DNA of 61,443 nucleotides from NCBI GenBank assembly GCA_002382755.1, contig DFZT01000053.1, positions 1-61,443 of the forward strand, written 5' to 3'. This document shows positions 1 through 61,443 of the stretch, piece after piece (position 1 is the first letter of the stretch; every line of letters starts with the position of its first letter). Origin of the DNA: Firmicutes bacterium UBA4049 (GTDB taxonomy: Bacteria; Bacillota; Desulfotomaculia; Desulfotomaculales; Nap2-2B). The translations under genes and the position numbers were made by a program. Under the pieces are notes generated by a model that saw nothing but the letters and a program-made list of their open reading frames with translations, had not been told where the DNA came from and did not search any database.

Positions 1-95
1 TAATTACGCTGCAGCAAAATGTATCCCTGTTTTTTCAGGTAAGAAGCCGCTTCATCTTCTCCTCGGCGCCCCAGGTTCTGTCTTTGGTTAGACAT
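1..95 (-). CDS. YraN/UPF0102 family protein, N-terminus only
   Basis: The first 31 residues are visible; the rest lies beyond the left edge. The start reads MSNQRQNLGRRGEDEA and then SYLKKQGYILLQRN, the characteristic opening of the UPF0102/YraN family (restriction-endonuclease-fold proteins of unclear role). An ATG at 93-95 follows a GGAG about 10 bases upstream. The gene runs leftward, immediately beyond the end of the IS91-like element, so its original upstream region may have been replaced by that insertion. Confidence 0.75.
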   Translation of the reverse strand, partial: MSNQRQNLGRRGEDEAASYLKKQGYILLQRN

Positions 96-126
96 CAATA
101 AACATCTCCGGCATTAAGAACAAATT

Positions 127-140
127 CGCCCTGTCGGGCG
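127..140. repeat. Palindrome at the presumed oriIS end of the IS91-like element
   Basis: A perfect 5-bp inverted repeat (CGCCC/GGGCG, 4-base loop) lies 27 bases past the stop of the 80-residue reading frame and 5 bases inside GAAC. HUH transposases recognise hairpins at the replication-origin end, so this is a candidate oriIS hairpin. It could also be a weak terminator, but no T-run follows on the minus strand. Confidence 0.35.
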
Positions 141-167
141 ACTAAAATCAAACATGGGATAGATATT

Positions 168-410
168 CTAAGGATTATCTCTATCCTCGGTTTCTCCCGT
201 ATGAGACATATCTCCTCCGCATTCCGGACAGACGGTTTCCGGCTTAAATCCTGGTTCCTCATCCCAGGCAAATTCATCAATTACCCATGCGGGAATCCAT
301 TCGCTATAACCACAACTCCGACAGCGATAGTTGTGATGGACTCTGTCCTCCGAACCGTCTTGGAACGGAACTACGTCTTCGTCCCATATCTCGTTCTTTT
401 TGCCCGTCAT
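168..410 (-). CDS. Small zinc-ribbon protein inside the IS91-like element
   Basis: This 80-residue protein has two CxxC pairs (CRSC near residues 30-33 and CPEC near 62-65) separated by an acidic, tryptophan-containing segment, so it probably folds as a zinc ribbon. Its start overlaps the last 107 bases of the transposase in another frame, implying coupled translation. The function is unknown. It may be an accessory protein of the element, or the transposase C-terminus may read out of frame over it. The regular cysteine pattern argues that it is genuinely coded. Confidence 0.5.
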   Translation of the reverse strand: MTGKKNEIWDEDVVPFQDGSEDRVHHNYRCRSCGYSEWIPAWVIDEFAWDEEPGFKPETVCPECGGDMSHTGETEDRDNP

Positions 411-1623
411 TTTCTTCTCTCACTTCTCTTAAATCAGTATAAGCATTATAGATGTAACCATATCGGGGATGCCAAATAATCCAAAGTTCCATCTCGCTTT
501 TACAACTCGGACAGATAAGGGGATTCTTGCCGAAATTCTGTATAAGACGTTCTTTCCATGCCCGTTTTCTGGTAACTCTAGGTTTGAGCTTGCTGCTAAT
601 CTTAGTTTTAATATAATTGTAAAGACCTACTACTTTTTGGGCCAATTTATTAATATCCCGGCGATAGAGTCCATATCTTCTGACCATCTTGAAATGTTTT
701 TTAGGAATGTGCATGATTAGCTTTCCAATGAATTCTAAGGCGTCTAGCTCTTTTTCTTTTCTTTTATGGTCTGTATGATCAATATACCAGAATTTTATAT
801 TCTTGCCGTCATAATTAATAATCCTGTATTCAGCAATTGCCGGACGGGCCAAATATCTCCCAATATATTTAGCCGCTCCTCTTGCATCCTTCATTCTAGT
901 TTTTGCATGTACATAAAAGCCTTTGGGATATCTGTGATACAAATCGGTAATATGTTTCTTTATGCCTGGCTCTTGACCAAATTTATTTTTAATAATGTCT
1001 GATAACACCTTTTGCCAGCTTTTCCGCAGGTACTCATAAGGTATATACCCTACGTCTTTCCAATTCTTGTGTTTATCCAGTGCCCCTTCTGTCACTAAAG
1101 CGTGAACGTGAGGGTTAAAGCTCATATCACGGCCAAAGGTATGCACTGTTGTAATTATACCAACTTCATAGCCTTTTCTTTTGGCTTTATTTCGATACCA
1201 GTATTGGATTACCTCAGCTACGCCGTCACTCAAATCCTTTAGCAGATCCCTGTGCCAATAAAACTTACTCCTGAGCTCTACAGGAATAGTAAATACTGTG
1301 TGACGGTGGCTTACGTCAATAATTCTTTCGACCTGCTTGTTAATCCAATTCTCTATATAAACCTTGCCGCAACGGTTACAGAACCGGCTTTTGCAGGAAA
1401 ACCCAACAATTTTACGGTGCTTACCACAATCTAAGCAGATATACTCAATATAACCATATTTAGGATCTCCACATCTTAGCATTTTTTCAACAGATTCTGT
1501 GACACTATCAACCATGTCTTTGGGAATCTTGTGTAAATTAACTCTGGCAAATTTATCCCAATGGTCAGCAAATATCTTTTTTATTTTAATTGTATTTACT
1601 TTTGTCTTACCATTAGTTTCCAT
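304..1623 (-). CDS. IS91-family transposase (HUH/Y2)
   Basis: The 439-residue protein opens with a cysteine-rich zinc-binding region (cysteines at 51, 63, 66, 77, 82 and 85), then the HUH metal site HVH at residues 172-174 and the paired tyrosines Y253 and Y257 in YIGRY. These are the hallmarks of IS91-type rolling-circle transposases, which cut one strand through a 5'-phosphotyrosine. The last 50 or so residues overlap the 80-residue zinc-ribbon frame and look unlike the family, so the useful C-terminus may be shorter. The start lies about 60 bases after a T-box terminator, so antitermination there would transcribe the transposase. Confidence 0.85.
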   Translation of the reverse strand: METNGKTKVNTIKIKKIFADHWDKFARVNLHKIPKDMVDSVTESVEKMLRCGDPKYGYIEYICLDCGKHRKIVGFSCKSRFCNRCGKVYIENWINKQVERIIDVSHRHTVFTIPVELRSKFYWHRDLLKDLSDGVAEVIQYWYRNKAKRKGYEVGIITTVHTFGRDMSFNPHVHALVTEGALDKHKNWKDVGYIPYEYLRKSWQKVLSDIIKNKFGQEPGIKKHITDLYHRYPKGFYVHAKTRMKDARGAAKYIGRYLARPAIAEYRIINYDGKNIKFWYIDHTDHKRKEKELDALEFIGKLIMHIPKKHFKMVRRYGLYRRDINKLAQKVVGLYNYIKTKISSKLKPRVTRKRAWKERLIQNFGKNPLICPSCKSEMELWIIWHPRYGYIYNAYTDLREVREENDGQKERDMGRRRSSVPRRFGGQSPSQLSLSELWL

Positions 1624-1682
1624 GCCTCAATTCTACACTTATCCACAATTTTCGAAAAGCATAATTTCCTAAACATAAATAA

Positions 1683-1716
1683 AAATCCCTTCGTCCCGTT
1701 GAGACGAAGGGGATTT
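1683..1716 (-). terminator. Intrinsic terminator of the T-box leader
   Basis: On the minus strand a stem pairing AAATCCC-TTCGTC with GACGAA-GGGATTT ends in a T-run. It directly follows the T-box antiterminator bulge, as in other T-box leaders where the two structures are mutually exclusive. Confidence 0.85.
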
Positions 1717-1990
1717 CTTCGCGGTACCACCCAACTTAACGGCTAAGATCAGCAAAACTCACCTAGCCGCTCGCTTATTACAGAGTACGGGATAAGGCAA
1801 CCTTTCCGATACTCCCTTTCTTTTAACGGCGAAAGCTCCGTCCGAGCCTACTCTTTTATAAAAAATTTCGGTCAGCATCTCCAGGGGGAGTTCAGCACCA
1901 TATAAAGGCCTCCTTACACCAGCCGGGGGCTCTCTGCGACTTTACTTAACGGCGCTTACTATTCCCTATCATCGCGTTTTAATCATTATA
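1683..1990 (-). ncRNA. T-box leader (tRNA-sensing), specifier probably CUC (Leu)
   Basis: The minus strand carries the T-box sequence GGGTGGTACCGCG at 1720-1732, followed by a terminator. Upstream is a Stem I with the AGTA loop-E element, a GCAGAGAG distal-loop element and a specifier loop. Pairing AGCGCC with GGTGCT, and TAGGG with CCCTG, leaves GAACTCC in the specifier loop, so the codon after the usual GAA is CTC (bases 1888-1890), reading leucine. UCC (Ser) is a less likely register. Such leaders read uncharged tRNA and control aminoacyl-tRNA synthetase or amino-acid genes. Here the next gene is a transposase, so the leader looks orphaned. Confidence 0.9.
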
Positions 1991-2000
1991 CTTAATCTAT

Positions 2001-2029
2001 AATTTAACAATTTTCCATTCCTGTGTCAA
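2001..2029 (-). promoter_or_regulatory. SigA-type promoter of the T-box leader
   Basis: On the minus strand TTGACA (2024-2029) is separated by 17 bases from TAAATT (2001-2006). It lies between the etfA stop and the T-box Stem I, so the leader has its own promoter independent of etfBA. Confidence 0.7.
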
Positions 2030-2054
2030 GATTCTTTTAACCGTCCAGTAAAAA

Positions 2055-3035
2055 TTAAGCTAAGATCTTCTTGAATTCAGCGGTAAGAATCGGCACAACA
2101 TTGAAAAGATCTCCAACAATACCGAAATCGGCTACTTTGAAAATGTTAGCTTCCGGGTCTTTGTTAACCGCAACGATGCACTTGGATGAGCCCATTCCGG
2201 CAAGGTGCTGGATAGCTCCTGAGATACCGCAGGCAATGTAAAGTGTCGGGGAGACTGTCTTTCCAGTCTGTCCGACCTGAATGCTCTGTGGAACCCAACC
2301 GGCATCAACAGCTGCGCGGGAAGCGCCCACAGCAGCGCCCACTACATCCGCCAAAGTTTCCAGGATGGGGAAGTTCTCCGGGCCTTTCATGCCGCGGCCG
2401 CCTGAAACAATGATGTCGGCCTCGGTAAGCTCGGGGCGGGAACTTACCTGGAGCACGATGTCCTTGATAACCTGCCGGACATCTCCGACATTTGCGGAAA
2501 CAGCCACAACCTCGGCTGTTTTGCCGGCCGCGGGAGCGTCTATCGGCAGAACGTTGGGACGTATTGTTGCAATAGCCGGACGCGCTTCCGGAATGGTTAC
2601 TTTGATGATAGCCTTGCCGGCATAAATGGGACGGGTGAAAACAAGCTGCCCGTTTTCCACTTCAATGTTAATGCAGTCGCTTGCTGCGCCGGTTCCCAAA
2701 CGCTGGGCCAACTGCGCCGCCAAATCACGGCCGCGAATTGAAAAACCTAACAGGAAGGCGCTGGGCTGCTGCTCCTGCAGGATGGATCCAATTACGTTGG
2801 TAAACGCATCGGTAGTAAACTTTTCCAAAGCGTCGCTTTCTGCGACAAATACTTTATCGGCGCCGTATTCGCCAAGAGCGGCGGCTAATCCGGAAACACC
2901 TTTCCCGGCCATAACCGCGCAAACTTCCTCGCCCAGTTCGTTGGCTGCTTTGCGCGCCGCACATAACAATTCATAAGTTACCTTTTTTACTTTTCCGTCT
3001 TTAACCTCTGCAAATACAAAAATTCCTTTTGCCAT
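2055..3035 (-). CDS. etfA: Electron transfer flavoprotein, alpha subunit
   Basis: The 326-residue protein has the typical EtfA length. Its C-terminal FAD-binding half is clear: SGGRGMKGPENF, the GASRAAVDAGW segment, VGQTGKTVSP, ACGISGAIQH and VNKDPEANIF. EtfA carries the catalytic FAD and passes electrons between acyl-CoA dehydrogenases or related flavoproteins and a quinone or ferredoxin system in the cytoplasm. It follows etfB by 18 bases with its own Shine-Dalgarno, so the two are one operon. No acyl-CoA dehydrogenase lies in the window, so the partner enzyme is unknown. Confidence 0.95.
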   Translation of the reverse strand: MAKGIFVFAEVKDGKVKKVTYELLCAARKAANELGEEVCAVMAGKGVSGLAAALGEYGADKVFVAESDALEKFTTDAFTNVIGSILQEQQPSAFLLGFSIRGRDLAAQLAQRLGTGAASDCINIEVENGQLVFTRPIYAGKAIIKVTIPEARPAIATIRPNVLPIDAPAAGKTAEVVAVSANVGDVRQVIKDIVLQVSSRPELTEADIIVSGGRGMKGPENFPILETLADVVGAAVGASRAAVDAGWVPQSIQVGQTGKTVSPTLYIACGISGAIQHLAGMGSSKCIVAVNKDPEANIFKVADFGIVGDLFNVVPILTAEFKKILA

Positions 3036-3053
3036 CTATTTATATAACCCTCC

Positions 3054-3821
3054 TTAGATAACTTTTGCTTCTTCGCGCAAAGCTTTTACTACTGCCGCTG
3101 CGGTGTCGGCAGGCTCACCGTCAAAGACTTTGCCCGCCGCCCTTGCCGCGGGAAGGGAAACACTCAGTACCTTTACTTTGGCCGCAACTGCGCCGGCATC
3201 CAGGCCGAGATCGCCTAAGCCCTTCTTGTCCATGGGCTTCTTCTTAGCCTGCATAATGCCTTTCATGGAAGGATAACGGGGTTCATTCAGGCCTTTTTGA
3301 GCGGTAATAATCGCCGGCAGAGGAATTTCGATTACTTCAGTGCCGCCTTCTATTTCGCAGGTCGCCGTTGCTTTGCCCGCTTCAACATCTATCTTGGCAG
3401 CTAATTTGGCAATGGGAATTCCAAGGATTTCCGCCACACGGCCCGCTACCTGAGCGGAACCGTCGTCAACAGCGCGCCAGCCGGCAAGAATAAGGTCGTA
3501 TTCCATCCCGGAAACAGCCTTGGCTAAAATTGTCGCTGTCGTAAATTCATCTACATCGTCAGTCCCCGGATTAATAAGGACAGCCTTGTCTGCGCCCATG
3601 GCCAGAGCCTGCCGCAGGGCGTCCTGTACCCCATCGTCCCCTGTGCTGATCACTGTAACTTCTCCGCCTAAACTTTCTTTAATTTTAAGGGCTTCTTCAA
3701 CAGCAAATTCATCATAGGCGTTGATGATCATGCTGACACCAGAGCGGCTGATCTTACCGCCTTCTATCGAAATTTTTGCTTCCGTATCAAAAGTTTGCTT
3801 CAACAAGACTAAAATCTTCAT
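3054..3821 (-). CDS. etfB: Electron transfer flavoprotein, beta subunit
   Basis: The 255-residue EtfB begins MKILVLLKQTFDTEAK and contains NAYDEFAVEEALKIKE and the DDGSAQVAGRVAEILG segment of the nucleotide-binding fold. EtfB heterodimerises with EtfA and holds AMP, or a second FAD in bifurcating members; the bifurcating type cannot be decided by eye. The ATG follows GGAGGAAGAGC. It is the first gene of etfBA and reads away from htpX. Confidence 0.95.
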   Translation of the reverse strand: MKILVLLKQTFDTEAKISIEGGKISRSGVSMIINAYDEFAVEEALKIKESLGGEVTVISTGDDGVQDALRQALAMGADKAVLINPGTDDVDEFTTATILAKAVSGMEYDLILAGWRAVDDGSAQVAGRVAEILGIPIAKLAAKIDVEAGKATATCEIEGGTEVIEIPLPAIITAQKGLNEPRYPSMKGIMQAKKKPMDKKGLGDLGLDAGAVAAKVKVLSVSLPAARAAGKVFDGEPADTAAAVVKALREEAKVI

Positions 3822-3839
3822 GCTCTTCCTCCCTCTTGA

Positions 3840-4157
3840 GTTTAGTTCAATCGGTTAATAATAAAATTAATCTTTTAGCTTCTAAAATTTCTTGTCCCTG
3901 TCGGCAAAAACCTTGTCTTTTCCCCTCCCTTGCAGATGCTGTTGGAAATTTTTTACTACCTCGAGCGCTTCATCTATGATTGACCCGATAAGTAACTTAA
4001 CCCCCCTTCAGTATCTAATTCAAATATTACGGAATCATTTTAACAATTACGGCCAGATTTGTACAGAGGAAGTTTTTTTCGGGTTATTAAAGCAGTTTAG
4101 TTTGAATAACAGTTTTGAATAACAGTAAAGAAATATTTAATAATAAAAATAAAACGA
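3840..4157. other. Gap between etfB and htpX; no gene supported
   Basis: This AT-rich stretch should hold the leftward etfB promoter, but I found no convincing -35/-10 pair on the minus strand. Short open frames in it, such as one ending at 4122, lack a Shine-Dalgarno and are not called. Confidence 0.5.
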
Positions 4158-4187
4158 TTGCCGCGCAGGACCTTTTTAGACTATAAT
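4158..4187 (+). promoter_or_regulatory. Probable htpX promoter
   Basis: TTGCCG at 4158-4163 and TATAAT at 4182-4187 are separated by 18 bases, about 80 bases before the htpX start. Confidence 0.55.
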
Positions 4188-4265
4188 ATAATATAGATCA
4201 ATTATAAATAGATCCAGTTATGGTAAATTAATGGGATTACTAAGAACAGGAGGCTATTTAAAATC

Positions 4266-5111
4266 GTGAATAACTTTAAAGCCTGGTTATTGATGGGCCT
4301 GCTCACAGTCCTGCTGGTTTTAATCGGAAGTTTGATCAACGGCAGATCCGGAGCTTTGCTTTTCTTTATTATTGCGCTGGCGATGAACTTTTTCAGCTAC
4401 TTTTTCAGTGACCGGGTAGCTATTTCAATGACCAGGTCAAAACCGCTGGCCGAGCATGAAGCGCCTGAGCTTTATGATATAATACGCAATTTAACTTCAA
4501 GCGCGGGTCTGCCGATGCCCAAGGTTTACATCACACCTTCGTCTCAGCCCAACGCTTTCGCCACAGGCCGCAATCCTGCGCATTCCGCTGTGGCGGTTAC
4601 CGAGGGACTGCTGCAGATCCTTAACCGGAGCGAAATAGAAGGCGTTCTTGCGCACGAACTCGCCCATGTAAAGAACCGCGATATCCTGATTGGGACAATC
4701 GCGGCGACAATCGCGGGCGCTATAACCATGATCGCCAATATGCTTCAGTGGGGCCTTATCTTTGGCGGGGGCGACGAGGATAACGACAACGGTTTCCTGG
4801 GACTTGCCGCTACTTTGCTGATGATTATCCTGGCGCCGCTGGCGGCGACTCTAATTCAGCTTTCAATTTCAAGGACGAGGGAATTCCAGGCGGACGCCTC
4901 AGGAGCGCGCATAGCGGGGCAGGCCGGCGGGCTGGCCAACGCTCTGTTAAAGCTGGAACGGGCGGCCAGCCGCATCCCGATGCAGGTCAACCCCGCCGCC
5001 TCGCACATGTTCATTGTCAACCCGCTTTCCGGCGAATCATTCACCCGCCTTTTCAGCACCCACCCGCCGATTGCGGAACGCGTCAGAAGGCTGGAGGAAC
5101 TCAGGCTTTAA
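4266..5111 (+). CDS. htpX: HtpX-family membrane zinc metalloprotease (M48)
   Basis: The 281-residue protein has two N-terminal membrane segments (about residues 6-48), the zinc motif HELAH near residue 137 followed by NRD, two more hydrophobic segments (about 147-205) and SRTREFQADASGA with the third zinc-ligand glutamate. HtpX degrades damaged or misfolded membrane proteins, with its active site facing the cytoplasm. The start is GTG after AGGAGG. Its last 11 bases overlap the end of the convergent asnB gene. Confidence 0.92.
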   Translation: MNNFKAWLLMGLLTVLLVLIGSLINGRSGALLFFIIALAMNFFSYFFSDRVAISMTRSKPLAEHEAPELYDIIRNLTSSAGLPMPKVYITPSSQPNAFATGRNPAHSAVAVTEGLLQILNRSEIEGVLAHELAHVKNRDILIGTIAATIAGAITMIANMLQWGLIFGGGDEDNDNGFLGLAATLLMIILAPLAATLIQLSISRTREFQADASGARIAGQAGGLANALLKLERAASRIPMQVNPAASHMFIVNPLSGESFTRLFSTHPPIAERVRRLEELRL

Positions 5112-6948
5112 TTGCAACTTTATATTCCCGCAGCCAGAAATCAACCTGGAGCAGGTAGGCGAAAAGCTGCGCGCCGCCCATGAGCTGGCTGAACCATGCC
5201 GGGTTAAAGTCCGCCGCATTTGAAGATATTATTTTATCCAGAACAGGCCGGTTAAGCAGGCGCCCCAGCGGTGAGGCAGGGTCGCTTAGTGTATCCGCCA
5301 GCAAATCACGGACAGCCGCAAGGTAATCCGGATGGTGTGTTTTTGGATAGGGGCTTTTTTTGCGCCAGAGTACTTGATCAGGCAGGACACCTGTCAGCGC
5401 CCGGCGTAAGATGCCTTTTTCCATGTTGCCGCAGCTTTTCATCGGCCAGGGAATATTCCAGGCATACTCTACCAGACGGTGATCACAAAAAGGGACGCGC
5501 ACTTCAAGACCGGCAGCCATACTCATCCGGTCCTTCCGGTCCAGGAGCATCGGCATAAATCTCGTCATCGTAAGGTACAGCATTTTGCGCGATCTCGCTT
5601 CCAGAACACTTTCCCCCGGCAAAAAAGGTACTTCTTCTACCGCCTCTTCAAATCTGCGGGCAGCATATTCCTGAGGCCTGATAAGCTCGCGAAGTTCGGG
5701 AGAAAGGATGTCCGCCCGTTCCGGAACCATACGTATCCAGGGAAAAGTTTCGGCGTCAAGATCCTTCTCGCTGTGCAGCCATGGATAGCCCCCGAAGATC
5801 TCATCCGCGCACTCTCCGGACAGCGCTACTGTAGCTCTCTTTTTTATTTCCTTGCTGAACAGGTATAAAGAAGCGTCAATATCAGCCATGCCGGGAAGGT
5901 CGCGGGCTATCACGGCCCTGGATAAAGCTTCCGCCAATCCGGGAGTATCAATTGTCACATGGTGGTGCTCCGTACCCAGATAACCGGACATTAACAAAGC
6001 CCACTGCGTGTCAGGATCCGGCTGGAAATAGTTTGGCCTGAAATAAAGGTCATTTTCAAGATAATCTATCGAATAGGTATGCAAAGTCCCTCTTCCTGCT
6101 CGTGCATAAACATCTGCGGCAAAGGCCGAAATCGCGCTTGAGTCAATGCCGCCGGAAAGAAATACGCAAACAGGCACGTCCGAGACCAACTGACGATTTA
6201 CCGTATCTTCCAAAAGCTCGCGTACTCTTTGTATGCCGGTATCCAGGGTATCTTCAAACGGCCTGCTTTCCAAAGACCAGTACTGCCGCAGATGAACGCC
6301 GTCCTGACGGCAGGTCAGGCAGTATCCCGGTTTAAGTTCTTCTATCCCACGGAACACGCCGCATCCGGGTGTCCTGGCCGGACCCATAACAAATATCTCA
6401 GCCAAACCCTGAGCGTCTATTTCCGGTTCAACAAGCGGATGCGCAAGCAGCGATTTCAGCTCCGAACCGAACAGAAAAGCGCTGCCGCGCTGGGCATAAA
6501 AAAATGGTTTTACTCCCAGCCGGTCACGGGCGCAAAAAAGACTTCGCCTGGACTCATCCCAGACGGCAAAAGCAAAAATCCCGTTAAAACGCCGCACACA
6601 ACCGGCGCCCCATTCAATAAAAGAAAGCAGAAGCGCTTCCGTGTCCGAATATCCTTCGAACGTATAGCCGCGGGATTCCAGCTCCCGGCGCAGTTCAGCG
6701 GTATTATACAGCTCCCCGTTATAGACCAGGATATATTTGTGGTCGCCGCTCTGTCGGACCATAGGCTGCCCCCCGCCTTCCGGGTCAACAACGGTCAGCC
6801 TGCGGTGAGCCAGGACAGCTGCAGTCGACACCCAAATCCCGGCGGCATCCGGCCCTCGAAAAGAATGTGTTTTGTTCATCTCTTCAACGATAGGTTGTTT
6901 AAATGTCAGATCTGTCTCCCAATCTATCCAGCCTGTTATTCCACACAT
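5101..6948 (-). CDS. asnB: Asparagine synthetase, glutamine-hydrolysing
   Basis: I place the start at MCGITGW (ATG 6946-6948, GGAGG upstream) because Cys2, exposed after removal of the Met, is the nucleophile of the N-terminal class II glutaminase. The longer upstream frame would bury it. The glutaminase half (about 1-200) holds RGPDAAG and AHRRLTVVDP; the synthetase half holds the PP-loop LSGGIDSSA (about 255) and SGECADEIFGGYPW. At 615 residues it has the normal AsnB length. It makes asparagine from aspartate with ATP and glutamine. It is divergent from the glutamine-synthetase-like gene, in a neighbourhood of amide-nitrogen enzymes. Confidence 0.93.
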   Translation of the reverse strand: MCGITGWIDWETDLTFKQPIVEEMNKTHSFRGPDAAGIWVSTAAVLAHRRLTVVDPEGGGQPMVRQSGDHKYILVYNGELYNTAELRRELESRGYTFEGYSDTEALLLSFIEWGAGCVRRFNGIFAFAVWDESRRSLFCARDRLGVKPFFYAQRGSAFLFGSELKSLLAHPLVEPEIDAQGLAEIFVMGPARTPGCGVFRGIEELKPGYCLTCRQDGVHLRQYWSLESRPFEDTLDTGIQRVRELLEDTVNRQLVSDVPVCVFLSGGIDSSAISAFAADVYARAGRGTLHTYSIDYLENDLYFRPNYFQPDPDTQWALLMSGYLGTEHHHVTIDTPGLAEALSRAVIARDLPGMADIDASLYLFSKEIKKRATVALSGECADEIFGGYPWLHSEKDLDAETFPWIRMVPERADILSPELRELIRPQEYAARRFEEAVEEVPFLPGESVLEARSRKMLYLTMTRFMPMLLDRKDRMSMAAGLEVRVPFCDHRLVEYAWNIPWPMKSCGNMEKGILRRALTGVLPDQVLWRKKSPYPKTHHPDYLAAVRDLLADTLSDPASPLGRLLNRPVLDKIISSNAADFNPAWFSQLMGGAQLFAYLLQVDFWLREYKVAIKA

Positions 6949-7102
6949 GGCAAATCCTCCATTTTCATTTAATCTTACGGGCGCGGATATGATCCGACAT
7001 ATCATCTAACCTTCATTGGTTGCCTTATCCTATGCGCCAGACTGATAAAAATGAAGCTTGAAAGAAGAGGTAAATATTGTATCCGCAAAAAACAAAAAAC
7101 TA

Positions 7103-7131
7103 TTGACTATGGAATCCCGGTATGGTAAAAA
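7103..7131 (+). promoter_or_regulatory. Promoter for the glutamine-synthetase-like gene
   Basis: TTGACT at 7103-7108, a 17-base spacer and TAAAAA at 7126-7131. It lies upstream of the attenuator hairpin at 7178-7226, so the hairpin falls inside the transcript. Confidence 0.6.
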
Positions 7132-7177
7132 TAAATCAAATACTCTTTTTAATATTTCAACTTAAATAATGACAAAG

Positions 7178-7226
7178 GCGTCTTAAACAGGTCAGAGAGG
7201 ACCTGATTTAAGGCGCTTTTTTGTTT
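7178..7226 (+). terminator. Attenuator-like terminator with an AGAGAG loop
   Basis: GCGTCTTAAA pairs fully with TTTAAGGCGC and CAGGTC pairs with GACCTG (one A bulged), leaving the six-base loop AGAGAG at 7194-7199; a T-run follows. No plus-strand gene lies upstream because asnB is divergent. The terminator therefore sits between a promoter and the gene it precedes, the arrangement of attenuation. The loop has A at position 1 and G at position 4, as in ANTAR-protein target hairpins. A clear second hexaloop hairpin was not found. Confidence 0.7.
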
Positions 7227-7246
7227 TCTCAAGGAAAGGAGGGCTG

Positions 7247-7285
7247 TTGCGGATCAACCGGTCAGTTAATTACTTAAATTATTAA
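7247..7285 (+). CDS. Possible 12-codon leader peptide
   Basis: A TTG start with an excellent Shine-Dalgarno (AAAGGAGGG at 7235-7243) opens a 12-codon frame ending in TAA at 7283-7285, 18 bases before the next start. It lies after the attenuator hairpin, so it may couple translation to the glutamine-synthetase-like gene. It is too short for coding statistics. Confidence 0.25.
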   Translation: MRINRSVNYLNY

Positions 7286-7303
7286 TTCGAGGAGGATAAT
7301 AAT

Positions 7304-8605
7304 ATGAAGCCCGAAGAAGCGCTGCAGTATATTAAAGACAACAGCATAACCGCATTCCACCTGAAATTCAATCAGATCTCCGGCCAAAATCAGCATCTGG
7401 TGGCGCCGGCCCAGGAACGAAACGCTGCGGATAACACAGCAGCCGGTATTTTTACAAATGGTATTCGCAAAGACAACCTGCTCCTGATTCCAGATCCGGA
7501 TACAGCTGTATTGGATCCCGTCTGCGAAGAGCCTACATTAACAATGATTTGTGATATTGTTGATCCTTTAACTAAAAAACCTTTTCCAAAAGACACTCGC
7601 TATATAGCTAAAAAGGCCGAACAATACCTTAAAGCGACTGGATTAGCCGAAGTATGCTGCTTCGGCCCGAAAGTGGAATATTTTATTTTTGATGAAGCAC
7701 AATGGAATAATAGCAAAGATAGTTTTTTTCCGATTCCTCCGCAAAGCCTGACAAATGATCTGGGCCGGGAGATCATGCTGGCGACAGAAAAGGCGGGCAT
7801 CAAAGGGGAGATGCGTCTTCACGGGACAGTTTCAGGGAAACAGGCAAAGGTCAATATGAAGTTCGGCAGCCTTACCCGAGTAGCTGATCAAATTACGCTG
7901 TATAAATACATCGTCAAAAATGTGGCCAGGAAGCATAACAAATTAGCTACTTTCATGCCCAAACCCCTTGCAGGCGCCGGCGGCAGCAGTATGCATACAC
8001 AGGTCAGCCTGTGGAAAAATAATATCAACCTGTTTTACGACCCTTCAGGGTATGCCCTTCTTTCCAGAGACGCCCAGTACTTTATAGGCGGTTTGCTCAA
8101 ACACGCGGCATCTCTGATGGCTTTCTGCGCCCCGACGACCAACTCATACAAAAAACTTGTCCCGGTTGATCAGGCGCCGGTAAATCTGATTTATTCTCAG
8201 ATCAACAACTCGGCTGCAATCAGAATACCCGTTTACTCCGAAGACCTCAAATCGAAATGGATTGAATTCATGCCCGCCGACTGCTCCTGCAACCCCTACC
8301 TGGCATTCTCGGCCATGCTCCTGGCAGGCCTTGACGGTATACATAACAAAATTGACCCGGGCAACCCCGTTGATCAGGAACTCCATGAACTATCTCCCCG
8401 GGCGGCGGAAAAAATATCAAGACTGCCTGGAACTCTGCAGGAATCGCTGGACGCTCTTGAAAAGGATCATTCTTTCCTTTTCTGCGGCGACGTTTTTACC
8501 CGGGACGTAGTCGATGAATGGATTCAAATTAAGAGAGAAAATGAGATAGCGGAAATTAGAACAAGGCCGCATCCTTATGAATATGATCTTTACTTTGACA
8601 TCTAA
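7304..8605 (+). CDS. Glutamine synthetase type I-like protein, probably catalytically inactive
   Basis: The 433 residues align end to end with GSI: FGPKVEYFIF, FMPKPLAG, NSYKKLVP, SAAIRIP, NPYLAFSAMLLAGLDGI and a C-terminal HPYEYDLY. Against the Salmonella enzyme, as recalled, metal ligands E129, E212 and E220 read K, G and K. Flap E327 is Q, glutamate-binding N264, R321 and R359 read G, K and M, R339 is N and H271 is Q. D50, E131, H269, R344 and E357 remain, and the adenylylation Tyr397 position is His. The fold is kept but the active site is largely gone, so a regulatory or scaffolding role is more likely than glutamine synthesis. It is followed 30 bases later by nadE and preceded by an attenuator. 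Confidence 0.85.
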   Translation: MKPEEALQYIKDNSITAFHLKFNQISGQNQHLVAPAQERNAADNTAAGIFTNGIRKDNLLLIPDPDTAVLDPVCEEPTLTMICDIVDPLTKKPFPKDTRYIAKKAEQYLKATGLAEVCCFGPKVEYFIFDEAQWNNSKDSFFPIPPQSLTNDLGREIMLATEKAGIKGEMRLHGTVSGKQAKVNMKFGSLTRVADQITLYKYIVKNVARKHNKLATFMPKPLAGAGGSSMHTQVSLWKNNINLFYDPSGYALLSRDAQYFIGGLLKHAASLMAFCAPTTNSYKKLVPVDQAPVNLIYSQINNSAAIRIPVYSEDLKSKWIEFMPADCSCNPYLAFSAMLLAGLDGIHNKIDPGNPVDQELHELSPRAAEKISRLPGTLQESLDALEKDHSFLFCGDVFTRDVVDEWIQIKRENEIAEIRTRPHPYEYDLYFDI

Positions 8606-8635
8606 TTATTTTGAGAGAAAGGTTCTTTTACACGG

Positions 8636-10312
8636 ATGAAGATCGCTTTGGCGCAACTCAATCCCATAATCGGTAACATAAAGTATAATGCAGCTAAAAT
8701 CTCGCGGGTAATCAAGATCTGCCGAAACTTTAATACAAACCTGGTAATATTTCCGGAACTGGCTCTGACGGGTTACCCGCCCCGTGATCTTTTATTGCGT
8801 GAGGATTTCTTAAAAGAGACAGAAATTGCTCTAGAGAAATTCATAGCTCCGTACAGCACGGAGGTTGGAATTATTATCGGGGCGCCGGTCAGGGAGAACG
8901 GGAATCTATATAATTCGGCGCTATTTTATGATCGCGGCTGTCTGGCAGGCCGCCAGGATAAAACCCTTCTTCCGGACTACGATGTATTTGACGAAAGCAG
9001 GTATTTCAAGTCGGGTGTTAATCACAAGCCTACTTTGTTTAAGGGGGTCAAGCTCGGGTTAACAGTCTGTGAAGACATTTGGAACGATAAGGACTATTGG
9101 AACAGACATCTCTACCCTATTGACCCCGTTGAAGAACTCATTGAAGAGGAAGCGGATTTGATTATCAATATTTCTGCTTCCCCGTATCATTACGGCAAAA
9201 TAAACCTGCGTCTGGACATGCTTCAAAAAATGGCCCAAAAATATGGCAAAGCATTTATTTATGTGAACCAGGCTGGTGGAAACGACGAGCTTATTTTTGA
9301 CGGGACCAGTATTGCAGTAACTTCGGGCGGTACACTCGCTCACCGGGCGGGTAGTTTTTGTGAGGACCTAATCTTCCTGGAATATGAAAACAATAATATC
9401 GAAGCAAAGAATCTCCACATAACAGGAGAGAATATTTTCCCCGGCTCCAGAAAATACTTTTCTTCCCTTCCTGAAGATATAGGCAATGTCTATCATGCCC
9501 TGGTTCTTGGAATTCGCGATTACTTGTTAAAAACAGGCTTTTCCAAAGCGGTTGTCGGACTTAGCGGGGGAATTGATTCATCGGTTACAGCAGTTTTGGC
9601 CGCGGATGCGCTGGGCAAGGACAATGTGCTGGGGGTGGCGATGCCTTCCGCTTATTCTTCAGCCGGCAGCCTTGCAGACGCCCGGGAACTTGCCAAAAAC
9701 CTCGGTATATCTTACCGGGAAGTTCCTATCCAAAGCGTGTTTACCAGTTTCCTCAGTCTTTTCAACGAAAATGACACGTATTTGTCGGACTTGGCCGAAG
9801 AAAACATTCAAGCTCGTATTCGCGGCAACATTCTGATGTTTATCTCCAACAGGGAGGGTTATCTTACACTGACCACCGGGAATAAATCTGAACTGTCAGT
9901 AGGATACTGTACGTTATACGGGGATATGTCGGGCGGTCTGGCGGTGATTTCAGACGTACCTAAGATAATGGTCTACAACTTGGCTTCATATATAAACCGC
10001 CGGCAGGAAGTTATCCCCGCCTCTATTATTACAAAACCGCCCTCCGCTGAATTGAAGCCGGGACAGGTTGACCAGGATTCTCTTCCGCCATACGAGGCGC
10101 TGGATGAAATCCTCCAGGCATATGTCGAACAGGATAAAACCGCCGATGAAATAGCTGCTTTGGGGTACGATCCCTCTGTTGTCAGGGAAATTATCCGGAA
10201 AGTAAACAAGTCTGAGTTCAAGCGAAAACAAGCCGCGCCGGGCCTAAAAGTAACTTCCAGGGCTTTCGGTATAGGCAGGCGTATGCCCACCGCCTGGCAA
10301 AAAAGCAATTAA
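8636..10312 (+). CDS. nadE: Glutamine-dependent NAD+ synthetase
   Basis: The 558-residue two-domain enzyme has an N-terminal nitrilase-type glutaminase with the triad E41 (FPELALTGYP), K109 (DKTLLPDYDVF) and C145 (LTVCEDIW). The C-terminal synthetase has the PP-loop VGLSGGIDSSV near residue 305 and TTGNKSELSVGYCTLYGD. It amidates nicotinate adenine dinucleotide to NAD+ with ATP and glutamine, the last step of NAD synthesis. The gene lies 30 bases behind the glutamine-synthetase-like gene and is surely cotranscribed with it; all catalytic residues I can identify are present. Confidence 0.95.
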   Translation: MKIALAQLNPIIGNIKYNAAKISRVIKICRNFNTNLVIFPELALTGYPPRDLLLREDFLKETEIALEKFIAPYSTEVGIIIGAPVRENGNLYNSALFYDRGCLAGRQDKTLLPDYDVFDESRYFKSGVNHKPTLFKGVKLGLTVCEDIWNDKDYWNRHLYPIDPVEELIEEEADLIINISASPYHYGKINLRLDMLQKMAQKYGKAFIYVNQAGGNDELIFDGTSIAVTSGGTLAHRAGSFCEDLIFLEYENNNIEAKNLHITGENIFPGSRKYFSSLPEDIGNVYHALVLGIRDYLLKTGFSKAVVGLSGGIDSSVTAVLAADALGKDNVLGVAMPSAYSSAGSLADARELAKNLGISYREVPIQSVFTSFLSLFNENDTYLSDLAEENIQARIRGNILMFISNREGYLTLTTGNKSELSVGYCTLYGDMSGGLAVISDVPKIMVYNLASYINRRQEVIPASIITKPPSAELKPGQVDQDSLPPYEALDEILQAYVEQDKTADEIAALGYDPSVVREIIRKVNKSEFKRKQAAPGLKVTSRAFGIGRRMPTAWQKSN

Positions 10313-10418
10313 ATATGAATTAAAGTTCACTGAATAAAATTGCGCTTAAGGCATTGACCTCCCTTGCTGATAATTTTATCCTTTTTAGCCGGCGTTGCCT
10401 CAGAGGCATTGATGTCCC

Positions 10419-12597
<2,179 letters not shown>

Positions 12598-12611
12598 CTT
12601 TGCGGGAAATT

Positions 12612-12641
12612 AAAAAAAGGACACCCTCTACCTACGCGTCC
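12612..12641 (-). terminator. Terminator-like hairpin immediately before amtB
   Basis: On the minus strand GGACGC (12636-12641) pairs with GTGTCC (12619-12624) and is followed by seven T residues. It is the second terminator-like structure in the amtB leader and the one closest to the gene. Confidence 0.5.
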
Positions 12642-12672
12642 CTGCTCTTCCATAGCTCCTTCGCCAAACCAC

Positions 12673-12712
12673 ATAAAAAGCCTTTAGTTGGGAGCATCCC
12701 CATCTAAAGGCT
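12673..12712 (-). terminator. Attenuator-like hairpin with GATGCT loop in the amtB leader
   Basis: On the minus strand AGCCTTTAG pairs with CTAAAGGCT and, inside it, TGGG pairs with CCCA around the six-base loop GATGCT (12693-12698). Five T residues follow. It lies between the amtB promoter and amtB. Confidence 0.6.
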
Positions 12713-12722
12713 TCTTCGCCAT

Positions 12723-12740
12723 AAATACCGCTTCGTATTT
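12723..12740 (-). promoter_or_regulatory. Hexaloop hairpin upstream of the amtB attenuator
   Basis: On the minus strand AAATAC and GTATTT form a perfect 6-bp stem with the six-base loop GAAGCG. It lies 10 bases before the attenuator hairpin whose loop is GATGCT; both loops read GANGCN. Two successive hexaloop hairpins, the second inside a terminator, is the layout of ANTAR antitermination sites, although position 1 is G rather than A. Confidence 0.4.
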
Positions 12741-12757
12741 TATTAAACTTACTTTAA

Positions 12758-12786
12758 TCCTAAAGCATCCTCTGTGAATCTGTCAA
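12758..12786 (-). promoter_or_regulatory. Probable amtB-glnB promoter
   Basis: On the minus strand TTGACA (12781-12786), a 17-base spacer and a weak TTAGGA (12758-12763). It precedes the hairpins at 12723-12740 and 12673-12712, giving a leader of about 200 bases. Confidence 0.5.
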
Positions 12787-12896
12787 GACAATAATTAAAA
12801 ATTTTGTTCAACCGGTCAAAGGAAAGATAATTAATCTGTCTCATTTTTTTGGCCGTCCCCTTTTTTTATGGCTCGTTTTTTGGGCCTATTTTTAGC

Positions 12897-12925
12897 TTGC
12901 CGGACAAAGCAGGTTATGCTATAAT
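12897..12925 (+). promoter_or_regulatory. Promoter of tRNA-Glu
   Basis: TTGCCG (12897-12902), 17 bases, TATAAT (12920-12925), about 40 bases ahead of the tRNA. Confidence 0.65.
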
Positions 12926-12966
12926 TTTTTTTGTTAAGAGATGAACGATATAAGCGCGGCCCTAGC

Positions 12967-13042
12967 GGCCCTATCGTCTAGCGGTCAAGGACACCACCCT
13001 CTCAAGGTGGAGACACGGGTTCGAGTCCCGTTAGGGCTACCA
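12967..13042 (+). tRNA. tRNA-Glu (CTC)
   Basis: The acceptor GGCCCTA pairs with TAGGGCT (one G-U). The anticodon arm CCACC-CTCTCAA-GGTGG gives anticodon CTC, the T arm is CGGGTTCGAGTCCCG, and ACCA is encoded at the 3' end. It stands alone with its own promoter. Confidence 0.95.
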
Positions 13043-13212
13043 ATAATACCAAGGGTTTCAGGACCATTAATAAAATATTTACTCCCAACCTGCAAAAAAC
13101 CTGTTTAAAATCCAGGTTTTTATTTTTTCTCTTTAATTTTTCAAAAATCCCCTTCGGTACTCACCGTATCTCGCGCATGCAGAGGCTGGTTTGGGCAAAG
13201 CGCCTTCCCTTT

Positions 13213-13953
13213 TTAAAAACATCCCAGACCACACTGGGTTATGGCATACCCGCACTCATCACATACGCTGCCGATTAAAAACAGGCTGATTCCAAGTTTG
13301 CCGGCCATTTTGCGCGCCTGGTCACAGGTTAACTGTTTGTCCGGATGATCGTTTTCTAAAGACCATTTCACCCGGGCTCTGTTTTCCGCATAGGCGGCAA
13401 AAAGCTCGTCCAGAATACCCTTTAGGGCGCCGGAAATACCTTCCTGCAAATTTTCCGTAAAAACGGGAAGGCTGGGGCGGTATTTTTTTACTTGATCCAG
13501 GACTTCCCGGTGTACTTCCCCGCACTGTGTATTCAGAATAAAAACTTCGGCCTGGTCTATCAAGTCTTGTCCGGGCAGATAGCCGGGTTCGGGCGAATTT
13601 AAAATAAAGACCTGCATAGCCCAGGGAAAGTTAAGCATTCCGCTGCAATCCTCCAAAAAAACACGGTCAAATTTTTTGTCCTGATCAAAAAAGAACATGT
13701 AGCGGACTGCCTTTTGCATTTTATTCTTCGGTCCCCGAAGTTCCAGAATGTTTTGAGAAGGATCCCATTTCTCCGAAATATCTCTGACCAGTTCGTCATA
13801 CTGCTCGCGCCTGCACATTTGCAGCGGTCCGTCCTTAACTTTTTCGCAGGAAATAGCCTGAATTACTTTAAAGTCATTAAATGCTTCCAAGAACAAAGGG
13901 CCCCAGCCCTCCTGCGGATACGGCCCAATAGTGTTTAACGCCACCGCTAACAT
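13213..13953 (-). CDS. Unknown protein with a cysteine-rich C-terminus
   Basis: I do not recognise this 246-residue protein. It looks soluble, with alternating hydrophobic strands (for example RVFLEDCSGML and AEVFILNTQCGE) that suggest an alpha/beta fold, but there is no P-loop. It ends in a compact segment LTCDQARKMAGKLG ... SVCDECGY ... CGLGCF holding five cysteines, likely a metal or Fe-S site. From memory a similar QLGCF-type tail occurs in some metal-cofactor-associated proteins, but that is weak. The ATG follows GGGGGG. A broken second copy of part of this protein lies at 14797-14946, so the family was once present twice here. Confidence 0.75.
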   Translation of the reverse strand: MLAVALNTIGPYPQEGWGPLFLEAFNDFKVIQAISCEKVKDGPLQMCRREQYDELVRDISEKWDPSQNILELRGPKNKMQKAVRYMFFFDQDKKFDRVFLEDCSGMLNFPWAMQVFILNSPEPGYLPGQDLIDQAEVFILNTQCGEVHREVLDQVKKYRPSLPVFTENLQEGISGALKGILDELFAAYAENRARVKWSLENDHPDKQLTCDQARKMAGKLGISLFLIGSVCDECGYAITQCGLGCF

Positions 13954-14216
13954 CCATTTCCCCCCTAAATAAAAGCCTCAGTTTGGGTAACCTCCAAGAA
14001 CCTCAAAAATTTACAGGCGCCGGATAACAATTGCAGGTTACTTTATTGTATATTTCTAAATTGTATATTTCTAATTTTGATTATAGCATAAAGTTGTCAA
14101 CAGCGAACGACTTGCGAAGCGCCGGTAACAGTAGCCGGCGAAGCAAGGGTAACCAGACTTAAGGCGCGAAACCAGCGGCTCTCTAAAATTGACGAAGAAG
14201 CTTAATAAGATTATTT

Positions 14217-14657
14217 TCAGTGCAGTTTGATAGATTTTATTTTGTAATTAAATATCCCATCCGGTACATTAACCGTTACTTCATCATCAATTCTTTTTAG
14301 CAATAATGACTTTCCTACCGGTGACAGAAATGATACATCATCCATTCCGATATTTTCATCAAAAGGACTCACCAACCGAAACATATAAATTTTATGTTCA
14401 GTTAATTCTTCAACTTTTATTTCACTACCAATAGTTACAAAGGGTAGGTTGTCACATGCAGTTTTCCCTTTAACACTCTTTCTTATCAATTGGTCAATCT
14501 GTATAATATATTCTTCGAAGTATTTCTCAAACTCTTCCCGTTCTTTAGAAAAATGAGGGAAATAATAATCAATAATATTTCTTTTCTTTTCTTCAATGCT
14601 TACTAAATGTTTGATAAGCATTTCAAAGGCGCTCTCTGACAACACAACTTTAGACAT
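14217..14657 (-). CDS. GreA/GreB-family transcription elongation factor-like protein
   Basis: The start is set at MSKVVLSES (ATG 14655-14657) because AGGGGG lies 7 bases upstream. The 146-residue protein has a helical N-terminus (about 1-65) shorter than the GreA coiled coil. Its C-terminal half resembles the FKBP-like Gre domain: VTIGSEIKVEEL, FRLVSPFDEN, VSFLSPVGKSLLLKR and DEVTVNVPDG. Such proteins bind RNA polymerase near the secondary channel; with a short, atypical N-terminus it may not stimulate cleavage like true GreA. The gene is AT-rich compared with its surroundings, so it may have been acquired. Confidence 0.75.
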   Translation of the reverse strand: MSKVVLSESAFEMLIKHLVSIEEKKRNIIDYYFPHFSKEREEFEKYFEEYIIQIDQLIRKSVKGKTACDNLPFVTIGSEIKVEELTEHKIYMFRLVSPFDENIGMDDVSFLSPVGKSLLLKRIDDEVTVNVPDGIFNYKIKSIKLH

Positions 14658-14704
14658 ACTACTTCCCCCTAACATTTAATGGTAATACCCTATAAAAAAC
14701 GTTT

Positions 14705-14733
14705 GGGCGCTTCGTTATAAAAACGAAACACCC
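14705..14733 (-). promoter_or_regulatory. Strong hairpin at the 5' end of the GreA-like transcript
   Basis: On the minus strand GGGTGTTTCGTT pairs with AACGAAGCGCCC over 12 bp around TTTAT, followed by AAACGTTTTTT. It starts only a few bases after the expected transcription start of the promoter at 14744-14772. It could be an early terminator (attenuator) or a 5'-stabilising stem. Confidence 0.55.
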
Positions 14734-14743
14734 ATTTGACAGT

Positions 14744-14772
14744 AATATATCATCATATGTAATCATTGTCAA
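14744..14772 (-). promoter_or_regulatory. Promoter of the GreA-like gene
   Basis: On the minus strand TTGACA (14767-14772), 17 bases, TATATT (14744-14749). Confidence 0.65.
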
Positions 14773-14796
14773 TGATGTATGATGCTGCCATTTAAT

Positions 14797-14946
14797 TCAT
14801 TGTATTAAATTTTTTGCCATTTCATTAGACTGTATGTTTTCTAAATAGGCGACAAAAAGCTGATCCGGAACACATTCACATTTTAGTTGACCTGAAATTC
14901 CCTCCTGCAAGTTTTCCTTAAAGACAGGAAGGTCAGAATAAAAAGC
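14797..14946 (-). pseudogene. Fragment of a second copy of the 13213-13953 gene
   Basis: Translating the minus strand gives SDLPVFKENLQEGISGQLK and then DQLFVAYLEN before a stop. The intact gene reads PSLPVFTENLQEGISGALK and DELFAAYAEN at the same place. About 45 residues are recognisable; both ends and the cysteine-rich tail are missing. No start codon or Shine-Dalgarno is associated. Confidence 0.75.
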
Positions 14947-15032
14947 TTAAGATTAGGGATTTGCTGAATTAACCCTTGATTGAAAATGGATCCTCAGCGC
15001 TAACCTAATTATGCTAACATTCCCAAAAATAA

Positions 15033-15061
15033 TTGACATGTTTTTATAACATGCATATACT
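15033..15061 (+). promoter_or_regulatory. Consensus promoter for the envelope cluster
   Basis: TTGACA (15033-15038), a 17-base spacer and TATACT (15056-15061), near-consensus. It is the only strong plus-strand promoter seen ahead of the small gene at 15116 and tagA. Confidence 0.75.
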
Positions 15062-15115
15062 TAACTCAATAAATTGTTTGTTTCCTTAAGTTTATTTGCA
15101 GAGGAGAACGTTTTT

Positions 15116-15262
15116 TTGGACAAAGGTTCCTTATCACCATCTTTGGAAAGGCAGGAAATAACACACCAGTTGTTAATCCGGCGAATACATGAAAAGGAAG
15201 ACCTCTCCAGTTTAAATAATATCTGCGATAAAATTCCGACTTCCATGAAGAAAGAACATTAG
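15116..15262 (+). CDS. Small hypothetical protein, 48 residues
   Basis: I do not recognise it. A TTG start follows GAGGAG (15101-15106) with about 9 bases spacing, roughly 48 bases after the predicted transcription start. The product is hydrophilic (MDKGSLSPSLERQEITH...) and ends 8 bases before the first possible tagA start, so the two are cotranscribed. Its coding nature rests on the promoter and ribosome site. Confidence 0.45.
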   Translation: MDKGSLSPSLERQEITHQLLIRRIHEKEDLSSLNNICDKIPTSMKKEH

Positions 15263-15270
15263 GGGGTTGC

Positions 15271-16023
15271 TTGCAATATTGGTTTGGAGATTATCTGAAA
15301 TTGCGTGTAAATATTTTGGATGCCTGGATTGATGCTTTAAGCATAGATGAAATAGAAAACAGGATCGGCTGTTTTGTTGCAGAGCCCGGTCCTCATCAAA
15401 TAGTTACCCTCAACCCCGAGATTCTTTACAGGGCTCAAAAAGAACCTGAGCTCCTCAAAATAATCAACCGCGCTAGCCTGGTAACGGCGGATGGGGTGGG
15501 TGTGGTCTGGGCTTCCAGGGTTGCCCGCTGCCCCGTACCGGAACGGGTAACCGGAATTGATTTAATGCTTCGTCTTGTGTCAAGGTGCGCAAAGGAGGGC
15601 TGGAGCATTTATCTGCTGGGGGGCAAGCCCGGTGTGGCGGGTGAGGCTGCTGCCAGGCTGGCACGGCAATATCCGCGGTTAAAAATAGCGGGAACCCACC
15701 ACGGATATTTTGACAGCAAAGATGAAGTTCTTCAAAATATAAAAGAATGCCGGCCTCAAATCCTTTTTGTTGGAATGGGGGCGCCCGCTCAGGATTATTT
15801 CATTCAGGAAAACCTATCCTCGCTGGATGTGCCTGTAGGAATGGGAGTAGGCGGAAGCTTTGACGTTATCGCAGGAAGGACAGCGCGGGCGCCTTTATGG
15901 ATTCAAAAACTGCATCTTGAATGGTTATACCGTTTTCTGAAAGAACCAAGCCGTATCGTAAGAATGGCTGTTTTGCCAATGTTCGCCTGGCTGGTCTTAC
16001 GCCGTTATTTCCTGAACAGCTGA
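15271..16023 (+). CDS. tagA: WecG/TagA/CpsF-family glycosyltransferase
   Basis: The protein contains VTLNPEILYRA, ITADGVGVVWA-like TADGVGVVW, GSIYLLGG-like WSIYLLGGKPGV, VGMGAPAQDYFI and VGMGVGGSFDVIAGR followed by RAPLWIQKLHLEWLYR, the family signature. It transfers N-acetylmannosamine (or a related sugar) to undecaprenyl-PP-GlcNAc on the inner membrane face, making the linkage unit of teichoic-acid or secondary-wall polymers. Two starts are possible: TTG 15271 after AGGGGG, or TTG 15301 after GGAG, the latter giving the usual family start (RVNILD). It heads an envelope operon with LCP and CsaB. Confidence 0.9.
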   Translation: MQYWFGDYLKLRVNILDAWIDALSIDEIENRIGCFVAEPGPHQIVTLNPEILYRAQKEPELLKIINRASLVTADGVGVVWASRVARCPVPERVTGIDLMLRLVSRCAKEGWSIYLLGGKPGVAGEAAARLARQYPRLKIAGTHHGYFDSKDEVLQNIKECRPQILFVGMGAPAQDYFIQENLSSLDVPVGMGVGGSFDVIAGRTARAPLWIQKLHLEWLYRFLKEPSRIVRMAVLPMFAWLVLRRYFLNS

Positions 16024-16100
16024 AAAAACGTTGAATTTGCAGGAAATTGGCAGCAGTATGTCGAATAATCTTTTTAACGACTGATCAGGGGGAATAACAA

Positions 16101-16556
16101 ATGTTCAGGCGTAAATCAATATTAATGCTGCTGCTGGTTTTGGTCATAGCCGGGGCTGCTTATGCCGGACTTGCGATTGCGGCGGATACAGGGGAACCGG
16201 GCTCACATCTTGATCCTCTGGTTACCAAAAGTTTCGTTGAACAGTACGTGGCTGATTTTGCAAAAAAGGCTTTAGATACAGCAGGAAATTCAGGGGCCCA
16301 GTGGCGCACTAAAGCAGTTGCCCAGGGGGAAAACATCGTCTTTACAGGAGGAACGGAATTTATAATACGATCCGGAAAAGCTGTGATTGTTGACCCGGTT
16401 GGAAACGGCATTCCCGACCTTACCGCGGGTACTTCCGCTGCCAGCGGACAAACGGTCGCCCGCGATCACCTTTTTCTTGTACCCCGTTCGGACGGCCGGG
16501 GAATTCATGCCCAGTCCGCTGTGACCGTTATGTACATCGGCAGCCTTTCGTATTAA
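16101..16556 (+). CDS. Secreted protein of unknown function
   Basis: The 151-residue protein has a clear signal peptide (about residues 1-27, RRKSILMLLLVLVIAGAAY), then a glycine- and valine-rich domain with TGGTEFIIRSGKAV and FLVPRSDGRG, likely mostly beta. I do not recognise a named family. The Shine-Dalgarno GGGGG precedes the ATG. It lies between tagA and the LCP transferase, so it probably acts at the cell surface. Confidence 0.75.
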   Translation: MFRRKSILMLLLVLVIAGAAYAGLAIAADTGEPGSHLDPLVTKSFVEQYVADFAKKALDTAGNSGAQWRTKAVAQGENIVFTGGTEFIIRSGKAVIVDPVGNGIPDLTAGTSAASGQTVARDHLFLVPRSDGRGIHAQSAVTVMYIGSLSY

Positions 16557-16582
16557 ATTGTCTTTAAGCAGGTGTTTTTAAG

Positions 16583-17887
16583 ATGAAGCCTAAAAGAAGA
16601 TTAAAGCGCAAACGGAAGTTTTTCTTTTCGATCTTTTTGGTTCTTGTTCTTTTGGCGGGATGTTTTCTTGCAGCCAACGCATATTTATTCCAATTGCCGG
16701 GTATACCGACAAATTTGACTGATTTGAACAGCTCTCCCAAGTCTATGACAGTCCTTCTGCTTGGCGTTGACTCGCGGCCGGGAGAAACCATCGGAAGAAC
16801 GGATTCAATTATTGTCGCCCATGTGGATACCACGCAAAAAAGGCTCTCATTATTGTCGATACCCAGGGACACCAAAGTAGATATACCCCGGCACGGAACA
16901 GATAAAATAAACAGCGCCAACATATATGGAGGGCCGTCTTTGACAGCCGACGTTGTTTCCGATCTAATTGGAATGCCGGTCGAAAATTATACGCTTGTCA
17001 ATTGGGAAGGTTTTAAGGACATCGTGGATATCCTGGGAGGAATAAACATCGACGTCGAAAAACGAATGTACTATTACGACCGCGCCGACGGGCCGGAATA
17101 TGCAATCGACCTCCAGCCGGGCATGCAGCGTCTGGACGGAAAAAAAGCCCTACAGTACGTCCGCTACCGGAATGACGCCCTCGGGGATATTTCCAGAACA
17201 CAGCGCCAGTTAAAGTTCCTGACGGCGCTGGCCTATGAGACGATCAAACCGGAAACAATAATAAAACTGCCCAAACTGGCGCCTAAAGTAAACGAATGCA
17301 TGAAAACCAACCTGTCCGCAGGACAGCTTATTCAACTTGCATCAATGGCTAAAAAGCTTGACCAGCTGACAACAGCAACCCAGACATTACCGGGAAGTCT
17401 TTCGAACCAAAATGGGGCAAGTTACTGGGCCGTGGATTACGATCAGGCCAGGCAAGTAGCCAAAGCTCTTTTCGAAAACGGACAGGTTGTTTCTAATTTT
17501 ATCAAGGACAGCCAGGGAAATACCGGGGACAACAGTTCTTCCCAAACAACAATGGCATATCAGGGAAAGGATAACGCATTACCATCTCCAACGGCTGAAC
17601 AAAAAAAAGAACAGGACGGCAATGTTGACAACAACACGTCTGAAAACAGCGGCGGCGCTTCGGGATACTGGAGCAGAGATGGCTATTTCTATGCCTGGCC
17701 GGACGACTCTTCCGGCAACACGCCTGAAAACGAACCAGGCAGCAATACTGATCAGCAGAATCCCAATCAGCAGCAGGACTCCGGACTGCAAAACGGAGAG
17801 GATAATTCAAATCAAAATGATGGCGGAGATTCGGACGGAATAGAATTTATCCCGGTTCCAAACGACAGCGCGACAGGAAATATATAA
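16583..17887 (+). CDS. LytR-CpsA-Psr (LCP) cell-wall polymer transferase
   Basis: A cationic N-terminus and one membrane segment (about residues 12-32) anchor an extracellular LCP domain (about 50-270). It contains LLLGVDSRPGE, IGRTDSIIVAH, SIPRDTKVDIP, HGTDKINSA and RYRNDALGDISRTQRQ, which carry the acidic and arginine residues that bind the polyprenyl pyrophosphate. LCP enzymes attach wall teichoic acid or other polymers to peptidoglycan. The tail (about 330-434) is low-complexity, rich in N, Q, D, S and G, probably a wall-spanning or disordered segment. It follows tagA, whose product primes the polymer. Confidence 0.92.
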   Translation: MKPKRRLKRKRKFFFSIFLVLVLLAGCFLAANAYLFQLPGIPTNLTDLNSSPKSMTVLLLGVDSRPGETIGRTDSIIVAHVDTTQKRLSLLSIPRDTKVDIPRHGTDKINSANIYGGPSLTADVVSDLIGMPVENYTLVNWEGFKDIVDILGGINIDVEKRMYYYDRADGPEYAIDLQPGMQRLDGKKALQYVRYRNDALGDISRTQRQLKFLTALAYETIKPETIIKLPKLAPKVNECMKTNLSAGQLIQLASMAKKLDQLTTATQTLPGSLSNQNGASYWAVDYDQARQVAKALFENGQVVSNFIKDSQGNTGDNSSSQTTMAYQGKDNALPSPTAEQKKEQDGNVDNNTSENSGGASGYWSRDGYFYAWPDDSSGNTPENEPGSNTDQQNPNQQQDSGLQNGEDNSNQNDGGDSDGIEFIPVPNDSATGNI

Positions 17888-17906
17888 TGGAAAAGGGCAT
17901 CGGGTA

Positions 17907-19889
17907 GTGAAAAAAAGCTGGTACCAAAGACTGCTTGTCTTATTTCTGACGGCAGGCATAATCGCAGCCGGAATTGCCGCAATACAGCGTTACAGGGCTG
18001 AGGAAAGTTACCGGACAGTTGAAATGGCCATGCCTTATGACGACCTGCAGTCAATGGCCAGGCAGACTGGTAAAAGCATTCCTGAAGTAATGCGTGTTTT
18101 CCGGGAATCAGGCTTAACAACCGTTTTGTTTAAAGAGCCCGGAGCGGACGAACTAAGCAATTACGGTAATTTTGAAATCATGACCGGGCAGGAAGTTCTT
18201 GCCGTAAGCAGGCTGGGCGGGAAATCCCCGGGGAATGCTTTGAACACCGTCGGTAGCAATGAAATTAAACCCGATTATACCTATTTTTTTACAAACAAGA
18301 AGGACGAAGCCCTTCGACTTTTGGAACAGCTAAAGGTAAAGACCGGAAAAGTAAAACTGTACCAAAATAAGGATTACAACATCATCAGCACGAGCGCGGA
18401 TTACACCACCTTAAAAAACACGGGTCTTGGTTTCCCGGCCGAACCCTTGAGGGAAAGCGCACGCTGCGGTCTGCTTGCCGTTGTGCAGCTGCGCAACTGG
18501 CAGGGGGTCAACCAAAAGAGCATAACCGGCGTATTTAAACCCCTTAAAGATATTCCCAACCTTTCTGCAGTAGCCTTTAATGACCCCAGCGTACCGGGAT
18601 ATCCGGAGCAAATACCATACCTGGCAAAAGAGATAAGCTCACTGGGTGTGCCGGTAACTGAGATCGAATTTTTTGCCCAGAGGGGCCTGACAAAGCTCGC
18701 CATACTTCTTGACAAGCATCTTGTCCGGCTGCATACCGTAAAAATCGAGGAAATGCCCAAATATGAAACCGCCGACTTGAAAAGCCGCTTTGTTCTTGCG
18801 GCAAGCGAGCGCAACATAAGAATTCTGCTAATCCGCCCCCTTACCTATTACAAAACGGGCGACCCCCTTACCGAGAGCGCCTCTTTTATCTCTAATCTCA
18901 AGAAAGATCTTGAACAAAAAGACCTCAAAACAGGGAAAGCCTCTTCCCTGCCGCCAATAGCTGTTTCACGCTTCGGACTGTTGATTATGGGCCTTGGGGT
19001 TATCTCCGGGGGGCTGTTGCTGTTGGAACGATTAGCATATCGGATCAAATGGTGGGTTTTGGGGATAGCCGCAATTATAATTTATGCCGCTTTAATAATT
19101 ATCGCGCTGGACCCCGCCCGTAAACTGATGGCCTTTGCCGCTGTTGTAATTTTCCCCACCCTGTCCCTGCTAACATTTGTGAAGAGCCGCAGGTTATCGG
19201 TCTGGCAGAGTATAATCATGCTCGCAGTTACATCTTTATACTCTTTAATTGGAGCGCTGTTTACTGTCGGCCTGCTGTCCGATTCAGCCTATATTTTAAA
19301 AATAAATGCTTTCATGGGCGTTAAGGCGGCGGTTATTTTACCTTTGGCAATTATAGGACTTTTCTTTTTAATTTATTCAGGGCCTCCGCCTTCAAAGAAG
19401 GAACAGGAGGAAACAACCGGAAACAAGTTCCGGAGCAATTTAGTCAGTCTTTTAGACCGGCCCGTATTAATTAAATGGGCTCTTGCCGGCGCCGTGCTCC
19501 TGGCGGTTCTTGCCGTATATGTGATGCGCACGGGAAATGAAGTTGTTGTACCGCCATCAACACTTGAACTAAAATTCAGGGCGCTGCTGGACAATTTTCT
19601 GGGAGTGCGCCCGAGAACCAAAGAATTTCTACTGGGAACGCCTTTTTTGATGCTGCTTTTCTATACAGGATACAGGAACAATGCTTATCTTCCTTTTCTT
19701 ATACTGGGGGCTATCGGGCAAATTTCCATAGTCAACACTTTTGCCCACCTGCACACACCTCTTCTTGTTTCGCTGCTGCGGTTTTTTAATGGATTCTGGT
19801 CAGGAATTATTGTCGGGTTCGTTTTAATCCTGCTTCTGAACCTGGCCAGACGTTGGTATAAAGCTTATGAACACTGCAAAGACACTTAA
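17907..19889 (+). CDS. DUF5693 polytopic membrane protein
   Basis: The 660-residue protein has an N-terminal membrane anchor (about 8-27), a large outside domain (about 30-345) and about eight C-terminal membrane spans. This layout and the MPYDDLQSMARQTG start match DUF5693 proteins, usually encoded next to csaB in Firmicutes; the biochemical role is unknown. GTG at 17907 is the start with a weak ribosome site. Its end overlaps csaB by 23 bases, so the two are translationally coupled, and the context suggests export or pyruvylation of a wall polysaccharide. Confidence 0.85.
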   Translation: MKKSWYQRLLVLFLTAGIIAAGIAAIQRYRAEESYRTVEMAMPYDDLQSMARQTGKSIPEVMRVFRESGLTTVLFKEPGADELSNYGNFEIMTGQEVLAVSRLGGKSPGNALNTVGSNEIKPDYTYFFTNKKDEALRLLEQLKVKTGKVKLYQNKDYNIISTSADYTTLKNTGLGFPAEPLRESARCGLLAVVQLRNWQGVNQKSITGVFKPLKDIPNLSAVAFNDPSVPGYPEQIPYLAKEISSLGVPVTEIEFFAQRGLTKLAILLDKHLVRLHTVKIEEMPKYETADLKSRFVLAASERNIRILLIRPLTYYKTGDPLTESASFISNLKKDLEQKDLKTGKASSLPPIAVSRFGLLIMGLGVISGGLLLLERLAYRIKWWVLGIAAIIIYAALIIIALDPARKLMAFAAVVIFPTLSLLTFVKSRRLSVWQSIIMLAVTSLYSLIGALFTVGLLSDSAYILKINAFMGVKAAVILPLAIIGLFFLIYSGPPPSKKEQEETTGNKFRSNLVSLLDRPVLIKWALAGAVLLAVLAVYVMRTGNEVVVPPSTLELKFRALLDNFLGVRPRTKEFLLGTPFLMLLFYTGYRNNAYLPFLILGAIGQISIVNTFAHLHTPLLVSLLRFFNGFWSGIIVGFVLILLLNLARRWYKAYEHCKDT

Positions 19890-21027
19890 ACCGCGTTTAG
19901 TCATCTCAGGATATTACGGCTTTGACAATGCCGGTGATGAGGCAATTCTGCTCAGTCTGATCACCGCTTTCCGGGCCATCCGCCCTGAAGTTCAGTTAAC
20001 CGTATTATCCAACAATCCATTGAAGACAGCCAATCTATATAATGTCCGGGCATTAAACCGCTGGCAGCCGGGAGAGGTTTTTCGGGCATTAAAGGAAGCC
20101 GATCTGCTGATCAGCGGCGGTGGAAGCCTGTTGCAGGACGTTACCGGCCTAAAAAGCCTTGTTTATTATCTTGGAGTAGTCTGGTTAGCCCTCAAATTAA
20201 AAAAAACAGTTGTTTTCTGTGGACAGGGCGTCGGACCGGTTACCAGCGCAATTGGCCGCCGTTTGATGAAAAGCATTGCCGGCAGGGTTGACTTGATCAC
20301 GGTCCGGGATGAACAGTCCGCAAACGATTTGCTTGAAATGGGTATAACCTCGCCGCCCGTATACATTACAGCAGATCCGGTTTTCGCCCTCAAAAAAGAA
20401 GATTTCGGGTCCGAGCAGGAAAACAAGTTCCTTCAAAACCTACAACATGATGATCAGTATAAAAAAGATCAACCGGCGGTTGGTATATCCATAAGGGAAT
20501 GGCCTTTATTTAACGAAAAGGATCAGCTGGTTATGGCAAAACTGGCCGATCATTTATCTAATCTGGGGTGGCGTGTAATATTTCTGCCATTTCACTATCC
20601 GGGCGACTTTACTGCCTGCCTCAGGGTTAAGCAGTTAATGAAAGCCCCTGCGCAAATTATAGATAAAGTATTGACTGCCCGCGAGGCAGGCTCAATAATA
20701 TGTAGCCTCGATCTTTTAATCGGCATGCGCCTGCATTCTCTAATTTTAGCGGCGGTGACCGGAGTGCCTTTTTTAGGCATCTCCTATGATCCAAAAATAA
20801 AGCGCTTTTTAAACCAGCTTGGCCTTAATCCTGCCGGGGAAACCTCAAACCTTGAATATTCCAAATGCCTTTCGGCTGTAAATGAAATTATCAATAATCA
20901 GGACGACTTCAAGGTAAAGGTCCGGCGGGCGGTTGAAATTTTGCAGCCGAAAGCATTATTAAACACAAAGCTGGCTTTGGAATTGGCTGCCGCGAAACCA
21001 CCGTTTAAAGCCGGCCCGAACGCTTAA
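19867..21027 (+). CDS. csaB: Polysaccharide pyruvyl transferase CsaB
   Basis: The 386-residue protein shows the polysaccharide pyruvyl transferase fold: SGYYGFDNAGDEAIL, ISGGGSLLQDVTG, FCGQGVGPV and RLHSLILAAVTGVPFLGISYDPK. CsaB adds ketal-linked pyruvate from PEP to the secondary cell-wall polymer, creating the binding site for SLH-domain S-layer proteins. It overlaps the DUF5693 gene. No SLH protein is in the window, but the activity implies such proteins elsewhere. Confidence 0.93.
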   Translation: MNTAKTLKPRLVISGYYGFDNAGDEAILLSLITAFRAIRPEVQLTVLSNNPLKTANLYNVRALNRWQPGEVFRALKEADLLISGGGSLLQDVTGLKSLVYYLGVVWLALKLKKTVVFCGQGVGPVTSAIGRRLMKSIAGRVDLITVRDEQSANDLLEMGITSPPVYITADPVFALKKEDFGSEQENKFLQNLQHDDQYKKDQPAVGISIREWPLFNEKDQLVMAKLADHLSNLGWRVIFLPFHYPGDFTACLRVKQLMKAPAQIIDKVLTAREAGSIICSLDLLIGMRLHSLILAAVTGVPFLGISYDPKIKRFLNQLGLNPAGETSNLEYSKCLSAVNEIINNQDDFKVKVRRAVEILQPKALLNTKLALELAAAKPPFKAGPNA

Positions 21028-21039
21028 GGAGAGGTAAGA

Positions 21040-22611
21040 ATGGGGTCTGTAATTATTAAAATTTCGGCTGTTGCTTTATTGTTATGGTTTGTCCTTGGGG
21101 GTATAAATCTCAGCACCCTGGCTTCTACACAAGAACCTGCCGCGACAACAACACTATCCAAGGAGATACCGGCAATACCGCCCCAAATACAGCCAGGCGG
21201 AGAACTTATCCCCGGCGGTGTCAAGTCGTTTGCGGAATCATCTAAAAACGCGCGGGAAGTATCCCCCGGGGTTAATTATTATACTCTTGAGGGGCGGAAC
21301 TGGAAGCAAAAACCTCTTTACGGGTACGTCGTGGAAGTAGATCCCTCTTTGACTTTGATGGAACTTCGTGTGGCAACCGGCCAGGATACTCTGGGCAAGA
21401 GGGAAACTTTAAGTAAAATTGCCGCCAGGCACGGGGCTGTTGCTGCCGTAAACGCCGGCTTTTTTGACAGCAGTACAGGCTGGCCGCTGGGTCATCTTAT
21501 GCAGGACGGGCGCCTGTTGAATTCCTGGAATTTGTTGAGGACGTCGGTAGGATTCACTGACCAGAAAAAGACTGTTATCGGTTACTTTGAGCCTCATCTT
21601 ACAGCCCAACTGGGCGACACTGTCCTGAATATCGAAGGCGTCAATTATCCTGCCGCCGAGAACGAAATCATACTTTACACTCCCTTTTACGGCTCAGACG
21701 TCAAAATTCCGTCCGGCGGGATTGGTATAGTCATCGCCCCCGATGTCAACGGCATCCTGTCCATAAGCAGCATGACAACGGAAACTGCTGCAGTCCCCTC
21801 AAACGGCTATGTGCTTACCCTGCGGGACAATAAAAAGATTCTTATTGACAATCTGGCAACAGGTTCGGCTGCTAAAATTAAAATAGACTATGATCAGCAG
21901 TGGAAAGGCCTTAAACATCTGGTTACCGCCGGCCCGCTGCTGGTTGAAGACGGCCAGCCGGTTTTTGAAGCCACTTTTGAAGGATTCCGGGGAAGCATTC
22001 TTGAACCGGCTGCGCGAACGGCGGTCGGCATAAATAAAAAAGGCAAAATAATTCTGGCGGTTGTAGACGGCAAGAAGGACTGGAGCGCCGGCCTTACCCT
22101 GGAAGAACTTGCCTACCTGATGGCCGATTTAGGGTGCGTAAAAGCCAGCGCCCTGGATGGCGGAGGGTCCAGCGGCATGTGGGTAAAAGGGAACCTGGTC
22201 AGCGTCCTTACGGACAGTAATGAAAGGACGATTGCCAACGCGATCCTCGTTCTTTACCAGGTACCGGTATATTTAGATAACCAGAGGATTTTCTTTGACG
22301 TGCCGCCTTTGTTTGAAAACGGGCGTGTCCTTGTGCCGCTTAGGAAAATCTTCGATTCTTTGCAGGCGAAAATAAGCTGGGACCAGGATACTCAAACGGT
22401 TACGGCAGCAAGGGATAATAAAACTGTAGTCTTAACCGTCGGAAAACAAAAAGCGCTGATTGACGGAAAGGTTTATTCACTTGATGTCCCCGCCTGCATA
22501 AAAGACGGCAGAATAATGGTTCCCCTTCGCTTCGTCAGCAGTTCCCTTGGCGCAGATGTCAAATGGCGCAGCAAACCCCCCGGGGTTTTTATAACATCGA
22601 ATGCAGGGTGA
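21040..22611 (+). CDS. Phosphodiester glycosidase (NAGPA/DUF2233) with a stalk domain
   Basis: The 523-residue protein has a signal anchor (1-25) and a NAGPA domain (about 100-405) with AAVNAGFFD, WPLGHLMQDGRL, AARTAVGIN and ALDGGGSSGMWVKG. It ends in a copper-amine-oxidase N-terminal-like stalk domain (about 410-520: RVLVPLRKIFDSL, IMVPLRFVSSSLGADV). NAGPA enzymes hydrolyse sugar-1-phosphodiesters, and bacterial members trim teichoic acids or exopolysaccharides at the surface. The position just after csaB suggests it matures or recycles the same wall polymer. Its stop overlaps the next gene's upstream ATG. Confidence 0.9.
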   Translation: MGSVIIKISAVALLLWFVLGGINLSTLASTQEPAATTTLSKEIPAIPPQIQPGGELIPGGVKSFAESSKNAREVSPGVNYYTLEGRNWKQKPLYGYVVEVDPSLTLMELRVATGQDTLGKRETLSKIAARHGAVAAVNAGFFDSSTGWPLGHLMQDGRLLNSWNLLRTSVGFTDQKKTVIGYFEPHLTAQLGDTVLNIEGVNYPAAENEIILYTPFYGSDVKIPSGGIGIVIAPDVNGILSISSMTTETAAVPSNGYVLTLRDNKKILIDNLATGSAAKIKIDYDQQWKGLKHLVTAGPLLVEDGQPVFEATFEGFRGSILEPAARTAVGINKKGKIILAVVDGKKDWSAGLTLEELAYLMADLGCVKASALDGGGSSGMWVKGNLVSVLTDSNERTIANAILVLYQVPVYLDNQRIFFDVPPLFENGRVLVPLRKIFDSLQAKISWDQDTQTVTAARDNKTVVLTVGKQKALIDGKVYSLDVPACIKDGRIMVPLRFVSSSLGADVKWRSKPPGVFITSNAG

Positions 22612-22615
22612 TAAA

Positions 22616-23632
22616 ATGTTTAAATTTGTGACCGCAATTTCAAAACGTACAATCTTCTTTATCGTATTGGTCCTTTTTTGGGCGTCTTCAATCCCGGTCA
22701 ATGCTCAGGAAACGCCAAGTTTTTCAGTTGAGTTCGATTACAAGGATGAAATTACATATAACCATCCAAATTATGTGGAGCAGTTGCCCGATGGCAGTAT
22801 TCTTGCTTGCCGGGTCGGTTTTCGCGAACCGGCGGTTGTACAAATTACTCCCGCAGGGATAGAAACCGTTCTCTTTAAAGGAATTCAGGCCTCCTGCGCC
22901 AAACTGCTGCCTTCCGGAAACGTACTGATTGCTGACTCCGGAGCCCCGGGCAAGCCGTTTACACCCCGCGTTCTTGAAGTAACACCCAACGGTTCAATTG
23001 TCTGGGAATACAGCCTGCAGTCCCTTTCCAGTTCTCCTCGCTACGTTGAACGTTTGCAAAACGGCAATATTTTAATTACCCTTCCCCATAAAATCATTGA
23101 AATAGCCAAAGACAAACGGGTTGTATGGTCTTATGGCTGGGGACGGCCGGTAAAACCTGATACCCACGGATATCTTGCCGACCCTGTTCAAGTGACGCGG
23201 CTTGAAAATGGCAATACATTAATCGTCGATCGCGGCACAACCAACGGAACTGTTTTTGAAATAACACCGAAAAAAGATATCGTCTGGCAGTTCGGATCCT
23301 TTGCAGGCGCATGCCCCTACACTGCAGATAACACAGGCGAACAGGATGCGGCAAACGCAGCGGCCGAAAACCCGCCCCGTGTTTTTTGTCCCACGGGAGC
23401 CCTCCGCTTACCGGACGGAAACACCCTGATCGCGGACAGGGCCAATTTACTTTTGGTTAAAATTGACTCAACCGGCGCTATTCTTAAAAAAATGTCCTGG
23501 AAAGAAGGCATCTCCGGCCTGTCGGTGATGAACCAGTGGATGGTAAGGCCCCAAATTGATGACAGCGTAATTATCCCCTGCACACTGACAAGCTCGCGAT
23601 CTTTAATCAGGATCATCAAATTTAACAATTAG
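22616..23632 (+). CDS. Secreted beta-propeller protein (arylsulfotransferase/PQQ-like repeats)
   Basis: I choose the ATG at 22616 because AGGGTGAT precedes it; an ATG at 22601 is in frame but lacks a ribosome site. A signal peptide (about 1-30) is followed by repeated blades of the pattern LPDGSILACR, LPSGNVLIAD, LQNGNILITL, LENGNTLIVD and LPDGNTLIAD. This makes a six- or seven-bladed propeller like the arylsulfotransferase N-terminal repeats. The catalytic histidine of sulfotransferases is not apparent, so it is likely a binding or scaffold protein. It closes the envelope operon. Confidence 0.8.
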   Translation: MFKFVTAISKRTIFFIVLVLFWASSIPVNAQETPSFSVEFDYKDEITYNHPNYVEQLPDGSILACRVGFREPAVVQITPAGIETVLFKGIQASCAKLLPSGNVLIADSGAPGKPFTPRVLEVTPNGSIVWEYSLQSLSSSPRYVERLQNGNILITLPHKIIEIAKDKRVVWSYGWGRPVKPDTHGYLADPVQVTRLENGNTLIVDRGTTNGTVFEITPKKDIVWQFGSFAGACPYTADNTGEQDAANAAAENPPRVFCPTGALRLPDGNTLIADRANLLLVKIDSTGAILKKMSWKEGISGLSVMNQWMVRPQIDDSVIIPCTLTSSRSLIRIIKFNN

Positions 23633-23666
23633 GAAAACTCTGATTCGTAAAACCTGATCATGAGAC

Positions 23667-24782
23667 TTACTTTTCCAGCGCATAACCGAGGATACGCTGC
23701 AAAATATTAATTCTTTTTTTCTCTATGACTTCAAAATCCATCGCCTGTACATAGAAGCTCTCCAAATGGTCATGGACCCGTTTGGCCTCACTTAGATAGC
23801 CTACCGCCCGGTTGAACGCCGCTGTAAAACGCTGTCCGGCGCTGAAAAGCCGGTCCTTGCCGCCTTCCAACCTTGTTTGATGAAGGCAGCTATTCAGGTT
23901 TATTACATTTGTATTTATACCACTCACTGTTTCAGGCTTAAAACCGACTTCCTCCGCATTTTTGAGTACAGCGGACTTCGCTTCCGGGATAATCACAAGA
24001 TCTACTTTCTTAGGCTCAAAAGCGCAGTGGTAAACCTCTGTGTCCAGTCCCCTGAGCTGCGCTTCCCAGGCTATCTTTTCCACAAGAAAGGAGCGGCCGC
24101 TGCCAGGAAGCCCTGCAACCAGGTATATTTTTTCAATGCCATCCAGGAGGCTTTCTATAAAGTGCTTTACGCCGTCGGGAGTAATTGCGGAACAGAACAG
24201 ATGCCTTTTCAGAGAACTCTTCCCGCTGCCCCGTAAATCTCCCGTTATTTCACCAATTAAATCAAGTGTAATTTTGTTGACACTCAAAAAATCCATACAA
24301 GCAGTAACACAGCCTTCAGCGTCATCCCGGGCTAATTTAGCCTCCGCAAGCTGGGAGTATGCCGCAGGAAAAAGCTGTCCCAAAAGATTGCTGTCCTCCA
24401 AAATCTGTACCCTGCTTCCCCGAAGCTTTTCCTCATCCCAATATTCCCCCAGGTTAATAATCTCATCAACGGCTCCGGGATAACGGGGATCAACTACATG
24501 AGGGCTGGTTCCGTCAATCAGGGCAATCCCAAGCGCAGGAATAACAACACCGTCAAGCGAGCCATTGTCCGAGGAACAATGGTGGTGCTCAATATCATAG
24601 CCCCTTTCCGTCATCTCATCTCCGATCCTGCGCATGAAGGTGGATTTCCCCACACCCGGCCCTCCTTTTATTACAAAAACACGGGTTGCCCTTGTTAGAT
24701 CGATTATGTTTGAGTAATATGAAAAAAAGCCGACCGAAGTATTTCCTCCCGGAAATAAATGTTTTATTTTCCCTCTTCCCAA
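23667..24782 (-). CDS. Double P-loop ATPase of unknown function (PRK06851-like)
   Basis: Two Walker A motifs are present: GGPGVGKST (about residue 40) and GLPGSGRSF (about 215), in two tandem halves each followed by a strand ending in HHCSSD or YHCAFEPKK. This duplicated architecture matches an uncharacterised Firmicutes ATPase family. I set the start at TTG 24780-24782 (GRGKIKHLFPGGNT) because AAAGGGGGG lies just upstream; a longer frame from 24812 exists. Soluble, role unknown. It is convergent with the envelope operon, and a TATAAT at 24850-24855 on the minus strand may be its -10. Confidence 0.8.
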   Translation of the reverse strand: MGRGKIKHLFPGGNTSVGFFSYYSNIIDLTRATRVFVIKGGPGVGKSTFMRRIGDEMTERGYDIEHHHCSSDNGSLDGVVIPALGIALIDGTSPHVVDPRYPGAVDEIINLGEYWDEEKLRGSRVQILEDSNLLGQLFPAAYSQLAEAKLARDDAEGCVTACMDFLSVNKITLDLIGEITGDLRGSGKSSLKRHLFCSAITPDGVKHFIESLLDGIEKIYLVAGLPGSGRSFLVEKIAWEAQLRGLDTEVYHCAFEPKKVDLVIIPEAKSAVLKNAEEVGFKPETVSGINTNVINLNSCLHQTRLEGGKDRLFSAGQRFTAAFNRAVGYLSEAKRVHDHLESFYVQAMDFEVIEKKRINILQRILGYALEK

Positions 24783-25235
24783 CTTCCGACCCCCCTTTTT
24801 CCAATTAGTCAAGCTTGTTTTCTTAAATAAACATTCAAGGCATTGATATATTATACTTGGGGTAAAGCAGAAAATTCCTCTTAATGCAGTCTGTTCCGCC
24901 TGACAAATTATAAAGTCAAATCAATTACATCCTGGTCCTTGCCCGGAAGCCCTAAAAACTATAAACCTGAAATTCATCTTGCGCCTCCTCACAAGGAAAG
25001 GTAAAAAGGTTAACCAGCTTATACGCAGGTGCCCTTTTACGATTAAGATTATGCCTAAACTAGAAAATACCATAAACCGTCAGAATTAAATATGCAAGAA
25101 AACAGATTTTGGGTTACAATATAATTTGAAAAAAGGATACCGGCATATAAAAAAGGAGTGTATTATCGGAGGGTAAATCTGAAAGAAATCCTTTCATGAC
25201 ATTTTATGCCTCAGAAAGGGATGGCTATAAAAAAA
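24783..25235. other. Gap between the ATPase and the cyclophilin gene
   Basis: No gene is supported. It should contain two divergent promoters. I see a minus-strand TATAAT at 24850-24855 and a plus-strand TATAAT near 25119-25124 (within ACAATATAATTTG) but no good -35 boxes. Confidence 0.45.
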
Positions 25236-25970
25236 ATGAAAAAAAGATTTATTTTATCACTTATTTTACTTTTAATAATCTTACCCGGATGCGGCAAAAC
25301 ATCAAAACCCGAAGTTACCCAACCTATAGAGCAGGAATCAAAATCAAGTGAGGCAGGTGCAAATAACTCAATGAAACCAGACCAGTATCAGTTAGCCCCT
25401 CCCGAAAAAGGCGATATTATTGCAATTATTACAACTACTATGGGAGTCATAAAAGTTAAGTTTTTCCCCAAAGAGGCACCCAAAGCCGTAGAAAATTTCA
25501 CTAAGCTTGCAACATCAGGTTATTATAACGGCTTAACCTTCCACAGAATAATTAACAATTTTATGATCCAGGGCGGTGACCCGCTGGGAAACGGCACAGG
25601 AGGCCAGAGCATCTGGAAAAAACCTTTTGAAGATGAATTCAGCGATAACCTGCATAACTACAGGGGAGCGCTTTCCATGGCCAACAGCGGGCCCAATACA
25701 AATGGAAGCCAATTCTTTATCGTACAAAAAAATACGATTGAAGATAATCTCCAGCAATGGATGCGCCAGAACGGTTTTAATCAGGAACTCATTGACAGTT
25801 ACATAAATAACGGCGGAACGCCATGGCTTGACAACCATCATACTGTTTTTGGCCAGGTTTTTGAGGGAATTGATGTTGTTGATCAAATAGCCGCCGTTAA
25901 AACCGATGCTAATGGAAAATCAGCACAGGACATGAAAATTGTCAGAATTGACATCACAAAACAGGAGTAG
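25236..25970 (+). CDS. Cyclophilin-type peptidyl-prolyl isomerase lipoprotein
   Basis: The preferred start is ATG 25236 (MKKRFILS), which gives a compact lipoprotein signal ending in LPGC; earlier in-frame ATGs at 25206 and 25221 have poor spacing. After a linker, the cyclophilin domain (about 75-240) shows FHRIINNFMIQGGDP, GTGGQSIWKKPFEDEF, LSMANSGPNTNGSQFFI and HTVFGQV, with the catalytic arginine and glutamine. It would assist folding of exported proteins outside the membrane. Its 3' end overlaps the antisense end of the LysR gene. Confidence 0.93.
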   Translation: MKKRFILSLILLLIILPGCGKTSKPEVTQPIEQESKSSEAGANNSMKPDQYQLAPPEKGDIIAIITTTMGVIKVKFFPKEAPKAVENFTKLATSGYYNGLTFHRIINNFMIQGGDPLGNGTGGQSIWKKPFEDEFSDNLHNYRGALSMANSGPNTNGSQFFIVQKNTIEDNLQQWMRQNGFNQELIDSYINNGGTPWLDNHHTVFGQVFEGIDVVDQIAAVKTDANGKSAQDMKIVRIDITKQE

Positions 25971-26893
25971 AAAAGTTTATCTGCAAAGGGTCCCTGGTTA
26001 TCCGGGGACCCTTTGGAAATAAAATTATAGAATGCTTCAGCAGCAAAATTATTCATCCAGCTTTGATCGCGAATAACATATAACTTTCTGTTCAGATCAA
26101 GGTCATGAACAGGAATTTCCTTGATTAATCCAAGTAATAAAGGTTCCCGGGCAGCTAAAAATGAAACAACGCTTACCCCCAAACCGGCTTCCACGGCGGT
26201 AATTATAGCCCGGGTACTGCCCATTTCCATAACAACGTTTAATTGTTCTTTAGAAATACCAATCCTGGCAAGGCTTGCTTCAAAAGTTTTCCGTGTTCCG
26301 GAGCCGCTTTCCCTTAAAATAAACTTTTCCTTGATTAGATTGTCAATCTTTACTTCCTCGCCGGCTTTCCGGAAATGATCCGGCGGGGCAATCAAAACCA
26401 AGTGGTCAGTTAGAAAAGGTAAACATTCGATTTCCTTGCCTGAAATCGGTGTGCCGCAAAAACCTATGTCTATATCGCGGTTTAAAAGCCACGTTTCAAT
26501 CTGTGCGCTTCCCGCTATCCGCATATTTATTTGAATTCCCGGAAACTGCCGGTGAAAGTTCCCGATTAATTTCGGCAGTACGTATTCACCGGGAATGGTA
26601 CTCGCTCCAATTGTAAAAGATCCTGTTTTTAATTCTTTCAGATCATTGATGGCTGATTTAATCTTATAATAATGGGCAACTACCTGCTTCGCCTGCTCAA
26701 ATAACAGTTTCCCGGCTTCAGTAAGAATAACATTTTTTTCATTTCGCCAGAAAAGTTTTACACCAAGGAACTCCTCTAGAGACTGGATCTGAAAACTGAC
26801 CGCAGGCTGGCTCATGTACAACCTTTTGGCAGCTTTAGTAAAACCCTTTAACTCGGCAACCCATAAAAAAACTTCCAGCTGTTTTAAATTCAT
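25883..26893 (-). CDS. LysR-family transcriptional regulator (CysL/CbbR-like)
   Basis: The N-terminal helix-turn-helix (MNLKQLEVFLWVAELKG, then AAKRLYMSQPAVSFQIQSLE) is followed by a periplasmic-binding-like effector domain (about 90-295: TIGASTIPGEYVLP, RESGSGTR, AGLGVSVVS). The effector is unknown. The frame runs about 35 residues past the usual family end (FYNFI) through an inverted repeat and 88 bases into the opposite-strand cyclophilin gene. The normal stop thus seems lost and a 3' extension gained. It lies downstream of the transglutaminase-like and CBS genes on the same strand. Confidence 0.92.
   Translation of the reverse strand: MNLKQLEVFLWVAELKGFTKAAKRLYMSQPAVSFQIQSLEEFLGVKLFWRNEKNVILTEAGKLLFEQAKQVVAHYYKIKSAINDLKELKTGSFTIGASTIPGEYVLPKLIGNFHRQFPGIQINMRIAGSAQIETWLLNRDIDIGFCGTPISGKEIECLPFLTDHLVLIAPPDHFRKAGEEVKIDNLIKEKFILRESGSGTRKTFEASLARIGISKEQLNVVMEMGSTRAIITAVEAGLGVSVVSFLAAREPLLLGLIKEIPVHDLDLNRKLYVIRDQSWMNNFAAEAFYNFISKGSPDNQGPFADKLFYSCFVMSILTIFMSCADFPLASVLTAAI
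25985..26014. terminator. Inverted repeat between the cyclophilin and LysR genes
   Basis: AAAGGGTCCC pairs perfectly with GGGACCCTTT over 10 bp with a 10-base loop. It sits 15 bases after the cyclophilin stop. T-runs are poor on both strands, so termination is likely but not certain. The LysR frame reads through it. Confidence 0.55.
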
Positions 26894-26993
26894 TTTTCAC
26901 CTGAATAAAGCATATTTTTATTATCTATAGTTATATTATAGCTTTTTTTCATCTCAATTTAAATATTATTTAAAAAAGTGTATTTGCAGGTTA

Positions 26994-28016
26994 TTACTTA
27001 ACGGGAAACAAAAATGCGTTTTTCCTGCTTTTGCTGCTGGCGTCACCGATTCGCCATCCCGGTGTTGTCGTCTCGGCAAAGTAATATTTTGTTCCTTCAT
27101 AATCGTAATATAAGAGGTCCCGGTTAGACGGAACCTGATCATCTTCAAAAGCTATTCCTACAGCATAGTGATCCGGAAACTCTACCAGAGCAACTCTATA
27201 CCCCATGTTTTTCAGGATGGCAGCCAAAAGAATAGACTTGCAGTCACAATCACCATTTTCAGCAAGTGTTTGAACCGACAGCTGGACATCCGCAACTTTG
27301 TAGGGGATAGCGCCTCCGATAAAACTCAGTACAAACTCAGCCCTGTGAAAGTAATCTAATTTGGCAGCCAGGGCTGACAGCGATTCCCCCATGTAACCGG
27401 CAAATCGATAGTTTTTTTCTTCTGTCGCCCAGGAGGATAAATCACCGTTTGAAGTTGTCCTTAAAGAACTGATTAAACTTCTCAGGTTGGCGTCGGACCT
27501 TATAAAAATGGCTCTTTGTTCAGCGCCGTCGCTTTCATAATACTTCTGAACGATATCTTTTATATTTTTGCTGTATTCGAGCAAATCTGCGGGAATACCT
27601 ATATTCCAGTTATACGTAACTCCCTGGTAACTCCAGGTAAAAGCCTTACTTACGCTCTTTTCGTTAAAGGAAAGCGGCTCTACAGACTGCCGCACTTCAG
27701 GAATTGGCAGGAAAGCTGACACGTTATTATCGGGAATATTGATTAACGAAGCGAAAATAACAACACAAAGGATAACGGCAATAAGCGCAACAAGATATTT
27801 GGATGCTGGTTTTTTCTCTCCTTCAATCTCATCCAAATATTCCTCCCGGTAAATTGGCGTACCGGGGAAATTGAGGTCAAAAAGCCAGTAGCCGCACTCT
27901 GTGCAGTTATTGGCTTCTTTAGAGGAAATAGTATTGCATACAGGGCACCTGTACCCCAAAATGTCCCCGCTGTTCATCCTGTTTACATCCACTTCTTTTT
28001 TACTTAGAATATTCAT
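26994..28016 (-). CDS. Zinc-ribbon membrane protein with a transglutaminase-like domain
   Basis: Taking ATG 28014-28016 as start (MNILSKKE, GGGAG just upstream), the 340-residue protein begins with a zinc ribbon (C24, C27, C38, C41). One membrane span (about 74-95) follows and then an outside domain ending in NGDCDCKSILLAAILKNMGYRV, FPDHYAVG and YYFAETT. The Cys257/259, His283 and acidic residue near 315 fit a transglutaminase-like cysteine protease or amidase core. The target is unknown. A longer frame to 28133 is open but unlike the family. Cytosolic zinc ribbon plus outside catalytic domain suggests a signalling or wall-processing role. Confidence 0.75.
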   Translation of the reverse strand: MNILSKKEVDVNRMNSGDILGYRCPVCNTISSKEANNCTECGYWLFDLNFPGTPIYREEYLDEIEGEKKPASKYLVALIAVILCVVIFASLINIPDNNVSAFLPIPEVRQSVEPLSFNEKSVSKAFTWSYQGVTYNWNIGIPADLLEYSKNIKDIVQKYYESDGAEQRAIFIRSDANLRSLISSLRTTSNGDLSSWATEEKNYRFAGYMGESLSALAAKLDYFHRAEFVLSFIGGAIPYKVADVQLSVQTLAENGDCDCKSILLAAILKNMGYRVALVEFPDHYAVGIAFEDDQVPSNRDLLYYDYEGTKYYFAETTTPGWRIGDASSKSRKNAFLFPVK

Positions 28017-28129
28017 CACTCCCGGGCCAACTTCCTTTTTTAAAAAAAAGTATAAAATGTCAAAACCCCGCAAAAAATTTGCAGGGCTGCTGTTTTTAAA
28101 AAATACTGCTGTTTTTATAAACAACAAGC

Positions 28130-28594
28130 TCACCGGGAATGTGTGGCTTTGATAATATCCTGGCGGCTGATTATTCCCAGTAGTCTTTTGTTTTCATCCA
28201 CTACCGGGATACGGTTGACTTCTTTTTCCGAAATAATTTTGATTACTTTTTCAATCGGGTCTTCCGGCCCGACAGAATACACCTTCTTGGACATTAACTC
28301 GCTAACCTTGAGAGCAATAATGCGTTTTAATTCTTTGTTGAAACGGCCGGGGTTTTCCAAATAAATAACGCCTCCGAGAAAAACAGTCATTACCGGCGCT
28401 TTTATTTCCTTATCCTGAATTACCAAGTCGCCCTCACTGATGACGCCGGTTAGTTTTCCTTCACTGTCGACTACGGGCATGCCGCTGACATGGTGATTCA
28501 GCATCAGTTGAGCAACTTTTTCTATTGTATCATTTTCATTAACTGTAATGACCTCTTTGGTCATTATATCTTTAGCCAACACTTTTCCCGCCAT
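28130..28594 (-). CDS. CBS-domain pair protein
   Basis: The 154-residue protein is two CBS repeats (VLAKDIMTKEVITVNENDTIEKVA, and VSELMSKKVYSVGPEDPIEKV), each ending in the GVISEGDL or GIISRQDII element. A short insert separates them (APVMTVFLGGVIYL, common in this subfamily). Such stand-alone CBS proteins bind adenine nucleotides and sense energy state; no partner domain is present. It is likely the first gene of the leftward unit including 26994-28016. Confidence 0.9.
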   Translation of the reverse strand: MAGKVLAKDIMTKEVITVNENDTIEKVAQLMLNHHVSGMPVVDSEGKLTGVISEGDLVIQDKEIKAPVMTVFLGGVIYLENPGRFNKELKRIIALKVSELMSKKVYSVGPEDPIEKVIKIISEKEVNRIPVVDENKRLLGIISRQDIIKATHSR

Positions 28595-28697
28595 GTGATT
28601 ACCTCCAAAGATTCTTTCCTTATTTAATCTATATTTTATATAAAAACAGCACAGGCGGCAATCCTTAAATAAATTTACGGTACTTTGAGATCGCCTG

Positions 28698-29336
28698 TCA
28701 GGCTATATTAATAACTTTACCGGATTTGGTAAGCTGTTCAAGTATTTCAAACATGTTGCTGACCTTTCCGATAAGCAGTTTTTCCGTAAGCTTGTAATAA
28801 TTCAGGCATGTGCCGCAGGATAGAACCTGCGCGCCCTTTTGGGCCAGGGAATTCAATTGTTCGATTACCGGCGAACCTTCGGTTGTCAGGTAAACTCCGG
28901 AGTTTATAAAAATCAAAGATTCCGGGCACGGCTGTTCAATTAAAGCAGTAAAGAAACTCTTCATCAGCACCTCGCCCAAATCCGGGGAGCCCTGTCCAAA
29001 CGAGTTGGTTGTAATCAGATAAACCTGACCTGTACTAATCAGGCAAGCCTGGTCTTTTTGATAAACGCCTTCTACTTTTTGACCATATTCAGCACTGCGT
29101 TGCAAATCCCCGGATTTATCTTTTGCAGTTATCTCCAATACGAAATCACCGCCAGATTCCTTTACGTCCACACTGCAACCTGAATTTTCTGCAAAAGCGG
29201 TAACATTTTCTTTCGCAGTCTGATTATCAACGATAACGGTGAGAACGACCCCCTGTCCCATTCCTTCCAGCGCTTTTTTAGTGTTTATTACAGGCTGGGG
29301 ACACGCTAACCCCCGGCAATCCAAACTTTTATTCAT
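28698..29336 (-). CDS. yedF: YedF: TusA-DsrE fusion of sulfur/selenium metabolism
   Basis: The start is ATG 29334-29336 (MNKSLDCRG), preceded by GAGGAGG; an in-frame upstream extension is ignored. Residues 1-75 are a TusA-like domain with the CPxP motif (LACPQPV, Cys12). The C-terminal 110 residues are DsrE-like (VYLITTNSFGQGSPDLG, LIFINSGVYLTTEGS, LSCGTCLNYY). YedF-type proteins are linked by genome context to selenium utilisation, possibly as a persulfide or perselenide carrier. The neighbouring cysteine desulfurase and dehydratase-type pair fit that setting. Confidence 0.88.
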   Translation of the reverse strand: MNKSLDCRGLACPQPVINTKKALEGMGQGVVLTVIVDNQTAKENVTAFAENSGCSVDVKESGGDFVLEITAKDKSGDLQRSAEYGQKVEGVYQKDQACLISTGQVYLITTNSFGQGSPDLGEVLMKSFFTALIEQPCPESLIFINSGVYLTTEGSPVIEQLNSLAQKGAQVLSCGTCLNYYKLTEKLLIGKVSNMFEILEQLTKSGKVINIA

Positions 29337-29481
29337 CTGCCTTCCTCCTCGTATGATCTGAATGGAAATAGTCTCTTGACTTGCCAAAATGACTTGCCCT
29401 TGGGACAATCAAACCTTATACTCTCAAGACAGACATGTTTTGATAAACTTAACCTTCGCTTCGCTTTTTTATCCTCTCAAT

Positions 29482-30261
29482 TTACAGCGATTTTAGTTTA
29501 ACTTCTTCCTGGGCAAGAAGAGCCGCTCCCAGGGCGCCGGCAATCTGCGACTCCGGCACAACAAGCAAATCTCTCCCGAGTTCTTTACCCAAGAACTCCC
29601 GCACACCCTCATTTTTTGCCACTCCGCCGGTAAATACAATATGCTCGCCCTTGCCCAATCTTTCAGCCATAGCAGCCACCCTGGCCGCCACAGACTGATG
29701 GATACCGGCTATTATTCTCTCTCTCTTCACTCCCTCCGCCAGCAGGCTGATTACTTCCGACTCGACAAATACAGTACACATATTACTAGTCTGGATTGGA
29801 TCGGCGTTCTTGGACAGCATGGCCAGTTCACTGACGTCCAGACCTAGGGCGGCAGCTATTACCTCCAGGAACTTACCCGTCCCGGCGGCGCACCTGTCGT
29901 TCATCGCAAAGTCAGTGACATTGCCGAAACGGTCGACGGCGATCACCTTGCTGTCCTGCCCGCCTATATCGATAACCATGTCAATTTCTTTCACTAAAAA
30001 GTGAGCCCCTTTGGCATGACAGGTAATCTCCGTAACAGCTTGATCAATGAAGGGAACAGATATCCTTCCATAACCTGTTCCCACAATAAAACCGATATCC
30101 CCTCGCTTTAGGCCGGCGTTCCCGAGGAGTTCCTCGAAAGCCTCCCTTCCAGCCTGACGCGGGCTGTAACCCGTCGGCCTGATCAAACTTATCCAGGAGT
30201 TTCCCTCAACAAGAACGGCTTTTGTCGTCACAGAACCCAAATCCAAGCCAACAGTAATCAT
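29482..30261 (-). CDS. 2-hydroxyacyl-CoA dehydratase-type activator ATPase (HgdC/YjiL family)
   Basis: The 259-residue ASKHA ATPase shows TVGLDLGSVTTKAVLV, IDIGGQDSKVI and VFTGGVAKNEGV. Two cysteines, in NDRCAAGTGKF and SNMCTVFVESEV, bridge the dimer by one [4Fe-4S] cluster. With ATP it injects a low-potential electron into its partner. Its start overlaps the end of the partner gene by 4 bases, so the two are translationally coupled. As the partner is of the double-cubane type, this is more likely a DCCP reductase than a classical dehydratase activator. Confidence 0.92.
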   Translation of the reverse strand: MITVGLDLGSVTTKAVLVEGNSWISLIRPTGYSPRQAGREAFEELLGNAGLKRGDIGFIVGTGYGRISVPFIDQAVTEITCHAKGAHFLVKEIDMVIDIGGQDSKVIAVDRFGNVTDFAMNDRCAAGTGKFLEVIAAALGLDVSELAMLSKNADPIQTSNMCTVFVESEVISLLAEGVKRERIIAGIHQSVAARVAAMAERLGKGEHIVFTGGVAKNEGVREFLGKELGRDLLVVPESQIAGALGAALLAQEEVKLKSL

Positions 30262-31409
30262 TGTTGTTTTTTTCTGCCCGTAACCTCGATAAAGGCGCTG
30301 ATCCTGGTTTGAAGCTGCTGCAGGTCCGAAGAGGAATAGTCGGTCTCCAAGTGCAAAAAGGGCAGGCCAAAATCTTTTTTTACAAAATCCCTGACCATTT
30401 CAGCTTCGATGTTGTATGTATGACAGGCTTGCCAGGTCAGGTCAACAACACCGTCAACCTTATATTCGGTAATCAGCCGGTCGAGAAGCTCAAACCGGCC
30501 GCTGTTTGGCGACATGCAGGAACAGGGTATCTTCAGATACCTCTCGGCAAGCGCTTCCAGAGGATCCTTCTGATCGTTCTCTTCAACCAGGTATCCCAGC
30601 GTCTTGATCCCGCCGCAGTTCTCCAGACAAACAACGCTCCCGCCGCATTTTTCAATCAGCATGACAACTTTTTCAGACCCGAGGCCCACAGGGCAGCCAG
30701 TTAAAAGAATGCGCGGCGTGCCTTTCGGAAACGGCGAAGTCCCGTTGCCGGCAATTTCGTCAGCTTCTCCAATTAAACCGTTAACCAGTTCGATACCCTC
30801 TTCCTTGTCTTCATTAAAGTTATTAGACCAGAGGGCTGTCATCAGATCAAGACCGGACAGAGGAGCCGGATCGATTTTGTTTATTTCATGGAGACGCTTC
30901 ATGGTCCGCCGTTCCCTGTTGGCAAGTTTAATAGCCTGCCGGAGGGAATCCTCGCTAATCTCGGCACCCAGATTCTCCTCCAGTTTAATTTTTAAAACCG
31001 AGAGCTCAGCCAGCCACCAATCGAATGTCCTGGTTCCGTCTGAACTCTGAGGCAGCTGCATTATATGCATCGGTTTATACCGGCGCAAAAATTCAAACAT
31101 CTTTTTCTTGCCGTCACAGGTAGTTTCCGCAATTACAAAATCAGCAAGCCGGAAAAAAGGGCATGTGTCCGTAATGGCAAATCCGAAGCTTGATTTAATC
31201 AGCGGACAAAGGTTGCGGGGTAATACCTTTTCAGCAGCCGCGATAGGCTCGTTTTTTGTCCCGCAAAGGCCTACCGGAATAGCCCCCGCGGCAAGAACAA
31301 GTTCCTGGGGTGCAAACGCGCAATATAGGCCAACAATTTTTGTTTTATTTTTTTTGGCATTTTCAAGATCCATTATGCTCAGATCGCGGAAATTCTTGAA
31401 AATCTTCAT
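30258..31409 (-). CDS. Double-cubane cluster protein / HgdB-like reductase component
   Basis: Starting at ATG 31407-31409 (MKIFKNFRD, the usual family opening), the 383-residue protein resembles single-subunit 2-hydroxyacyl-CoA dehydratase D components. Cysteines occur in LYCAFAPQE, NLCPLIKSSFG, TDTCPFF, TTCDGKKK, LENCGG, PCSCMS and WQACH, more than a classical subunit needs. From established work, such proteins (YjiM, DCCP) hold an [8Fe-9S] double cubane and reduce small substrates when charged by the ATPase next door. The physiological substrate is not known. A TTG at 31437-31439 would add 10 residues without a ribosome site. Confidence 0.85.
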   Translation of the reverse strand: MKIFKNFRDLSIMDLENAKKNKTKIVGLYCAFAPQELVLAAGAIPVGLCGTKNEPIAAAEKVLPRNLCPLIKSSFGFAITDTCPFFRLADFVIAETTCDGKKKMFEFLRRYKPMHIMQLPQSSDGTRTFDWWLAELSVLKIKLEENLGAEISEDSLRQAIKLANRERRTMKRLHEINKIDPAPLSGLDLMTALWSNNFNEDKEEGIELVNGLIGEADEIAGNGTSPFPKGTPRILLTGCPVGLGSEKVVMLIEKCGGSVVCLENCGGIKTLGYLVEENDQKDPLEALAERYLKIPCSCMSPNSGRFELLDRLITEYKVDGVVDLTWQACHTYNIEAEMVRDFVKKDFGLPFLHLETDYSSSDLQQLQTRISAFIEVTGRKKQQ

Positions 31410-31708
31410 CGACCCGGGGCGCAAACTGATCACCTTCAATTTCGTAATTAAATAAAATTAAATAAAATTATATATTATCATTATTTATTATTCCAATATA
31501 TTTATTTTATAGCTGGATTTATAAATGATAAAACAGTTATATGGCTGATGATATATAACAATAGGGGATTTTAGAAGCGAATTAAACTGAAGAATCTACA
31601 ATTGTTTCTTATGCAATTAAGGAACACAAGGATGAGCGAGGCTTACATCAAATCAATCTTCAAGGCTATAAGTAACTTCTTTAGAAAAATTTTTAAAGCA
31701 GATGTGAA
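31410..31708. other. AT-rich gap between nifS and the double-cubane gene
   Basis: No gene is supported. It contains short AT repeats (TTAAATAAAA twice near 31446-31468) just upstream of the double-cubane gene and presumably its promoter; several TATAAT-like boxes occur, so none can be chosen. Confidence 0.4.
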
Positions 31709-31739
31709 AACCCTGGTAAAATGTCATTTTACCAGGGTT
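31709..31739 (-). terminator. Terminator overlapping the nifS stop codon
   Basis: On the minus strand AACCCTGGTAAAATG pairs with CATTTTACCAGGGTT, and TTTTC follows. The 5' arm includes the last two codons and the TAA of the cysteine desulfurase gene, so the terminator forms from coding sequence. Confidence 0.75.
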
Positions 31740-32868
31740 CTATCACTGAATCTATAACTTCCAGGAAATACTCCACATCCTCCTCTTTATTATCTCTGCC
31801 AAGTGTAAGGCGTAAGGATCCATAAGCAGCCTGCGGCGGAATGCCCATTGCCAGCAAAACGTGCGACGGCTCCAAAGAGCCCGATGTGCAAGCCGAACCG
31901 CTTGACGCAGCTATACCCTTCATATCTAGATTGAAGAGCATTGATTCTCCTTCGACGAATTCAAAACAAAAACTGGCATGGTTGGGCAGACGGGAAGTGG
32001 GATGACCGGTCAGTCTTACCTCCTTGAACCGGCTAAGGACGCCGCTGATCAACCGATCGCGAAGCGCTGTTAATCGCTTGCTTTCCTGCTCCATCCCGTT
32101 AAAAGCCAGTTCGGCGGCTTTGCCCATCCCAACGATACCAGGTACATTTTCCGTACCCGCCCTGCGCAATTTTTCCTGGGCTCCGCCATGGAATAAAGTC
32201 TGTTTAATACGTGTGCCCCTTCGTATGTACAAGGCTCCTATACCCTTGGGACCATATATTTTGTGCCCCGAAACCGAAAGCAGGTCGACACCAAGCTCAT
32301 TAACTTTAAAGGGAATTTTACAGAAACTCTGTACTGCGTCCGTATGAAGGATAATTCCCCGCTGTCCGGCCAAATTGCCTATTTCTTTTATTGGCATGAC
32401 AGTTCCAACTTCATTGTTCGCATGCATAATACTAATCAGGATCGTTTTATCTGTAACTGCGTCAGCAAGTTCATCAACATTAACCTGGCCATATTGATCC
32501 ACAGGCAGGATCGTAATGTCGAAACCCTGCTTTCCCAAAGCTTTAACAGTATTGAGAACTGCGTGGTGCTCAACTGCACAGGTTATTATATGGTTCCCCC
32601 TGTCCCGGTTTGTACAGGCGATTCCATGTATGGCCATGTTATCGGATTCGGTTCCTCCGCTTGCAAAGACAATCTCCCCGGGATTGGCGGACATGGCTGC
32701 AGCGACCTTTTCCCTTGCCTCTTCAACGGCTCTACAGGCTATAGTCCCATAGTAATGCTGGCTGGTAGGGTTGCCATAATTTTGACCGGTTAAAAAACGG
32801 TTCATCTCCTCTGCCACCTGTGCGTGAACAGGCGTGGTGGCGCTGTGATCAAAATAAATCCTGCGCAA
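31729..32868 (-). CDS. Cysteine desulfurase (NifS/IscS family)
   Basis: The 379-residue PLP enzyme has the Schiff-base lysine K203 in SVSGHKIYGPKG, HTDAVQSF, GGAQEKLRRAGTENV and the persulfide-forming C327 in SSGSACTSGS, which lies in the long flexible loop of the IscS/NifS class. It converts cysteine to alanine and enzyme persulfide for Fe-S assembly or other sulfur, possibly selenium, transfer. No IscU lies next to it. Downstream on the same strand are the double-cubane pair and yedF, suggesting a dedicated rather than housekeeping role, though its terminator makes it a separate transcript. Confidence 0.93.
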   Translation of the reverse strand: MRRIYFDHSATTPVHAQVAEEMNRFLTGQNYGNPTSQHYYGTIACRAVEEAREKVAAAMSANPGEIVFASGGTESDNMAIHGIACTNRDRGNHIITCAVEHHAVLNTVKALGKQGFDITILPVDQYGQVNVDELADAVTDKTILISIMHANNEVGTVMPIKEIGNLAGQRGIILHTDAVQSFCKIPFKVNELGVDLLSVSGHKIYGPKGIGALYIRRGTRIKQTLFHGGAQEKLRRAGTENVPGIVGMGKAAELAFNGMEQESKRLTALRDRLISGVLSRFKEVRLTGHPTSRLPNHASFCFEFVEGESMLFNLDMKGIAASSGSACTSGSLEPSHVLLAMGIPPQAAYGSLRLTLGRDNKEEDVEYFLEVIDSVIEPW

Positions 32869-33205
32869 TATTTATCCCCCTTGTATAAAAGACAACAATC
32901 AACCTGGGCCGGCTGAGTTCCCAACACTGATAAAATAATTATATATGAGGCTTCGTTATATTTATAATTTAATATTATTATGGTTGAAGCATTAATAAAT
33001 AAAGATATTTTATAGCTTGTATACAAAAACAGGCCTTGCGAAGGCCTTGCGAAGGACTGATAAGAAAATTTAGACCTCTTAAAAGTACGGTTTCTACAGT
33101 CAGACAAATGCTGCCGGCGCATAATTGGTATATAATAAGTTGAAAACGTTTTGCGCATTTGAAGGACGCAGTTCTCAATTTAATATAGAAAGTGTTGGAG
33201 GGAAA
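32869..33205. other. Divergent promoter region of nifS and the HAD gene
   Basis: No gene is supported. A TATAAT-containing element (33131-33136, in GGTATATAATAAG) is about 70 bases before the HAD gene start. A short tandem repeat GCGAAGG(C/A) occurs near 33037-33056. Confidence 0.45.
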
Positions 33206-33676
33206 ATGGTTACTTTTAATATTCCGGGGAAAGGATCTGTCAGATTAAATCATATCGTGCTTGATTTTAACGGAACGATCGCACGTGACGGTGTGTTGAT
33301 TGACGGAGTAAAGGAAAGGCTAAACAAGTTAGCGGAACAAATGGAAGTCCATATTGTGACAGCCGACACTTTCGGTTTCTGCCAGGAGCACTGCAAAGGT
33401 ATTAAGAGCAACATCCATATTCTTACCGCTGAGGTCGGCAGTCCTGAAAAGCTGAAAATCACAGAATCACTGGCGGTAGAAAACGTTGCAGCCGTGGGCA
33501 ACGGCGTCAACGATGCCCTGATGTTGAAGGCTGCTGCTCTGGGTATTGTTGTCATCGGGCCGGAAGGAGCTTCAATAAAGGCTCTCCGGGAAGCTGACGT
33601 AATAGTGAAGGATATCAACGACGGACTTGATTTGCTTTTGAACCCCAAAAGACTTATTGCGACTTTACGGGAGTAA
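33206..33676 (+). CDS. HAD-superfamily protein (soluble P-type-ATPase-like)
   Basis: ATG 33206 (MVTFNIPGKG) follows TTGGAGGG; an upstream frame start at 33125 is ignored. The 156-residue protein has motif I as VLDFNGTIARDG, motif II IVTADTFG and motif III/IV VGNGVNDALMLKAA. Motif I reads DxN instead of DxD, so the general acid of normal HAD phosphatases is absent and hydrolysis should be slow. It resembles the catalytic core of P-type ATPases without membrane parts. The substrate is unknown. Confidence 0.85.
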   Translation: MVTFNIPGKGSVRLNHIVLDFNGTIARDGVLIDGVKERLNKLAEQMEVHIVTADTFGFCQEHCKGIKSNIHILTAEVGSPEKLKITESLAVENVAAVGNGVNDALMLKAAALGIVVIGPEGASIKALREADVIVKDINDGLDLLLNPKRLIATLRE

Positions 33677-33836
33677 ACGTCCACGCCGCTGAAGCAACGC
33701 TGGCTTAGAGGATAAAAATTCATTGATAAAAAAGTTCAATATCTTAAAGTGCAGTTTTGAGCTTTCATTCGCCAAAGATTATCCTCCACGCGTGCGCGAT
33801 TTATGCTATTCAAGTATAGAATATAGAGGCGAAAGC

Positions 33837-33989
33837 ATGGAAAAATACAGAGTCTTTGCAGGCGAGCAAAAAGATACCTGCAACAAACCGGTTCATCAAT
33901 TAAGACGCTGTCAGGGATTATGCTGTAAAAACCTGTTAGACAGTGAGGAGGCGCAAGAATGCCGAGAAGAAACAGGAAAGAACCCTTAG
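33837..33989 (+). CDS. Possible small cysteine-rich protein
   Basis: ATG 33837 after AGAGGCG opens a 50-residue frame (MEKYRVFAGEQKD...) with CNKP, RRCQGLCCKN and QECREE, six cysteines that could bind metal. The frame is open back to 33723 but no ribosome site supports that. No homologue is recognised. It overlaps the next small frame. Confidence 0.35.
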   Translation: MEKYRVFAGEQKDTCNKPVHQLRRCQGLCCKNLLDSEEAQECREETGKNP

Positions 33990-34113
33990 AGTTACATACA
34001 AGAGAATTTCCGGTTTCAGAACGCAACCGGACCAGATTGAAATTCTCAAAAAGCGTATTGTTTTTTTCGAAAAACGCATAGAGAATTTACAAAAAATTGA
34101 TTGGACAGCTTGA
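33943..34113 (+). CDS. Possible small coiled-coil protein, perhaps frameshifted
   Basis: A frame open from 33940 reads VRRRKNAEKKQERT, then LRVTYKRISGF, then a heptad-like helix QPDQIEILKKRI/VFFEKRIENLQ and ends at 34113. The only ATG with a good Shine-Dalgarno (GAGGAGG, ATG 33959-33961, MPRRNRKEP) lies in a different frame and would join it by a -1 shift near 33983. Either it starts at GTG 33943 without a clear ribosome site, or it is a small frameshifted gene. Confidence 0.3.
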   Translation: MRRRKNAEKKQERTLRVTYKRISGFRTQPDQIEILKKRIVFFEKRIENLQKIDWTA

Positions 34114-34174
34114 AAGCGGCGCCAGGTAAAAAAAGACATTGGATTAAATAGCTGCGCTATTGTTTTCACTTCTC

Positions 34175-35266
34175 TCAATCAGGCAATATATGAAGATCCT
34201 CAACGTCTACACTGATTCTAACCCGTGAGCCGCTTTGCAGGTCAAGTTCTTTCCATTCGTTGTTTGAAAGGATGGCTTTATACTTTCCATTTCCTGAACA
34301 AACGACCTCGAGGTGGGTGCTGAAGTTAACGACCCGTTCAATGAGTCCGTACCAGTTGTTGGCTTTGCTTTCCTCATAACCATTCGCCCTGCTTAAGCTT
34401 AAATCTCCGGCGTGAATCAACAGGGCAACTTCATCCGGGTACTTTTCCGGAATCTTCTTTCTCTTCAAAGGACCAAATTCTACAGGGCTGCCGGCCTGCC
34501 TGAACCAGGCCTGACCGTTCCTCCATTCGATTCTACCCTGCAAAATGTTTTCTTCCATAAAGAAATCGGCCAAATACTTTGATGAGGGCCGGAAAAAAAC
34601 ATCTTCCACTTTCCCCTGCCGCAGGATTCTGCCCTGGTCCATAACCAGAAGATGTGTTCCAAGCTGCAGCGCCTCATTAAAATCGTGGGTTACGTGGATA
34701 ATTCCCAATTCTTCGCTGTCATGGATAGTCCGTAATAGCTCTTTAATGGAACTGCGGGTCTGCGGGTCCAGCGAAGAAAGCGGTTCATCAAGTAAAAGCA
34801 GCGGCGGTTTGGACAGAAGAGCACGGGCAAGAGAAACCCGTTGTTTCTCACCCCCGCTTAAAAATTGGGGGTACCTGTCCAGCAAATGGGTTATTCTCAT
34901 GGCTTCGGTCAACTCGTCCACTCTTTTCATTATGCTTGATTCCAGTCTGTTTTTATGGGACCTGACAGCAAAAAGAATATTATCTTTAACATTGAGAAAG
35001 GGAAAGAGCAGGCTGTCCTGGTAGGCAAAACCAAATTTTCTGGATTCGGGAGCCAGCAAGGTTATTTCCCTGCCCCGGAGAAACATTTTTCCTCCCTTTG
35101 GATACCGCAGCCCGGCCAGCGTTTCCAGCAGCATAGATTTTCCGCAGCCCGTGGGTCCCAGGATAACAAGATATTGACTCTCCTCCAGTGTAAAACCAAT
35201 ATCACACAGTTGAAAATTTCCTTCCCTGACATGGAGATCCTGCACGGTAAAAAGAGCAGGTTTCAA
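34175..35266 (-). CDS. modC: Molybdate/tungstate ABC transporter ATP-binding protein
   Basis: The 363-residue protein has Walker A GPTGCGKSM (about residue 37), Q-loop AYQDSLLFP, signature LSGGEKQRVSLARA, Walker B LLLLDEPLSSLD and switch HVTHD. A C-terminal regulatory region (about 240-363) has TOBE-like strands. Its start overlaps the permease stop by 4 bases. It powers import of the oxyanion bound by the lipoprotein ModA. Whether molybdate or tungstate is preferred cannot be told from sequence alone. Confidence 0.9.
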   Translation of the reverse strand: MKPALFTVQDLHVREGNFQLCDIGFTLEESQYLVILGPTGCGKSMLLETLAGLRYPKGGKMFLRGREITLLAPESRKFGFAYQDSLLFPFLNVKDNILFAVRSHKNRLESSIMKRVDELTEAMRITHLLDRYPQFLSGGEKQRVSLARALLSKPPLLLLDEPLSSLDPQTRSSIKELLRTIHDSEELGIIHVTHDFNEALQLGTHLLVMDQGRILRQGKVEDVFFRPSSKYLADFFMEENILQGRIEWRNGQAWFRQAGSPVEFGPLKRKKIPEKYPDEVALLIHAGDLSLSRANGYEESKANNWYGLIERVVNFSTHLEVVCSGNGKYKAILSNNEWKELDLQSGSRVRISVDVEDLHILPD

Positions 35267-36090
35267 AATCTTATCACCTCCTGTTTTAGAAAAAACTTCA
35301 AAGTAATCAGGGAAACCAGCGCCATCAGCAGCATGACAATGGCTGTTGAAATGGCAAACTTTAAATCCCCCATGGACATGTTCAAAAATATAGCTACCGA
35401 GAGGGTTTCCGTTTTCATCCGGGTGATACCGGCAAGCATTGCCGTAGCGCCAAATTCACCAATGGTCCTGGTCCACGTCATAATCAGGCCGTTAATAATC
35501 CCGTTTTTAGCCAACGGCAGAGTCACTTTGCCAAAAACATTTCCCGGCGTATAACCCAGAGTACGGGCGATATTTTCCATGCGGGGATCAATACCGTCAA
35601 AGGCCTGCTTCATAATTCTCACTGCGTAGGGAGTAGCAATAAACCACTGGGCTATTACAACACCGGAGGAAGAAAAAACTATATCCAGACCCAGCGCAGT
35701 TAAAAAACCCCCCAGTACCGGCCCAAAAAGAATCAGCAGGGCTATCCCGCTGACTAACGGGGGAAGGACGATTGGTATATCCAGCAGGGTGTCTACAAAA
35801 GCTTTGCCGGGAATTTTGTATCGTGAAAGTATATATGCCGCCGGCAGGGCAAACAGTGCGGCCAGCCCTGTAGCCAGCACGGAAGTCCACAGTGTAAAAA
35901 ACAGCGCAAAATGAAACTCTTCCTGCCGCAGAACGGTTTTAACCGTCTCCCAGTTGGCGTAGTTCAGCAGCCCTCCGATAAGAAGCAGTATAAACAGGAC
36001 CAGGAAAATGAATAACAGCCAGAAACAACCGATCAGAAGGCTCCGGCTGTTATCCCTGAATGTTGTTCTATTGTTTTGTTCTAAAGCCAT
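35263..36090 (-). CDS. modB: Molybdate ABC transporter permease
   Basis: I start at ATG 36088-36090 (MALEQNNRT), which overlaps the end of modA by 23 bases; a longer frame to 36126 lies wholly inside modA. The 275-residue protein has about six membrane spans and the permease EAA-type loop IDPRMENIARTLGYTPGNVFGKVTLPLAKNG (shown in part: MENIARTLGYTP). The REFGAT-like IGEFGATAMLAG segment is typical of ModB. Confidence 0.9.
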   Translation of the reverse strand: MALEQNNRTTFRDNSRSLLIGCFWLLFIFLVLFILLLIGGLLNYANWETVKTVLRQEEFHFALFFTLWTSVLATGLAALFALPAAYILSRYKIPGKAFVDTLLDIPIVLPPLVSGIALLILFGPVLGGFLTALGLDIVFSSSGVVIAQWFIATPYAVRIMKQAFDGIDPRMENIARTLGYTPGNVFGKVTLPLAKNGIINGLIMTWTRTIGEFGATAMLAGITRMKTETLSVAIFLNMSMGDLKFAISTAIVMLLMALVSLITLKFFLKQEVIRF

Positions 36091-36865
36091 ATTTTGCGAA
36101 TACCGCCGGTCCCTCTTCTGTGGCAAATTTCATGAAAGCGTCAGCCTGATCCTTATTGGCGGAATATTTCAAGGTGGCTACAGGAATCTCTTCGACCATA
36201 TTTATCTCCGGATCGATTTCCACCACTTCAATTTTATCCTTTGATTTTACAGTGTTGCTTATCTCTACAATACCGGCGTTTCCCTGTCCCATCGTGATGG
36301 CGGTTACGACTTTGGCCGGAGTTTCCATGCTGGCCAGGATGTTCTTTTCCACTTTTGCGTCGATGCCCGCATTTTTAAAGATTTTAAAAGCGGTCTTACC
36401 GATAGCGGTAGCTTCCTTATCCGGGATCACCAGCTTAACTCCATCTTTGGCCAGATCCTCGACCTTGGTTATTTTAGCCGGGTTGCCCTTGGGAGTGACG
36501 ATTACCGGGGTGACGTAGGCCACCGGCCCGGCCATATTTTCAATATGTCCGGCCTGCTTGGCTTTATCTACAAAAGACATGTTCCCCGGCAGATAGATAT
36601 CGCCTTTTTTAGTTGTTTCCAACTGGTTAAGCAGCGCACCGGAGTTGTTAAAGTTCATTTCCACTTTGACGCCCGTTTTTTGCTCAAATTTCTGGGCTAG
36701 CTCTGTAACCGGGTCTTTCAAGTTCGCTCCCACATATGCGTATAAAGTTACCGCCGCTTTAGGGGTTTCCGCCTTGGGGGTTTCTTTTTTGGCGCTGCAT
36801 CCCGCAAACGCTGTTACAAGGACCAGCAACAGCAGCAAGGCAAAAAATTTTGTTTTACTTCTCAT
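36068..36865 (-). CDS. modA: Molybdate ABC transporter substrate-binding lipoprotein
   Basis: A lipoprotein signal ends at AFAGC (Cys about residue 23). The mature domain is a type II periplasmic-binding fold: LYAYVGANLKDPVTEL, NNSGALLNQLE, GDIYLPGNMSFVDKA, VIPDKEATAIGKTAFK and AKYGFRTK. It delivers molybdate (or tungstate) to ModBC. Compared with standard ModA the SLT-type oxyanion loop reads GANLKD, so anion preference may differ. It lies between modD and modB in one leftward operon. Confidence 0.9.
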   Translation of the reverse strand: MRSKTKFFALLLLLVLVTAFAGCSAKKETPKAETPKAAVTLYAYVGANLKDPVTELAQKFEQKTGVKVEMNFNNSGALLNQLETTKKGDIYLPGNMSFVDKAKQAGHIENMAGPVAYVTPVIVTPKGNPAKITKVEDLAKDGVKLVIPDKEATAIGKTAFKIFKNAGIDAKVEKNILASMETPAKVVTAITMGQGNAGIVEISNTVKSKDKIEVVEIDPEINMVEEIPVATLKYSANKDQADAFMKFATEEGPAVFAKYGFRTKQ

Positions 36866-36922
36866 ATTGATTTCTCCTCCAAATCAAATTCCGTAAGCGA
36901 TACTCTTCTTCATTCCATTTTT

Positions 36923-37771
36923 TTAATCGATTTTATCGATAACTACCTTAATATCCGCCGGTTTGCAAAAATAGACAGCAGTAGTGACAATGGCGTCAAT
37001 GCCCGTCCCGGCATATTCACGGACATTGTTCTGGTTAATGCCCCCGGCGGCAATGACGATAATTCCCGGATGCGCCGCCTTGATTTTCTCAACCCATCCC
37101 TTGAGATCCCCGGGGCTGACTTTGTCGAACTGAATTCCGTCGGCCCCGGCGGCTGCCGCCTTCATAGCCTCGTCAAAGCTATCAGACTCAATGATTATCT
37201 TTTTTTCACAGGCTGTTTTTTTGATTTCGCCTATCTTTTCCAGGAGCCCTTCATAACCCCCCAGAAAGTTCCAATGCTGCTTGAAGATAAGAATCGTTTC
37301 AGAAAGCCCCAGCCTGTGAGGATACGCCCCTCCGGCCAGAACGGACTTAAGCGTGAGTTCTTTGGTGCCCGGAAATATTTTTCTGGTCGCCACCACTTCT
37401 ATAGAAGGATTGACCTCTCTGGCATTGTCCAGCAATTGCCTTGTCCTGGTCGCAATGCCGCAGCAGTATTCCAGAATGTTCTGGCAAACTTTCCAGGCCA
37501 TGTGCAGGTTTTCAGCCTTCCCTTCGCCTGCAATAATGGTCTCCCCTTTTTTCATGGCGGCTCCGCTTTCCAAACACCGGACAGCTTTTATGTCCAGCTT
37601 CTGAAATATCCGCAAAACCTCTTCCGAACCGGCCAAAACTCCGTCCTCTCTGGTAGAAAACACAATCCTGCCCTGCTTCCTGCCAATGCCGAGGAGCATA
37701 GTGGTCAAGTCAATGTACGGCACGTCCTCCTTGATCAATCTGCTGATTGTTTCATCTGAGATAAAGACCAC
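36923..37771 (-). CDS. modD: ModD, quinolinate phosphoribosyltransferase-like protein of molybdenum utilisation
   Basis: The 282-residue protein is homologous to nicotinate-nucleotide pyrophosphorylase (NadC), with NILEYCCGIATRTRQLLDNA, VVATRKIFPGTKELTLKSVLAGG and IIVIAAGGINQNNVREYAGTG. It shows the ModD-type features (DVPYIDLTT start, FPGTKELT in place of the NadC TRKTTPG element). It is the first gene of modDABC, from a GTG behind AAAGGGGG. ModD is found only with molybdate transport genes; its reaction is not established. Confidence 0.88.
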   Translation of the reverse strand: MVFISDETISRLIKEDVPYIDLTTMLLGIGRKQGRIVFSTREDGVLAGSEEVLRIFQKLDIKAVRCLESGAAMKKGETIIAGEGKAENLHMAWKVCQNILEYCCGIATRTRQLLDNAREVNPSIEVVATRKIFPGTKELTLKSVLAGGAYPHRLGLSETILIFKQHWNFLGGYEGLLEKIGEIKKTACEKKIIIESDSFDEAMKAAAAGADGIQFDKVSPGDLKGWVEKIKAAHPGIIVIAAGGINQNNVREYAGTGIDAIVTTAVYFCKPADIKVVIDKID

Positions 37772-37801
37772 AGTAAACCCCCTTTCGACTTATTATTTAT
37801 A

Positions 37802-37831
37802 ATGATATATTGCTCAAATGGAGATTGTCAA
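37802..37831 (-). promoter_or_regulatory. modDABC promoter with a repeated AATGATATAT element
   Basis: On the minus strand TTGACA (37826-37831), 18 bases, TATCAT (37802-37807). The plus-strand string AATGATATAT covers the -10 (37801-37810) and recurs at 37922-37931, so it is a candidate operator for a molybdate- or tungstate-responsive repressor. Confidence 0.5.
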
Positions 37832-38112
37832 TTGCATTCACTATTTTATGCCATGTTATATTATCTCTCGAACGTTTACCCTAGGCAATCTGATATCCCT
37901 TCATCAGCATAACCCTACATAAATGATATATCCGCAACATAAGTTAACGAATGCCGGACACCCGATGCGCCGCTGCGGGAAACCGGATACTGTCCCAGTC
38001 CCAACATTATTTTTGACTTTTATTTGCAATGTATTAGAATGAAACCGAAAGAGGATGTTGCTATTAATGCTGACGAGTTTGGCAGATTTAAAGCTCTAAT
38101 TAGGATAATCAA
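37832..38112. other. Gap between modD and recD2
   Basis: It holds the second AATGATATAT copy (37922-37931) and no supported gene. No Moco riboswitch was recognised. Confidence 0.4.
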
Positions 38113-40245
38113 ATGGATTTTTTACGCTGTGTAGTCGACCGCATAACATTTATAAACGAAGATAACGGCTTCTGCGTTATTAAAGTTAAGGCAAAAGGAT
38201 TCAGTAACCTTGTTACTGTTATCGGAACCATGGTTTCGGTAAATGCAGGCTCAATCCTTTCCCTTAAGGGTGAATGGAAAAACGACAGCAAGTTCGGACG
38301 TCAATTTGCGGCTTCTGAATGGGAGGAAACGCTTCCCGCTACCGCCTACGGAATAGAAAAATACCTTGGCAGCGGTCTGATCAAGGGAATAGGCCCCATA
38401 TTTGCCAAGAAGATTGTCCAACAGTTCGGAGCCGGCACATTAAATATTATTGAAGCAGAAACTGATCGGTTGATTGACGTCCCGGGCATAGGCAAAAAGC
38501 GCATTCAAATGATCAAGTCCGCATGGCAGGAACAAAAAGAAATCAAAAACGTCATGCTTTTTTTGCAGGATCATGGGGTCAATACCTCTCACGCTGTCAA
38601 GATATATAAAGCATATGGCAACAACAGCGTCTCCATAGTAAAGACCAATCCCTACAAACTGGCTGACGACATCCGGGGTATTGGTTTTAAAACCGCCGAT
38701 ACAATTGCCGCTAAGATGGGATTTGATAAAGAGAGCTTTGTACGATGCAGAAGCGGTATTCTATATACTTTGAACGGACTTGCGGATGAAGGCCATTGCT
38801 ATGCGGCAAGAAACCAACTGATTAAGACCGCTAAAAAATTGCTAGAGATAGAAGAATGTATTATCTCAATCACTCTGGATCACATGATAAGGGAAAAAGA
38901 CGTTATACTTGAAAATCCCGACGCAATATATATACCGCCCCTGTTTTTCAGTGAAACCGGTACGGCAAGAAGGATCTATGAAGTTTTAAATACTCCCGGC
39001 TATAAACCAATCAACGACCTTAATAAAATTATCAGCGATGTACAAAATAAAACCGGCATTATTTATGATCAGGTTCAGATACAAGCCATCAACTGCGCCG
39101 CGCAGTCAAAAATAATGGTCTTAACGGGCGGACCCGGCACAGGCAAAACAACTATCACATCAGCCATCATAGCCGCATTTGCAGAGAGCGGTATGCAGGT
39201 CCTGCTTGCTGCGCCCACAGGGCGCGCCGCCAAACGTATGGCCGAAACAACCGGCATGGAAGCTAAAACTATACACAGACTGCTTGAATATAAGCCTCCC
39301 GACGGATACCAGAGAAACAGCGATAACCCCCTGGAAGGCGATGCGCTTATCCTTGATGAAGCTTCTATGATTGATATTGTCCTAATGCATAATCTTTTCA
39401 AAGCAGTACCCGACCATATGACTGTAATAATTATCGGTGACGTCGATCAGCTTCCCTCCGTTGGTCCCGGCAATGTGCTGCGGGATGTAATTGACTCGGG
39501 CGCAGTACCGGTTATAAAACTCGAACATGTTTTCAGGCAGGCAATGGGCAGCGCGATAATCAGGAACGCGCATCGTATTAACAATGGAATTTTCCCTGAT
39601 CTTAGACCCGATAAGAACAGCAACTTCTTTTTCATTCAAGCCGATGATCCCGCCAAGATACCGGACATTATAAAACAGCTCTGTACTACACGCCTTCCCG
39701 CATATTACAAGGTAGATCCCATCCGTGATATCCAGGTCTTATGTCCCATGCTGCGCGGCAATACCGGCGCCGTTAATATGAATATACAACTGCAGGCAGC
39801 ATTGAATAGCAGTTCTTTATCTTTAAGAAGAGGCGGCGCCGAATACAGACTCCGCGATAAGGTCATGCAAATAAGAAACAACTATGATAAGAATGTATTT
39901 AACGGGGATATCGGCATAATATCGGATGTGAACTTGGAGGACAATACCCTTACTGTAAGCTTTGACGGCGTTCCAGTTTTATATGACATATCGGAGCTGG
40001 ATGAAGTTGTTTTGGCCTATGCCACAACTATTCACAAAGCTCAAGGCTCCGAGTATCCTATAGTCGTACTGCCGCTTACAATGCAGCACTATATTATGTT
40101 ACAAAAAAATCTCCTTTACACAGCCATAACCCGTGCAAAGAAAATTGCAGTAATAATCGGAAGCAAAAAAGCTATCGCGTACGCTGTTAAAAACAACCGG
40201 GTTATCGAAAGAAACACCGGGCTCAAGGATAGATTAAAAAATTGA
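38113..40245 (+). CDS. recD2: RecD2-type ATP-dependent DNA helicase
   Basis: The 710-residue protein has an N-terminal OB-like region, helix-hairpin-helix repeats (GLIKGIGPIFAKKI, LIDVPGIGKKRIQMI, IRGIGFKTADTIA) and a superfamily 1B helicase core. The core has Walker A GGPGTGKTT (about residue 339), DEASMID, GDVDQLPSVGPG and the C-terminal YATTIHKAQGSEYP and AITRAKK. RecD2 unwinds 5'-3' and acts in repair and replication-fork protection without RecBC. It lies alone, divergent from modDABC. Confidence 0.93.
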   Translation: MDFLRCVVDRITFINEDNGFCVIKVKAKGFSNLVTVIGTMVSVNAGSILSLKGEWKNDSKFGRQFAASEWEETLPATAYGIEKYLGSGLIKGIGPIFAKKIVQQFGAGTLNIIEAETDRLIDVPGIGKKRIQMIKSAWQEQKEIKNVMLFLQDHGVNTSHAVKIYKAYGNNSVSIVKTNPYKLADDIRGIGFKTADTIAAKMGFDKESFVRCRSGILYTLNGLADEGHCYAARNQLIKTAKKLLEIEECIISITLDHMIREKDVILENPDAIYIPPLFFSETGTARRIYEVLNTPGYKPINDLNKIISDVQNKTGIIYDQVQIQAINCAAQSKIMVLTGGPGTGKTTITSAIIAAFAESGMQVLLAAPTGRAAKRMAETTGMEAKTIHRLLEYKPPDGYQRNSDNPLEGDALILDEASMIDIVLMHNLFKAVPDHMTVIIIGDVDQLPSVGPGNVLRDVIDSGAVPVIKLEHVFRQAMGSAIIRNAHRINNGIFPDLRPDKNSNFFFIQADDPAKIPDIIKQLCTTRLPAYYKVDPIRDIQVLCPMLRGNTGAVNMNIQLQAALNSSSLSLRRGGAEYRLRDKVMQIRNNYDKNVFNGDIGIISDVNLEDNTLTVSFDGVPVLYDISELDEVVLAYATTIHKAQGSEYPIVVLPLTMQHYIMLQKNLLYTAITRAKKIAVIIGSKKAIAYAVKNNRVIERNTGLKDRLKN

Positions 40246-40402
40246 ACATATTTCATCTCACCGTATATGGGAGAGCAATAAATATGCCGCCAAGCCATCC
40301 AGCGGCGGCCGCTGCGTTGACTCGGGGATAAAGAGCGCCTGTCGTCTGCGGTAGTATAAATAATTACGTGCAATGGATTAATTCCTTAATAAGGGTCATG
40401 AA

Positions 40403-41713
40403 ATGAAAAAAGCGGAAAATATCCTTTTGATTTTAATTTTATTAACCGCCTGGCGTGTAATTTGTTTTACGGGTTCAACAGGCTCGACTTCTGTGAAATC
40501 AGATAAGGAGATTTGTGTATCTGAAAGGGCAGTTTTATTTGACGGATCTTATTTTGTACCGCTTGAGGAGATCTGCAAGATGTTCGGTCTGAAAGAGGAA
40601 ATCAACGGAAATGAGACATTTGTTAAGAATGATAAATACAATATAATTCTAACAAGGCTTTCAAAAATTGTCTGGCTTAATAACAAGGTTTTCAGCCTTA
40701 GCAAGCCTGTAACCATATACGAAAACAAATTTTATATCCCTTTGCGCTCTTTTAGCGAACTTCTTGGAGCAAAAATTAAATACCAAGAGCCCGGCAAACC
40801 TGTTTGGGTAATCCTTCCTAACGAAAATGATCAAAATGTCATGATCAACTTTGCCGGTGATTCTGTACTTGCCTGTTCCCTCGAAAATGTTGTCAAAAAT
40901 GATTACGGCTACCCTTTTGCAAACCTCGCCTGTTTTAAGAATTCAGACCTTTTCATGCTTAACCTGGAAAATCCCATTACTGCTAGGGGTACAAAGGTTC
41001 CGAAGAAGTATAACTTTCGCATGCGCCCTGATTATATAAAAATACTACAGGACGGCGGTGTTGATATTGTCAACCTTGCCAACAACCATACCGGGGACTA
41101 TGGCGCCCAGGGCATTGAAGATACGTTAAAGCACCTTGACGACGCGGGGATAAAGCATGTAGGCGCAGGATTAAATCAGGCGGACGCAAGAAAACCGGTT
41201 GTGATAAAGATTAAGGGAATAAAGATCGGTTTTTTAGGCTATTACAACAGTCCGGATTATACAACCGGAACCAACCCGTTTAACGAAAGAATCTTAAAAG
41301 AAGATATCTCAAATCTCAAAGAGATCGCCGATTATGTAATAGTAAATTTCCACTGGGGTGAAGAAAATGCCGGCTATCCAAAACCTTATCAAATAACGCT
41401 TGCTCACCTTGCAGTTGATTCGGGCGCTGATTTAATTGTCGGCCATCACCCGCATGTCCTGCAGGGAATAGAAAAATACAAAAATGGCCTTATAGCTTAC
41501 TCGCTTGGAAATTTTATTTTTGGAGGAAACAACAGGACCAAATACGATACGGTTCTTTTACAGCTAAACATACAGGACGGCAGAATTTTGCCCTGCCTTG
41601 TCCCGGTATGCGTGAAAAACTGGCAGCCTATCCTTTTGAACCATGAGGAAGGTGAAAAGATTATCAATACTATTAAAGATCGCTCGAAAATTTTTCAGCA
41701 TCCATTCATATAA
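40403..41713 (+). CDS. CapA-family metallophosphatase-like protein with a stalk domain
   Basis: A signal peptide (about 1-25) is followed by a copper-amine-oxidase-type stalk domain (about 40-130; FVPLEEICKMFG, YIPLRSFSELLGAKI) and a CapA domain (about 145-400). The latter shows INFAGDSVL, MLNLENPIT, NLANNHTGDYG, VNFHWGEE and VGHHPHVLQG with metal-ligand Asp, Asn and His residues. CapA proteins act in poly-gamma-glutamate or capsule production; this single-gene setting without PgsBC suggests another surface function. A decayed copy follows at 41921. Confidence 0.88.
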   Translation: MKKAENILLILILLTAWRVICFTGSTGSTSVKSDKEICVSERAVLFDGSYFVPLEEICKMFGLKEEINGNETFVKNDKYNIILTRLSKIVWLNNKVFSLSKPVTIYENKFYIPLRSFSELLGAKIKYQEPGKPVWVILPNENDQNVMINFAGDSVLACSLENVVKNDYGYPFANLACFKNSDLFMLNLENPITARGTKVPKKYNFRMRPDYIKILQDGGVDIVNLANNHTGDYGAQGIEDTLKHLDDAGIKHVGAGLNQADARKPVVIKIKGIKIGFLGYYNSPDYTTGTNPFNERILKEDISNLKEIADYVIVNFHWGEENAGYPKPYQITLAHLAVDSGADLIVGHHPHVLQGIEKYKNGLIAYSLGNFIFGGNNRTKYDTVLLQLNIQDGRILPCLVPVCVKNWQPILLNHEEGEKIINTIKDRSKIFQHPFI

Positions 41714-41830
41714 TTCATACAATAATTCATACAAAAGGTTATTCAACCGCCGCGCAAACCTGGCATTATTTGTCTTTGTACAATTTCGACATATTTTGCT
41801 ATGATTTTTATTGCAGGCCCTGTCATAAGT

Positions 41831-41861
41831 CAGCCTCCTTTTCTGAATAGGCTGCTTTTTT
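41831..41861 (+). terminator. Intrinsic terminator after the CapA gene
   Basis: CAGCCT pairs with AGGCTG across a 12-base loop and is followed by CTTTTTTA. It is 118 bases after the stop. Confidence 0.5.
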
Positions 41862-41920
41862 ACCCCCAGGTAAACGGGCCTGCGTCCTCTACAATCCATC
41901 GCTAGAAAATTACAGCAATC

Positions 41921-42101
41921 CCTTGCAAACCTCCCTGTTTTAAAGATTCAGACCTTTCCATGCTTAACCTGGAAAATTCCGTTACTGCAAGAGGCATAAA
42001 GATTCCAAAGAAATATAACTTGCGCATGCGCCCTGATTATATAAAGATACTACAGGAAGGCGGCGTAGATACAGTGAGATTTTGCCCTGTCTCGTCCCGG
42101 T
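41921..42101 (+). pseudogene. Decayed partial duplicate of the CapA gene
   Basis: Bases 41921-42070 nearly repeat 40912-41062 of the intact gene (shared strings include CATGCTTAACCTGGAAAAT and CGCATGCGCCCTGATTATAT). At about 42071 the match jumps to 41580-41610 (AATTTTGCCCTG), so about 500 bases are missing inside. There is no start codon or stalk domain. It is a relic of a tandem duplication. Confidence 0.85.
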
Positions 42102-42213
42102 TAGCTGAAATGAACTTTTCGTTGGTTCTTTAAAAGTATGTGGTAATTATCTCCAGAATAAATATTGGGAGGAATGGTAACTATAAAGCATATTTGGAAA
42201 GGAGCAGAACTAT

Positions 42214-42597
42214 ATGAAACAAAAAAAGCTATTCTACATATGCGCGGCTGTAATAATTCTTACTATGGCAATTGCTTATTCGGCATTTGCCCTGACCTCA
42301 GAAAAAGAAAAGAGCGAACAACAAGTTATTGATGCTACAGAAATTGACGGTATTATAACGGGCATAAAAGGGAGTACAATTTCAATTAAGGGAGATGATG
42401 GTTTAACGAAAACGGTTACTTTTAATAACCGGACAGTCTTCCAAATCGAAAAAATAGTTCAGGCAGCGCCAAAGGATTTGAAAATTGGAGACGAAATAGA
42501 GGTAACATGCAGCCCTGCTGAAAAATATGGAATTAACGCGGAACGTATCAAGATTGAGGCAAATGATGATCTTGAAGACAATGAAAAAGGTAAATAA
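42214..42597 (+). CDS. Small secreted protein (DUF5666-like)
   Basis: A signal peptide (about 1-25, FYICAAVIILTMAIAYSAFA) precedes a small beta domain of about 75 residues (EIDGIITGIKGSTISIKGDDG, FNNRTVFQIE, DLKIGDEIEVTC) resembling the DUF5666 OB-like fold. It ends in an acidic tail (EANDDLEDNEKGK). The ATG follows GGAAAGGAG. The role is unknown; a surface or periplasm-side protein is likely. Confidence 0.75.
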   Translation: MKQKKLFYICAAVIILTMAIAYSAFALTSEKEKSEQQVIDATEIDGIITGIKGSTISIKGDDGLTKTVTFNNRTVFQIEKIVQAAPKDLKIGDEIEVTCSPAEKYGINAERIKIEANDDLEDNEKGK

Positions 42598-42629
42598 GAT
42601 TTACCAGTTTTAATAACGGCTAAAAAGAC

Positions 42630-42662
42630 AAGCCCCGCAATTCCTTGCGGGGCTTAGTTTTT
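42630..42662 (+). terminator. Intrinsic terminator after the 42214-42597 gene
   Basis: An 11-bp perfect stem AAGCCCCGCAA/TTGCGGGGCTT with loop TTCC is followed by AGTTTTT. Confidence 0.85.
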
Positions 42663-42664
42663 CC

Positions 42665-42741
42665 TGGTGCGCCCGGAGGGACTCGAACCCCCGACACGCG
42701 GTTTAGGAAACCGCTGCTCTATCCACCTGAGCTACGGGCAC
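42665..42741 (-). tRNA. tRNA-Arg (CCT)
   Basis: On the minus strand acceptor GTGCCCG pairs with CGGGCGC, the anticodon loop TTCCTAA gives CCT, the T arm is GGGGGTTCGAGTCCCTC, and discriminator A plus CCA are encoded. Confidence 0.95.
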
Positions 42742-42803
42742 ATTTTCAATTGTATTTTCTATTATAGCATAAAATCTTTGTACGGGCTAAAGTTGTCCTA
42801 ACT

Positions 42804-43067
42804 TTATACGAAAATGTGGTGAAGAACCGCCAGAAGAATTACACCGGGAACCTGCAGCACACCTGCGGTGAGCATGGTTACGGGATTTAAAGCCACCCTT
42901 AACCCGGCCTGGCTTAATAAGAAGTTGGAAACGTATAGCAAAACGCCCCCGATAACGAGATAACTGACTAAATGATAAACTAATTTTAAAGGCTTGATCA
43001 TGAACGGCCACATTAAAAGCAAACCAAACAACCCGGCCAGGCAGATTAAGGCTATTTTCCATTCCAT
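42804..43067 (-). CDS. bofA: Pro-sigma-K processing inhibitor BofA family protein
   Basis: The 87-residue membrane protein has two to three hydrophobic segments (ALICLAGLFGLLLMWP, YLVIGGVLLYVSNFLL, VLQVPGVILLAVLHHIF) and the family string ALNPVTMLTAGVLQVPG. In Bacillus, BofA holds the SpoIVFB protease inactive until late sporulation. It follows recR, as in many Firmicutes, and supports an endospore-forming host. Confidence 0.9.
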   Translation of the reverse strand: MEWKIALICLAGLFGLLLMWPFMIKPLKLVYHLVSYLVIGGVLLYVSNFLLSQAGLRVALNPVTMLTAGVLQVPGVILLAVLHHIFV

Positions 43068-43149
43068 TTCCCGTCACCTCTGATCTAGTTTTTAGACAAG
43101 CTTTTCTCTATGTATGCTTATGAGGCGACTTGGAATATTATTCCTTAAC

Positions 43150-43752
43150 TTACTCTATTTCACGCCTTCCTTCAAGGGCTCTGGTCAGGGTTACCTCGTC
43201 GGCATATTCAACGCTAGCCCCCATGGGCAGGCCGTATGCCAGGCGGGTTACTTTTATTCCCATAGGCTTAATCAACTGGGACAGGAACAAAGAAGTAGCT
43301 TCACCTTCGATATTGGGGTTGGTCGCCAGAATAACTTCTTTAATCGTCCCTCCCTGAAGCCTGTTTAAAAGCTGCTTTATGGTGAGTTCATCCGGACCGA
43401 TATTGTCACGGGGAGAAATAGCGCCGTGCAGAACATGGTACAGCCCCTTGAAGCCCCTGACTTTCTCTATCGCTGAAACGTCTTTGGGTTCTTCAACTAT
43501 ACATAAAATATCCCTGTTTCTCCGCCGATCGCTGCAGATTTGACACAGCTGGGCATCGGTCAGGTTAGCGCAAACGGAACAGTAGCGGATATTCTTTCTG
43601 GCTTCCAGCATGGCGGATGCCAGGTTTTGAGTTACCTGCGCAGGGGCGTTTAACAAGTAAAGGGCCATGCGCTGCGCGCTTTTCGGACCCACACCCGGCA
43701 GACCGGCAAGTTCATCAATTAAGCGGGTAATTGATGCCCCGTAATACTTCAA
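43150..43752 (-). CDS. recR: Recombination protein RecR
   Basis: The start is TTG 43750-43752 (LKYYGASITRLIDELAG) because AGGAGAG lies 8 bases upstream; the frame from 43794 would overlap ybaB. The 201-residue protein has a helix-hairpin-helix (LPGVGPKSAQRMA), a four-cysteine zinc finger (YCSVCANLTDAQLCQIC) and a Toprim domain (ILCIVEEPKDVSAIE). RecR with RecO/RecF loads RecA at gaps. It follows ybaB, the standard dnaX-ybaB-recR operon. Confidence 0.95.
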   Translation of the reverse strand: MKYYGASITRLIDELAGLPGVGPKSAQRMALYLLNAPAQVTQNLASAMLEARKNIRYCSVCANLTDAQLCQICSDRRRNRDILCIVEEPKDVSAIEKVRGFKGLYHVLHGAISPRDNIGPDELTIKQLLNRLQGGTIKEVILATNPNIEGEATSLFLSQLIKPMGIKVTRLAYGLPMGASVEYADEVTLTRALEGRREIE

Positions 43753-43765
43753 ATCAAACTCTCTC

Positions 43766-44080
43766 CTAAAAGAGCCCGGGCAGTTTAAGACCACCTGTAA
43801 GCTTGCTCATTTCATTGTTGACCATATCCCGCGATTGGCTGAGAGCGCCGTTGACCGCCGCCATAATAAGGTCCTGAAGTATTTCGACATCTTCAGGGTT
43901 AACCGCTTCCGGCTTTATTTCTATTGAGAGCAACTCCTGCTTCCCGTTTACTACCGCTTTAACCACGCCTCCGCCGGCGGTACAGTCAACTGTTCTGTTG
44001 CCCAATTCCTCCTGCATCTTGGCCATATCGGCCTGCATCTTCTGGACTTGTTTCATCATCTTACTCATATTCATGGACAC
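43766..44080 (-). CDS. YbaB/EbfC nucleoid-associated protein
   Basis: The 104-residue protein shows MSKMMKQVQKMQADMAKMQEELG, VDCTAGGGVVKAVVNGKQEL and EDVEILQDLIMAAVNGAL, typical of EbfC dimers that bind DNA. It lies between dnaX and recR, probably cotranscribed with both. Confidence 0.95.
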   Translation of the reverse strand: MSMNMSKMMKQVQKMQADMAKMQEELGNRTVDCTAGGGVVKAVVNGKQELLSIEIKPEAVNPEDVEILQDLIMAAVNGALSQSRDMVNNEMSKLTGGLKLPGLF

Positions 44081-44128
44081 TGGCTACATCCCCCTAACAA
44101 ATAAAATCATCTAAGCCTGCCATTCAGG

Positions 44129-45937
44129 CTAACGCTTATCGTCCTTATTTAGTCCGAACAGGCCCAGTGTGTCACCGGAGCTTAACTCCTGTTCCTGCTC
44201 AGGCAGATCATAATGTCCCGGTGGTTCACTGCAGGCCAGGCGGATATGTAAATCATGTTTAAAGAAAGAGGTTACCAGTCTTAGAATCGACTCCATATTC
44301 TCTGTTGTTCCTAAATAATCTTTAAATATTTCATTTTCCCTTGAAAAAGCTATTGTCAGGCAGCCGTCTTTGAACTGTTCGGGCCAACTTCTTGACAGGT
44401 ACATGTGCATCGGCAAATTTGTTTTTTTAGTTATCTTAAGAAAATCCGTCCATTTTGAAGATACCTGGCTGAAGAAAACCTCATCATCCGATGCTTCAGG
44501 AGCCTTGCTGATTGCCTCCTGTCTTAAAAGGGGATTTTCATCAACTCTAACTTCCTGCACCTTTCCGGTTGCCGCAGAAAATTCCTGTTTTACCAGGGGA
44601 TTTTCACCAGCTCCGAGGACAGTCTGGTCAGGCCGATCCACGGGCGTTTTCCTGATCGGCTTTTTCCGGCCGGCAATTCCCTTTTTTTGAGGCTTGTCTT
44701 CTTTTATTTCCTCTGTTTTTTCTTTAACAGCGTTGCTTTCCTTGATGTCTGTTTCTTTTGCGGCGGAAAACCCGTTGAACGCGGATTTACGGATCAAATC
44801 AGAAATTTCTTCCAGTCTTGCAACCCGTTGGACAAGGTCCATTTCGGGACCGGAAACCGCTGTATGCGTGGCCCTGATTAGCGCTACTTCAAGAAGAATC
44901 CTGGGCTGAGAGCTCCATTTCATTTCCTGCTCGGTCTTGCCAAGTAGTTGAAGCAGGCTGAGCAGTTGTTCCTGTCCTAAAAAACCGGTTATGCGGGCAA
45001 CACGTTCCCTTTCGGTTGAGCTCAACTCCTCTTTTGCGTCGGGAGAAATAAGCAGCAGAAGAATTCTCCTTAATAAGGCCATCAGCTCGCGCACAAAGGT
45101 GCGCAGGTCTTTCCCTTGTTCAACCAAAGAGCTTACTATTTGCAAAAGGAGCTTTGTATTTCCTGAACCTAGCGCAGAAGCGGCCTCGTCCAATAAATCT
45201 TCCCTTACCGTACCAAGAAGCTGATGCACGTCATCAAGTGTAACCTTATTGCCTCCTAATGCGCTGACCTGATCCCAAATACTCAGGGCATCTCTTAAAC
45301 TCCCTTCGGAATAGCGGGCGATCATGTAAAGCACACCGTCTTCCGCCCCGGCTTTAGTTTCAGCAATAACCTCCTGCAAACGGCCCAAAATATGCTGACT
45401 GCTCAGCCGGCGGAAATCAAACCTCTGGCAGCGCGACAGTATCGTCAGGGGAACTTTATTGGGCTCAGTCGTGGCCAGAATAAATACAACATGCGAGGGC
45501 GGCTCCTCCAAGGTTTTGAGGAGGGCGTTGAATGCTTCCGTAGTGAGCATGTGCACTTCGTCAATTATATAAACCTTGTATTTGCCCGATGCCGGTGAAA
45601 ACCCTATCCTTTCCCTCAACTCGCGGATTTCGTCAATCCCCCGGTGCGAGGCGGCGTCAATTTCGATAACATCCATGGAAGCTCCGGTGGTTACCTCCTG
45701 GCAGTTAACGCATATATTGCAGGGTTCAGCGCCGCTTCGCTGCCGGCAGTTAAGCGCTTTGGCCAGGACTTTGGCAGTGCTGGTCTTCCCTGTCCCCCGG
45801 GGACCGCAAAAGAGATAAGCATGACTTTCCTTTTCGGCTATGAGGGCGTTTTGAAGTGTTTTCGTAATATGTTCCTGACCGACTATCTGCTCAAAAAGCT
45901 GAGGCCGCCACTTTCTATACAGGGCAAGATATGTCAT
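44129..45937 (-). CDS. dnaX: DNA polymerase III gamma/tau subunit
   Basis: The 602-residue clamp-loader ATPase has Walker A GPRGTGKT (residues 45-52), the zinc module cysteines in LNCRQRSGAEPCNICVNC, Walker B VYIIDEVHML and the ATTEPNKVPLTILSRCQRF sensor region. The tail (about 370-470) is a charged, lysine/glutamate-rich linker and then a domain III/V-like C-terminus. I see no long A/T slip site that would force a short gamma form. It lies just downstream of SRP RNA and heads dnaX-ybaB-recR. Confidence 0.95.
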   Translation of the reverse strand: MTYLALYRKWRPQLFEQIVGQEHITKTLQNALIAEKESHAYLFCGPRGTGKTSTAKVLAKALNCRQRSGAEPCNICVNCQEVTTGASMDVIEIDAASHRGIDEIRELRERIGFSPASGKYKVYIIDEVHMLTTEAFNALLKTLEEPPSHVVFILATTEPNKVPLTILSRCQRFDFRRLSSQHILGRLQEVIAETKAGAEDGVLYMIARYSEGSLRDALSIWDQVSALGGNKVTLDDVHQLLGTVREDLLDEAASALGSGNTKLLLQIVSSLVEQGKDLRTFVRELMALLRRILLLLISPDAKEELSSTERERVARITGFLGQEQLLSLLQLLGKTEQEMKWSSQPRILLEVALIRATHTAVSGPEMDLVQRVARLEEISDLIRKSAFNGFSAAKETDIKESNAVKEKTEEIKEDKPQKKGIAGRKKPIRKTPVDRPDQTVLGAGENPLVKQEFSAATGKVQEVRVDENPLLRQEAISKAPEASDDEVFFSQVSSKWTDFLKITKKTNLPMHMYLSRSWPEQFKDGCLTIAFSRENEIFKDYLGTTENMESILRLVTSFFKHDLHIRLACSEPPGHYDLPEQEQELSSGDTLGLFGLNKDDKR

Positions 45938-46035
45938 TTAAAAATCCTTCCTCTTTCGCTAAAAAAAGAAAGAGCTGCAAAAGGTACAATTATTACAAAG
46001 AACCACCTCAATAGGCAGCTCTTTTCAAAGATACT

Positions 46036-46308
46036 GGCCGTGCACCTGCCTCCGAGAAATGGCTTCCGGGCGAAACCTGTACTGGTTTTCTCTTGCCAGG
46101 CAACCTTGCGGCACCCGGAGGTTCTTTCTTAGTGCTGCTTCCGTCAAGACCTGACACGGTTCAAAAGTCTCCGCCGCGCAAGACCCAACCGTCATCGCTC
46201 CTTGCAAACAGGCCGGACCCCACAAGTCATACCCTCGGGCAGGAATTCAACCCCGCTATAGCGGGTTGCGGGTTTTAGGGCACCGCTACCTCCCCATCTA
46301 GCACGGCC
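46036..46308 (-). ncRNA. ffs: Signal recognition particle RNA, large Bacillus type
   Basis: On the minus strand the molecule begins GGCCGTGC, then GGGGAGGTAGCGGTGCCC (Alu domain), and continues through GTGTCAGGTCTTGACGGAA and GCAGCACTAAG (S domain with the GGAAGCAGC element). It ends GGTGCACGGCC, whose GCACGGCC closes with the 5' end. At about 270 nt, and placed directly upstream of dnaX, it matches the scRNA of Bacillus in sequence and setting. Confidence 0.92.
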
Positions 46309-46338
46309 ATATTTAATTAAACATCATACTAAACATTT

Positions 46339-46434
46339 TGGCGGAGAGAGAGGGATTCGAACCCCCGAGACAAGTTTTATGCCCGTCTACTCGCTCTCCA
46401 GGCGAGCGCCTTCGACCAACTCGGCCATCTCTCC
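46339..46434 (-). tRNA. tRNA-Ser (GGA)
   Basis: On the minus strand acceptor GGAGAGA pairs with TCTCTCC. The anticodon arm CTCGC-CTGGAGA-GCGAG gives GGA, a long variable arm follows (serine class), and discriminator G with CCA is encoded. Confidence 0.95.
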
Positions 46435-46598
46435 ATGTGGTCTAATATCGTCTTAACCTTTTAATCCATCGTTTATTATACATTCGATTATGGTTAAATG
46501 CAAGTATTTGGCGCGCGCCGGACAAGCCTGCGCCATGCGCCGTTTATCATCAGCTCAAAGTTTGCGGCAGGCCGCATATAAAGAAACTGAAGCGCCGT

Positions 46599-46961
46599 TT
46601 AAGGCTGGTTTGAGTTTTTTAAGATCTCGCATGTATTTTTATTTTGGGATTCAATTTTCTTATTTCTTTTTAGATTACCTGTAAAATACTGGGTGACAAT
46701 TACCGAACCCAGAATAAGAAATACGACACCGGTGGCACGGTTAATAATAGCCGGGCTAATAATTTTTGCCAGAGCAACTCCTACAGTAACCTCAATTAAA
46801 ACGCATAAGCACAGAGCAAGGGCACTGCCTATAAAAACATACCAGCGGCGTGAGGGGCTGTTGCTGGTTATACATAATACTGCAACTTGAGTTTTGTCGC
46901 CAAGTTCGCAGATGACGATCAATAAAAATGTGGTTAACCAGGTAAGTATTTTCAGACTCAC
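46599..46961 (-). CDS. GDT1/TMEM165 (UPF0016) half-size cation transporter
   Basis: GTG 46959-46961 follows GGAGG. The 120-residue protein has three membrane spans and one copy of the family motif, ICELGDKTQ, in the first helix. Full-length GDT1 proteins have two such motifs in six helices and exchange Mn2+ or Ca2+ for protons. Here each half is a separate gene (see 46978-47292), so the two probably pair. The tail (residues 95-120) is basic and asparagine-rich. Confidence 0.88.
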   Translation of the reverse strand: MSLKILTWLTTFLLIVICELGDKTQVAVLCITSNSPSRRWYVFIGSALALCLCVLIEVTVGVALAKIISPAIINRATGVVFLILGSVIVTQYFTGNLKRNKKIESQNKNTCEILKNSNQP

Positions 46962-46977
46962 TCAATCTTCCTCCAAA

Positions 46978-47292
46978 TTAATTATTCAACTGAATGTTGC
47001 CAAGCAGCCCAAATACCAGCAGGGCGCCGAGCACTATGAAAACCACCCCGGAAACAAGCTGGATTATGGAAGGTTTAATAAAACGGGCAACAATATGAGC
47101 GCCTATGATTACCTCCAGAAAGGAAGTAAAAATAAGCGCCATTGCAGATCCAAGCGCGACCCAAAGAACATAAGCTGGTTTGGCCCCTGCCAGCAGCATG
47201 GTTGTAATCTGTGTTTTATCACCCATTTCAGATATAAAAACAATACTCAAAGAAGAAATTAATAAGCGCCAGCAATCTTTGGTTATTTTCAT
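46978..47292 (-). CDS. GDT1/TMEM165 (UPF0016) half-size cation transporter, partner
   Basis: Beginning at ATG 47290-47292 (MKITKDCWRLL), the 104-residue protein has three membrane spans and the second family motif, ISEMGDKTQ. An upstream extension to 47382 is open but unlike the family. It ends 16 bases before the start of the other half on the same strand. A manganese (yybP-ykoY) riboswitch was looked for upstream and not seen. Confidence 0.88.
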   Translation of the reverse strand: MKITKDCWRLLISSLSIVFISEMGDKTQITTMLLAGAKPAYVLWVALGSAMALIFTSFLEVIIGAHIVARFIKPSIIQLVSGVVFIVLGALLVFGLLGNIQLNN

Positions 47293-47588
47293 GTTCTGTT
47301 CTATCCGCCCTTGTTTTAAAGGTAATCCCTCAATCTTTAAGGAAACGATTAAACCTGCTTTTAAAATTTTTTGTCTTACCATTCTATTCTTAGGAAAATG
47401 ATTGTGTTATAGGTTAATAGGTTAAAAACAATATTAACCGAACTTGTCCGTCTTTACATAACGGAATATTAATTAAAAATAAAAGACTGTTTTGGCCTTG
47501 CAAACTTGTATTTTTACTCTTTGTGTAATAAACTTTTTAGCAGAAAAACACCAGCCACAGGTAGAAAAATCCAGAAAGGAGCCAGACT

Positions 47589-48182
47589 GTGTCCGAAATC
47601 CTAGGCAAGCTCGAAAAACCGGAAGCTGAGAAATTCAAAACGGGGCGTAAATTATACCTGGCGCCGTTAGTCTTTGCCAAAAAAGACTCCCCGAAAGAAT
47701 ATGTTGAAAAGGTTGAGCAATACTGGAAACAGGTAGGGGAACACCTTGCAAACCTTGAGGGAAAGATTGGTAAGATAAAGAAGATATACCACGAATCCAA
47801 TTCCTTCAGCGGGGAACAGGGTTTGAGCATTATCCAGCAGATCAATGAAAAGGTCTACCCTTTGATTAAAGAAAAGTGCGATCAGGGCGCAGAAATGCAG
47901 GCGACGGAAGATTTGGAGCTGTTTACGCAAAGTCTTGACTGGAGCAACTGCCTTCGTGTGGTAATGACTCAAGCTGCATTTGAAATAATTTCAGAATTCT
48001 TCCGGGATATCAGCACAAAAAGATTCAACTATATAGCTCAGCAAATTGATGAAACCCTCGGAGAAAATGAAGCCGGCGCTTTGTTTATCAGCGAAGGACA
48101 TTCTGTGCAATTTTCTTCCGACATCCAAATATTTTATGTTTCACCGCCAATTTTGGATGAAATACGCCGCTGGGTTCCGTGA
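47589..48182 (+). CDS. Unknown soluble protein, 197 residues
   Basis: I do not recognise it. GTG 47589 follows AAAGGAG. The protein is highly charged and largely helical (for example EYVEKVEQYWKQVGEHLAN), with a C-terminal strand-rich segment NEAGALFISEGHSVQFSSDIQIFYVSP and DEIRRW. There is no signal peptide, membrane span or metal motif. It stands alone between divergent GDT1 genes and the zinc-ribbon gene. Confidence 0.75.
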   Translation: MSEILGKLEKPEAEKFKTGRKLYLAPLVFAKKDSPKEYVEKVEQYWKQVGEHLANLEGKIGKIKKIYHESNSFSGEQGLSIIQQINEKVYPLIKEKCDQGAEMQATEDLELFTQSLDWSNCLRVVMTQAAFEIISEFFRDISTKRFNYIAQQIDETLGENEAGALFISEGHSVQFSSDIQIFYVSPPILDEIRRWVP

Positions 48183-48346
48183 AAAAGCAAAAGAAAATGA
48201 TCCGGCGGAGCAAAATTCGTGACCTTCCTGTTAAAGCATGCTTGAATACAAAGTCTGAATAAAAAGCGGCAGTATTGCGGCATTAACAAAAAATGTAAGG
48301 CAGTTAATAGTCATTGTTTTACATAGTGAAAATTAATCTTTAATGC

Positions 48347-48375
48347 TTTACTTTTTCAAAAAGAAAAGGTAAAAT
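48347..48375 (+). promoter_or_regulatory. Possible promoter of the zinc-ribbon gene
   Basis: TTTACT (48347-48352), 17 bases, TAAAAT (48370-48375); the -35 is weak. It would give a leader of about 120 bases containing the SD-sequestering hairpin. Confidence 0.4.
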
Positions 48376-48457
48376 GGTTATGCTCAAATAACAGGTCTGA
48401 AGAGGTTTATTTCTCATCTACCAACTGCCTTAAGCGATAAGGAAGTCAAGGTCTGAG

Positions 48458-48502
48458 TGAATCCTCCGAACCTTTTGGGCAAATAATATTTAGGAGGATT
48501 CA
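48458..48502 (+). promoter_or_regulatory. Hairpin sequestering the Shine-Dalgarno of the zinc-ribbon gene
   Basis: TGAATCCTCC (48458-48467) is the exact complement of GGAGGATTCA (48493-48502), which is the Shine-Dalgarno of the gene starting at 48504. The loop is 25 bases. The 10-bp stem would block ribosome entry unless opened by temperature, a ligand, a protein or an alternative fold. Upstream, GGTCTGA occurs twice (48393-48399, 48450-48456), and ACTGCCTTA/TAAGGAAGT can form another stem. Confidence 0.7.
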
Positions 48503-48503
48503 A

Positions 48504-48812
48504 ATGTACGAAGACAAGATCCTGACTTGTCGTGAATGTGGCGTGGAATTTGTTTTTACCGCTTCAGAACAGGAGTTTTATGCGGAAAAGGGTTTCGCCA
48601 ATGAACCAGGCCGTTGCCCCCAGTGCAGAGCTGCCCGCAAGCAAAGAAAAAATTCGGGCGGTTTTGGCAGCCGCACAGCACGTCCTCAGCGAGAGATGTT
48701 TACAGTAATCTGCGGCGCATGTGGTGTTGAAACACAGGTACCCTTCCGCCCAAGTGAAGACCGCCCGGTTTATTGCCGCGATTGCTTCAATAAAAACAAA
48801 AACCGCTACTAA
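48504..48812 (+). CDS. Double zinc-ribbon protein
   Basis: The 102-residue protein has two cysteine-quartet modules: CRECGVEF with CPQC (residues 9-41), then CGACG with CRDC (about 71-95). A basic linker (AARKQRKNSGGFGSRTARP) joins them. The first module is the zf-trcl-type probable zinc ribbon and the second the CxxC-x17-CxxC type common in Firmicutes. A nucleic-acid or ribosome-binding role is plausible because of the basic linker, but unproven. Its Shine-Dalgarno is locked in a hairpin, so translation is probably regulated. Confidence 0.88.
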   Translation: MYEDKILTCRECGVEFVFTASEQEFYAEKGFANEPGRCPQCRAARKQRKNSGGFGSRTARPQREMFTVICGACGVETQVPFRPSEDRPVYCRDCFNKNKNRY

Positions 48813-48827
48813 AATTTAGAAAATCAA

Positions 48828-48857
48828 CTCCTTTACCGCATAGTAAAGGAGTTTTTT
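48828..48857 (+). terminator. Intrinsic terminator after the zinc-ribbon gene
   Basis: ACTCCTTTAC pairs with GTAAAGGAGT (10 bp, loop CGCATA), followed by a T-run. Confidence 0.85.
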
Positions 48858-48925
48858 ATTTTTTACCGGTGTTATCTTGAAGCATCTGTATATTTTTTAC
48901 CGGTGTTATCTTGAAGCATCTGTAT
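48858..48925. repeat. Two tandem copies of a 34-bp unit
   Basis: The unit beginning ATTTTTTACCGGTGTTATC occurs at 48858-48891 and again, identically, at 48892-48925. It lies at the decayed 3' end of the polX remnant. Confidence 0.9.
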
Positions 48926-49361
48926 ATTCCGGATAATTTCCTGCTCCGTTTTGGCGCCCGGACCCGGCAATTTGCGTATATGCCCACTTCTGGCCGTCCT
49001 GTCCGGTTCATCCAAAGATATTATCTTTAAATGTTCGAACAATATCCCGGCCTTTTTTGGGCCCGATACCCGGGAGGTTCATGATTTCCATCAGTCCCGG
49101 ATGAAATTCCCGGCGCATTTCTTCAAGTTTGCTCATCTTACCCATGCTCAATACTTCTTCAATCTTGGCGGCAATATTTTTACCAATTCCGGGAACATGA
49201 AGTAATTTCTTGCTGATCAAAAACTGCCCCACCGGTTTATCCAAACTGGCAATTGTCCTGGCCGCGCGCCGGGAAGCGCGGATCTTGAAAAAATCTTCAC
49301 CTTTAAATTCAAGTAAATCAGCCAGTTCCTGAAAAGCAAGGGCTATTTCAAAGTTCAGCAT
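48872..49361 (-). pseudogene. Frameshifted, truncated polX (family X DNA polymerase)
   Basis: From ATG 49359-49361 (MLNFEIALAFQELADLLE) the frame gives the 8-kDa-like domain and helix-hairpin-helix motifs HVPGIGKNIAAKIEEV and NLPGIGPKKGRDIV, then stops at 49008. The next frame continues the protein as SLDEPDRTARSGHIR, then KLPGPGAKTEQEIIRNIQML, so a single-base frameshift lies near 49015-49030. Everything beyond about 175 residues, including the polymerase and PHP domains of a roughly 570-residue PolX, is gone. The end contains the 34-bp tandem repeat. Confidence 0.85.
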
Positions 49362-49469
49362 GCAGGCGACTCCCCGTTGCCCCAACTTGGAAAAATGGTT
49401 TATAATTTATGAAGCATGACTGGCGGAATATACTATCGTTCATAAATATTTATAAATCAGGAGGTTTTT

Positions 49470-50243
49470 ATGCAGATAGGCCGTTTTCAGGATAAGACAG
49501 AAATATTCTATGGAGTAATCGAAGGAAATCAGGTTTTGCCGTTAGATGATCCTTTTGTATCTTTGGAACCCCGAACCGGAAAAACATACAGCCTTGAAGA
49601 ACTTGAAATTTTAGCCCCTTGCCAGCCGACTAAGGCTGTCTGCCTGGGCCTTAACTATCGTGACCACGCGGAAGAATTCAGGCTGCCGCTGCCTGAAGAG
49701 CCGTTAATCTTTCTAAAGCCGTCCACATCCGTAATAGGGCCCCTTAAACCGATAGTCTACGCTCCCTGGAGCCACCGGGTGGATTACGAGGCTGAACTGG
49801 CCGTGGTAATAAAAAAGACAGCGCATAATGTCAGGGAAGCAGAAGCAGACGAATACACACTCGGATATACCTGCGCCAATGATGTCACCGCACGGGATCT
49901 CCAGGGCAAGGACAAGCAGTGGACACGAGCCAAATCCTTTGATACTTTCTGCCCTTTGGGACCGCATATTGAAACCGATCTGGATCCCGACAATCAGGAA
50001 ATCTTTCTCTACCTCAACGGAGAATTAAAACAGCATTCTTCCACAAACCGGCTGATCTTCCCGGTGGCGACCCTGGTAGCCTTTATTTCCAGAGTAATGA
50101 CCCTGTTGCCCGGAGACGTTATTCTCACCGGCACACCTTCCGGTGTTGGCAAAATGAAACCGGGAGATATTGTCGAAGTGGTTATTCCCGGGATAGGCCG
50201 CCTTAAAAACCAAATGGCTGCAGCTGAAGATATCTCAGGTTAG
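49470..50243 (+). CDS. Fumarylacetoacetate hydrolase-family protein
   Basis: The 257-residue protein has the N-terminal small domain and the FAH fold: CLGLNYRDHAEE, PLIFLKPSTSVIGP, VDYEAELAVVI (metal ligand Glu), CANDVTARDLQ, WTRAKSFDTFCPLGP and LTGTPSGVGKMKPGD. Members include acylpyruvases, oxaloacetate decarboxylases and 2-hydroxyhepta-dienedioate isomerases; the substrate cannot be decided from sequence. ATG follows AGGAGG. It converges with the cupin gene (4-base overlap). Confidence 0.92.
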   Translation: MQIGRFQDKTEIFYGVIEGNQVLPLDDPFVSLEPRTGKTYSLEELEILAPCQPTKAVCLGLNYRDHAEEFRLPLPEEPLIFLKPSTSVIGPLKPIVYAPWSHRVDYEAELAVVIKKTAHNVREAEADEYTLGYTCANDVTARDLQGKDKQWTRAKSFDTFCPLGPHIETDLDPDNQEIFLYLNGELKQHSSTNRLIFPVATLVAFISRVMTLLPGDVILTGTPSGVGKMKPGDIVEVVIPGIGRLKNQMAAAEDISG

Positions 50244-50575
50244 TTCGAGTATTTCTTTAAATAATCTTCACGGATAGGGTAAAAGGCGTCGATTACTTTG
50301 CTGTCCGATATCGCCTTCGCAGAATGCTTTGCATTTGGAGAAATAATTACTACTGAGCCAGGTCCGAGTGTTTTGGTAACATTTTCAACAGTCAGTTCAA
50401 AGTCGCCTTCAATTACTGTTGTCACCTGTTCATGAGGATGAGAATGCTCCTGCAGTGAAGAGCCTTCTTGAATATTCCAGTAAGCAAGCGTCATATATTG
50501 TGAATGTACGAACTTTACCCTGAAACCTTGGACAACTTCTATTTCGGGTATTTGCTTAAGGTCTTTAAAATCCAT
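50240..50575 (-). CDS. Single-domain cupin protein
   Basis: The 111-residue cupin has EHSHPHEQVTTVIEGDFELTV (motif 1 with two His and one Glu) and LGPGSVVIISPNAKHSAKAI (motif 2 with His), a complete metal site. Small cupins of this kind are dioxygenases, isomerases or sensors; no specific function can be assigned. ATG at 50573-50575. Confidence 0.88.
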   Translation of the reverse strand: MDFKDLKQIPEIEVVQGFRVKFVHSQYMTLAYWNIQEGSSLQEHSHPHEQVTTVIEGDFELTVENVTKTLGPGSVVIISPNAKHSAKAISDSKVIDAFYPIREDYLKKYSN

Positions 50576-50628
50576 TACATTTCCCTCCCCCGGTAAGAAT
50601 CTGATTATTTATAAATCAACCAATAGAC

Positions 50629-50961
50629 CTAAAAAGATCTGGCTGCTTCGTCAGCAGAACTAAAAACAGGAAAGATAGTGGTAAATCCTGATAGGTCAAA
50701 AACCTCCCGGACCGTATCTTTAAGAGCGCACAGCGCTACTTTCCCTCCCATTGCCTTTGACTTTTTGGCTGCCATCAAAAGAACCCGCAAACCGGCGCTG
50801 CTGATATAATCCACCAAGTTAAAATCAATCAAAAAATCTTTTTTTTCGGAATCGATTAGGCCCAGCAGCCGTCTCTCCAGTACAGGCGCCGTATTGGAAT
50901 CTACTCTTCCTTCCAAAGTAAGAGCGCAGACCCTACCACGTTGGCTTTCCTTAATATTCAT
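50629..50961 (-). CDS. STAS-domain anti-sigma factor antagonist
   Basis: The 110-residue SpoIIAA/RsbV-like protein contains LTLEGRVDSNTAP and DFNLVDYISSAGLRVLL, with the phosphorylatable serine (about S55) before AGL. In partner switching the dephosphorylated form binds an anti-sigma kinase and frees a sigma factor. Its start overlaps the end of the SpoIIE-ATPase gene by 4 bases, so the two products are surely partners. Confidence 0.92.
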   Translation of the reverse strand: MNIKESQRGRVCALTLEGRVDSNTAPVLERRLLGLIDSEKKDFLIDFNLVDYISSAGLRVLLMAAKKSKAMGGKVALCALKDTVREVFDLSGFTTIFPVFSSADEAARSF

Positions 50962-52712
50962 CTTAAATCCTCCTCATGAGTAATTTTCATTCTGATTGTT
51001 AAAACGTTCTTTTTATCCGCACGTTCATATTTAACTTCATCCGCAATCTTTTTAATCAGGTAAATACCAAGCCCTCCAATCTTTCTTTCCTCAATTGAAG
51101 AAGTTATATCCACTTCAGCAGATTTGAAGGGGTCAAATTCTTTCCCGTCATCAGTAAAGATCATGGTTATTGAGCCATCTTGCAGATTCACAGCAAAATC
51201 TATCTTATGTTCGGCTGGATCATCATAAGCATATTTTACAATATTAGTGAAGATCTCTTCTATAAAAAGGTGGAGATGATTAATGGTTTTTTCCTCTATT
51301 TTATGCAGCCTGGCGAAATTTTCTGTTTCACCCGACATTACCTGGATCTCTTCAAACCTGTTTTTCAAACAAAGGCTGAAACCTGATGAAATTTTAGCGC
51401 ACTTTAAAGCCAAGACCGTTATGTCGTCTGATTGTTCGGCTTCATGAACAAATGTTTTTATTTCCTCTCTTATTTTGTTTGTAATCTGGACAGCGGACAG
51501 TTCAGCGCAAAGGCCGATCGTCTCCTCAAGGCGGTTATCTCCAAACATCAGCCCGTTCAAATCCACAGCCTCTGTGACTCCGTCCGTATACAAAATTATG
51601 GCGTCGCCTTCCCTAAGAAAAAATTCATGACTCCCATAGGCAATCTCTTCCATTACGCCGAGCGCCATTCCCGGCATTCTGGGGATCTTCTCAGTGGTAC
51701 CTGTTTTTCTTAAAATCACTGGCGGATTGTGCCCCGCGCTGCTGCAAAGCACACGTCCCGTAGGCAGATGCAGAATGCCCAGAAATACTGTTACAAACAT
51801 CCCGGAATCATTATCTTCAACAAGCTCATTGTTTACAATGGCAAGGATTTTTTCCGGACTGAGCTCTGAATGAGCCCTTGCTTTCAGAAGGGTCTTGGTT
51901 ACCGCCATGAAAAGAGATGCTGGGACTCCTTTCCCCGATACGTCACCGATAGTGAAAAACAGCGAATTTTCATTTAGAAAAAAGAAATCATAAAAATCTC
52001 CGCCCACTTCCTTGGCTGGTTCGAGAAATGCGTAAATATCAAGCTCACCCCTTTTAGGGAAAGGAGGAAAGATCTTGGGAACAATGCCCATTTGAATTTC
52101 CCTGGCAACAAGCAACTCCCCTTCTATCCTGCTTTTGACAGCCTCAGTTTCTCTTTCTTTTGTCAAGTTAAGCATGATAAACATAAAAATGGCCATCCCA
52201 AGAGAGTTGGCCGATATCATAGGTAAAGCTACCTGCTTTACCAAAGCCACCGCGGCCGTATGAGGCTCAGCTATCACAGCAGTGAGCGCCATATGAAAAA
52301 TCTCAATTGAAGCGGCAAGAATCAAGCTGAATACTATTCCTGTGGGCCTGCCCCTTCTCAAATAAAAGATAAGGCCTGACGACAGGCCGGCAATAATGGT
52401 CGAAACTGTACAGGGAATAGCTGTAAAACCACCAAGAGAATACCTGTAGGCGGCGCCTATGAGAGCGGCGCCGAAACCTGTAACCGGACCTCCAAGAAGG
52501 CCTGCGATCATTGGCCCAAGATCCCTTATATTTGCGATGGCCCCCATGAGATTTATCCCGCTGGCGGTGCCGTAAATAGAGAACACTCCGAAAACAATAA
52601 TTATCAGAAGCTGGTTTTTCAGATTCAATTTTCCGCCATGTATTGAAGCAAAAGCATTGCTTCTTGTTATAACATAAGCTAAAACAATAATAACTGACAT
52701 GTCTTTGATCAA
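50958..52712 (-). CDS. 5TM-LYT sensor, SpoIIE phosphatase and anti-sigma-type ATPase fusion
   Basis: Residues 1-190 are an integral-membrane 5TMR_LYT-type sensor (GTASGINLMGAIANIRDLGPMIAG, in part). Residues about 205-420 form a PP2C/SpoIIE phosphatase (EVGGDFYDFFFL, TIGDVSGKGVPASLFMA, LYTDGVTEAVD). The last 130 residues are a HATPase with N-box EEIFTNIVKYAYDD, FTDDGKEFDPF and GGLGIYLIK. The fusion thus holds both the phosphatase that activates a STAS protein and a kinase-like ATPase that could oppose it. With the STAS gene coupled behind it, a complete switch is encoded by two genes. Confidence 0.92.
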   Translation of the reverse strand: MIKDMSVIIVLAYVITRSNAFASIHGGKLNLKNQLLIIIVFGVFSIYGTASGINLMGAIANIRDLGPMIAGLLGGPVTGFGAALIGAAYRYSLGGFTAIPCTVSTIIAGLSSGLIFYLRRGRPTGIVFSLILAASIEIFHMALTAVIAEPHTAAVALVKQVALPMISANSLGMAIFMFIMLNLTKERETEAVKSRIEGELLVAREIQMGIVPKIFPPFPKRGELDIYAFLEPAKEVGGDFYDFFFLNENSLFFTIGDVSGKGVPASLFMAVTKTLLKARAHSELSPEKILAIVNNELVEDNDSGMFVTVFLGILHLPTGRVLCSSAGHNPPVILRKTGTTEKIPRMPGMALGVMEEIAYGSHEFFLREGDAIILYTDGVTEAVDLNGLMFGDNRLEETIGLCAELSAVQITNKIREEIKTFVHEAEQSDDITVLALKCAKISSGFSLCLKNRFEEIQVMSGETENFARLHKIEEKTINHLHLFIEEIFTNIVKYAYDDPAEHKIDFAVNLQDGSITMIFTDDGKEFDPFKSAEVDITSSIEERKIGGLGIYLIKKIADEVKYERADKKNVLTIRMKITHEEDLR

Positions 52713-52911
52713 ATTAACCAGCAGGCCAATTATATTGCTTATTCTAAATCAACCTCTCTTTTCTTTTACTAGTGTATTAATTCCCTATGCTAAAGCATCT
52801 TCCTGCAATAAAAATGCAATAACATAATCATTGAAAAAGAGGAAGCCCCTATAGTCAAATAGAATTAACTATATTATATAAAGAATATTCTTGCTTGAAA
52901 GGAAGTTTTCC

Positions 52912-54237
52912 GTGAACGGGAGGAAGAAAACAAGCTTAACACTTAATTTTAACCTAAAATCCTCTTTTTTGCCGGTAGTCGCCGCCGCAACGGAACAAGC
53001 GGCGCTTGCCTTCAACCTGGGAAAAAACGATGCCTTAAGGCTGACCCTGGCAGTTGAAGAGATTTTTAACTACCTTTTAGAAATTGGAAACGATGATGAA
53101 AACATATTAATTAATTACCTGGACGGATATTATCATGTTGAAGTTAATATTGCTTTACCGGTCAAGAAAATCAATTTAAGAGCATTTAACCTGACTTACA
53201 GCGTGTCTCCCGAAGACGATTCGAAGTTAAACGAAATGGGCCTTTTACTTGCTTCCAGAATGGCGGACCGTATGTATCTTTCCTTAGAAAAAAATCAATA
53301 CCTGCGGCTCCAAATGTATAAAGAAAAATCATATCCCGAGATTGTCGGGGATAAACCCGTTCCCGCCGGGAAAATTTCAAGCATCTCCGTAACACCCTGT
53401 AACGAGGATTTGAAAGATTTCTGTCAGGGAATAACCGCAACTCAACAAAGTTATCTGTATCCTTTGTTCTTCCGGTTTCCCGGCAAATTCGCCGACATGG
53501 TGAACAGCGGTGATTATCATGCTTTAATAGCATATAACAGTAAAAACCGGGTAATCGGTGGTATTTCATGGCATGAAAGCTATGAAAAAACACTGGAGTG
53601 TTTTGGGCCTTATGTTTTTGCAGACGACAGGGAGACATCCGAGAAACTCCTGGAGCGCTGCCTGGAACAGGTAGGGCGCACGCCGGCGCCTGGAATTTTG
53701 AACCGCTGCGCAATACCCGGTTCAGGAATAGAAAAGTATTTTGAATACCTGGGAGCAACAACTTTCCACAGTGAATCGGGTGATAAAATAAAAAGAAACG
53801 CACATTACCGCCAGCTCTGTGAAGATATGGGAAGCAGGGTTTGGGCGCACCCCGATCTCCTCAGTATTTTAAAAGAAGATTACAGCCGTCTTTTTTTACC
53901 GCGGGAAGTCCGTGAAGTAAAAAACATGGGTGAATATAACGACGCCTATTCAGTATTTGCCTGTGACTTTGGACAAAAAGAAGTAATCATCCGGCCGCTT
54001 ATGGCGGGGCATGACGCCGCCAGTGTTTTGGCTCAGCATATTCAGCTGTTTGCAAGGGAAAATCTGAAAAATATTTTCTTTGAACTTGACCTGGGTGAAG
54101 AATGGAATGCGCAGTTAACACCCGCAGTCCTGTCTAACGGTTTCCGGCCGTGTTTTACCCTGCCTTATGCGGGAAAGGGTGACTTGCTTTTATTGCAGTA
54201 CAATGCAGGTGAGGAAATATGTCAGCAAACAGTTTAG
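52912..54237 (+). CDS. Anti-sigma-type ATPase domain fused to GNAT-like domains
   Basis: GTG 52912 is chosen because GAAAGGAAG precedes it. The N-terminal 140 residues resemble a RsbW/HATPase domain: N-box LAVEEIFNYLLEIG, then EMGLLLASRMADRMYL. The DxGxG nucleotide motif is missing, so ATP binding is doubtful. Residues about 155-300 look like a GNAT acetyltransferase (LIAYNSKNRVIGGISWHES, FEYLGATTF) and the last 100 or so like a second, degenerate one. It heads the operon reading away from the SpoIIE-ATPase gene. Function unknown; a link to the partner switch is inferred. Confidence 0.75.
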   Translation: MNGRKKTSLTLNFNLKSSFLPVVAAATEQAALAFNLGKNDALRLTLAVEEIFNYLLEIGNDDENILINYLDGYYHVEVNIALPVKKINLRAFNLTYSVSPEDDSKLNEMGLLLASRMADRMYLSLEKNQYLRLQMYKEKSYPEIVGDKPVPAGKISSISVTPCNEDLKDFCQGITATQQSYLYPLFFRFPGKFADMVNSGDYHALIAYNSKNRVIGGISWHESYEKTLECFGPYVFADDRETSEKLLERCLEQVGRTPAPGILNRCAIPGSGIEKYFEYLGATTFHSESGDKIKRNAHYRQLCEDMGSRVWAHPDLLSILKEDYSRLFLPREVREVKNMGEYNDAYSVFACDFGQKEVIIRPLMAGHDAASVLAQHIQLFARENLKNIFFELDLGEEWNAQLTPAVLSNGFRPCFTLPYAGKGDLLLLQYNAGEEICQQTV

Positions 54238-55331
54238 ATGCTTTGGCGCCGTCCTATATAAAAGGGTTTGAAGCCTATATACCCAGCAAGCCTGACCCGG
54301 AATTAAAAAAGCTTTTCGGCTGCTCCACCCTTTATCGCCTGAATAATAACGAAAATCCCCTGGGGCCTCCCCCGGCGGCTCAGGAGGTTCTCCTGAGATT
54401 CCCCCCGCCTCGCGCCGCTACTTATCCCAGCGGGGATTCTTATTACCTGCGCGAAAAATTGGCCGAAAAACATAAACTTCATCCCGACCAGATCCTGGTA
54501 GGAAACGGCGCCAATGAGGTGATTGCTTTTGTTATTAAGGCCTTTTGCGAATCAGGAGATAATATTATAACGGCTGATAAAACATTTGCCGTATATGAAT
54601 GGGTGGCTATTTTCTCAGGTTTTGAGGCCCGCCTGGTTCCACTTCAAGATTTCGCCTTTGACGACGAAGCCATGCTGCGCCAGGTCGACAGCAGGACTAA
54701 AATACTTTTTGTCTGCAACCCCAATAATCCTACAGGAACATACTGGGACAGGGCAAAGCTTCTCCGCTTCCTTAACACGGTAGATAACAGGCAGATAGTA
54801 GTTGTCGATGAAGCCTATTTTGAATTTGTAGAAAAGGAAGATTTTCCTGACGGCATGACTCTAATTAAACAATATCCCAATTTGGTGGTCTTTCGGACTT
54901 TTTCCAAAATGTTCGGCCTGGCAGGCCTTAGAATTGGTTACCTGGCCGGAAATCTTGATGTGGTAAACGTAATCCGCCGGGCTTGTGTTGTCTATTCCGT
55001 CAACACATTAGCCCAGGAAGCCGCCCTTCTGGCCATGGACGACGAAGAGCATATCCGTCGTACCAGGCAGTTGGTTAGGGATGAAAAAGCTTACCTTCAT
55101 CAGGAACTCACCCGCCTGGGACTGCCTTTCGTAATGAATGAAGGAAATTTTGTAATGATCAAGCTTCCTCTCAGCGATACCCTTGCCTACCGCAAGCTGA
55201 TGAAAGCTGGGATTATGGTGCGGACGATGACCGGTTTCAGGTATCCCAACTATATTCGCATCACTATTGCGCGGCATGAGGCCATGGAAGCTCTGATCAA
55301 CGGGCTGGAAGCAATCCTTAAACAGGTTTGA
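54219..55331 (+). CDS. HisC-like class I/II aminotransferase
   Basis: The 370-residue PLP enzyme resembles histidinol-phosphate aminotransferase: LNNNENPLGPPPAAQ, VGNGANEVIAFVIKAF, VCNPNNPTGTYW, VVDEAYFEF and the lysine in RTFSKMFGLAGLRIGY. The operon has no other his gene, so it may act on another amino or keto acid. Its start overlaps the previous gene by 19 bases, indicating coupled translation. Confidence 0.88.
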   Translation: MSANSLDALAPSYIKGFEAYIPSKPDPELKKLFGCSTLYRLNNNENPLGPPPAAQEVLLRFPPPRAATYPSGDSYYLREKLAEKHKLHPDQILVGNGANEVIAFVIKAFCESGDNIITADKTFAVYEWVAIFSGFEARLVPLQDFAFDDEAMLRQVDSRTKILFVCNPNNPTGTYWDRAKLLRFLNTVDNRQIVVVDEAYFEFVEKEDFPDGMTLIKQYPNLVVFRTFSKMFGLAGLRIGYLAGNLDVVNVIRRACVVYSVNTLAQEAALLAMDDEEHIRRTRQLVRDEKAYLHQELTRLGLPFVMNEGNFVMIKLPLSDTLAYRKLMKAGIMVRTMTGFRYPNYIRITIARHEAMEALINGLEAILKQV

Positions 55332-55377
55332 AGCTGCAAATATTCAAGTCAATGCCGGCTAAACGGGAGGCCTTAAA

Positions 55378-56394
55378 ATGGACTTTTCAGGAACCAAACC
55401 CGGACTTTCTGGACTTTCTTTGGAAATAAGGCTTATGCAAAAAGAAGACGTCCCCGGCGTCATTGAGTTATATAGAAGCGTTTATGGAGACGAGTATCCG
55501 GTAAAGTCTGTTTATGATATAGAAACAATCCTTAATCAGCAGGAAAAAGGAGAAATGATCCGTGTTATTGCCTTAACCAAGGGTAAGGCAGTGGGACAAG
55601 TCGCTGTTTACCGCTCCGCCCCGTATGAAAAGCTCTACGAGGAAGGCCAGGGAATTGTTCACCCTGAATACCGGAACCTGAAGATCAACGACCAGTGTAT
55701 GGGGTACGCCCATGAAAAAATATACCCCGGTTTGGGATTGGAACAGTTATGGGGAGAAGCGGTCTGCAACCATATCTATATGCAGAAAGCCTGCCTTAAG
55801 CTGGGCTATACGGAAACCGGAATTGAACTGGATCTCATGCCCGCTTCTTCATACAAGAAAGAGCAGAGCAGCAGGGGCCGCGTCTGTACCCTGCTGCTTT
55901 CTAAGACCTTTAAGCCGTTTACCCAGACCCTTTATCTGCCGCAGCGTTATGAGGAAGAACTTAAATACATCTATTCCACATGTAACCCCGGGCATATCTT
56001 TCTTCCGTCGGTGGCGCCGCTGCCGCATAAAAAGACCCGGGGCAGCAGGGAAATTTACAAAGGCGCCGGAGTAGCGCGCTTCGCCATTCCGGAAGCGGGC
56101 GCAGACCTGGAAAGTTTTCTGGCGCAGCAGGAAGAATCGGCTCTAAAAGCTGACGCCTGCATTTTCCAGGCTTATCTCAACCTTTCCTCGCCGTCTGTCG
56201 GAGTCGAGGTTGAGATTATGCGCAAACATAATTATTTCTTTGGCGGCGCATTACCGCGCTGGTTTGGGCAGGACGGGATCTTAATGCAAAAAATGCTCAA
56301 CGAGCCGGACTTGAACGGCATTCAGCTTTATTCGGAACGGGCTAAAAAAATCCTTGAAATGATCCTCAATGACAAGAATTCTTCGGGAGGTTAA
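55378..56394 (+). CDS. GNAT-family acyltransferase-like protein
   Basis: The 338-residue protein opens LSLEIRLMQKEDVPGVIELYRSVYG (shown in part: RLMQKEDVPGVIELY), with the GNAT A-motif region VGQVAVYRSAP, GIVHPEYRNLKIND and KLGYTETGI. Its second half resembles the C-terminal part of the 52912-54237 product (large hydrophobic residues around QQEESALKADACIFQAYLNL). Substrate unknown. ATG follows ACGGGAGG; the stop is directly before the hydroxylase start. Confidence 0.8.
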   Translation: MDFSGTKPGLSGLSLEIRLMQKEDVPGVIELYRSVYGDEYPVKSVYDIETILNQQEKGEMIRVIALTKGKAVGQVAVYRSAPYEKLYEEGQGIVHPEYRNLKINDQCMGYAHEKIYPGLGLEQLWGEAVCNHIYMQKACLKLGYTETGIELDLMPASSYKKEQSSRGRVCTLLLSKTFKPFTQTLYLPQRYEEELKYIYSTCNPGHIFLPSVAPLPHKKTRGSREIYKGAGVARFAIPEAGADLESFLAQQEESALKADACIFQAYLNLSSPSVGVEVEIMRKHNYFFGGALPRWFGQDGILMQKMLNEPDLNGIQLYSERAKKILEMILNDKNSSGG

Positions 56395-56395
56395 A

Positions 56396-58708
56396 ATGAC
56401 AGAAGCTTTAGCCCCTATAGGAACTGTTTTGACACGTTCCGACGCGTCCGCCAAAGTCCAGGGCTGTGAAAAATACGCAGCCGATTACTACCCCCAGGGG
56501 ATGTTATGGGCGGGTGTTAAGAGGTCGGCATATGCCCACGCTAAAATTCTCAGGATTGAAACTTCGAAAGCAGTAGAAGTAACCGGCGTTGCCGCTGTTC
56601 TAACTTCCGGGGATATTCGGGGAAGCAACCGGGTTGGCGTACCGGAAATGGACCAACCCGTCCTGGCTGATGACAAGGTCCGCTGTAAAGGAGACCCGGT
56701 GGTCCTGGTTCTTGCTGAAAACAAAAAAGCACTGGAACTTGCCCTGGAAAAAATAGAAATTGATTACGAGGTTCTTCCAGCCGTCTTTGATCCCCGGGAG
56801 GCCTTAAAACCGGACGCCCCTCTACTCTATGAACAGCGTCCGGGTAAAAACCTTTTACTCAGCGGGACATTAGAAAGAGGGAACGGCGCTGCATCCCTTA
56901 AGGATTGTAAGTTTGTCGTCGAAGGACGCTTTAAACTGCCCTGGCAGGAACATGCCTATCTTGAAACTGAAGCCGGCGTGGCCGGGATAAATAGTGAAGG
57001 TATTCTTGAAATAACCGCATCCACACAGACCCCGTTCCGCGACCGGAACGAATTGTCCCACGCCTTGGGTTTGCCCGCAGATAAAATCAGGGTAACGGCT
57101 CCGTATCTGGGGGGCGCTTTCGGAGGCAAAGACGGAATTACTGTTCAGGGCTTGCTTGGACTGGGGGCGATGCACTCCGGGGACAGGCCGGTCAAGATGT
57201 GGACCAGCCGGGAAGAAAGTTTTCTTTCTTCAACAAAAAGGCATCCCGCGGAGCTGCACTATCGTCTGGGCTGTACACAAGACGGCATACTGCTGGCAAT
57301 GACCTGCGAAGTAGTACTCGACACGGGGGCATATGCGGCTCTTGGCGGAGCTGTTTTGGCCATGGTCCTTGAACACGCGGCGGGAGTATACCGGATACCC
57401 AACGTTTTTATTGAAGGATTTTGTGTCTATACAAACAACTCCGTAGCAAGCGCATTCCGGGGTTTCGGCGCCCCTCAGGGGTTGGCCGGGATAGAACAGA
57501 TGATTGATCTTCTGGCTGACGAAGCCGGCATAGACGCGCTGAAGTTCCGGCTTAAAAATGCTGTCAACCGCGGCGACACGACAGGTTCCGGAGTATTGAT
57601 GAGCAATTCCACAGGAATAATTTCCTGCCTGAAAAAAGTTCAGCGGCACCCCCTGTGGATTAACCGTCAGGACTGGGTTAACAACGCCCCTGCCTTTAAG
57701 AAGAGGGGGGTCGGAACAGCTGCCGGAATGCAGGGTACGGGTTATGGCCCTGTTATTCTTGACATTGCCAATGCAAAAACGGAACTGCTTCCTGACGGCA
57801 GGTTCCGCATCTATTCCGGTGTCGCTGATATGGGTCAGGGAAACAACCCGACCAACATACACATTGCAGGAGAAATATTAAACCAGGCGCCAAAAGATTT
57901 CGAGCTTTTACAACCGGATACCGGCTCATGTCTTCCTTCCGGATCTTCCTCTGCCAGCCGGACAACGTTCAGCTTCGGAAATGCCCTGATCGGCGCATGT
58001 AAGAACCTTAAAGAACGAATTTTAACACGCGCATGCAATTTGATGATGGGCGCGTATTTTGAAAACCTGCTCCTGGCTCGGGGAAAAGTGCTGGATATGA
58101 CTTCCGGCAGAGAAATATCACTTCAGGCAATAGCCTCTTCAATGACGGAACAGGAACGGATCAGCATTTTCTCATATATCGCCCCCGCAGCAAAACATCC
58201 CGAATCCGTTAACTCCGAAATCAGGTTCCTGGGGTTTCCCCACCGGATATTTTCCTTTGCCTGCCACCTGGCCCTGGTTGAAATAGATGAACTCAGCGGG
58301 GAAATAGAAGTCTGTGATTATTTGGCCTGCACCGATGCGGGCAGGATCCTTAATCCCCAGATATACGAGCAGCAGATCCATGGCGGGATTGTCCAGGGAA
58401 TGGGTTATGTTCTCTGGGAGGACTTCAGGATCCATAATGGAGATGTTCTTTGCCGCAATCTGGCCACATACATTCTGCCGACCGCCGTTGACATACCCGA
58501 CCTGCAGTCGCTGGCTGTCGAAACAGAAGAGACCGGCCCTTTTGGTATGAAGGGAGTGGGCGAAATCGGAATCAACCTGCCCTATCCGGCTATCTCGAAT
58601 GCTGTTGCCCAAGCTCTGGGCAGGCGAATATACGAAGGACCGCTGACTGCGGAAAGAGTTTTAAAATGTCTGAATTCAAATCCTACAGGAGGCAAAAGTG
58701 AAGATTAG
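56396..58708 (+). CDS. Molybdenum hydroxylase large subunit (xanthine dehydrogenase/CoxL family)
   Basis: I start at ATG 56396 (MTEALAPIG), behind GGGAGG. The 770-residue subunit shows GGAFGGKDG, ASAFRGFGAPQG, GVADMGQGNN, PSGSSSASRTTFSFGNAL and the catalytic glutamate in GMKGVGEIGINLPYP. These bind molybdopterin cytosine dinucleotide and activate water for hydroxylation of a heterocycle or aldehyde. The CoxL selenocysteine/cysteine loop (VAYRCSFR) is absent, so it is not a CO dehydrogenase. Substrate not readable; xanthine, nicotinate or a CoA-aromatic are possible. The 11-base overlap with the next gene shows a single operon. Confidence 0.9.
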   Translation: MTEALAPIGTVLTRSDASAKVQGCEKYAADYYPQGMLWAGVKRSAYAHAKILRIETSKAVEVTGVAAVLTSGDIRGSNRVGVPEMDQPVLADDKVRCKGDPVVLVLAENKKALELALEKIEIDYEVLPAVFDPREALKPDAPLLYEQRPGKNLLLSGTLERGNGAASLKDCKFVVEGRFKLPWQEHAYLETEAGVAGINSEGILEITASTQTPFRDRNELSHALGLPADKIRVTAPYLGGAFGGKDGITVQGLLGLGAMHSGDRPVKMWTSREESFLSSTKRHPAELHYRLGCTQDGILLAMTCEVVLDTGAYAALGGAVLAMVLEHAAGVYRIPNVFIEGFCVYTNNSVASAFRGFGAPQGLAGIEQMIDLLADEAGIDALKFRLKNAVNRGDTTGSGVLMSNSTGIISCLKKVQRHPLWINRQDWVNNAPAFKKRGVGTAAGMQGTGYGPVILDIANAKTELLPDGRFRIYSGVADMGQGNNPTNIHIAGEILNQAPKDFELLQPDTGSCLPSGSSSASRTTFSFGNALIGACKNLKERILTRACNLMMGAYFENLLLARGKVLDMTSGREISLQAIASSMTEQERISIFSYIAPAAKHPESVNSEIRFLGFPHRIFSFACHLALVEIDELSGEIEVCDYLACTDAGRILNPQIYEQQIHGGIVQGMGYVLWEDFRIHNGDVLCRNLATYILPTAVDIPDLQSLAVETEETGPFGMKGVGEIGINLPYPAISNAVAQALGRRIYEGPLTAERVLKCLNSNPTGGKSED

Positions 58709-59159
58709 CTTCCGGTTAAACGAAAAAATGATTGAAATAGAAACTGCGCCGGACCGCCGGGTTATTGACCTGCTCCGTGAGGATCTTGGGATTACCGGAA
58801 CCAAGGAAGGCTGCGGGTCGGGTGAATGCGGGGCATGCACAGTCCTAATCGACGGAGTAAGCAAACTATCCTGCCTTATGCTTGCCGCACAGCTGGAGGG
58901 AAGGAGCATTACCACAATCGAGGGCTTAGTCCAGGATGGCAAACTGCATCCTGTACAGAAGGCTTTCGTTTCCCATGGAGCTGTCCAGTGCGGTTTTTGC
59001 AGCCCGGGCATGGTGATGAGCGCCGTTGACCTGCTGCAGAGAAATCCCCTGCCCGGCCGCCAGGAAATCCGCCGGGCTGTAAGCGGTAATCTTTGCCGCT
59101 GCACAGGCTATCAGAAAATAATTGACGCAATCCAGAGCGCAGCAAAGGAACTTGATTAA
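58698..59159 (+). CDS. Molybdenum hydroxylase [2Fe-2S] subunit
   Basis: The 153-residue protein has the plant-type cluster cysteines in GCGSGECGACTVLIDG and CLM, and the second helical-domain cluster in CGFCSPGMVM and GNLCRCTGYQKI. It passes electrons from the molybdenum site to the FAD subunit. All eight cysteines are present. The GTG/ATG region overlaps the end of the large-subunit gene. Confidence 0.95.
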   Translation: MKISFRLNEKMIEIETAPDRRVIDLLREDLGITGTKEGCGSGECGACTVLIDGVSKLSCLMLAAQLEGRSITTIEGLVQDGKLHPVQKAFVSHGAVQCGFCSPGMVMSAVDLLQRNPLPGRQEIRRAVSGNLCRCTGYQKIIDAIQSAAKELD

Positions 59160-59162
59160 ACC

Positions 59163-60029
59163 ATGAAAAACGTTTTTTTGCCGAACTCAATTGAGGAATT
59201 CCGGCAGATCTGGTCAGCCGTGCCCGATGCTGTTTTGATGGCCGGCGGCACAGATCTGCTGGTTTCTCTCCGTGAAGGGAAAACAAAGGTAAAAAATATT
59301 ATCAGCCTTGAAAGAATAAGCGAGCTACGGCATATAGACTGTTCAGGCGGCGAGATCCTGATCGGATCCCTGGTTACACATCAGCAAATCCTGGATGCGC
59401 CGATTATTGCAGAAGCCCTGCCGGTTCTGCGGCAGGCCGCTTCCCTTCTGGGTTCTCCCGCAGTACGCCACATGGGAACAATCGGAGGCAATATCTGCAC
59501 CGCATCTCCGGCGGCAGACCTGCTGCCGGCGCTTTATCTCCTGGATGCCAGGCTTGAACTGCACACAGAGCGGACAAAAAGAACTGTTCCTATAACTGAT
59601 TTTATTATTGGCCCGCGCCAGACCTCGCTTTCTGAGGGTGAGTTTTTATACCGTATAAGAGTGCCAATTCCAGTTCCCAATACCCGTGCCTATTATTTTA
59701 AGGTAGGCCAGCGCAAGGCTCTCGCTATAACTATAGCAAGCATGGCTGCCCTGCTCCGGCTTGACACTGACATGACTGTCCTGGAGGGGCGTTTTTCCTG
59801 GGGAAGTGTAGGGCCGACCGTACTGCGTTTTCCCGAAACAGAAAAAATATTGCAGAATCAAAAGCTTTCCGAACCTTTGCTGAAAGAAATAGGGGAAAAA
59901 TCAGCCAGGCTTACTGAACCAATATCAGATATCCAGGCAAGCGCAGATTACCGCCGCATGCTGGTATCAAATTTCCCCCTTCGTCTGCTTCAGGCGGAAA
60001 AATACACGGGGAGCAACGGAAAGAAATGA
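59163..60029 (+). CDS. Molybdenum hydroxylase FAD-binding subunit
   Basis: The 288-residue CoxM/XdhB-like subunit has LMAGGTDLLVSLREGK, GSLVTHQQI, IGGNICTASPAADLLPALY (the FAD pyrophosphate region) and the C-terminal CO_deh_flav_C domain. I do not see the inserted [4Fe-4S] cysteines of 4-hydroxybenzoyl-CoA reductase. It starts 3 bases after the iron-sulfur subunit and overlaps the MATE gene by 4 bases. Confidence 0.93.
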   Translation: MKNVFLPNSIEEFRQIWSAVPDAVLMAGGTDLLVSLREGKTKVKNIISLERISELRHIDCSGGEILIGSLVTHQQILDAPIIAEALPVLRQAASLLGSPAVRHMGTIGGNICTASPAADLLPALYLLDARLELHTERTKRTVPITDFIIGPRQTSLSEGEFLYRIRVPIPVPNTRAYYFKVGQRKALAITIASMAALLRLDTDMTVLEGRFSWGSVGPTVLRFPETEKILQNQKLSEPLLKEIGEKSARLTEPISDIQASADYRRMLVSNFPLRLLQAEKYTGSNGKK

Positions 60030-61396
60030 AAAAAGATTATCAGGTTGATATGGGCCGCGGACCTATTGCAAAGGTTGTTCTTTCCCTCGCCCTGCCTGCG
60101 ATGATCTCCATGCTTTTCCAGAATCTCTATGCCCTTATAGACACCATGTTTATTTCCAACCTGGGAGCTTTTCCGCTTGCCGCTCAATCCCTGGCTGTTC
60201 CTTTGTTCTACTTGGCGCTCTCAGTCGGCAAGGGGGTACAGGTTGGAACAGCCAGTTTAATCAGTCAGGCCCGCGGCCAGGGAAAGAATGAAGAAGTTAA
60301 CATCAAAGCAACAGCGGCGCTTCCCCTTCTGCTTATTTTGATGCTCCTGCTTTTCCCGCTGCTTATTCCAAGCGCGGGCATCTCTTTCTTTAAAATGTTG
60401 GGAGCTTCAGCCGATGTTTGCGGTCACGCATACAATTACACTTTCTGGCTGATCCTGGGGTTCCCCGTAATGTCGTATGTCATGATTGCCGAGGCTATTT
60501 CAATGAGCCACGGGAATACAGTCACACCAATGAAATCAATGATTATCGGTAATTGTCTGAATGCCGTTTTGAATCCGTTTTTTATGTTTTCTCTGGGAAT
60601 GGGTATTGCGGGTTCCTCCCTGGCAACTTTAATCGGGCAGCTGGTTTCAGCCTTTTATATGAGATCAAAGCTCAAAAAGTACGGCCTGGTCACCCCGGCG
60701 ATCAGGTTTAATTCAACTACTTTAATACAATGGAAACAAATAGGCTCCCTGGGTTTCTTCGTTGCAATAACCCTGTTGATCAGCCCTTTGGGCCTGTCCC
60801 TGCTTAACGGGGTGCTTGCGTCTCTCGGGGCGGCCGCAGTCGGCGCCTGGAACATTATGTCCCGCCTTGAAATGCTGGGTTTGCTTCCCTTGTACGGGAT
60901 GGCGAGCGCATTGATACCTTTTATGGCATACAATTACGGCCGGAAAAATTTCGGCCGTGTACAAGAAGGCGTCCGCTTCAGTCTTATTTTTTCTTTTATT
61001 TTTATACTGCCTGTTATTGCAATTTTCATTTTCCTGCCGCATTACCTGATGTTTCCCTTTCGGGCTGGTAATGAAGTCAGGCAGTTAGGGATTCAAGCGA
61101 TCCGGCTTGCTGCTTTCGGGCATCTTTTTATACCTGTAGAGATAGCCCTGTACAGCTCCGCCCAGGGGTTGAAAAGACCATGGTATCTTCTTGCGGCAAT
61201 AGTCTTTCGAATGCTTTTTGCAAGATACCCGCTTGCCATCCTTTTTGCTGTAAATTGGGGGATCAACGGGGTGTACTGGTGCCAGCCCGCCTCGATGGGA
61301 ATCTCGGTATTACTGTCGGCTGCCTTGCTCGCGCGCCTTTTAAGACAGGCGCGAAAAGATCTGAATTACGGCCATACAGCTTCCATAAAAGCTTAG
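60026..61396 (+). CDS. MATE-family multidrug/metabolite exporter
   Basis: The 456-residue protein has about 12 membrane spans with the two MatE repeats (residues about 12-170 and 235-400), and typical strings GRGPIAKVVLSLALPAMISML, GKGVQVGTASLISQARGQG and RMLFARYPLAILF (given in part). MATE proteins expel organic cations or metabolites with H+ or Na+. Its 4-base overlap with the hydroxylase FAD subunit suggests it exports the product or substrate of that pathway. The window ends 47 bases later; no further gene can be called. Confidence 0.92.
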   Translation: MKKDYQVDMGRGPIAKVVLSLALPAMISMLFQNLYALIDTMFISNLGAFPLAAQSLAVPLFYLALSVGKGVQVGTASLISQARGQGKNEEVNIKATAALPLLLILMLLLFPLLIPSAGISFFKMLGASADVCGHAYNYTFWLILGFPVMSYVMIAEAISMSHGNTVTPMKSMIIGNCLNAVLNPFFMFSLGMGIAGSSLATLIGQLVSAFYMRSKLKKYGLVTPAIRFNSTTLIQWKQIGSLGFFVAITLLISPLGLSLLNGVLASLGAAAVGAWNIMSRLEMLGLLPLYGMASALIPFMAYNYGRKNFGRVQEGVRFSLIFSFIFILPVIAIFIFLPHYLMFPFRAGNEVRQLGIQAIRLAAFGHLFIPVEIALYSSAQGLKRPWYLLAAIVFRMLFARYPLAILFAVNWGINGVYWCQPASMGISVLLSAALLARLLRQARKDLNYGHTASIKA

Positions 61397-61443
61397 TACT
61401 TAAGCCTTTTTACACTCTTTTATATCAGTGCTGACGCATGAAT

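Follow-up and report, generated by a model that had tools for sequence, protein, structure and literature searches.

The window, a 61,443 nt stretch of contig DFZT01000053.1 from Firmicutes bacterium UBA4049, contains at positions 7304–8605 (+) a gene whose 433-residue product, recognized from its reading frame, its Pfam match and its alignment, is a homologue of the GSI-β glutamine synthetases (GS) that is predicted to be catalytically dead. The explanation that we favour, with a probability of roughly 0.7, is that catalysis was lost before the genus radiated and that the product was thereafter constrained as a non-catalytic protein; the core of this claim, that a dead enzyme has been kept under selection, appears very likely on comparison of the sequences. 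What these sequences document is a loss of active-site residues, common ancestry, a long stem branch, a dN/dS ratio well below 1 in one species pair, and loss of the gene in two sister species. Glutamine synthetase is a classic example of an ancient enzyme, and homologues scoring above a model cut-off are named as active enzymes; the window protein passes the GlnA cut-off, yet it lacks half of its metal ligands. The clade to which it belongs would constitute a natural experiment on non-catalytic roles of the GS fold, having apparently died before the genus split and then been kept in some species and deleted in others.

The gene and its product

The frame at 7304–8605 is intact, with 433 codons and an ATG start, and a GAGGAGG ribosome-binding site is evident by eye. 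The product scores 341 bits with the Pfam profile PF00120 and 30 bits with PF03951, slightly below the cut-off of 33.4 for the latter, and its closest relative of solved structure is 3ng0 (3.4e-117). Homology to GSI over the whole length and an open frame, both proposed in the first-pass annotation, are thus borne out, as is the presence of a glutamine-dependent nadE gene alongside. With the NCBIfam model TIGR00653 (type I glutamate–ammonia ligase, GlnA equivalog) the protein scores 434 bits, above the cut-off of 429, and would therefore be named GlnA. We note that P0003, a database relative, already carries the name type I glutamate–ammonia ligase in its public record.

Loss of the active site

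Residues are numbered here as in E. coli GlnA (L036) without the Met, which we take to be equivalent to the Salmonella numbering. Alignment with this protein recovers all nine substitutions that had been read by eye in the first-pass annotation (E129K, E212G, E220K, N264G, H271Q, R321K, E327Q, R339N and R359M) and adds R355W, R337I, G267S and (Y/F)326D, together with G325V in the flap. The ligands of the n1 and n2 metal ions are presumably E129, E131, E212, E220, H269 and E357, and three of these six are replaced: Glu129 by Lys123 (7670–7672, +), Glu212 by Gly174 (7823–7825, +) and Glu220 by Lys182 (7847–7849, +), the same three replacements being present in all four full-length members of the clade described below. 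E131, H269, E357 and R344 are retained. The Glu flap is degenerate, with residues 284–290 (8153–8173, +) reading KLVPVDQ rather than RLVPGYE (R321K, G325V, Y326D and E327Q), and residues 319–323 (8258–8272, +) read WIEFM rather than RIEFR (R355W and R359M, with E357 kept).

Two loops have been lost in whole or in part. The Asp-50 latch (E. coli residues 48–58) is deleted between Gly53 and Ile54, the latter codon (7463–7465, +) being the first after the gap, and a large part of the Tyr loop is also gone, leaving a shortened Tyr/central loop remnant (7691–7717, +) that has two deletions and is 11 residues shorter than in the other three members. The latch is therefore missing, and N264 of the Asn loop, E327 of the flap and the substrate arginines R321, R339 and R359 are all replaced. 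GSI-β enzymes are characterized, as described in PMC6076278, by a 25-residue insertion and an adenylylation tyrosine (NLYDLP); the insertion is mostly deleted in the window protein and the tyrosine is a histidine, the site reading ELHELS or ELHELP within the clade. Synthesis of glutamine by this protein does not appear credible under the established GS mechanism (with loops as given in PMC6076278), given that the latch, the flap glutamate, half of the six metal ligands and the glutamate-binding arginines are missing. The C-terminal 'thong' sequence RPHPYEYDLYFDI, a feature of the GSI-β dodecamer, is conserved throughout the clade, which suggests that rings may still form; the GS fold would be kept, and the double-ring assembly probably so.

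Two trivial sources of such a pattern were considered and excluded. A shifted register is not a concern because the flanking words TNSYKKLVP, SAAIRIP and NPYLAF show no gaps in the alignment and all four members give the same reading; a sequencing or assembly artefact is rejected on the grounds that the same changes occur in a second genome and in two database proteins.

Relatives and phylogenetic position

Four full-length dead members were found: the window protein (identical to P0002), the database proteins P0003 and P0004, and a gene in G002, a genome of the same genus as that of the window (G000); the G002 gene matches record DMZI01000027 of Desulfotomaculum sp. UBA7919. They are 86–92 % identical to one another. 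The first-pass annotation had asked whether orthologues would carry the same substitutions, as expected of a pseudoenzyme, or random ones, as expected of decay, and the answer is largely the former: nine replacements (K129, G212, K220, Q271, K321, Q327, I337, W355 and M359) are identical in all four members, and K217 is likewise fixed, with variation at positions 264 (G/S/D/S) and 339 (N/G/S/S). A search with a profile of the four members revealed no fifth among the best 120 of 8000 scored matches, nor did a profile search add further dead members from 113 genomes of the order. Of these 113 genomes, 23 have a match at E≤1e-80; 21 of the loci are canonical GSI-β, retaining all of the checked residues that fall within the locus (the G103 locus is a fragment); both dead loci among the 23 belong to the genus of the window.

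In the phylogenetic tree the dead clade is nested within canonical GSI-β proteins of the Desulfotomaculales, with support values of 97/98 and 96/94 for the enclosing groups, although its exact sister is weakly supported (90/63). This nesting and the TIGR00653 score both indicate descent from the GSI-β clade. The stem of the dead clade is 0.91 changes per column long, as against 0.04–0.09 for its tips. The parental lineage, exemplified by the canonical GlnA proteins of G005 and G008, is about 62 % identical to the window protein over aligned positions and has the same nadE neighbour; it retains every checked residue and the loops, whereas the window protein appears to have lost catalysis.

The first-pass annotation had likened the protein to vertebrate lengsin. 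Lengsin has the GS fold without GS activity, and we take PDB entry 2j9i, listed as glutamate–ammonia ligase domain-containing protein 1, to be this vertebrate lens homologue of GS. It matches the window protein at only 3.4e-15, the top matches being bacterial GSI-β proteins, and orthology to vertebrate LGSN finds no support, the window protein being placed among bacterial sequences in a tree that did not include lengsin. The comparison is therefore fair as an analogy but does not extend to lineage: lengsin is a distant, eukaryotic sequence from another GS branch, and the two losses are independent.

Conservation relative to canonical GSI-β

The changes were compared with a set of 140 canonical sequences (137 search matches, G005, G008 and E. 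coli), in which 196 positions are at least 98 % conserved. In all four dead members 62 of these 196 are changed, 19 of them by deletion, and a further 19 conserved positions are changed in some members only. For an enrichment test, 15 positions were taken as ligand positions; 10 of these 15 are changed as against 33 of the 162 remaining positions, with deleted ones excluded (P=3.3e-4). None of 16 individually checked positions deviates in any of the 140 canonical sequences, apart from Ala at 265 in 11 of them; position 337 lies outside these 16 and belongs to the set that is at least 98 % conserved. Four active-site loops also hold a disproportionate share of the changed positions: counting deletions, 28 of the 50 conserved positions within these loops are changed as against 34 of the 146 elsewhere (Fisher P=3.7e-5). 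The loop ranges are from PMC6076278 with a 10-residue offset derived here, and the adenylylation loop is excluded. Alteration of 62 of the 196 conserved positions in all four members, with this concentration in active-site loops, is not attributable to chance. The long stem could represent a phase of rapid change directed at the active site, in which the latch would have been deleted along with much of the Tyr loop, and three of the six metal ligands and most glutamate and ATP contacts replaced.

Selection and decay

Between G000 and G002 the dead GS has a dN/dS of 0.169 (bootstrap range 0.119–0.240), a value that derives from a single species pair. For the same pair the neighbouring genes give 0.171 (amtB), 0.150 (etfB), 0.128 (asnB), 0.114 (the N-terminal part of nadE), 0.099 (etfA), 0.069 (an M48 peptidase) and 0.056 (PII), so that, of the eight genes, the dead GS is among the most relaxed, yet its ratio is far from 1. 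The two genes differ by 134 bases and 53 amino acids, with no stop codon; 500 neutral simulations with 134 differences gave 90.9±5.0 amino acid changes with a minimum of 76, and a mean of 3.5 stops, with 14 of the 500 runs free of them. As many as 18 of the 53 changes fall within the first 66 residues, and the N-terminal part that bore the latch is therefore looser than the rest. Because the substitutions common to the clade arose before G000 and G002 diverged, the constraint acted on a protein that was already inactive. The claim of a bacterial pseudoenzyme is accordingly supported, with the key substitutions fixed in four members, catalytic residues lost, and purifying selection seen in the one testable pair.

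The gene has not fared equally well throughout the genus. In G001 it survives only as scraps that contain a stop (by eye) and in G003 as an 88-codon C-terminal open frame; these two genomes are sisters (99/99), and the deletion ends of their remnants differ. The dead GS is thus dispensable in at least one lineage. The G003 fragment has a dN/dS of about 0.21, from which its truncation looks recent.

These remnants with their different deletion ends, the extra 11-residue loop deletion in G000 and the variation at positions 264 and 339 are what would be expected if the gene were a useless relic in slow decay, its frame open by chance and in the course of being purged from the genus. We regard this as improbable, however, given the dN/dS of 0.17, a number of amino acid changes well below the neutral minimum, the lack of stops, the four full-length members free of frame breaks, and the low ratio in even the G003 fragment. 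The rate of divergence argues in the same direction: the dead GS is 87.8 % identical between G000 and G002 as against 89.4 % for asnB, amtB, PII and part of nadE joined, and the two genomes are separated by about 0.18 in the GS tree and by about 0.12 for the neighbour genes, such that the dead GS is only slightly faster.

The nadE neighbourhood and leader

The nadE gene (8636–10312, +) lies 30 bp 3′ of the dead GS and encodes a glutamine-dependent NAD synthase of 558 residues. It appears to be an inherited neighbour, since nadE is present inside the fetched flank (up to 1.5 kb) at four of the 21 canonical GSI-β loci of the order, including those of both genomes of the neighbouring genus; the dead GS thus appears to have died in place, and an ordinary GSI-β gene beside nadE would have been its starting point. 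In G002 (L037:8715–9296, +) nadE is interrupted after 193 codons, of which about 184 are homologous, and the dead GS upstream is intact, while G001 and G003 keep a full nadE with their remnants of the dead GS. We note that the G002 truncation is seen in one assembly and may reflect an assembly join. G000 and G002 each have a further, weaker NAD-synthase match (37–38 % identity), and none was found in G001 or G003.

The first-pass annotation had suggested that the protein senses glutamine or serves as a scaffold for NadE, and both suggestions are weakened. The position of the dead GS just upstream of nadE behind one leader, and the recurrence of nadE near canonical GSI-β loci, are consistent with such a role. 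The adjacency is older than the loss of activity, though, and either gene is found without an intact version of the other: G002 keeps the dead GS with a nadE of 193 codons, and G001 and G003 keep nadE alone. Loss of R321, R339 and R359 argues against glutamate or glutamine sensing in the old pocket, from which the flap glutamate and the latch are also missing and in which positions 264 and 339 vary among the members. We therefore consider a glutamine sensor or NadE scaffold highly improbable.

Folding identifies a hairpin with a T tract (7177–7225, +), resembling an attenuator or terminator, between a weak promoter-like match at 7103–7132 and the dead GS. The hairpin and T tract recur in all four genomes examined from the genus (the loop is AGAGAG in the window), with z values of −5.8, −5.5, −4.0 and −3.6; in each case at most one of 200 shuffled sequences folded as well. 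A scan for consensus terminators did not list the 7177–7225 hairpin, and matches to Rfam elements in the leader were confined to two below threshold. The consensus scan gave 10 promoter-like sites in 3.6 kb as against 6.3±2.5 in shuffled sequences, and the match at 7103–7132 alone is thus no evidence for a promoter. The conserved hairpin suggests that the operon of dead GS and nadE may be controlled by attenuation.

Elsewhere in the window, the segment 304–1981 (−) contains a T-box leader (1697–1981) followed by an IS91-type transposase gene (304–1623). DNA in G002 matching the T-box region (91.6 % identity) precedes a leuA-like gene; leuA was not found in the window.

Possible roles

The genome of the window has two GSI-α genes, one with all checked residues and the other departing only at positions 264 (Pro) and 271 (Asn), as do its relatives, so that glutamine synthesis is covered. 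A PII gene and amtB lie about 2–4 kb from the dead GS. Our preferred guess, a tentative one, is that the protein would act by contact within nitrogen regulation, as a partner or decoy of the GSI-α enzymes of the cell or of PII. In the emptied site, Lys123 and Lys182 may supply the positive charge once provided by the metal ions; in the E. coli numbering, the lysines at 129, 217 and 220, near the retained E131 and E357, could replace the charge of the metals. A more specific version, which seems unlikely, is a metal-free regulatory subunit in which lysines in place of metal ions lock the fold, and which would join or cap active GS rings or titrate PII and so tune nitrogen assimilation. We know of no other bacterial GS pseudoenzyme under selection, and such a subunit would, if true, be the first; no report of a bacterial GS pseudoenzyme was evident in the open-access literature searched.

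The lysines might instead belong to a remodelled pocket that takes a ligand or substrate other than glutamate, in a re-purposed enzyme or binding protein. Fixation of K129, K217, K220, W355 and M359 in all four members, while the former ligand positions 264 and 339 vary, would fit with this, as would the retention of E131, H269, E357 and R344. Nonetheless, we think it very unlikely: both elements that close the GS site, the Asp latch and the Tyr loop, have been deleted (the latter in large part), each of the metal sites is incomplete, and there is no recognizable catalytic set. On the favoured explanation, the history proposed above would end in normal constraint on a non-catalytic protein.

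Other glutamine synthetase-like genes

A second GS homologue without catalytic residues is encoded in the same genome. This degenerate GSI paralogue, here termed GS3 (L047:8586–9896, −, on contig C88 of G000), adjoins gdhA and a gene for an ANTAR regulator. Among 31 GS3 sequences, E327 is lost in all, E357 in 30, and R321, R339 and R359 are kept in all, although these counts are partly circular in that the sequences, one per genome of the order, were chosen for residue deviation. Among the 120 database relatives listed, chosen by similarity only, 105 lack both glutamates, 12 lack E327 only and three keep both, and the three arginines are kept in 119. GS3 also keeps Asp-50, and 29 GS3 sequences form one branch of the tree apart from the dead GSI-β, making it a separate clade that retains the substrate arginines and the latch aspartate but has lost E327 and, in most members, E357.

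At 29 of the 31 GS3 loci the immediate 5′ neighbour, no more than 350 bp away, is a match to an ANTAR protein, the exceptions being one locus cut by an edge and the odd member G039. In the receiver of the ANTAR protein of G000, a Glu (by eye) occupies what we take to be the position of the phospho-accepting Asp. The residue pattern of GS3, opposite to that of the window protein, is the one that a sensor would be expected to show, and GS3 is possibly a sensor of glutamine or glutamate that controls an antiterminator, in a layout resembling the NasS–NasT pair as described in the abstract of PMC3795266. No work on GS3 was evident among the open-access papers listed. Since the GS3–ANTAR pair, with arginines kept and catalytic glutamates lost, contrasts with the dead GSI-β, the comparison suggests that this order has made non-enzymes from glutamine synthetase at least twice. 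Contig C28 of G000 encodes a further GS-like protein of 437 residues (L048:5845–7158, −) in which the metal ligands are kept and E327 is replaced by Phe; it is located among genes that by eye are nitrogenase-like.
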